From IMG/VR virus record IMGVR_UViG_3300010412_000065, positions 1 to 27,667 of that record: 27,667 bases of DNA; one strand, given 5' to 3'. The notes under the pieces are model-generated. The model saw nothing but the letters and a program-made list of their open reading frames with translations. It searched no databases and was not told the DNA's origin. The position numbers and the translations under genes are program-made. Numbering within the stretch: position 1 is the first letter of the stretch; each line of letters starts with the position of its first letter. This document shows positions 1 through 27,667 of the stretch, in pieces. This stretch comes from a virus.

Positions 1-1179
1 GGAGCTTCATCATTCTATCCAAAATTGGTTGTCTTAAGAAAAGGAAACTATTCCGGATTGACAATGCAACCTAACGTTCACGTTTATTGTGAACCCGGAG
101 TTGATATTACAAGTACATTGTACGGCAACTCAATCGGATCAGGTCAATATAGCAAGTTCTTTGGATTTGCAAGATTCAATATTGGATTTGGGTGGGCTAT
201 CCTAATGGATGGAGCATTTTCTTCCGGAGGTAGATTGGATATTGAGTTTGATTCTATGGAATCGGGAGGTTTCCTTTCTGTAAACTATTCACCTATTCTG
301 AGAATCAAATGTAACTGGGCTAAATGTAGCGGACTCAATGGAGCAGCGTACTGTGTCAGAGTTGCAGATACAGCTGATGTAACTTTAGACATTAGAGAGT
401 ATTTTCATGCTCAACATACACTATTCTTTTTAAGACGAGGATCCGCGAATATTCCTTTCAATGGAAGACTTGTTGTGAATTGTCCAGAATTGGCTATTAT
501 TCCTACCTACACCTCCAATTACGGAAACGTTAACACTGCAATTCTTCAAAGTCTTGACGCAGGTGCAGGAACGGTAATCATCAATGGTGAATCCAGAATA
601 AACCGAGCATCAACTTCTACACCGGCCTATACATTCCAAACTCAAGCAACAGCCCCTACTATTGTTGAGATAAACGGAAACATTTACGGAAGGGATAATC
701 ATTGCATTTGGACTGGTTATCAGGGATGGCTTGTTGATATACGAGTAAATGGGGATTTGATTTCAAATGTCAGCCCAATCAACTGCTATTTGAACAATAC
801 AACCTCAGATCCTGGGCCATCTTACCTTACGGTGCGAAATTCAAAAATCATCGGGTATGCTAACATTCTTGGAGTAAGTCGTTACATCAAGTTTATGAAT
901 TGTTCCTTCTATCAGTATGCAGACGGGGTATTATATCCAACTGCTCCAAATATTACTTGGCAGAACGATCAATTAGGTCAAGTAAAACGTGCCGATTTCT
1001 ATAATTGCATCGCTGAAGCAAACGGAGCTTCTGCTGAATTTATGGAACATGCGGGAACGGGATTAACAGAGATCACTTTAGTGGGATGTTACGGTAACAA
1101 GCCGGTAGGAACAGGTCTTGTTCCGACATTCTCCGATTACGTTCAGGTACCAAGTCTTAAAGTTTTAAATCGAGTATAA
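1..1179 (+). CDS. Tail spike/fibre protein, beta-helix type (5' end missing)
   Basis: The frame is open from the first base, so the gene starts upstream of the window; 392 codons are visible. The first ATG-less stretch reads GASSFYPKLVVLRKGNYSG without a break, and the TTG at 25 is not a convincing start. The protein is rich in Gly, Asn, Ser and short beta-strand-like segments with recurrent N-G-x-I/L turns and stacked aliphatic residues, the look of a right-handed parallel beta-helix as in phage tail spikes. Such proteins bind or degrade surface polysaccharide. No catalytic residues could be identified. Two bases separate its stop from the next start, so it is co-transcribed with the other adhesion genes. 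The beta-helix call is by eye; receptor binding is inferred from family and context. Confidence 0.6.
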   Translation, partial: GASSFYPKLVVLRKGNYSGLTMQPNVHVYCEPGVDITSTLYGNSIGSGQYSKFFGFARFNIGFGWAILMDGAFSSGGRLDIEFDSMESGGFLSVNYSPILRIKCNWAKCSGLNGAAYCVRVADTADVTLDIREYFHAQHTLFFLRRGSANIPFNGRLVVNCPELAIIPTYTSNYGNVNTAILQSLDAGAGTVIINGESRINRASTSTPAYTFQTQATAPTIVEINGNIYGRDNHCIWTGYQGWLVDIRVNGDLISNVSPINCYLNNTTSDPGPSYLTVRNSKIIGYANILGVSRYIKFMNCSFYQYADGVLYPTAPNITWQNDQLGQVKRADFYNCIAEANGASAEFMEHAGTGLTEITLVGCYGNKPVGTGLVPTFSDYVQVPSLKVLNRV

Positions 1180-1181
1180 TT

Positions 1182-1529
1182 ATGATTACAATAAATAACT
1201 TGTCAACAGATCAAGCGTCAACAGATTCAATGTTGGCCGTGGGGTGTATCACTCATGGTGTACCTGGAGTAACATCAACCGTGGGATTGGATTTTACAAC
1301 TCTCACCATAGAACAGCAAACTGTTTATGCGGATTTCTTTGCATTAGGTGACGGTAGAGCTTGGGTTAACATCAACAACTACGATTGCGTTATCGGAATT
1401 GATCACGTTACATCGGAAATACTTATTTCTGATACTTTGGATTTGGATTATGCAATTATGTCAGCAGAAGATAAAGCCAAAGTTGACGCATTCAAAGAAA
1501 TGCTTGAAGATATCGCAAACCCTGAATAA
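1182..1529 (+). CDS. Small hypothetical protein in fibre cluster
   Basis: A 115-residue acidic protein, without signal peptide or membrane segment. It begins MITINNLSTD and ends with a helical acidic tail (AEDKAKVDAFKEMLEDIANP). It lies two bases after the beta-helix gene and eight bases before the next fibre gene, so it belongs to the same transcript. I do not recognise the family. Its place suggests a virion accessory protein or fibre chaperone, but the sequence does not prove that. Confidence 0.7.
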   Translation: MITINNLSTDQASTDSMLAVGCITHGVPGVTSTVGLDFTTLTIEQQTVYADFFALGDGRAWVNINNYDCVIGIDHVTSEILISDTLDLDYAIMSAEDKAKVDAFKEMLEDIANPE

Positions 1530-1537
1530 GTACAATT

Positions 1538-2239
1538 ATGGCAATGTTTGGAACACATCTTAGTCCGTCAACGCTGATTGCAAAGAAATGGATAGCAAAT
1601 GAATATGTTGCTACCGATTTGATTTTCATTGGAAGACGAGATGAAGAATGGGTAGAGGGATATAAACCTCACGTAATGCAAATGGAAATGCTGAAGGATA
1701 TTATTGCTTCAGCTATTTCATTTACAGACCTATCTGATACACCAGATGCTTTGGGAACTCCGGGGCAAATTCTACAAGTGAATGCTACGGGAGATATGCT
1801 TGAGTTTGTGGATCCGATCAATGAGTTTTTAGATTTGATTGATACACCAAATGATTACACTGGGTTTGCGGGATATTCTCTTATTGTAAATCCCGCAGAA
1901 GATGGCATTATTTTTCAAGCTCCGGAAGTTAAACCGGGAATTTATGAAGCAAGAGTCAATTTCACACCTTTGGTAGATCCAACGGTTGCGGTACTTCACA
2001 TCAATCAATTATCGGTTCCGGTGACACTTGAAAGGATGTCCGTTGGTGTATATCGTGCTAATTTTTCAAGTGCGGTAAATGCAAACAAGTTGTCTGCGTA
2101 CATCAATAATTCAGATACGGGAATGTTCCACATTACTGCGTACAATAGCTTGTATGTAGAGTTTACTCACAAAGATTTTGCGGGTATTATTGTTGATGCT
2201 GACTTTATCGTATCTTTAGAAATTAAATTGTACCCGTAG
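1538..2239 (+). CDS. Tail fibre protein with DLxDTP repeats
   Basis: A 233-residue protein. Residues 62-93 and 97-129 are two copies of a motif frequent in phage fibres, F-x-D-L-x-D-T-P ... G-x-x-L-x-V-N ... D-x-x-x-F; the copies start FTDLSDTPD and FLDLIDTPN. The C-terminal 100 residues are beta-rich and could form a trimeric tip domain. The gene ends in TAG, the only TAG stop among the complete genes here, which shows that TAG is not reassigned. The start at 1538 was chosen over the in-frame ATG at 1544 because it keeps the usual short spacing. Role as a fibre or fibre-attachment protein is inferred from the repeats. Confidence 0.7.
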   Translation: MAMFGTHLSPSTLIAKKWIANEYVATDLIFIGRRDEEWVEGYKPHVMQMEMLKDIIASAISFTDLSDTPDALGTPGQILQVNATGDMLEFVDPINEFLDLIDTPNDYTGFAGYSLIVNPAEDGIIFQAPEVKPGIYEARVNFTPLVDPTVAVLHINQLSVPVTLERMSVGVYRANFSSAVNANKLSAYINNSDTGMFHITAYNSLYVEFTHKDFAGIIVDADFIVSLEIKLYP

Positions 2240-2254
2240 GGTATTCAAAAAAAT

Positions 2255-2280
2255 TTCGTTATATTATATAGCGACTATGT
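2255..2280 (+). promoter_or_regulatory. Candidate phage promoter motif, copy 1
   Basis: The gap before the 2300 gene contains TTATATTATATAGCGAC, similar to AT-rich blocks upstream of 15840, 21271 and 26024 (shared core TATA-T/A-ATAG-T/C-G). It is followed about 20 bases later by the start codon. No clear Bacteroidota TTTG/TAnnTTTG pair is present, so a phage-modified or phage-specific recognition is possible. The evidence is only the resemblance among four gaps. Confidence 0.35.
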
Positions 2281-2299
2281 TTATTAAAATCTTTGTGAG

Positions 2300-3310
2300 A
2301 TGTCAATAGGAAATACAATAGATGAAGGTAACAAAGGGAAAAATTTCCCTTGGCAATTAAAGATGCTTCTTGGTCAGCAGTGTGCATGCGACCAACTTGA
2401 GAAAGTAGCTAACTTCACAGCACAGACGGCCTCCAATACGGATCAGGTTGAATTTTTGCTTACGTCAATTCTGACAACACTACAAGCTGGTACAGAATAT
2501 GAAGCAAAGTTTGTACTTGATACGTGTGATGGAAACAAACTTTACCTTGAAGTTCGAGTGTGGAATACTGATACTTCATCATGGGGCCCAATTACGTATT
2601 ATATTCCAGGAAGTAGTACGCCGGTTATTCCAGCTAATCCTTCTGATCCTTGTTTACAATACGCGGATTCTACAGCTGTACTTGGGCTTATTCTTGCAGA
2701 ATTGCAGACGCATACTACAATTCTTCAAGATATTGACAACAATACAGACGGAGTTGAAACACTTCTCACAAATATTCTTGCTGCATATTCAGCCGGTCAA
2801 CAAGCATGCGCGAGTTCTCTTTCTGTAACTCTTTGTACTGAGCAAGGAACTACGTTATCCGGCATTCTTACAGAACTACAAAGCGTATTAGATGTAAATG
2901 TTAATAACGCAACTTTAGCTGTAACTCAGTCAGGAGCATGGACAGTAACATCTAATCAAGGAACTACTCCTTGGGTAGTAAGTGGCACAGTGGCTTTAGA
3001 TGCCGGAACTCTTGCAGCATTAGAAACGATTACCGTTCTTCAAGGTACATCACCATGGATTGTTGAAACAAATACTACAGTAAGAACTCCAGGTCTTATT
3101 AGAGCAACTGGAGCAGGATCTATAGCAGCTGGAGCAAGATCTATCTCAGTTTATAATGCAGGTTCTGCAGCAGGAAGCATATTAGGAGGTGTTGGAAACA
3201 TTCTTCCAGGAGAAATTTTGAACTTCTCTGCAGGAGGTGAGAATGATACTCTATCTGTATTTGCATATAATGGAACAGGTACTACATTAGTAATCACTAC
3301 AATTGTGTAA
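2300..3310 (+). CDS. Fibre protein with QGTxPW repeats
   Basis: A 336-residue protein. The N-terminal half is helical with heptad-like Leu/Ile spacing and recurring LLTSIL/LLTNIL segments, suggesting a trimeric coiled shaft. The middle carries the phage-fibre repeat V-x-Q-S/G-x-x-x-W-x-V (VTQSGAWTV, NQGTTPWVVSGT, LQGTSPWIVE). The C-terminal 80 residues are Gly/Ala-rich and beta-like, probably a tip. Base composition changes inside the gene: CG dinucleotides are common up to 3035 and then absent until 3599, so the C-terminal part may have been exchanged by recombination. A promoter-like motif precedes it. The fibre role is inferred from the repeats and position. Confidence 0.7.
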   Translation: MSIGNTIDEGNKGKNFPWQLKMLLGQQCACDQLEKVANFTAQTASNTDQVEFLLTSILTTLQAGTEYEAKFVLDTCDGNKLYLEVRVWNTDTSSWGPITYYIPGSSTPVIPANPSDPCLQYADSTAVLGLILAELQTHTTILQDIDNNTDGVETLLTNILAAYSAGQQACASSLSVTLCTEQGTTLSGILTELQSVLDVNVNNATLAVTQSGAWTVTSNQGTTPWVVSGTVALDAGTLAALETITVLQGTSPWIVETNTTVRTPGLIRATGAGSIAAGARSISVYNAGSAAGSILGGVGNILPGEILNFSAGGENDTLSVFAYNGTGTTLVITTIV

Positions 3311-3312
3311 GC

Positions 3313-4278
3313 ATGTCAACAAGTATAGATATTAAGAAAAGAATCACTATTAAAGAGGAAGGTTCTCCAATCACTACTGATGTTAATAGTATAAACATTA
3401 CAGGAGATGGTGCTACTACTTCTGCAATAGGTAATGATGTTACTATAAATATTCCAGGTGCAGCTGTTGTTACAGGATCAAACACTATATTCAGCTCTTC
3501 TCAGTGGTCAAGGTCAGGTATACCTGCTACTCCTTTAGCTAATGGTGCTATAGCAAATGGATTTACATTCTTTACTGATGCATCAAATAAAGTAGCTGCG
3601 GGTACTACTTCTTATAATGAGTTCTTTCTAAACTTTACAAGACAGTTCAATCTTACAGGAACAAGTGGTAGTGGATTCTTTACCATCAATGGTAACAACT
3701 ATCCAATCACATTCAACACATCATTGAATCAAACTGCGCTTGATTTTTATACAGCAAATGCTTCTACAATTTCTTCTGTAGAAGGTGTTGAAGTTGGGTA
3801 TTCAAGTTCTGCTTTGACTGGATTTGTTGCAGGTGTTAAGTTTGGAGATAGTGTAACTACTGTAATCAATACTATAACATTTACAAATACTGGAGGAGAT
3901 TTGAATGGAACATTTGCAACAACTGTAAATGATCATGTTGACGTTCCTTATGTTGGCACTCCTTATGAAGGCTTAAGAATACACCACTTGATACGTGTAA
4001 ACTTTGAGATTGCAACAGGTAATACTGAAACTTACGAGCTTTCTCTAAGAAGATGGTTTGATAACTCACAAATTGGATCAAGTATTCAAATTGGTAGAAA
4101 TGCAGATACCCAAGGAAACCAAGTTACATTCACGTCTTATACTGCAGGTGCTGCAGATCCATTTGTAACTTCTGGATTCTATGTTGCTTTGCTCAACAAT
4201 AGTGGAACAACTGCAACTGTTCAAGGTACAGCAGGTATATTAATTCAAAATACTTTTCAAAAACCAGTTAACTTTTAA
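3313..4278 (+). CDS. Putative tail fibre / receptor-binding protein
   Basis: A 321-residue protein with a Thr/Ser/Asn/Gly-rich, beta-strand-dominated sequence. Residues 10-50 contain the fibre-type phrase I-x-I-T-G-D-G-A-T-T-S-A-I-G-N-D-V-T-I-N-I-P, seen at the base of many phage fibre tips. The C-terminal half alternates beta segments and polar loops, compatible with a jelly-roll or TNF-like trimeric tip, though I cannot assign the fold. It begins two bases after the preceding fibre gene and ends two bases before the holin. The whole gene lies in the CG-depleted segment, so it may be an exchangeable host-range module. Confidence 0.6.
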   Translation: MSTSIDIKKRITIKEEGSPITTDVNSINITGDGATTSAIGNDVTINIPGAAVVTGSNTIFSSSQWSRSGIPATPLANGAIANGFTFFTDASNKVAAGTTSYNEFFLNFTRQFNLTGTSGSGFFTINGNNYPITFNTSLNQTALDFYTANASTISSVEGVEVGYSSSALTGFVAGVKFGDSVTTVINTITFTNTGGDLNGTFATTVNDHVDVPYVGTPYEGLRIHHLIRVNFEIATGNTETYELSLRRWFDNSQIGSSIQIGRNADTQGNQVTFTSYTAGAADPFVTSGFYVALLNNSGTTATVQGTAGILIQNTFQKPVNF

Positions 4279-4280
4279 CC

Positions 4281-4817
4281 ATGACACGACTATTGACGCT
4301 TATAGTACAGTCTAGTGGGTATAAAGATACTGCTCATTTTTTAAATAGTGCATTTCATCCAGATTTTGCAGCGCAAGCTGGTGCAATCAGTACCACACTA
4401 GCTATTATAGCTTACTATTTTAAAATGGTATTTGGTTTTGAACTTCCTGTTGGAATGGTAATAGTTATTCTATTCTTCTTGGAAATGTATACTGGCATCA
4501 AAGCTTCTCAAAAAGAAGGAATTGGTTGGCAATCTCAACAATTTGGAAAAGGATGGTTAAAACTTGGAGTATATTGGATTATGTTAGGTTGTACAAACAT
4601 ACTTGATATCTATGCTAGTTCTCCTGAACTATTAGGATATGAAATTGATATTTATGCATTTGTGCATTTTGCCTGGTTAAACTTTGTAATCTTACAACTT
4701 TTAGGATCCAATATTGAGAATTTTATCAGATTAGGATGGGACAAGAAATTAATGCTTGTTAGACTGTTGGCTAAGATCTACAATATCAAATTAAATGAAA
4801 ATGGTAGAACAGATTAA
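4281..4817 (+). CDS. Holin-like protein, phage holin 4 type
   Basis: A 178-residue integral membrane protein with about four hydrophobic segments (near residues 35-50, 56-72, 95-112 and 126-142). After the second it has FFLEMYTGIKAS followed by a polar loop with QSQQFGKGW. This resembles the Phage_holin_4 family pattern, in which an acidic residue and a Thr-Gly-x-x-Ala motif follow a membrane segment and precede a Ser/Lys/Gly loop; here Glu stands where Asp is common. Holins open the inner membrane and set lysis timing. The next membrane gene overlaps it by 23 bases, and hydrolase genes follow, which supports a lysis role. The assignment comes from motif and context only. Confidence 0.6.
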   Translation: MTRLLTLIVQSSGYKDTAHFLNSAFHPDFAAQAGAISTTLAIIAYYFKMVFGFELPVGMVIVILFFLEMYTGIKASQKEGIGWQSQQFGKGWLKLGVYWIMLGCTNILDIYASSPELLGYEIDIYAFVHFAWLNFVILQLLGSNIENFIRLGWDKKLMLVRLLAKIYNIKLNENGRTD

Positions 4818-5127
4818 ACATATAGCAGATCTTACATCTCTTCATTGGGCCTTGGCATATACAGGGCTACTTGTACATCTTTTAATGAAGATAGGCAACA
4901 TGAAAGGAAGTATTTGGATAAGTTTCTCAAGAAAATTTATAACATCTACAATAGCATCTTTCTTGTTAATTCCAGCAATTTTATTAATTTGTACGGATAC
5001 AGGAATGAAAGAGCTATTACCGATCAATTATCTTACAGCATTTTTGGCCGGATACCAAACTCAATCATTAATGGCTAATATTGTGTCATTAAAAAAATTG
5101 AAAACAGATGAATCCGACCTTTCTTAA
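4795..5127 (+). CDS. Small membrane protein of the lysis region
   Basis: A 110-residue protein with three likely membrane segments (about 17-32, 49-67 and 77-97) and a short charged C-terminal tail. It overlaps the holin-like gene by 23 bases and the following hydrolase by 20 bases, so the three are probably translationally coupled. ATG at 4795 or 4801 could be used; the difference is two residues. It could be a second holin, an antiholin or a membrane partner of the hydrolase. I do not recognise the family. The CG-depleted composition ends within this gene. Confidence 0.6.
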   Translation: MKMVEQIKHIADLTSLHWALAYTGLLVHLLMKIGNMKGSIWISFSRKFITSTIASFLLIPAILLICTDTGMKELLPINYLTAFLAGYQTQSLMANIVSLKKLKTDESDLS

Positions 5128-5602
5128 AACCGGAGATGTTTTACATTGTACGGGTAACCGATTTGTAAGCAAACTGATTAGGTTCTTTACAAAATCGAAG
5201 TATTCTCATTCGGCAATGTTTATTGAGATATGGGGCCAAGCCTACATTATTGATGCTCAAAAAGACGGAGTAAACGTCAGACCTTTTGATGCTTGGAAAG
5301 AAAAATACAACTATACTTTTGAAGTGTACCGATTAAACGCGGACTTGGATTACAAAGCTTTATCCATTCGCGCTCTTACCAAAGTTGGCCATACCGGTTA
5401 TGATTTTGAAAGTTTGCTGATTCGTCATCCATTTGCCCTAATGACCAACAGTTTTTGGAAATTGGATAAAGATGACTACAATAGGATGACTTGTTCAGAA
5501 TATGTAGCATGGGTGTACGGATCAGAAAGGGCCTATCGTTTTTCACCAGAAGATTTGCACAGTTGGTGTTTGCTCAATAATTTCGTTAAAGTTGAATTTT
5601 AA
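5108..5602 (+). CDS. Permuted papain-fold (YiiX/NlpC-P60-like) hydrolase
   Basis: A 164-residue protein with the layout of circularly permuted NlpC/P60 enzymes: an early Gly-Asp (KTGDVLHCTG, residues 7-16), the catalytic His in YSHSAMFIE (His34, with Glu40), then the nucleophile Cys in MTCSEYVAWVYG (Cys129). Members of this superfamily cleave amide bonds in peptidoglycan peptides or in lipid/protein substrates. Placement immediately after two membrane lysis proteins favours cell-wall cleavage at lysis or entry. There is no signal peptide, so it would need holin passage or packaging in the virion. A CHAP endolysin is also present downstream, so this may be a second, different activity. Fold assignment is good; substrate is inferred. 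Confidence 0.65.
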   Translation: MNPTFLKTGDVLHCTGNRFVSKLIRFFTKSKYSHSAMFIEIWGQAYIIDAQKDGVNVRPFDAWKEKYNYTFEVYRLNADLDYKALSIRALTKVGHTGYDFESLLIRHPFALMTNSFWKLDKDDYNRMTCSEYVAWVYGSERAYRFSPEDLHSWCLLNNFVKVEF

Positions 5603-5613
5603 AATGTAGTGTC

Positions 5614-5967
5614 ATGAAAAGACCCATAAGAAAAGCAAAAAATGGAGACGAAACTCCAGTTCAAAAAGCTCGACGTGTAGTAAGAGAACAACAAAAAAAA
5701 GTAGATCAACAAAAAGATGATCAAAGAAGGATTAAAAGTATCGGAACTAAACCTCCGGTAACTGCAATCAAAAATGGAAAAGTAATAACGTTAGCTCCGT
5801 CTTCTATTGACGAAGCATTTAAAAAAGGAGGAATCATGAAAACAAAAATGAAAACAGGAGGGATGGTTAACCCTAACAAAAAAGCAACCGTTACTACCAA
5901 GGCTACAAAGTACACAGGTGGTAAGAATGGTACAATGATGAAAGGGAAAGGTACCAAGAAGAAGTAA
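5614..5967 (+). CDS. Small Lys-rich basic protein 1
   Basis: A 117-residue, strongly basic protein. The first half is an Arg/Lys/Gln helix (RRVVREQQKKVDQQKDDQRR). The second half is low-complexity Lys/Gly/Thr with KKGG, MKTGG and NPNKK phrases and a GKGTKKK tail. It has no membrane segment. It is the first of three adjacent basic genes and shares the KKGG and NP phrases with the next. Such proteins in large phages may neutralise packaged DNA or bind RNA. I know no defined function, and the composition alone does not prove DNA binding. Confidence 0.7.
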   Translation: MKRPIRKAKNGDETPVQKARRVVREQQKKVDQQKDDQRRIKSIGTKPPVTAIKNGKVITLAPSSIDEAFKKGGIMKTKMKTGGMVNPNKKATVTTKATKYTGGKNGTMMKGKGTKKK

Positions 5968-5989
5968 TAACCTTCAAAACTGAGAAATC

Positions 5990-6319
5990 ATGCCTAAAAA
6001 AACAGTAGTTATCGATCCGGAAGGAAATAAGATAATCACGAAAACAAGAACGACAAATCTTATGGGGCCTAAAGGTTCCAGCAAAGTTATCGTTAAGTAT
6101 GCTGATAAAGAATCATCAGGAAGACGTAGAGATGTTACAACTTACGATCCTCCTGCCATTTCCGATGAAGCATTGATGCGTAAAAAAGGAGGAACTACTC
6201 CAAAGAAATACGGCAAAGGAGGAACTTCTCCTAAACGAAATGGTATCGCCATGATGAAGAAAGGTGGAAAATCTAAAGCTTTCTTTAATCCTGGTATGTC
6301 CAAGGTTAAGAAGAAGTAA
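5990..6319 (+). CDS. Small Lys/Gly-rich basic protein 2
   Basis: A 109-residue basic protein. The first 60 residues look ordered (KTVVIDPEGNKIITKTRT). From residue 64 to the end it becomes a Gly/Lys low-complexity tail with repeated KKGG/GKGG units (RKKGGTTPKK, GKGGTSPKR, MKKGGKSKAF) and ends SKVKKK. It shares these phrases with the gene before it and the Lys-rich end with the gene after it. It has no signal peptide or membrane segment. It may be a virion-internal DNA-condensing or nucleoid-binding protein; that is inference from charge and clustering. Confidence 0.7.
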   Translation: MPKKTVVIDPEGNKIITKTRTTNLMGPKGSSKVIVKYADKESSGRRRDVTTYDPPAISDEALMRKKGGTTPKKYGKGGTSPKRNGIAMMKKGGKSKAFFNPGMSKVKKK

Positions 6320-6321
6320 CC

Positions 6322-6561
6322 ATGGCTTGCATGAAATGTGGAGGAGTTTCAAAAATGAAAGCTGGCGGAACCTCCAAAAAGAAACCATCGTCCGGGTTAA
6401 GCAAGAAGCAAAAATCTACCATTGCTAAAAAAGCAAGTGCCGGTAAAGATATCGGTAAGAAAGGTAAGATGTTTGACAAGATTGCCGCTAAAGCTGGAGG
6501 AGGAGAAAAAGGAAAACGTATTGCAGCCGCCGCAATGTGGAAAAACGCTAAAAGAGGCTAA
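6322..6561 (+). CDS. Small Lys-rich basic protein 3
   Basis: A 79-residue protein with 21 lysines and 2 arginines. It begins MACMKCGG, a single CxxC pair, followed by KKKPSSGLSKKQKSTIAKK and an Ala/Gly/Lys-rich end (AAKAGGGEKGKRIAAAAMWK). The end could form a basic amphipathic helix. It starts two bases after basic protein 2 and its stop abuts the lipoprotein gene. I have seen similar SKKQK/GKDIGKKGK proteins in large phage genomes but know no experimental function. Histone- or protamine-like DNA binding is a guess from composition. Confidence 0.7.
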   Translation: MACMKCGGVSKMKAGGTSKKKPSSGLSKKQKSTIAKKASAGKDIGKKGKMFDKIAAKAGGGEKGKRIAAAAMWKNAKRG

Positions 6562-6562
6562 T

Positions 6563-7051
6563 ATGAAGTTTCTCTATGTAATTATGCTGATCGGGTTCTT
6601 TGCTACTGGCTGTTCTATTGAGCATCATTTAGCAAAGGCCCAAAAGCATATCGATATTGCTAAACGAAAGGGAGCAACTATCAAACCTGATACCGTATGG
6701 CATTATAAGTACGAAAAGGAAACCATCTACGATACTTTGACGAACACGTACAAAGAGATCTTCAAAAAAGATAGTTCCTTTACGACAATAACCAATACGA
6801 TATCAGCCGGTATGACCAAAGAGGAACGCAAAGCGTTGGAGGCATACTACAAGCACCTTGAGAAAATGATGAAGCTCCAGAATGATTCATTATCAAAAGA
6901 GTTGAAAGCATTCATCAAGGCAAACAAAACAAATAACAAAACCGAAAGGATCACTACACGTATTGAGAATCGACAGCCTTGGGCTTGGGTACTTCTCGCG
7001 GCAATAATTCTGGTAATTATCTTAGTGGTCAAAAAAATTTTCAAACTATGA
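6563..7051 (+). CDS. Lipoprotein with C-terminal membrane anchor; probable unimolecular spanin
   Basis: A 162-residue protein. The N-terminus is a lipoprotein signal (MKFLYVIMLIGFFATGC, lipobox A-T-G-Cys17). The middle is charged and helical (about 85-118). Residues 138-158 form a single hydrophobic helix (WAWVLLAAIILVIILVV) before a basic KKIFKL tail. An outer-membrane lipid anchor plus a C-terminal inner-membrane helix is the topology of u-spanins such as phage T1 gp11, which join the two membranes at the end of lysis. The CHAP endolysin follows with an ATGA overlap. A longer frame begins at 6422, but that start would remove the signal peptide and overlap basic protein 3 by 140 bases, so I chose 6563. 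It implies a Gram-negative host. Confidence 0.65.
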   Translation: MKFLYVIMLIGFFATGCSIEHHLAKAQKHIDIAKRKGATIKPDTVWHYKYEKETIYDTLTNTYKEIFKKDSSFTTITNTISAGMTKEERKALEAYYKHLEKMMKLQNDSLSKELKAFIKANKTNNKTERITTRIENRQPWAWVLLAAIILVIILVVKKIFKL

Positions 7052-7566
7052 GCTACGAATTCTTAAAATCAGAAAAGAGTCCAAAACTTCTTGTTGAAGC
7101 TGTAAAGATGATCGGCACCAAAGAAGTAGTAGGACCTACCCACAATCCTGAAATCCTACGATGGGCTAAAGTTGTGGGATTGGATAAAGTTTACAAAGCA
7201 GACGAAATTCCTTGGTGTGGACTTGCTATGGCTTATGCTGCGCATATGGCAGGGGTAGAAGTAGTAAAAGATCCCCTATGGGCTCTCAATTGGGCCAAGT
7301 TCGGTGAACCATCTCCGGAACCAATGTTGGGTGACATTTTGACTTTCAAACGTGATGGAGGAGGTCATGTTGGAATCTACGTTGGGGAAGACGATACAGC
7401 TTATCACGTACTTGGAGGAAATCAAGGAAACGCAATGAATGTTACCCGGATCCTCAAGACAAGATTGTACAAAGCTCGTCGCACCAAATGGAAAGTAGCT
7501 CAACCTGCTAATGTGAGAAAGATTTGGTTGGACGCTAAAGGTAAAATCAGCACAAACGAAGCATAA
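7048..7566 (+). CDS. CHAP-domain endolysin (TIGR02594-like)
   Basis: A 172-residue protein. Residues 15-28 (VEAVKMIGTKEVVG) and then PWCGLAMAY with Cys57, GGGHVGIYVG with His107, and LGGNQGN with Asn125 give the Cys-His-Asn order of CHAP amidases/endopeptidases. The arrangement matches the TIGR02594 family of phage cell-wall enzymes. It cleaves peptidoglycan peptide bonds. There is no signal peptide, so it would rely on the holin. The ATG at 7048 overlaps the spanin stop (ATGA), indicating coupling. An upstream in-frame start at 6979 would add 23 residues unlike the family, so it is rejected. The family is clear; exact bond specificity is unknown. Confidence 0.8.
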   Translation: MSYEFLKSEKSPKLLVEAVKMIGTKEVVGPTHNPEILRWAKVVGLDKVYKADEIPWCGLAMAYAAHMAGVEVVKDPLWALNWAKFGEPSPEPMLGDILTFKRDGGGHVGIYVGEDDTAYHVLGGNQGNAMNVTRILKTRLYKARRTKWKVAQPANVRKIWLDAKGKISTNEA

Positions 7567-7570
7567 GGTC

Positions 7571-7729
7571 ATGAAATTCAGAAACAACTGGAAAATCCAT
7601 AACAAGCAGTGGGATAAGTTCCAACTGAAACTTCGTATTGGAAAAATCGATATCTTCACATTAGAGGGAGATATTGGATCAAAGTTCTACATGATCACCA
7701 TTCTTAACTTTAGTATAAAGACGAAGTAA
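7571..7729 (+). CDS. Very small hypothetical protein
   Basis: A 52-residue reading frame filling the gap between the endolysin and the next basic gene. It starts MKFRNNWKIHNKQWDKFQ and ends in NFSIKTK; its stop overlaps the following ATG (TAATG). It is basic and rich in aromatic and beta-forming residues and has no Cys pair. No family is recognised. Full use of the gap and stop/start coupling support it as real. Confidence 0.55.
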   Translation: MKFRNNWKIHNKQWDKFQLKLRIGKIDIFTLEGDIGSKFYMITILNFSIKTK

Positions 7730-8022
7730 TGGCACGAAACACGTTAGCCGGTAAATCAACGGGGAAAAGTAAGTCTGCAAAGTATTTCGCAGAAAATCCT
7801 GAAGCCAGGAAGAAAAAGAACGCGTACAATAAAAAGTACCATTCTTCGGAAGAACGCAAGAATTACAGAGCAAAGCTCAACAAAGCTAATAGGGATTCAG
7901 ACACCTATGGCAATAAAGACGGCATAGATAAATCCCATACGAAAACCGGCAAACTTGTTTCAGAAAAGCAATCTACTAATAGAGCCCGAAACGGCAAAGG
8001 AGGTAGACCAAAAAGAAAATGA
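7729..8022 (+). CDS. Basic phage protein with SHTKxGKL motif
   Basis: A 97-residue, highly basic protein. Its central part YHSSEERKNYRAKLNKANR is a basic helix, followed by GNKDGIDKSHTKTGKLVSEK and an NRARNGKGGRPKRK tail. The conserved-looking D-x-S-H-T-K-x-G-K-L ... E-x-x-S-x-N-R-A-R block is one I recall from large phage and virus genomes. Its His/Asn spacing is only loosely reminiscent of HNH nucleases, and the second Cys pair or metal ligands are lacking, so I do not call it a nuclease. It is the last gene before the terminator at 8053. Confidence 0.65.
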   Translation: MARNTLAGKSTGKSKSAKYFAENPEARKKKNAYNKKYHSSEERKNYRAKLNKANRDSDTYGNKDGIDKSHTKTGKLVSEKQSTNRARNGKGGRPKRK

Positions 8023-8052
8023 CCACCCTCACATGATTTTATTCAGTGAGCC

Positions 8053-8081
8053 AAGCGGAGGATACTGTTCTCCGCTTTTTT
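8053..8081 (+). terminator. Intrinsic terminator after the lysis/basic-protein unit
   Basis: The stem AAGCGGAG pairs perfectly with CTCCGCTT around a nine-base loop, followed at once by a run of six Ts. It lies 30 bases after the stop of the 7729 gene and ends the first transcript block. Confidence 0.85.
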
Positions 8082-8093
8082 ATTAAATAATAA

Positions 8094-8120
8094 TTAGTTA
8101 CGCATAATTTACTACCTTTA
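8094..8120 (+). promoter_or_regulatory. Possible Bacteroidota-type promoter
   Basis: Just after the terminator, TACCTTTA at 8113-8120 is close to the Bacteroidota -7 element TAnnTTTG. It is 20 bases before the start codon of the 8141 gene. The upstream element is weak (TTAG at 8094), and the spacing of 15 is short. A new transcription start is expected here from context. Confidence 0.35.
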
Positions 8121-8140
8121 CCTAATAAATATTTAAAATT

Positions 8141-8386
8141 ATGGCAGAGGAAACCAACCAAGAAGCTCAAGAAATTTCTCAAGAGCAAATCAAAGAATTG
8201 CGCGACATGCAAATTAAGTTCATGAAGGATCAATTGCCTGGATTGAAAATTCAAGAAGAATACTGCAAATTAAAGGCGCAAATTGCAGAACACATTTATA
8301 ATGAGCAAAAGTTTAAAATGGGTCTTGCTCATTTAAAGGCTCCACAACCGCAAGCACCAACCGAAGAATTAGAATCTAAAGAATAA
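8141..8386 (+). CDS. Small coiled-coil hypothetical protein
   Basis: An 81-residue acidic protein, nearly all predicted helix. Residues 10-60 have Glu/Lys/Gln-rich heptads (QEQIKELRDMQIKFMKDQLP), ending in a Pro/Gln/Glu tail. It is the first gene after the terminator at 8053 and is two bases from the next gene. No family is recognised. It could be an early-acting regulator of the packaging operon or a small virion protein; nothing in the sequence decides. Confidence 0.65.
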   Translation: MAEETNQEAQEISQEQIKELRDMQIKFMKDQLPGLKIQEEYCKLKAQIAEHIYNEQKFKMGLAHLKAPQPQAPTEELESKE

Positions 8387-8388
8387 TT

Positions 8389-8766
8389 ATGAAAGCACTT
8401 GTTGTAGACAAAAAAGTGCCGTTAAGCTTGTTCGATATTATTCGGTATCAGATACATTTTTACTGTTTCATAAATAATATCAGGATTGCTCCGGCACAAT
8501 TGGACGCATTGGCATATTTGGGAATGTGGGGAGAAATGAACATATCGGATTTCTGTCAACAAATAACCGATATTGAATTGTTTACGCACCCGCAAACGGT
8601 ACGGAATTTTGTAATCAAATGTGTAAAGGACGGGTATATTATCCGCAAGGGATTGGGGAATAAGAATATCGAATTGTCTGAATCATTTGAACTTCAAAAT
8701 GCAGGAACAATATTGATTAATTTGAAAGTGTATCATGTTGATCAAAGCGAAAGCCCTAATTCCTAA
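8389..8766 (+). CDS. Winged-helix-like hypothetical protein
   Basis: A 125-residue protein. Residues 39-90 read as a helix (LDALAYLGMWG), a second helix (ISDFCQQI), a candidate recognition helix (HPQTVRNFVIKCVKDGYI) and a basic wing (IRKGLGNKN), a layout typical of winged helix-turn-helix domains. The following gene overlaps it by 32 bases. It lies at the head of the packaging block, so a DNA-binding or regulatory job is plausible. The fold is called by eye and needs structural confirmation. Confidence 0.5.
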   Translation: MKALVVDKKVPLSLFDIIRYQIHFYCFINNIRIAPAQLDALAYLGMWGEMNISDFCQQITDIELFTHPQTVRNFVIKCVKDGYIIRKGLGNKNIELSESFELQNAGTILINLKVYHVDQSESPNS

Positions 8767-9109
8767 AGTAGCCAAGCAATTGCATATACCGGAAGAACTC
8801 GTAGAAGATGTGATCAACTTCTATTTTAAATCGGTACGCAAAAAGATTGAAAAACTTAGCACGGATAGAATAAGAGTAACAGGTCTGGGAGTTATTCATG
8901 TAAGGCCCGAAAAACTCAAGGAGTCAATTGACAAATTGAACAACGCTCTAAACTCCGAAAACGGTAAGAGTTTCAAGAGAATAGTAAAACGTAAAAAGCT
9001 TGAAGAAGCTTTAGAAGAACAGCAATTATTCATGTCAAAATTAATTGAAAATGGATCTATCAGTAATTTGGAAAAACAGAAGTCAAATCCTCGAAGGGAT
9101 AAAGAATAA
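8735..9109 (+). CDS. HU/IHF-like DNA-binding protein
   Basis: A 124-residue protein whose first 60 residues follow the HU/IHF core: two helices (ALIPKVAKQLHIPEELVEDV, then FYFKSVRKKIEKL) and the beta start D-R-I-R-V-T-G-L-G-V-I-H-V-R, matching HU's V-x-L-x-G-F-G-T-F-x-V. The DNA-wrapping arm with its Pro tip is not evident; a basic helical tail follows. IHF-like genes near the packaging genes are, as I recall, a feature of crAss-like phages. It may bend DNA at packaging or promoter sites. The gene overlaps both neighbours (32 and 59 bases), indicating tight coupling. Confidence 0.6.
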   Translation: MLIKAKALIPKVAKQLHIPEELVEDVINFYFKSVRKKIEKLSTDRIRVTGLGVIHVRPEKLKESIDKLNNALNSENGKSFKRIVKRKKLEEALEEQQLFMSKLIENGSISNLEKQKSNPRRDKE

Positions 9110-9359
9110 TGTCTTCAAAAAAGAATCAGTAGAAGCAATAGCAGCAGAAAGACAAAAAGCTTGTGATTCCTGCGATTTCATTGATCGTGAGGGCAGCCGT
9201 TGTCTTGTTCCCGGCACTCAACCTTGTTGTGGATCCTGCGGGTGTTCTCTGAAGTTGAAGTTACGCAGTTTGTCGTCAGAATGTCCAGAAGGTCATTGGG
9301 AAGCTGTGCTTACAGATGAAGAAGATTTAATGCACGAAGAACTTAATCCCGAAGAGTAA
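9051..9359 (+). CDS. Cys-rich, probable zinc-binding small protein
   Basis: A 102-residue protein. Residues 38-70 carry C-D-S-C, then a Cys in SRCLVPG, then CCGSCGCS and a later Cys in SSECPEG, enough for one or two zinc sites. The N-terminal third is helical and the C-terminus acidic. The start is ATG at 9051; a TTG two codons earlier is unlikely. It overlaps the HU-like gene by 59 bases and its stop shares bases with the nuclease start (TAATG). Position suggests a partner of the neighbouring nuclease or terminase, which is inference. Confidence 0.65.
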   Translation: MDLSVIWKNRSQILEGIKNNVFKKESVEAIAAERQKACDSCDFIDREGSRCLVPGTQPCCGSCGCSLKLKLRSLSSECPEGHWEAVLTDEEDLMHEELNPEE

Positions 9360-10195
9360 TGTTGAAGTTTGTCGAAGATGGCCATAAATATCTCAACGTA
9401 GATGAAGCTGATTCTTTCCAATGGGTGAGCGTTACCAGATTGGTTGAACAATTCAAGCAACCTTTCAATAAAGAAGAGGTAGCTCTACGTTGTTCCAAAG
9501 GAAAAAACCCCAAGTATGCAGGCAAGGATCCAAAAGAAATCATTGAAGCATGGGATAAAGAAAACGAAAGGGCTACCAAGTTGGGATCGTGGTATCACGC
9601 TCAAAGAGAAAAAGCAACTTTGGATTGTCACACTATTACCCGAGATGGGATAGAATTGCCAATTATCAATCCTTTGTATGAAGGAAAGATCAAACTTGCA
9701 CCGGAACAAACATTGGTTGAAGGAATTTATCCTGAACATCTTGTTTATTTACGATCCGCAAGTATTTGTGGTCAAGCAGACCGCATTGAAGTTGTAAATA
9801 ACCGAGTGGATATTTATGATTACAAAACCAGCAAAGAAATCAAAACCCGAGGTCATGAATTTTGGGATGGTACTCGTAAAATGATGACCGGTCCGCTAAG
9901 ACATTTGGAAGATTGCGAATTCAATCATTATGCTCTCCAATTAAGCGTATACATGTACGTCATTTTGAAGTACAACTACAACTTAGAACCTGGCGTATTG
10001 GAAATTCATCATGTAGAATTTGAAATAGAAAGTACGGATAAATTCGGATATCCAATTTACGCTACGGATCCATTAGGTGAACCAATCATTAAAAAGATCA
10101 ACCCAATTCAACTTCCATATCTGAAAAAAGAAGTAATTTCAATGTTGAAGTGGTTGGAAATTAATAAGAAACAAGTCCTCTACAATGCACATTAG
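9359..10195 (+). CDS. PD-(D/E)XK nuclease, RecB/Cas4-like
   Basis: A 278-residue protein with the full RecB-type motif order: His80 in GSWYHAQRE, Glu121 in the VEGIYPEH strand, Asp141 in GQADRIEVV, Asp154-x-Lys156 in IYDYKTSK, and Gln194-xxx-Tyr198 in YALQLSVY. These residues bind metal and cut DNA in the RecB, Cas4 and lambda exonuclease class. There is no Cys cluster of the iron-sulphur Cas4 type within it. The gene lies two genes before the terminase and is coupled by overlaps on both sides. It may trim DNA ends for recombination, replication or packaging, or degrade host DNA. Confidence 0.8.
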   Translation: MLKFVEDGHKYLNVDEADSFQWVSVTRLVEQFKQPFNKEEVALRCSKGKNPKYAGKDPKEIIEAWDKENERATKLGSWYHAQREKATLDCHTITRDGIELPIINPLYEGKIKLAPEQTLVEGIYPEHLVYLRSASICGQADRIEVVNNRVDIYDYKTSKEIKTRGHEFWDGTRKMMTGPLRHLEDCEFNHYALQLSVYMYVILKYNYNLEPGVLEIHHVEFEIESTDKFGYPIYATDPLGEPIIKKINPIQLPYLKKEVISMLKWLEINKKQVLYNAH

Positions 10196-10700
10196 ACTTT
10201 TTGAATTAGACGGCCGCACGGTTAAACCAACTGAACATTGTTATATGATCAGCTGGCTTAAAAGGATTATCGAAGATTATCCCGAGAATCACGTAAAAGT
10301 ATTCGCGTACATTTACTACACAAGTTATCTCGGGCCGGATAACCCATATTTCAATGTTCCGGAACTTGATAGGGATGACAAAATTGTTCGCGATTTGCAA
10401 CCTGATTTCAATATTGAGGATCCCGCTATAGTTTATGCCATCGATAGATGTAAGGAATTGTTCACTACTCCTACAATGAGATCGTATGATGCTATCAAAA
10501 CAATGCTTGAGAATCTGAATACATATCTGAAAACAACGGAGATTACCGATGGCCGGGATGGAAACATTGGAGCTTTGCTACGTGTTGCCAAAGAATTCAG
10601 AAGTGTTCGGGAATCATTCAAGGGTGTTTACGATGATGTTCAAGAAGAGAACAAAGTGAGAGCCCGAGGTAGTTCTAAACTTCCATATGACCTAAAGTAA
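10185..10700 (+). CDS. Conserved-looking protein next to the terminase (candidate small subunit)
   Basis: A 171-residue protein, mostly helical with a basic C-terminal tail (KVRARGSSKLPYDLK). It begins inside the nuclease gene (11-base overlap) and its stop overlaps the terminase start (TAATG). Small terminase subunits commonly sit at this spot and are helical proteins of 140-200 residues. I see no clear helix-turn-helix at the N-terminus, which they usually have. A terminase-associated role is therefore inference from position and size. Confidence 0.5.
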   Translation: MHIRLFELDGRTVKPTEHCYMISWLKRIIEDYPENHVKVFAYIYYTSYLGPDNPYFNVPELDRDDKIVRDLQPDFNIEDPAIVYAIDRCKELFTTPTMRSYDAIKTMLENLNTYLKTTEITDGRDGNIGALLRVAKEFRSVRESFKGVYDDVQEENKVRARGSSKLPYDLK

Positions 10701-12931
10701 TGATTAAATACGATCCCAAAAGAATAGGAGAGATTTACGAAAACATACCTTGTTGGAATAATGGGGTATGGGAATTGGTTTCTTTTGATTCCCGTGAGCA
10801 ATTTGCAGATACATTGGAATCTGAATATTTCAAAGAACCTGGAGAATATAACTTGGATGATATCGTTTACGAGTTTAAATCTCAAGCCATAAAATTTGAA
10901 CGGGATGACTACTATTGCGATTTCCTTGAGGGATCGATGGATTTTGAAGATTATTGGGATTTTGAAAAATTGAAATCGCGAAAAGGTGTCTTCTATTGGA
11001 ACGGGGAAAACAAATACTACTTATCAAGGTATTACTACTTCTGGATCAATTTCCTTCCAATTATCGATAAGGTAAAAAAGGTGCGAAGACTCAATGATAT
11101 TTGGGACACTCAAATATGGATGGACTTATACGAGTTCATAGGTGAACTGAAATACCTTCACGGAGTTGTTTTAAAGAAACGACAGTTTGGATCATCTTTG
11201 TATCACGTAGCCAAATTGATAAATCTTCTTTGGTTTGAAGACGCTCCAGTATTAAAAATGGGGGCATCGTTGGATGCTTACCTGACAGGTGTTAACGGAT
11301 CATGGAAATTTGCTCAAATGTACCGAACTCACCTAAACAAACATACAGCTTGGACAAGAGAAATGAACCCGGGTACAGTAGGGGAATGGGTTCAAAAACA
11401 AGAAGTAAACGAAGGGGGTAGAAAATACGATGTTGGTCTTATGGGAACTCTTCAAACTACATCTTTCCAACAATCGGATACAGCTGGTGTAGGGGGTCTA
11501 ACTACTATGTTCTTTTATGAAGAAGCCGGTATTGCCCCGAGGATGGACAAAACCTTGGAATTCTTGTTGCCTGCTATGGATGCAGGGGATATTAGAACCG
11601 GTTATTTTGTTGCCGCGGGAACCGTGGGTGATTTGGATCAGTGTAAACCATTGAAGACCTTTATTTACAAAGCCAAGGCAAACGGTTTTTATACAATCAA
11701 AAACAAGCATGTCAATTGGAAAGGTAGCATTCAAGAAACGGGATTGTTTGTACCCGAACAATATTCAATGCCGCCGTATATTGACAAATTTGGCAATTCT
11801 TTAGTTGAGGCCGCTACGGAAAGATTACTGGAACTGTATGCCGAATGGGAAAGAGATCTTGAACCCGAGGTGTGCCAAATCCGTAAATCTCAGCGACCTA
11901 TCAACATGCAAGTTGCATTTGCAGCAAGATCGGAATCAAGATTCCCTTTGGCATTGGTTGAAAGTCACAAATTGGAAGTAGATGACGGAAAGTATCCTTA
12001 CGAATTGATAGATCTGTCAGAAAAGGTTGATGGAACTATTGAAGCCAAATTGACAACCAAACCTCCAATACGAGATTTCCCGGTTGATAAAAAGATGGTT
12101 GATAAATCGGGATCCATTGTTGTATGGGAACGTCCAGATGAAAAACCTGAATGGGGTGTGTACTATGCCTCTATTGACCCCGTTTCCGAAGGTAAAACAA
12201 CTTCATCGGAATCCCTTTGTTCAATCTTTGTTTACAAAAATCCTGTACAGGTAACCCGATTTGAAAATGGAAGATCGCAAACTTTCATTGAAGGAGATAA
12301 GGTTGTTTGTTCATGGGCCGGTAGATTTGATGACATTAACGATACCCATAAACGATTGGAACTTATTATTCGATGGTATAACGCTTGGACTTTGGTTGAA
12401 GCAAACGTATCGTTATTCATTTTGTATATGATCCACCACAGGTTACAAAAATACCTGGTTCCTAAGAGTGAAATGATCTTCCTTAAAGAACACGGATTTA
12501 ATAATTCAAGTCACCAAGAGTACGGATGGAAGAACACCGGAACTCTATTTGTCAATAACCTACTCACTTATTTGATTGAATCTCTAAAAGAGAAAATTGC
12601 CGAAGAAACTGATGAAAATGGCAACGTGATCAAAGTCAAGTATGGAATAGAAAGAATTCCTGATACTATGGCATTAGAAGAAATGAAGCAGTATGAACAC
12701 GGACTAAACGTTGACCGCCTTATCTCTTTATCAGCTCTGATAGCCTTTGTAAAACTTCAAAATGCCAACAAAGGCTTCAAAAAGAGAATTGAAAGTATGG
12801 ACAACGAACACTTGCATAATTCGGATAAAATTTATAAATTAAATAAGAACGCTCCGTTCAAAAATATTGGCCGGGGTGGAACTGGTTTTGATATGAAGAA
12901 GAATAGAAACCCTTTTAGAAGATTAAGATAA
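10700..12931 (+). CDS. terL: Terminase large subunit (TerL)
   Basis: A 743-residue packaging ATPase/nuclease. The ATPase part has a P-loop-like LKKRQFGSS (158-166), in which the usual Lys of GK[ST] is Ser, and a Walker B-type TTMFFYEEAG (268-277) with Glu274/275. The nuclease domain starts near 485 with YYASIDPVSEG (Asp493), then TLVEANVS (Glu567), and NVDRLISLSALIAF (Asp672), the three acidic residues of the RNase H-like fold. It pumps DNA into proheads through the portal. The length and the RQxxSS loop recall crAss-like TerL proteins. It is coupled to the upstream 171-residue protein and followed two bases later by the portal gene. Confidence 0.88.
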   Translation: MIKYDPKRIGEIYENIPCWNNGVWELVSFDSREQFADTLESEYFKEPGEYNLDDIVYEFKSQAIKFERDDYYCDFLEGSMDFEDYWDFEKLKSRKGVFYWNGENKYYLSRYYYFWINFLPIIDKVKKVRRLNDIWDTQIWMDLYEFIGELKYLHGVVLKKRQFGSSLYHVAKLINLLWFEDAPVLKMGASLDAYLTGVNGSWKFAQMYRTHLNKHTAWTREMNPGTVGEWVQKQEVNEGGRKYDVGLMGTLQTTSFQQSDTAGVGGLTTMFFYEEAGIAPRMDKTLEFLLPAMDAGDIRTGYFVAAGTVGDLDQCKPLKTFIYKAKANGFYTIKNKHVNWKGSIQETGLFVPEQYSMPPYIDKFGNSLVEAATERLLELYAEWERDLEPEVCQIRKSQRPINMQVAFAARSESRFPLALVESHKLEVDDGKYPYELIDLSEKVDGTIEAKLTTKPPIRDFPVDKKMVDKSGSIVVWERPDEKPEWGVYYASIDPVSEGKTTSSESLCSIFVYKNPVQVTRFENGRSQTFIEGDKVVCSWAGRFDDINDTHKRLELIIRWYNAWTLVEANVSLFILYMIHHRLQKYLVPKSEMIFLKEHGFNNSSHQEYGWKNTGTLFVNNLLTYLIESLKEKIAEETDENGNVIKVKYGIERIPDTMALEEMKQYEHGLNVDRLISLSALIAFVKLQNANKGFKKRIESMDNEHLHNSDKIYKLNKNAPFKNIGRGGTGFDMKKNRNPFRRLR

Positions 12932-12933
12932 TT

Positions 12934-15702
12934 ATGCAAATCAAAAACGCATTACAAATTAGAGATGAAGGAGGAACTCCTGATCCAAGGGGGTTTAATT
13001 CATTTACCCAACCTATTCAATTTTTATCAAAAGAAGAAAAGGATGAAAGATGGGCTCAACACAATTTAGATTGGTTAGAGTGGCAAGGAGTTAAACAGCT
13101 CCGTTATAGTGCACGCCGTCTTCTCAAAAACTACAAATTAGCAAAAGGAACTATTGACAAATCGGATTACATTCCAACACCGGAAATAAACGATATGTCC
13201 GAATTGGTTGATTTGCTACAATCGGATTTCGTCAATGACAATACTGAAAACTCTGCGATGGAGTTGAAGTTCTATCCGATCATTCCTAATGTAATCAATG
13301 TTTTGGTAGCCGAGTTTGCTAAACGAAACACTAAAATTGATTACCGGGCAGTTGATGAATATTCGTACAACGAGATCCTTACAAATAAAATGGCGGAAAT
13401 TGAATCCGTATTATTGGAGGATGCTCAAAGCAAACTGATTGCAAAAATGGTGGAAATGGGAATGGATCCTAATTCCGAAGAAGCACAGCAACAGTTTGAT
13501 CCGGAAGTAATGAAAAAGCTTCCAGAAATTGAAGAATTTTATTCTAAGACATATCAAACTCTTGGAGAACGTTGGGCTGTAAAACAACATCAAGTTGATA
13601 CCAACAGATTCCATTTGGATGAACTTGAAGAGATTGCGTTCAAGGACATGCTTATTACCGATAGAGAGTTTTGGCATTTTAGAATGTTGGAAGAAGATTA
13701 CATGGTTGAATTATGGAACCCGGTTCTTACATTCTACCATAAATCTCCAGATGTAAGATACATTTCTCAAGGAAGTTGGGTAGGTAAGATTGATATGATG
13801 ACCTTATCCGATGTAATTGACTATTATGGTCCATTCTTGAATACGGATCAGTTGGCACAACTTGAACACTTATATCCTGTACGCGCGGGAAGGTATCTAC
13901 TGGATGGAGTTCAAAATGATGGTTCTTTCTACAATCCTCAATTACCTCATGAAAAGAACTTGGCTCCATCTCTTCAAATGAAGCAATGGTTGTCGTGGAA
14001 TGAAAACGCATATAATCCCGATGATATTATTGCGTGGATTATTGGACAGAGTGAGCATACAGGAATGCTTCACGATCACCAAATGCTTCGTGTAACAACG
14101 GCATATTGGAAATCACAGCGTAAGGTAGGGTATCTTACAAGCATCAATGAAGGAGGAGAAGTTGTAGTAGATATTGTTGACGAAAACTACGTTATTTCAA
14201 ACAACCCTATCTACAACAACAAGTTCGATAAGAGAAAGAATGCTGAAACTTTGGTATTTGGAGATCATATCGAATGGATATGGATTAACCAGGTATGGGG
14301 TGGTGTAAAAATTGGACCAAACCGTATGGTATTCCAAGATACCTTGGACAAAGATGACATGTTGCCTATTTACATCGGAATCAATACCAACAAAATTGGC
14401 CCGATGCGTTTCCAATTCAAAGGAGATGATTCATTGTATGGTTGCAAACTTCCTGTAGAAGGTAAGGTATTCACGGAACGTAACACTAAGTCAACAGCTT
14501 TAGTTGATTTGATGAAACCGGCTCAAATTGGATTCAACCTGGTTAATAACCAAATTGCCGACATTCTTATTGATGAAATAGGAACAGTGATTGCTTTGGA
14601 TCAGAATGCTTTACCTCGTCATTCTTTGGGTGAAGATTGGGGCAAAGGAAACTATGCTAAAGCTTATGTTGCCATGAAGGACTTTTCAATCCTTCCATTG
14701 GATACGTCTATTACCAATACTGAAAATGCTCTGAACTTCTCACATTACCAAACGTTGAACTTGGAGCAGTCACAAAGATTGATGACGCGTATTCAAATGG
14801 CAAACTTCTTCAAGCAACAGGCATTAGAAGTGATTGGGATTACTCCTCAACGATTAGGTCAGCAAATAGGACAAACCGATACGGCCCGAGGAGTAGAACA
14901 AGCTGTGGCCGGTTCCTATGCTCAAACTGAAATGTACTTCATTCAGCATTCAGACTACTTGATGCCGAGAGTACACCAAATGAGAACCGATCTTGCTCAA
15001 TATTACCATTCTCAAAAACCATCTGTTCGTTTACAGAACATGCTGGCAAATGATGAACGGACATTCTTTGAAATCAACGGTACAGATCTCCTATTAATCG
15101 ATCTCAATGTATTCTGCAGAACCAACGCAAATCATCGAGCAATAATGGAAAAGATTCAGCAGTTGGCTGTACAAAACAATACTTCCGGAGCATCTATCTA
15201 TGAATTAGGAGAGGTAATGAGTGCCGACTCGTTAGGTACACTCAATATCAAGCTGAAAGAGATGGAAGTCAAGGCTGAAGAACGAGCACAAGCACAAGCT
15301 CAACAAGAACAGCAATTGGAAGAAATGAAGATCCAAGCTCGTAAGGAAGAAATGAAAATGCAGCAGGATCACGAATCCCGAGAAAAGGAAAAAGACCGCA
15401 GAGCAAGACTTATGGAAGCAGAAATCAAAGCTGCGGGTTATGGTGCTATGCAAGATGTTAACCAAAACCAACAGTCTGATTTTATGGACGTTCTCCAGCA
15501 AGTTAAATCTTCAGAGGAATATCAAGACACTATGAGTCTTAAACGTGAAGCTGAAAACAATAAAACAAGTGTAGCAAATAGAAAGTTGGACTTGGAACAG
15601 CAGAAAATTGAAGTGGCTCGCCAGGATTCAGAAAACAGACTGAAGATTGCCCGAGAAAATCAAACTAAAAGTGAAATAGAAAGCAAGAAGAAAAATAAAT
15701 AA
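12934..15702 (+). CDS. Portal protein
   Basis: A 922-residue protein directly after TerL. Residues about 630-690 have ITPQRLGQQIGQTDTARGVE and then SYAQTEMYFIQHSDYL, which resembles the region I recall in crAss-like portal proteins. The last 150 residues are a long Gln/Glu/Lys coiled coil (AQAQQEQQLEEMKIQARKEE), longer than most portals need. The portal forms the dodecameric ring at the head vertex through which TerL packages DNA and to which the connector binds. Identification rests on order, size and the motif; the coiled coil may face the inside of the head. Confidence 0.8.
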   Translation: MQIKNALQIRDEGGTPDPRGFNSFTQPIQFLSKEEKDERWAQHNLDWLEWQGVKQLRYSARRLLKNYKLAKGTIDKSDYIPTPEINDMSELVDLLQSDFVNDNTENSAMELKFYPIIPNVINVLVAEFAKRNTKIDYRAVDEYSYNEILTNKMAEIESVLLEDAQSKLIAKMVEMGMDPNSEEAQQQFDPEVMKKLPEIEEFYSKTYQTLGERWAVKQHQVDTNRFHLDELEEIAFKDMLITDREFWHFRMLEEDYMVELWNPVLTFYHKSPDVRYISQGSWVGKIDMMTLSDVIDYYGPFLNTDQLAQLEHLYPVRAGRYLLDGVQNDGSFYNPQLPHEKNLAPSLQMKQWLSWNENAYNPDDIIAWIIGQSEHTGMLHDHQMLRVTTAYWKSQRKVGYLTSINEGGEVVVDIVDENYVISNNPIYNNKFDKRKNAETLVFGDHIEWIWINQVWGGVKIGPNRMVFQDTLDKDDMLPIYIGINTNKIGPMRFQFKGDDSLYGCKLPVEGKVFTERNTKSTALVDLMKPAQIGFNLVNNQIADILIDEIGTVIALDQNALPRHSLGEDWGKGNYAKAYVAMKDFSILPLDTSITNTENALNFSHYQTLNLEQSQRLMTRIQMANFFKQQALEVIGITPQRLGQQIGQTDTARGVEQAVAGSYAQTEMYFIQHSDYLMPRVHQMRTDLAQYYHSQKPSVRLQNMLANDERTFFEINGTDLLLIDLNVFCRTNANHRAIMEKIQQLAVQNNTSGASIYELGEVMSADSLGTLNIKLKEMEVKAEERAQAQAQQEQQLEEMKIQARKEEMKMQQDHESREKEKDRRARLMEAEIKAAGYGAMQDVNQNQQSDFMDVLQQVKSSEEYQDTMSLKREAENNKTSVANRKLDLEQQKIEVARQDSENRLKIARENQTKSEIESKKKNK

Positions 15703-15720
15703 TTCGAGGTATCTGTTTTG

Positions 15721-15741
15721 TTTTAGATATATACTGCGATT
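15721..15741 (+). promoter_or_regulatory. Candidate phage promoter motif, copy 2
   Basis: The 137-base gap before the scaffold gene holds TTTTAGATATATACTGCGAT, resembling the AT-rich motifs before 2300, 21271 and 26024. About 100 bases follow before the start codon, much longer than for the other copies, and include more AT-rich DNA and the repeated leader at 15814. I see no gene or RNA in the gap. Confidence 0.35.
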
Positions 15742-15813
15742 TTTTTAAATTCCCAACTATAAATATTTAACTATTAATTGTTTAATCAGAGCGATTATGC
15801 TTAAATTATAATA

Positions 15814-15839
15814 TGTCAAACACATAAAAACCAACAAAA
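15814..15839 (+). promoter_or_regulatory. Repeated A-rich leader, copy 1
   Basis: The 14-base word TAAAAACCAACAAA lies one base before the scaffold ATG, within a leader that begins TGTC and includes CACATAAAAACC. The same word occurs before 23553 and, with one extra A, before 18835. It contains no Shine-Dalgarno sequence and may be a phage translation enhancer. Confidence 0.55.
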
Positions 15840-17114
15840 ATGTCAAAAGAAAACACGACAATTAAAGAAGTAGAAGTTGATGATTTGGATGATCTGTTAG
15901 GAACTAAAGCAGCAACGGTCATCACTCCTACTGAAGATTCTAAACGAAGTGTACTTGAGAATGCAGCTGTAGACACATCGTTCCTTGACAACATGGATGG
16001 AGAAGGAGAAGATCCGAACCCGGGCATGACTAATAACTCTACCCCAACTTCAAAAGATCCGTTGGCAGATGTATTAGATGCTGACTTGAACAGAGAGGAT
16101 GAAGATGACGAAGATGAAGATCCTACTCCTCAAGGAGCTAAACCTGCGGCACAACAAAAAGCAGGAAGAAAACCGGGATTGGTTGAAATTGCAGACAAAC
16201 TTGCTAAAAAAGGATTGATTGATTTGTTTGAAGATAACCAGGATCTTTCGACATATACGTTGGAAGATTTTGAAGAGTTATTTGAAACAAACATGATTGC
16301 TAAAATAAACGAGGTAGCTCAAGCAGCTCCTCTTGAAATTTTTGGCAAACTTGATCCTAAACTTCAAGATGTTATTTCCTATGCCTTAAATGGAGGTACG
16401 GATATCACAAACGTTTTGAAGAATGTCGCAAGAGCTCAAGAAATTACAGAACTTACATTAGATACTCCGGAGAACCAAGAACGTATTGTTCGGGAATGGT
16501 TAAGAGAAACCGGTAGTTATTCCGATGAAGAAATTGAAGATGAAATTACATCTTACATTGATCGTAATGAACTTGAGAGAAAAGCATCTCAATTCAAACC
16601 AAAATTGGATAAGAAGCAGGCCGAGATAATGGAGAAAAAACTCCTGGAACAGGAAGAAAAACGCAGATTGGCAGAAGAAACCAAAAAGAATTATGCGGAA
16701 AAAATCTTCCACACTTTGAATCGCCCTGATCTTAACGGATTAAAACTCAACAACAGAATCCAAACAGCATTGTACTACGGTATTACAGATACTTCTCAAT
16801 ATCAAGACAGAGAAGGTAATCCTACCAATGAATTGGGTTATTTGATTGAAAAATACCAACTTGGTAAAGAAGCCGATACTTCAGTTTTACTTGAAGCACT
16901 TTGGTTACTTAAAGATCCTGTTGGTTATCGTCAATCGGTTCTTTCAATAGGACAGCAACAAGCTCACGCTAAAACATTCAGAAGCTTGAAAACTGCCGAA
17001 GGAGAACGAGTTACCTCTTCATCTAAACAAGGAGAAGAAAGAAATACGCCGACGAGGGGAACTCTTCAGCGTAATAAGAACAAGAACTCAAGAAGTATTT
17101 TCTCGAGGGATTAA
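15840..17114 (+). CDS. Probable scaffolding protein
   Basis: A 424-residue protein between portal and major capsid genes. The N-terminal 100 residues are disordered-looking and acidic (REDEDDEDEDP at 85-95). The centre is helical, with a strong charged coiled coil at about 250-285 (KLLEQEEKRRLAEETKKNYA). The C-terminus is basic and Ser/Asn-rich (RNKNKNSRSIFSRD). This order of an acidic disordered part, helix and basic capsid-binding tail, placed just before the capsid gene, is typical of internal scaffolds that shape the prohead and leave or are cut. No protease motif is visible. It is preceded by the repeated leader. Confidence 0.7.
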   Translation: MSKENTTIKEVEVDDLDDLLGTKAATVITPTEDSKRSVLENAAVDTSFLDNMDGEGEDPNPGMTNNSTPTSKDPLADVLDADLNREDEDDEDEDPTPQGAKPAAQQKAGRKPGLVEIADKLAKKGLIDLFEDNQDLSTYTLEDFEELFETNMIAKINEVAQAAPLEIFGKLDPKLQDVISYALNGGTDITNVLKNVARAQEITELTLDTPENQERIVREWLRETGSYSDEEIEDEITSYIDRNELERKASQFKPKLDKKQAEIMEKKLLEQEEKRRLAEETKKNYAEKIFHTLNRPDLNGLKLNNRIQTALYYGITDTSQYQDREGNPTNELGYLIEKYQLGKEADTSVLLEALWLLKDPVGYRQSVLSIGQQQAHAKTFRSLKTAEGERVTSSSKQGEERNTPTRGTLQRNKNKNSRSIFSRD

Positions 17115-17140
17115 GTAGTAAATTTTAAATCAAACATAAA

Positions 17141-18751
17141 ATGACACCAAGTTTAAACAATGGTCTATTTTTGAGGGACAACCTTTACGTTGCATCTTCT
17201 CATATTGACTCGTACCACCTGATGAACTTGATGAAGGATGCGAAACCAGACGATTTGGGACCAATTGATATGTGGGCTCAACTTCAGAAGGTTGAAATGC
17301 CCCTTTATCAAATGTCTTCTTTCAATGGAAAGAATGTAATCGATGTTGAACATCCTAACGGAGAATTTACTTGGAGAACTCCGGTTTCCGAGGAGATGCC
17401 TTACATTGCTGAGGACATTTCAAATACTCGGACTCCAGGTATTGACGGAACTACATTCCAGATCAAATTGAACAAGCGTTCATTTGGTCACGGAGACATC
17501 ATTACTTACGACAAGTACAACGGATTGGAACTTTACATCACTGCAGATGATATTCTGGATATGGGTGATGGAGTGATCTACACTGTACGTCTTGTTGACA
17601 ATGATGTAAATGCGTTCCTTGATCCACAGTTCTTGGAGTGTAACACTGAATACTTCCGAGTATCTTCTGCTCGTGGAGAATATGGTGAGCGTTTCTCTGA
17701 CATGACTACTCAGGCTTCTTCTCGTGAATTCTACAACTATGTAGGAAACGCTGAAGCTCACGTTCACTATTCAATCTCTTCTCGTGTAAAGTTGATGGAA
17801 AAAGGAGGAATGACAATTGACGGTAAGATTCCGGTAACGGAAATTTGGCGTTCTTTTGACAATTCTCTTGACCCGTCAATCAACACTTTGGATGGTATGA
17901 TCAAAGCAAAAGGATCAGACTATGTAAAGCGTGCAGTAGAGAATGGAGAGCTTGTTAAGACTTTCTTGACAAAGATGGAAGCAGCTCACCTTTCTAAGAT
18001 TGCATACGATATCGAAACTTACCTAATGTGGGGTAAAGGAGGTCGTATCACTCAGGATGGTCCAGATGATCTTCGTCTTTCTGTCGGTCTTTGGAAGCAG
18101 CTTGACAATGCGTTCAAGCATGTTTACAACAAGGTTGACTTCCGTTTGGATATGTTCCGTGCTGAACTTCTTAACTTCTTCCGTGGAAAAGTTGAGTTTG
18201 AAGGACCGGATTCTAAGCGTGAACTTATCGTTCAGACAGGTATCGCAGGTATGAAGATGATCAACGATGCAGTTTTGAAAGAAGCTGTTAAGTCTGGTCT
18301 TGTTCTTAATGCCTTTGAACTTGGAGCAGTTGAAAGAAAAGGAATGGATCTTGGATTTGGATTTGCGTTCACTTCTTACCACATTCCTTTCTTGGCAAAC
18401 GTTAAGTTCGTATTGAACCCTGCATTTGACAACGTTCACCAGAACAAGATTGAGAACCCAATCATTGATGGTTACCCACTTTCTTCTTACTCATTCATCA
18501 TCTTTGATGTTACTGATACAGGAAGTGACAACATCAAACTTCTTCGTAAGAAGTGGGATTCTGAATTGAAGTGGTGGTATCAGAATGGTACAATGGACTA
18601 CATGGGCCGTACACAAGGATTCCAGTCAAACGGAAACTTCAACGGATACCGTGTATACATGACACAGGCTATGCCGGCAATCTGGGTAGAGGATCCAACA
18701 AAAGTTCTCAAAATCGTTATGCGTAACCCTATTACAGGATTCAGCTTGTAA
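17141..18751 (+). CDS. Major capsid protein
   Basis: A 536-residue protein following the scaffold and closed by a strong terminator. Arginine is coded by CGT at 18 of 23 positions, whereas terminase and portal mix AGA, CGA and CGT; such bias fits very high expression. The sequence shows the mix of extended and helical segments expected for an HK97-type coat (for example FGHGDIITYDKYNG near 115 and FGFAFTSYHIPFLANVKFVL near 405), but I recognise it mainly by order and expression signs. Many copies would form the icosahedral head shell. The start at 17141 follows an A-rich spacer without Shine-Dalgarno. Confidence 0.8.
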   Translation: MTPSLNNGLFLRDNLYVASSHIDSYHLMNLMKDAKPDDLGPIDMWAQLQKVEMPLYQMSSFNGKNVIDVEHPNGEFTWRTPVSEEMPYIAEDISNTRTPGIDGTTFQIKLNKRSFGHGDIITYDKYNGLELYITADDILDMGDGVIYTVRLVDNDVNAFLDPQFLECNTEYFRVSSARGEYGERFSDMTTQASSREFYNYVGNAEAHVHYSISSRVKLMEKGGMTIDGKIPVTEIWRSFDNSLDPSINTLDGMIKAKGSDYVKRAVENGELVKTFLTKMEAAHLSKIAYDIETYLMWGKGGRITQDGPDDLRLSVGLWKQLDNAFKHVYNKVDFRLDMFRAELLNFFRGKVEFEGPDSKRELIVQTGIAGMKMINDAVLKEAVKSGLVLNAFELGAVERKGMDLGFGFAFTSYHIPFLANVKFVLNPAFDNVHQNKIENPIIDGYPLSSYSFIIFDVTDTGSDNIKLLRKKWDSELKWWYQNGTMDYMGRTQGFQSNGNFNGYRVYMTQAMPAIWVEDPTKVLKIVMRNPITGFSL

Positions 18752-18770
18752 TCGATTTTGCCTCTATATC

Positions 18771-18804
18771 AACTCCCCGGTAGAAAATATCGGGGAGTTT
18801 TTTT
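18771..18804 (+). terminator. Strong intrinsic terminator after the capsid gene
   Basis: AACTCCCCGGTA pairs with TATCGGGGAGTT (12 pairs, one G-T) around the loop GAAAA, followed by seven Ts. It starts 20 bases after the capsid stop and should limit read-through into the connector genes. Confidence 0.9.
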
Positions 18805-18809
18805 AAATT

Positions 18810-18834
18810 TGTCTATCACATAAAAAACCAACAA
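18810..18834 (+). promoter_or_regulatory. Repeated A-rich leader, copy 2
   Basis: TAAAAAACCAACAA runs directly into the ATG at 18835 and follows TGTCTATCACA. It differs from the other two copies only by one extra A. It begins six bases after the end of the terminator, so any promoter for the next genes must overlap the terminator or this leader, or the genes depend on read-through. Confidence 0.5.
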
Positions 18835-19842
18835 ATGATTGAAGATGTTAAAGAACGCTTTGCGAAAGTAGGCAGGATTACAGTAAGACCTTATTGTGAT
18901 CCAAACAAAGAAAACATGGGACTTGAAAACTACAACATGGTGGTATTTCCTGGAACTTCTCAAAGAGAACCCATGGCTTGTATTGAGCAAAATGGAAGAA
19001 TCCGATACTTAAATGGATTGGATGAATCCGCACCAGAAGTTAAGGGAATTACTGATGAGGAAAAGAGAAATGCTCGCATCAGAGAAATTCGATCAATTGT
19101 TGCCATGCTTGAATTTGAAAAGCATTACAACACGATTGATATTAACGATCCTGACTTTTGGAATAAAGTTCAAACGTACAAACCGAACAATGTTGAATTC
19201 TGGAGTAAGATTGCTTTTGATTTGACAAACGATACCATTTACTTGGATCCAATTAATAGAACCGAGGACTTGTTAAAGGTATTGGCTATTGAAGCAGGAG
19301 GATTCCCTCTTATTGCAAAAAATAAAGAGGATTGTACATCAGGACTTCACAAAAGAAAGTGGTATTTGGATCGTCAGATTGATACTGCACAGAATAAAGC
19401 AAGTATCAGTAAGATCAAGAATAAAGCTGCGGCTCTTCTTGATTCTATTTCTGAAGAAATGCCGAGAAAACTATTCTACATTGCTAAGTTGATTTCAACA
19501 AATAGCATGCAGTACAAGAACTCGACAATCAATGATACCATCTATGATCATTTGGATGAATTCATTAACGGTAACGGAAATGAGCCAAATGTCAAAAAAG
19601 CTGCACAGCAGTTCATTGATTACACTGCCCTCGACATGCAAGAACTTAAAGTTCGTGCTATGATTAAGGATGCTACGTTCTACAAATTTATTATCTTAAA
19701 AGGAGATGGTTTACTTTACCTTACTCCGGAAAACGTAATGGTTGGTAGAAATTCATCTGAGGTTTACGAATACTTGATCAATCCGATGAATGAAGAGATT
19801 TTGGTTCTTCTTCAGGAGAGAGTGGAAAACACTTGGAATTAA
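18835..19842 (+). CDS. Uncharacterised protein of the head/connector block
   Basis: A 335-residue protein, mixed helical and beta, with a Lys-rich helix at about 175-205 (RQIDTAQNKASISKIKNKAA). It has no signal peptide, membrane segment or catalytic motif that I can name. It follows the capsid terminator and a copy of the repeated leader, and precedes the probable connector by nine bases. Position suggests a head-completion or capsid-associated protein. I recall no named family. Confidence 0.65.
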   Translation: MIEDVKERFAKVGRITVRPYCDPNKENMGLENYNMVVFPGTSQREPMACIEQNGRIRYLNGLDESAPEVKGITDEEKRNARIREIRSIVAMLEFEKHYNTIDINDPDFWNKVQTYKPNNVEFWSKIAFDLTNDTIYLDPINRTEDLLKVLAIEAGGFPLIAKNKEDCTSGLHKRKWYLDRQIDTAQNKASISKIKNKAAALLDSISEEMPRKLFYIAKLISTNSMQYKNSTINDTIYDHLDEFINGNGNEPNVKKAAQQFIDYTALDMQELKVRAMIKDATFYKFIILKGDGLLYLTPENVMVGRNSSEVYEYLINPMNEEILVLLQERVENTWN

Positions 19843-19851
19843 TAAAGAGCT

Positions 19852-20550
19852 ATGGACAATTTGACTTTAAAACTGAAAATTCAACAGCGGCTAAATAAGT
19901 TGGCCAGCTTTGATTATGATAACATTCAGAATTGGCAAATTGTCGAAGCTTTTAACAAGGCAACGGTTGATTGGTGCCGTAGACAATTACACGGCACCAA
20001 TTTAACCAAAACTGGAGACGAACAGAGTAAACGCAGAATTGACGATTTGCAGATTCTACTCAAGACAGCAACTCCTATTGCAAGTAAAAAAGACTTGTAC
20101 TACACAATCAATATCCCGGACGATTATTTTGAATACAAAAGGGTATCTTTCAAAGCAACTACCGAATGCTGTGAAGCAAACGATTTTGTAGTGTACCTGG
20201 TTGAAGAAGAGAACGTAGACATTTATCTACGAGATCCTCTTAAGAATCCAAACTTTAAATGGAGAGAAACGTTCTGTACTCTCCTCGGTAATACGGTAAA
20301 GATTTTCACCAAAAACAATTTCGATATTTCGGACGTGTTGTTTACATACTACAAGCAACCAAGACGAATTGAATTTGCGGGAACATCAAACCCGTACACA
20401 GGACTTGTTTCTGCAGCTGATGTAGAATCAGAGTTTAAAGATGATATCGTAGAAGTTCTTATTGACGAATGTGTTAAGATACTTGCGGCCGATATTGAAA
20501 ATTACAATAGGAACCAATTAGCGGATCAGTCCGTAGAATCAAATAACTAA
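19852..20550 (+). CDS. Probable head-tail connector/adaptor protein
   Basis: A 232-residue protein. The N-terminal 70 residues are helical with ASFDYDNIQNWQIVEAFNKA and QLHGTNLTKTGDEQSKRRID, phrases I associate with crAss-like head-tail connector proteins. The middle is beta-rich, and a helical end follows (DDIVEVLIDECVKILAADI). Such adaptor proteins form a ring under the portal and begin the tail. It sits between an unknown head-block protein and the ferritin gene, with seven bases to the latter. The identification depends on remembered family resemblance and position. Confidence 0.6.
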   Translation: MDNLTLKLKIQQRLNKLASFDYDNIQNWQIVEAFNKATVDWCRRQLHGTNLTKTGDEQSKRRIDDLQILLKTATPIASKKDLYYTINIPDDYFEYKRVSFKATTECCEANDFVVYLVEEENVDIYLRDPLKNPNFKWRETFCTLLGNTVKIFTKNNFDISDVLFTYYKQPRRIEFAGTSNPYTGLVSAADVESEFKDDIVEVLIDECVKILAADIENYNRNQLADQSVESNN

Positions 20551-20557
20551 TCTAAAA

Positions 20558-21187
20558 ATGGAAAAGCGTTTATTAGCTCGTAAAGTTCCCTCAACTCCGG
20601 TACAAAGTGCTGTATCATCAGCTACCGCAGCTTTAGATAAAGGAACATCTGCTACAAAAAAAGCAGCAAATGGAATTGAAAAATCCAATCCAATCAATCC
20701 TTTGATTGATCCTGTATGCGTTGATTTCTTGAATTATCGCATTGAACAAGAAGAATATTCAGCTCGTATCTACAAATCAATGGAGATGTGGTTGAATAAC
20801 AAAGGGTATACCGGTGCTTCAAAAGTCTGGGGAAAGTATTCCGCAGAAGAAATGGCTCACGCAGATTGGGCTCGTACTTACCTATTGTCTTTTGGGATCC
20901 AACCTTTGACTCCTGCTTTGGAACAACCGAATCAGAGTTACGCAGGATTACCGGAAATTATCAGAATGTCTTTTGATCATGAGATTGATGTTTCAAATCA
21001 GATCAAGGAGATGGCTGACCATGCGTTGGAATACAAATCTCACATGCTTTACGAACTGTGCTTGAAGTACATGAAAGAGCAAGTTGAGGAGCATGACAAA
21101 ATGCAAACTTGGATCGACAAGTTAGAAGCTTTCGGTACAGATAAGATTGCGTTGAGATTGTTGGACAACGAAATGGCTGAATATTAA
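20558..21187 (+). CDS. Ferritin (FtnA-type) with N-terminal extension
   Basis: A 209-residue protein. Residues about 51-205 match bacterial non-haem ferritin as a four-helix bundle. Aligned by eye to E. coli FtnA, all iron-site residues are kept: Glu65 (E17) and Tyr72 (Y24) in EQEEYSARIY; Glu98 (E50) and His101 (H53) in AEEMAHAD; Glu142 (E94) in FDHEIDV; Glu174, Gln175 and Glu178 (E126, Q127, E130) in KEQVEEHD. It should therefore oxidise ferrous iron and may build a 24-subunit cage. The first 50 residues are an Ala/Ser/Thr/Lys-rich extension absent from FtnA, possibly a virion-targeting tail. It sits seven bases after the connector gene and 83 bases before a major virion gene. Function as iron store, antioxidant or virion component is unknown. 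Confidence 0.88.
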   Translation: MEKRLLARKVPSTPVQSAVSSATAALDKGTSATKKAANGIEKSNPINPLIDPVCVDFLNYRIEQEEYSARIYKSMEMWLNNKGYTGASKVWGKYSAEEMAHADWARTYLLSFGIQPLTPALEQPNQSYAGLPEIIRMSFDHEIDVSNQIKEMADHALEYKSHMLYELCLKYMKEQVEEHDKMQTWIDKLEAFGTDKIALRLLDNEMAEY

Positions 21188-21226
21188 TAATTTCAATCAA
21201 TTGTTTTGTAATTCAAAATAATTTGG

Positions 21227-21246
21227 TTAGATTATATATAGTGTGT
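21227..21246 (+). promoter_or_regulatory. Candidate phage promoter motif, copy 3
   Basis: TTAGATTATATATAGTGTGT lies 24 bases before the start of a highly expressed gene. It shares the TATA-ATAG-T-G core with the motifs before 2300 and 26024. The leader after it is purine-rich (AAAAAAGAAAGAAA before the ATG), which may favour translation in Bacteroidota. Confidence 0.45.
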
Positions 21247-21270
21247 TTGTTTAATTAAAAAAGAAAGAAA

Positions 21271-22902
21271 ATGAGTTATTTTTCGCACGCCTTTAATAAG
21301 GCATTCGTCGGAACAAAGCCTACACAGGCAGCGTCTCCAACTCAAAATGCTGTTGATGACGGTATGCTTACAACAGCTGGTGTTCCAACTTCTGCACTGA
21401 AGAATGCCGGTGCGCCTAATGGTTTAGGAGTAGGAACTTTTGGATTCTTCAACAAGAATACGTATTTGTCTGTAAACGCTGCTTCTACGGAAGTAACTAC
21501 AGGACAGCCGTTGATTCTTGCGGGAGCTTCTCTTATGAGCAGTGACAAGATTGGACCATTCCACGGAGGGTACCAAGAGTCAAACAAATCGAAGTACATC
21601 AACCCTAAGATGGTTAATAACTTCTACAAGATGACCGCGGCTGCTCCAGAGCAGGCTGTATGGCATATTGGGGTTACTAACTTCCAAGGAGGTACTTCAT
21701 TGTTGTTTACCGCTCCGTGTGGTGCCGGATATACTCCAGGTACTTACACTAACGTACCTACAACAACTTCAGGTGCAGGTACAGGATTGACAGTTGACGT
21801 AGTAGTTAACGCTTCAGGTGAAATCGTATCAATGGTAGAAAATGCCGTAGGTACAGGTTACCTTGTAGGTGATACAATTACTCCGGATCCTGTTACTCTT
21901 GGACATGATGGAGTTGGTGCAGAGTGTACTACTACTGAGATCGCTACAGTAGGAACACAGAACTGCGAGTTTGAGTTCTTGTGTGGTGAAACATACAACC
22001 TCTTCATTCAGTTACACGGAAACCCTGTACTGAAGTATTTGAACCATGACTCTTACAGAATTTTGGCTGCTTACACTGGATGTTGTCCTGAAGGAACAAT
22101 CGCGCCGGTAGCAGTTGATTCAACTCTTGTAATGATCGATTGGGCTAACCAAATCATCACTTCTCCTTACCTGAAGGAGTTCATCCGTCCGGTTGTATTC
22201 GATGAAACAGGAAAGCCTTGGTTTGCTACTGCTGATGAAGCTATCGCTGCAGGATGGACTGCTAACGATGTTTGGACAAACTATACATCTACAGGTCACA
22301 TTGATGGAGCTCTTGCTGGTATCCGTATCGTAGGTGCATACATTGATACTCGTTTCGGTACTTGTACATTCCAAACTTCAGACTACTACCAGAAGGAAGT
22401 GGTTCGTATTTGGAACATCTCTCTTACTGACGAGAATGGAGATCCTTGTACATTCAAAGGATTGTGTGTTGCACAGGAATGTTGCGGATTTGGAGGTCAA
22501 GGTTTCGGAGATACTTATGTTCGTGAATTGATTCTTTCTGAATCTTACTTGCAGAACAAGTTCTCTACAGATCTTCGTATTCGTGAGATCACTCAGGGAA
22601 CTGATATCTTCAATGCACTTCCTCCGGTGAATGGTGCTAACCAGCCGTTGTACTACGACAAGTATGTTATTCAGCATGTTGTTCCGCGTTACAACAACCC
22701 ATCTTCAGTACATGACAATGATCAGTACAACCTGGTTATTTATGTACCTGCGGGTGCGGCATCTGCATCTTTGGAAACATTCATGCAGAAATGGTTACAG
22801 GCTGCAGGAAATCCTCTTGGGGATGAAATCGCTGCAAATGGTGTTACAGAATACGGTCACGTTGCTTGTACTCCTGTTGCAATTCCTGCTCCGCTACCTT
22901 AA
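21271..22902 (+). CDS. Major virion protein (probably tail) with inserted Gly-rich domain
   Basis: A 543-residue protein with its own promoter-like motif and terminator. Eight of its nine Arg codons are CGT, as in the capsid gene, so it is probably made in large amounts. Residues about 150-227 form an inserted domain with GAGYTPGTYTNVP ... GTGYLVGDTIT, a Gly/Thr-rich beta unit seen as a bead in many phage surface proteins. The remainder is Cys-rich in places (CCPEG at 271, QECCGFGG near 408). It could be the main tail tube or sheath-like protein, or a head decoration protein. I cannot choose from sequence. Confidence 0.65.
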   Translation: MSYFSHAFNKAFVGTKPTQAASPTQNAVDDGMLTTAGVPTSALKNAGAPNGLGVGTFGFFNKNTYLSVNAASTEVTTGQPLILAGASLMSSDKIGPFHGGYQESNKSKYINPKMVNNFYKMTAAAPEQAVWHIGVTNFQGGTSLLFTAPCGAGYTPGTYTNVPTTTSGAGTGLTVDVVVNASGEIVSMVENAVGTGYLVGDTITPDPVTLGHDGVGAECTTTEIATVGTQNCEFEFLCGETYNLFIQLHGNPVLKYLNHDSYRILAAYTGCCPEGTIAPVAVDSTLVMIDWANQIITSPYLKEFIRPVVFDETGKPWFATADEAIAAGWTANDVWTNYTSTGHIDGALAGIRIVGAYIDTRFGTCTFQTSDYYQKEVVRIWNISLTDENGDPCTFKGLCVAQECCGFGGQGFGDTYVRELILSESYLQNKFSTDLRIREITQGTDIFNALPPVNGANQPLYYDKYVIQHVVPRYNNPSSVHDNDQYNLVIYVPAGAASASLETFMQKWLQAAGNPLGDEIAANGVTEYGHVACTPVAIPAPLP

Positions 22903-22928
22903 TTTTAAGATCGGAAGTTTTATTCTTG

Positions 22929-22964
22929 AAAGAGAGAATGGAGAGTTTCTCTGTTCTCTCTTTT
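22929..22964 (+). terminator. Intrinsic terminator after the major virion gene
   Basis: AAAGAGAGAATGGAGA pairs with TCTCTGTTCTCTCTTT around a three-base loop (16 pairs, two of them G-T), ending in four Ts. It lies 26 bases after the stop of the 21271 gene and 19 bases before the next start. Confidence 0.75.
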
Positions 22965-22982
22965 CATATTAAGCAATAGGTT

Positions 22983-23540
22983 ATGAAACACGCGTTAAGT
23001 TTAATTATCCCAGATACGATGAATGATTGGTCTTTGACTATTCAAGATTCAAGTATCTATGCCGATCTTATTCCTGTATCTTGTCCTACACTTCAAGTGT
23101 TGGTTCCGGGATTTGTTAAAGCGGCCACATTCACGGAAGATACACCGGTTGAAATTCAGCCTGGATTCATTGTCAATCTTTCAGCATGCAATTTGGAATT
23201 ACAAACGCAAAATTGCGGAACTGTATTCGATTGCTTGCCGGATGGTATCTACGTGATTAAGTACAGCGTTTCTCCTAATGACATAGTATACGTAGAGTAT
23301 AATCATTTGAGAATTACTCAAGCGTTGACATTATGGAACAAGCATTTATGCGAATTGGAGATGGCTCCATGTGATCCACCATTGGATAAAAAGATCAAAC
23401 TTCAAGAACTTATGGAAATAAAAGCTTATCTTGAAGCTGCAAAAAATATGGTTGAATTTTGCCATAAAGCGGACAAGGGTATGGATTTGTATAACTATGC
23501 CATGAAACGTTTGAAAAAAATGAAATGTCAGACTTGCTAA
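22983..23540 (+). CDS. Virion-region protein, unknown
   Basis: A 185-residue protein. The first 115 residues are beta-rich (MNDWSLTIQDSSIYADLIPV; PDGIYVIKYSV). The last 70 are helical with conserved-looking Cys (HLCELEMAPCDPP) and a basic C-terminus ending KKMKCQTC. The beta sandwich plus helical tail layout suits a tail or baseplate component. It is the first gene after the terminator at 22929 and carries the beginning of the third leader repeat across its stop. I recall similar proteins in Bacteroidota phages but no function. Confidence 0.65.
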   Translation: MKHALSLIIPDTMNDWSLTIQDSSIYADLIPVSCPTLQVLVPGFVKAATFTEDTPVEIQPGFIVNLSACNLELQTQNCGTVFDCLPDGIYVIKYSVSPNDIVYVEYNHLRITQALTLWNKHLCELEMAPCDPPLDKKIKLQELMEIKAYLEAAKNMVEFCHKADKGMDLYNYAMKRLKKMKCQTC

Positions 23541-23551
23541 AAACCAACAAA
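23538..23551 (+). promoter_or_regulatory. Repeated A-rich leader, copy 3
   Basis: TAAAAACCAACAAA, identical over 14 bases to the copy before 15840. Its first three bases are the stop codon of the 22983 gene, and one base separates it from the ATG at 23553. Because it lies inside an operon gap of 12 bases, a translational role is likelier than a promoter. Confidence 0.55.
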
Positions 23552-23552
23552 C

Positions 23553-23711
23553 ATGTCAAAGATAATTTGTGCTAACTGTGGAAAACAATTAAGTTGCGGA
23601 TGCCAAAAAAGAGTTGCATCCAATGGTAAAAATTGCTGCAAGGGTTGTCTTGCAACGTATGAGAACCAATTAAAATTGATCAAAGAGAAACAAACTAACA
23701 CGCCAGAATAA
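23553..23711 (+). CDS. Very small Cys-rich zinc-finger-like protein
   Basis: A 52-residue protein, easily missed. Cysteines are arranged C6-xx-C9-x5-C15-x-C17, then C28-C29-xx-C32, with CANCGKQLSCGC at the start, a good layout for one or two bound zinc ions. The rest is a basic helix (ENQLKLIKEKQ). It fills the gap between two virion genes, ends one base before the next start codon, and has the 14-base leader in front. The N-terminal Cys pattern resembles that of the 26528 protein (CSNCG ... CGC). It may be a small adaptor or assembly factor. Confidence 0.7.
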   Translation: MSKIICANCGKQLSCGCQKRVASNGKNCCKGCLATYENQLKLIKEKQTNTPE

Positions 23712-23712
23712 A

Positions 23713-25989
23713 ATGGTAAGAACGTATGCTGTAGGAGCCGAGAATAGAGTTGTTAGATCAGACAACCATAACGGCATTTGGAATATCTTATATCCGTTAG
23801 GTCCGATTAAAAATTTATTCTACGATGTTATGACGGATCCGAATACTTCGGATAAAGTATTCATTGTGGGTAGATCGGGAGATATCAATACTCATTATGG
23901 TATTCAGTATTCTACAGATGCGGGATTAACATGGAACTTACCCGGCGGTAACTGGAATGAAGATGGACCTGACAGATGGTTCTATGAAGTTTGGGTAGTT
24001 GATGCCAATGTTATTTGGGTTGTAGGAAACGACGGAATTGTAGTAAAGTCTACAGATGGTGGATTGAACTTTAATAAAGTTGTTGGTGTTCCGGGAGTGT
24101 CTTTGCCTGGAGATATTCCATATACAGCAGCTATTCATGCTATTAGTGCTAATAATGCTGTAGTATTGGGTTCTCCTTCAGATAATGTAGGAGAATATGA
24201 ATGCTACGTTTGGAAAACAATAGACGGAGGAAATACATGGAACCTTCTTAATGGTGGCAATACGCTTGTCAATAGTAATACAACCGGCAATCTTCCAAAT
24301 CCTGCAGGTAAAGCGAATGGAATATGGATGTCTAATGATGGACAACGTATTGTAGTAGGTACAGGATATACTCAACAATTAAGTACAAACGGTGGTGCAT
24401 CTTTCTTAGATATTAACCCCGAAATGTTGAGATCTGGAGAACATTTGACATGGTTTCCAACTTACAATGCTTCTTCAATTTTCAGACATACTGGAGGATT
24501 TACAATTCAAATAAATGAATCTTTAGATGTAGGATCAACGTACATCACAACAAAAAGTTTGGGTCTTGGCGATCCTTCTAAAATAATTCTCGGAGCTCAT
24601 TTTTATACCGCAAATGACGGATACTTCACAAATCAAAACTTGATATATTCGAGTCCTGATGGAGGAGTAACTGAAAGTTTGACGTATACCGATGCAAACA
24701 TCAATGCTATTTTTAGAGCTATTTGGACAGGTCCTCCGTATATAAATGAATCCTATTTTGAGTTGGTAAGTTGTTGTGATCCTGATAAGATTATCTATGC
24801 TCAAATAACAGGAGGAACAATTATTGAAGGTGGAACCTACATTTATGTTCCTGGTGGTACACAACAAGAAGATGCTCTGTGTTATACAATTACTTCTTTA
24901 CCGCAAGCTCCAAATGAACCAATCGTAAACATCAATCTCGCTACGGAATTGCAGTATGTTAACGATTGCGAAAATGAAACCTGTGTGATTTTATGCTCTC
25001 CGTGTCAATGTACAAGAGCCAAAATTGTTATATTAAAAGGTGTTCCGCCAACAGAAGACATTGTTGTTCAATATGTAGATTGTAATAATCAAATTGTAAA
25101 TTATACATTACCTTTTGATTTGACTTTTGGAGAACAAATTTGCGCTAAGTATTTCATACCGGTAGATCTCGGCGGTTACCTTGTTCAATATGAAACATCT
25201 GGCAATTGTATTTTCGATTCACAGCTGAATGAATATCATTGTCCTAATGGTGAAGTAACGTACCGATTGGAAGATTGCCGCGGAATAGCAGAAGACATCT
25301 ACACCAATGTTGATCTATCAGAAGTGGTAGGGCAAGTTATTACTCTTCGTGATGAAAACAACAAACCTTTGGAAGGATGCTGGCAAGTATTTGAGGTAAC
25401 GTATCAACCAATAGAAGTGGAAGTTGTTCTTGGCGTTTACAAATGTTACGAAGATTGCGAGGATTGTTTACCTCCGGCTCCAGAACCGTTCCCTTTAAAA
25501 CCTCGTACAGTTGATCCAAACTATACCACAGGTAATTGCGATCCCGATATTGTTGAGGGAGCTTTTTGTCGTCATGCTGAAATGATGTACAAGAAGTCAT
25601 TGACTAAAAGATTCGCAATCAAAGATTGTTGTCCAGAGGATGAAGATAAAGTCAATGCAACTAAAGAAAAGATTGAATTGTTATTGATTAAGTCTACAAA
25701 TCCTACTCCTGATCCATGTAGCGATGATCCAATTATCAACGAATACTATTTTGGCAGAAATGACGGAGATCCCGAAGTAATCTTGACATTTACCAATGAA
25801 GAAGGAGTTTTGGTATCGTTTACTATTCCCGCTTGTGTTACTGATTGCGAACCGGTTAGATTTTGTGCAGTACGCGGAACTATTACTTTGAATTCCGTAA
25901 TTACGTTTGCGGTAAACGAAAGTTGTTCAGATCCTTTGAATTGCAATCAAAATGACAACCTGGTATTTGTTCGACCTTGCATATTTTAA
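23713..25989 (+). CDS. Large Cys-rich tail/fibre protein with beta-propeller
   Basis: A 758-residue protein. Residues 1 to about 345 are a beta-propeller with Asp-box (BNR-like) turns: YSTDAGLTW, STDGGLNF, KTIDGGNTW and degenerate STNGGASF and SSPDGG. Then come two copies of a small domain near 349-395 and 524-572 (YFELVSCC and YRLEDCRG, each ending in a Cys followed by a beta strand). A helical domain follows near 630-670 (CRHAEMMYKKSLTKRFAIKDCC), and a Cys-rich beta end. Propellers of this type bind ligands or glycans; sialidase catalytic residues were not identified. A virion adhesin or baseplate-associated protein is likely from the context. Confidence 0.7.
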   Translation: MVRTYAVGAENRVVRSDNHNGIWNILYPLGPIKNLFYDVMTDPNTSDKVFIVGRSGDINTHYGIQYSTDAGLTWNLPGGNWNEDGPDRWFYEVWVVDANVIWVVGNDGIVVKSTDGGLNFNKVVGVPGVSLPGDIPYTAAIHAISANNAVVLGSPSDNVGEYECYVWKTIDGGNTWNLLNGGNTLVNSNTTGNLPNPAGKANGIWMSNDGQRIVVGTGYTQQLSTNGGASFLDINPEMLRSGEHLTWFPTYNASSIFRHTGGFTIQINESLDVGSTYITTKSLGLGDPSKIILGAHFYTANDGYFTNQNLIYSSPDGGVTESLTYTDANINAIFRAIWTGPPYINESYFELVSCCDPDKIIYAQITGGTIIEGGTYIYVPGGTQQEDALCYTITSLPQAPNEPIVNINLATELQYVNDCENETCVILCSPCQCTRAKIVILKGVPPTEDIVVQYVDCNNQIVNYTLPFDLTFGEQICAKYFIPVDLGGYLVQYETSGNCIFDSQLNEYHCPNGEVTYRLEDCRGIAEDIYTNVDLSEVVGQVITLRDENNKPLEGCWQVFEVTYQPIEVEVVLGVYKCYEDCEDCLPPAPEPFPLKPRTVDPNYTTGNCDPDIVEGAFCRHAEMMYKKSLTKRFAIKDCCPEDEDKVNATKEKIELLLIKSTNPTPDPCSDDPIINEYYFGRNDGDPEVILTFTNEEGVLVSFTIPACVTDCEPVRFCAVRGTITLNSVITFAVNESCSDPLNCNQNDNLVFVRPCIF

Positions 25990-26001
25990 TTAAAATTCCT
26001 A

Positions 26002-26020
26002 TCTTATTATAAATAGTGTT
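26002..26020 (+). promoter_or_regulatory. Candidate phage promoter motif, copy 4
   Basis: TCTTATTATAAATAGTGTT resembles the motif before 21271 and ends only three bases before the start codon at 26024. If it is a promoter the transcript would be nearly leaderless; the resemblance could instead mark another signal. A 14-base palindrome, ATTTTAATTAAAAT, lies just upstream at 25983-25996. Confidence 0.3.
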
Positions 26021-26023
26021 CGT

Positions 26024-26515
26024 ATGAAACCTACAAATAAAAAATCTCTTCCTTGCTCTCCAACATCATCTAACTGTGTGATTTGGCAAGGTGACGATAT
26101 TCCTTGTTTAAACATTTGCAAGGGAGCTACCGTTTCGGACGTGATATTCCAAATGGGTTGTCTTTTGTGTGAATTGAAAGATCAAATGGATCCGGATAAG
26201 TATGATTTAACTTGTCTGGAACTTGCGGCATGTGATGTTCCGCATACATTCCAAGATTTCATTCAGATCATTATTGATCGCATTTGCAATATTGAAGCTA
26301 CGTGTTGTGCCGAGAATCAAACTTCTCCAACAAATGAACAGACAGTTGTAGTGGCATCATGCTTTGCAAGTCAAGGAGGACCGGTTCAGACCATTTCCAA
26401 TTACATTATGGCAATTGGACAGAAGGTTTGCGAACAAGAAATTACAATCCAAAATCAGCAAATTGCAATTCAGCAGTTGTTGGCTCGGGTTGAAGTATTA
26501 GAATCATACCATTAA
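26024..26515 (+). CDS. Virion protein with Cys-spaced repeats
   Basis: A 163-residue protein. Three repeat units are seen, each with a Cys near the start and another at the end of a helix: about 28-49, 64-88 and 103-126 (for example ATVSDVIFQMGCLLC, TFQDFIQIIIDRIC, TISNYIMAIGQKVC). A Gln/Ile helical coiled coil closes the protein (ITIQNQQIAIQQLLARVEVL). The same repeat occurs in the next gene. Coiled-coil end and repeat suggest an oligomeric fibre shaft or tail component. The gene is followed 12 bases later by the last gene. Confidence 0.65.
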   Translation: MKPTNKKSLPCSPTSSNCVIWQGDDIPCLNICKGATVSDVIFQMGCLLCELKDQMDPDKYDLTCLELAACDVPHTFQDFIQIIIDRICNIEATCCAENQTSPTNEQTVVVASCFASQGGPVQTISNYIMAIGQKVCEQEITIQNQQIAIQQLLARVEVLESYH

Positions 26516-26527
26516 TAAGTTGAAATC

Positions 26528-27667
26528 ATGGGTTGTAGTAACTGTGGAGAAAAGAAAGAAAAGGATTGTGGATGCACTACTGAAGCGTTAAGCATCAATC
26601 AAATCTGTAATCCTATTGAATGTCCTGCAGACGAATGTGCAGAATCATTTTCAGCCGCATGTATTCGGTATACGGGAGCACCTTTGATTTGTAACAACGT
26701 TGAGGTTGTTCCTACAGATACAAACGTTGCTCAAGCGTTATCAAATATTCTTGCGTTTGTGTGTACAAACGATGTTGTAGAAAATGATATTCTATGCGGC
26801 CAAACTGTAGTAGTTTCTCAAGGAACTGAATTGGGTTCGGCATTAGGGTTGATTGTTGCATACTTCTGCAATCAACTTACCACGTTGGAAGATTTGGCGT
26901 GTCCTCAATCTCCGGTTTTAGTTCCTGCTAATACATCATTGAATGAAGCGTTGCAGGCTATTTTTGAGTATTTCTGTCAGCAAATAACTGACATTAACAT
27001 TGCAATTTCACAAATTATTATTCCGGAGGTTATTGCAGGATCAGGAATTAACGTTATTGAAACTTTAGATGGATCGGGCAACGTTGTTTCTTATACTATC
27101 GAATTGCAACCTATTGCTTTTCCAGTTACTACTTTATCCTCTGCGGGAGGAACAGAAACGTTAGTCAATGATGGAACAGGAACAACTTTAGCGATTAAAG
27201 GATTGACAGCCGGCCCTGGCATAACACTAACATCATCGGCTACAGCTGTAACAATATCGTTGACGAATCCTACTCCTGCAACATTGAATTATGGATTGTA
27301 TGCTCAAACTGACGACGGTCCGGGTATTTTTGCAAATGCTCCCGCTGGAACATTAATTGGTACAGGAGTTGGAACATTGAGCGTTCCGGCAAATACTTTC
27401 CAAGTAGGAGACAGTTTCCGAGTAGTAATGGGTGGACATTTGAACACTTCTAATGGACAAGAGTTGACAATTTCCGTATATGCAAATGGAAACGTAATTG
27501 GCACTACGAACTTGATCAACATGAAAAATGCTACCAATAAGCATTGGGTGTTAACTATTGATTTTACAATTCGTAGTTTGGGAGTTACAGGCCAAATCGT
27601 TAGTCTTGGACATTTCTCCTACATTCCGGATCCTGCGGGTCAAGCCTTTGAAGGTTCTGATTTTAGT
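26528..27667 (+). CDS. Tail fibre protein, N-terminal zinc motif and Cys repeats (3' end missing)
   Basis: The frame opens at ATG 26528 and runs without a stop for 380 codons to the window edge. It begins MGCSNCGEKKEKDCGC (Cys 3, 6, 14, 16), a zinc-finger-like head. Residues 51-153 hold three tandem 35-residue repeats with Cys pairs 55/79, 90/114 and 125/150. From 168 it turns into a Gly/Thr/Ser beta-rich fibre (GSGINVIETLDGSG; GPGITLTSSA), and the last 90 visible residues look like a globular jelly-roll-like domain. It is probably a receptor-binding fibre. The function is inferred. Confidence 0.7.
   Translation, partial: MGCSNCGEKKEKDCGCTTEALSINQICNPIECPADECAESFSAACIRYTGAPLICNNVEVVPTDTNVAQALSNILAFVCTNDVVENDILCGQTVVVSQGTELGSALGLIVAYFCNQLTTLEDLACPQSPVLVPANTSLNEALQAIFEYFCQQITDINIAISQIIIPEVIAGSGINVIETLDGSGNVVSYTIELQPIAFPVTTLSSAGGTETLVNDGTGTTLAIKGLTAGPGITLTSSATAVTISLTNPTPATLNYGLYAQTDDGPGIFANAPAGTLIGTGVGTLSVPANTFQVGDSFRVVMGGHLNTSNGQELTISVYANGNVIGTTNLINMKNATNKHWVLTIDFTIRSLGVTGQIVSLGHFSYIPDPAGQAFEGSDFS
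26690..26977 (+). repeat. Three tandem 35-residue protein repeats
   Basis: The coding DNA for residues 55-150 contains three units with the pattern Cys-x24-Cys (third x25), each with V-V/L-V-x-x-x-T-x-L/V-x-x-A-L-x-x-I-x-x-F-x-C. The repetition is clear in protein and not in DNA, so the units are old duplications. Related units lie in the 26024 gene. Confidence 0.7.

Follow-up and report, generated by a model that had tools for sequence, protein, structure and literature searches.

Gene order of the window

The window, by which we mean the whole stretch of DNA analysed (27,667 bases), is a fragment of a crAss-like phage. It encodes a crAss-type major capsid protein (MCP), a terminase and a portal protein (PF23898, E 1.7e-29; phrog_6681; phrog_6547), and its gene order agrees with that of Cellulophaga phage phi17:2 and of crAss001. 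The closest named phage by MCP, Leptolyngbya phage Lbo-JY46, is remote (26.9% identity). The following features were assigned:

10700..12931, + strand: terminase large subunit (TerL; phrog_6681, E 5e-41)
12934..15702, + strand: portal protein (phrog_6547, E 7e-84)
15840..17114, + strand: probable scaffold-position gene in the portal/MCP interval (position and conservation; no family match)
17141..18751, + strand: MCP, Crass_capsid (Pfam PF23898, E 1.7e-29)
18771..18799, + strand: terminator-like hairpin directly 3' of the MCP gene (pattern match alone)
18835..19842, + strand: gene at the crAss001 gp33 position (weak profile similarity)
19852..20550, + strand: upstream neighbour of the ferritin gene, ring-type virion structural protein ('connector'; PHROG virion structural protein, 2.7e-12)
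20551..21198, + strand: segment absent from the nearest relatives L108 and L109 (blastn of the flanks)
20558..21187, + strand: ferritin gene, 209 aa, FtnA-type, with all ferroxidase ligands (Pfam, PDB match, AlphaFold model)
20558..20698, + strand: N-terminal tail of the ferritin, residues 1-47, predicted disordered (pLDDT mostly < 50 for residues 1-39)
21271..22902, + strand: downstream neighbour, conserved late gene with CGT-biased Arg codons (conservation, codon use)

The ferritin gene begins with an ATG 7 bp past the stop codon of the upstream gene, and pattern matching found no terminator-like hairpin on the + strand between the two. The upstream ring gene is a homologue of phi17:2 gp064, which is annotated as 'structural protein' (hhalign probability 98.6, E 7e-16); its match to crAss001 gp34 is weak on its own. 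The downstream neighbour occupies the place of the crAss001 auxiliary capsid gene by position alone, and its equation with crAss001 gp36 or phi17:2 gp063 was dropped because profile comparison was non-significant. The preliminary description of this DNA had placed a ferritin inside a virion operon, and this is where we found it, with the gene of a ring-type virion protein upstream and a conserved late gene downstream. Host contamination or misassembly was rejected since the gene and its neighbours recur in about 60 other contigs.

Identity, predicted structure and active site of the ferritin

The gene encodes an FtnA-type ferritin with a complete ferroxidase site. Residues 56-190 match Pfam PF00210 Ferritin (E 6.1e-20) with 72 bits at a curated cut-off of 24.5, and the top PDB sequence match is the Vibrio ferritin 3qz3 (E 1.9e-21). 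The score of 67.8 stays under the NCBIfam cut-off for E. coli FtnA equivalogs (178), as expected of a distant member. The corresponding PHROG, phrog_16594, has no assigned function. Residues E65, Y72, E98 and H101 of the window ferritin correspond to E17, Y24, E50 and H53 of E. coli FtnA, and E142, E174, Q175 and E178 to E94, E126, Q127 and E130; E177 (FtnA E129) is kept too.

Relatives were collected from two viral-contig scans and from loci fetched by capsid protein, which yielded 78 distinct ferritins (79 with that of the window). Nine of the ten site residues checked are invariant in 79/79 of these phage sequences, including all FtnA ligands and the Tyr72 named in the preliminary description, and E97 (FtnA E49, site C) is Glu in 59 of the 79. 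The median pairwise dN/dS of the phage ferritins is 0.18. Together with the invariant site residues this value indicates that the ferritin is maintained for its chemistry.

In the AlphaFold model (AF2) the core reaches pLDDT values > 90 and forms a four-helix bundle with a fifth helix (residues 52-81, 85-111, 131-158, 162-192 and 196-207). Foldseek aligned it with E. coli FtnA (1eum) at a TM-score (target) of 0.96 and an rmsd of 1.0. The bundle and the site residues, whose absence would have spoken against the initial assignment, are both present. The protein presumably assembles into a 24-subunit cage. CGT accounts for 4/7 Arg codons, as had been counted before; the share is 18/23 in the MCP gene, 8/9 in the downstream late gene and 3/35 in TerL. 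This codon use resembles that of highly expressed late genes and is consistent with high late expression of the ferritin.

Position of the gene in different phage lineages

We distinguished two groups of crAss-like phages: group A comprises the relatives of the window, whose MCPs are for the most part 64-72% identical, and group B is a separate group, whose TerL and portal proteins are only about 23-26% identical to those of the window. In group A the ferritin gene lies invariably 3' of the ring-type gene and is followed by the late gene in 59 loci, by a gene for a DUF5856 protein in 3 and by the contig end in 6. In group B it usually lies immediately 3' of the portal gene. Further arrangements were seen in other lineages: the ferritin gene precedes TerL in L011, lies 3' of muzzle-like gp44 genes in L046 and L050, overlaps in L054 with the terminal part of a gene for a virion RNA polymerase (PDB 6vr4, E 2.7e-17), and is directly 3' of such a gene in L055 and L056. 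In the HK97-type phage L049 it precedes the protease and MCP genes; upstream of this ferritin gene and overlapping it, a protein matching nudix hydrolase and ParB-like nuclease is encoded (L049:8736-10004). The relatives thus keep both the site residues and the location in a virion module, two points at which the preliminary reading could have failed.

Ferritins across these phage groups are 41-70% identical to that of the window, and the ferritin tree needs at least 5 switches between groups A and B. These data indicate transfers of the gene from one phage group to another. A recent pick-up of a host gene was provisionally set aside: the ferritins of the phages cluster in one clade, which a long branch separates from the Bacteroidota ferritins sampled. 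Nested in this clade are two sequences from Bacteroidota genomes (in Maribacter the full gene lies amid host genes) and the ferritin of a small MAG contig, L105 (5.5 kb), with 61% identity. L105 was assigned to a Tissierellales bacterium by binning but may in fact derive from a phage. Ferritin matches of 24-29% identity in human-faecal 'Bacteriophage sp.' entries, which are unannotated and unverified records, were also set aside. Neither ferritin nor DUF5856 was found when the virion regions of phi17:2, of Lbo-JY46 and of crAss001 were scanned.

Occupancy of the slot

Slot loci were collected by MCP, so that the sampling was independent of the ferritin; all slot counts are descriptive, as the contigs were not dereplicated and the counts were taken among the matches listed. 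Among the matches listed, the group-A slot (42 loci with both flanks) holds DUF5856 in 29 cases and ferritin in 4, is empty in 7 and holds another gene in 2. In the portal-scaffold interval of group B (61 loci among the matches listed) we found ferritin in 24 cases, DUF5856 in 17, both in 5 and neither in 15. This capsid-based sampling showed that the ferritin does not belong to the core genes of the group.

The closest relatives, whose MCP is 93% identical to that of the window, have a clean empty site: L108 has 10 bp where the window has 648 bp, and the flanks are about 75% identical on both sides (blastn). Since the slot is empty in these nearest relatives and in 7/42 group-A loci (among the matches listed), the ferritin gene is accessory and dispensable. 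Ferritin and DUF5856 are both present in 13 loci, and they occur side by side at L004:10606-11034, L014:10627-11058, L039:4297-5241 and L021:9546-10492; the two are therefore not strictly exclusive. In group B, homing-endonuclease-like genes and further small genes occur in the slot as well, which makes it partly a general insertion site. The 'other' occupants in L110 and L111 are sequences like three adjoining small proteins that the window encodes at 5614-6561; these are rich in Lys and Gly and contain repeats of the motif K-x-GG/GGM.

DUF5856 as alternative occupant

The slot proteins of loci lacking ferritin match Pfam DUF5856 (E 3e-11 to 3e-18) and phrog_858, which is labelled 'starvation-inducible transcriptional regulator'. 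Searches with the DUF5856 and ferritin profiles gave no hits in common. The AlphaFold model of the L172 protein is a four-helix bundle that is matched best by Dps: VIA returned MsDps2 with Z 16.2 (rmsd 2.2 A over 126 residues), and the matches below it are mostly Dps chains as well, with Foldseek E-values of only about 0.01. As spacing reference we used the ferroxidase residues H51, H63, D78 and E82 of E. coli Dps. The resulting pattern H-x11-H-x14-D-x3-E is exact in 46/48 DUF5856 proteins, and with a first gap of variable length it also covers the remaining 2. DUF5856 is thus predicted to be a Dps-like protein with a Dps-type ferroxidase site and a Dps fold.

This family is widespread in T4-like phages, and its gene lies directly 3' of the portal gene in two unrelated podoviruses. 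The homologue in phiR1-37, g280, is annotated as 'phage structural protein'; g280 is not mentioned in the phiR1-37 papers searched. DUF5856/phrog_858, which is frequent in T4-like and other phages and has until now been labelled unknown or 'transcriptional regulator', hereby gains a likely biochemical role. By eye, a gene for a GroES-like co-chaperonin was seen near the group-B portal/DUF5856 slot (L021:10656-10919, L250:8466-8729), and in DSL-LC05, an unrelated podovirus, an annotated GroES-like gene adjoins the portal and DUF5856 genes (L291:3567-3815).

The N-terminal tail and its tag

The extra stretch of 50 residues reported in the preliminary description does exist: it comprises about 47-50 residues, is placed at the N terminus, is predicted to be disordered and is rich in Ala, Ser, Thr, Lys and Pro. 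In the window it opens with MEKRLLARK, a degenerate form of a tag (xLKR) that is common to the ferritin and DUF5856 slot proteins of group-A relatives. The resemblance of these starts can be seen from MEQKPRMLKRPEVVK (ferritin, L007) and MEKPRMLKRNPESVS (DUF5856, L124); the tag leads into a linker that varies in length, beyond which the domains are unrelated. Within the first 18 residues, strict LKR is present in 29/78 ferritins, 24/48 DUF5856 proteins and 14/2260 other proteins. A looser pattern, which was picked after inspecting the data, is carried in group A by 40/48 ferritins and 31/32 DUF5856 proteins, in group B by 0/24 and 0/16, and by 91/2313 other proteins. The Leu codons of the tag are variable in both families, the Lys and Arg codons in the ferritins only. 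Since all three vary in the ferritins, the tag is kept there at the amino-acid level.

Group B has alternative common starts. Both neighbouring genes of L039 (ferritin and DUF5856) start with MALDINK, and MEVPK is common to the L040 ferritin and the L199 DUF5856 protein. When tag and phage group were compared on the ferritin tree, nearly all pairings went in the same direction and none in the opposite one; this comparison rests on 3 supported group switches, too few for significance. Tail length varies, and the ferritins of L049 and L054-L056 are without a tail. A tail so rich in Lys and Arg could have DNA, and not a virion protein, as its binding partner.

Among the downstream cargo proteins of group A, we found one weak match to the LKR tag; these proteins carry a different basic motif. 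Consecutive large genes 3' of the muzzle gene, a cargo block by position, have a common basic N-terminal motif (approximately VRIKKLPxAxxG / MKKLKRxxP) that distantly recalls the LKRP tag (L299:12481-17310, L299:17319-20000, L302:3080-6007, L297:10308-14012 and L050:10486-17980). This motif is possibly an address signal for cargo.

Comparison with known systems

The window ferritin is like bacterial FtnA (PF00210; 1eum, 3qz3) in its fold (TM about 0.95), in ferroxidase sites A and B, in the presence of the Tyr24 equivalent and in a mostly kept site C. It differs from bacterial FtnA in its low identity (27-30% in structural alignments), its membership of a phage-enriched clade with the signature NYRIEQEE, the disordered tagged N-terminal tail of about 47 aa and the place of its gene in a virion operon. 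DUF5856/phrog_858 resembles it in slot, group-A tag and ferritin-superfamily fold, but its ferroxidase site is of the Dps type (H, H, D, E) and not of the FtnA type. The 'Gratiaviridae' also encode ferritin-superfamily enzymes, for which a role in oxidative stress was proposed; these phages belong to another family, and the passage on them concerns Dps and Mn-catalase, with neither a ferritin of FtnA type nor a common slot coming up in it (PMC8008677).

In crAss001, gp45/gp46 and the RNA polymerase gp47-50 are non-structural proteins packed into the virion as cargo (PMC10172136). The ferritin genes of L046, L050 and L054-L056 lie in the gene block that corresponds to this cargo block; that of the window, in contrast, lies in the ring-gene slot, and the crAss001 region scanned gave no ferritin or DUF5856 match. 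In the open-access literature (preprints excluded) we found nothing directly relevant on ferritin or Dps in crAss-like phages or on DUF5856 beyond PMC8008677, and no report of an FtnA-type ferritin at a fixed virion-operon position or of an exchange of ferritin and Dps-like proteins in one slot with a common N-terminal tag. Phage Dps genes are already known.

Possible function of the slot proteins

Our data directly support the identity of the ferritin, its complete and conserved site, purifying selection, a fixed slot, the exchange with a Dps-like protein and a group-specific tag. One slot and one tag for two types of cage suggest that the phage recruits a cage to the particle or to the assembly line. 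Since two ferroxidases without recognisable sequence homology are exchanged under one tag, these data further suggest that selection acts on an iron- and peroxide-consuming cage at the slot and not on iron storage by ferritin as such. Cage assembly, activity, docking, virion incorporation and DNA protection are what we infer from this pattern.

The ferritin would be an Fe2+-oxidising cage, encoded in an exchangeable slot of the late virion operon and produced late and in quantity. In ferritin cages the subunit N-termini are exposed on the outside. The xLKR tag on the flexible tail may be the address by which the cage docks to a protein of the virion or of the assembly machinery, and the outward-facing tails could attach several tags to a particle protein, either inside the head near the portal or at an assembly complex. 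The docked cage would consume Fe2+ along with O2/H2O2 and might in this way limit Fenton damage to packaged or stored DNA; the best fit is a shielding of the DNA while it is packaged or once it lies in the head. We regard it as an even call that the slot encodes such a swappable ferroxidase cage, docked by its tag to the virion or assembly machinery and limiting iron/peroxide damage to phage DNA. More tentatively, and with the balance tilting against it, crAss-like phages may possess a modular system that docks an FtnA- or Dps-type nanocage to the virion via an interchangeable tag and so protects the packaged genome. If so, the particles would carry their own antioxidant or iron-detoxifying organelle. 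A tag that acts as virion address would offer a natural means by which crAss-like capsids could be loaded with protein cages, and a concrete experimental handle on whether the phage actively protects packaged DNA from iron chemistry.

Chief among the alternatives is an enzyme that accumulates free in the cytoplasm late in infection, sequesters iron freed by the breakdown of host proteins and limits oxidative damage or defence chemistry; the place in the late operon would then be due to high expression alone, and the tail would bind DNA or be a leftover. We consider this a serious possibility, although the lesser part of the probability falls to it. The intact ferroxidase site, the CGT-biased codons, the accessory distribution with its clean empty site and the wide occurrence of DUF5856 in T4-like phages are all in line with it, and so are the Dps and Mn-catalase genes described for gut 'Gratiaviridae' phages (PMC8008677). 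A free enzyme leaves unexplained why two families at one slot have one N-terminal tag, why this tag differs between the two phage groups and why separate lineages place the gene by portal, ring, muzzle and virion RNA polymerase genes.

The slot might also be a plain insertion hotspot for neutral or mildly useful genes, with the common N-terminus marking recombination in a conserved 5' end. The homing-endonuclease-like and uncharacterised genes in the group-B slot and the patchy presence of slot genes would fit such a hotspot. However, a member of the ferritin superfamily fills 33/42 group-A slots, against 2 with any other gene (among the matches listed), the site residues are invariant at a dN/dS of 0.18, and recombination at the DNA level alone cannot preserve LKR across synonymous codon changes in the ferritins. 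We therefore judge the hotspot improbable.

Among the roles raised in the preliminary description, protection and iron oxidation are favoured by the exchange with a Dps-like protein, and a cargo of iron specific to ferritin is disfavoured. The latter includes the Ferrojan-type proposal that the virion carries iron-loaded ferritin to aid entry or to feed the infected cell; the Ferrojan Horse phage proper would have iron in its tail proteins that engages receptors of siderophore type. A true member of an iron-storage family in a virion operon speaks for this proposal, but most relatives use the Dps-like protein instead, and in the window's group there is no link to tail-tip or receptor-binding genes. 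Moreover, a folded ferritin cage is about 12 nm wide and too large to pass the portal channel intact, so that delivery of intact iron-loaded cages by ejection seems very unlikely. The cargo of crAss001 was proposed to be ejected partly unfolded (PMC10172136). Least credible is a purely structural role, in which the helical bundle would be a building block of the virion and catalysis irrelevant: the gene does sit among structural genes, but the ferroxidase ligands are invariant in 79/79 sequences and the replacement, DUF5856, keeps a different but complete ferroxidase site.
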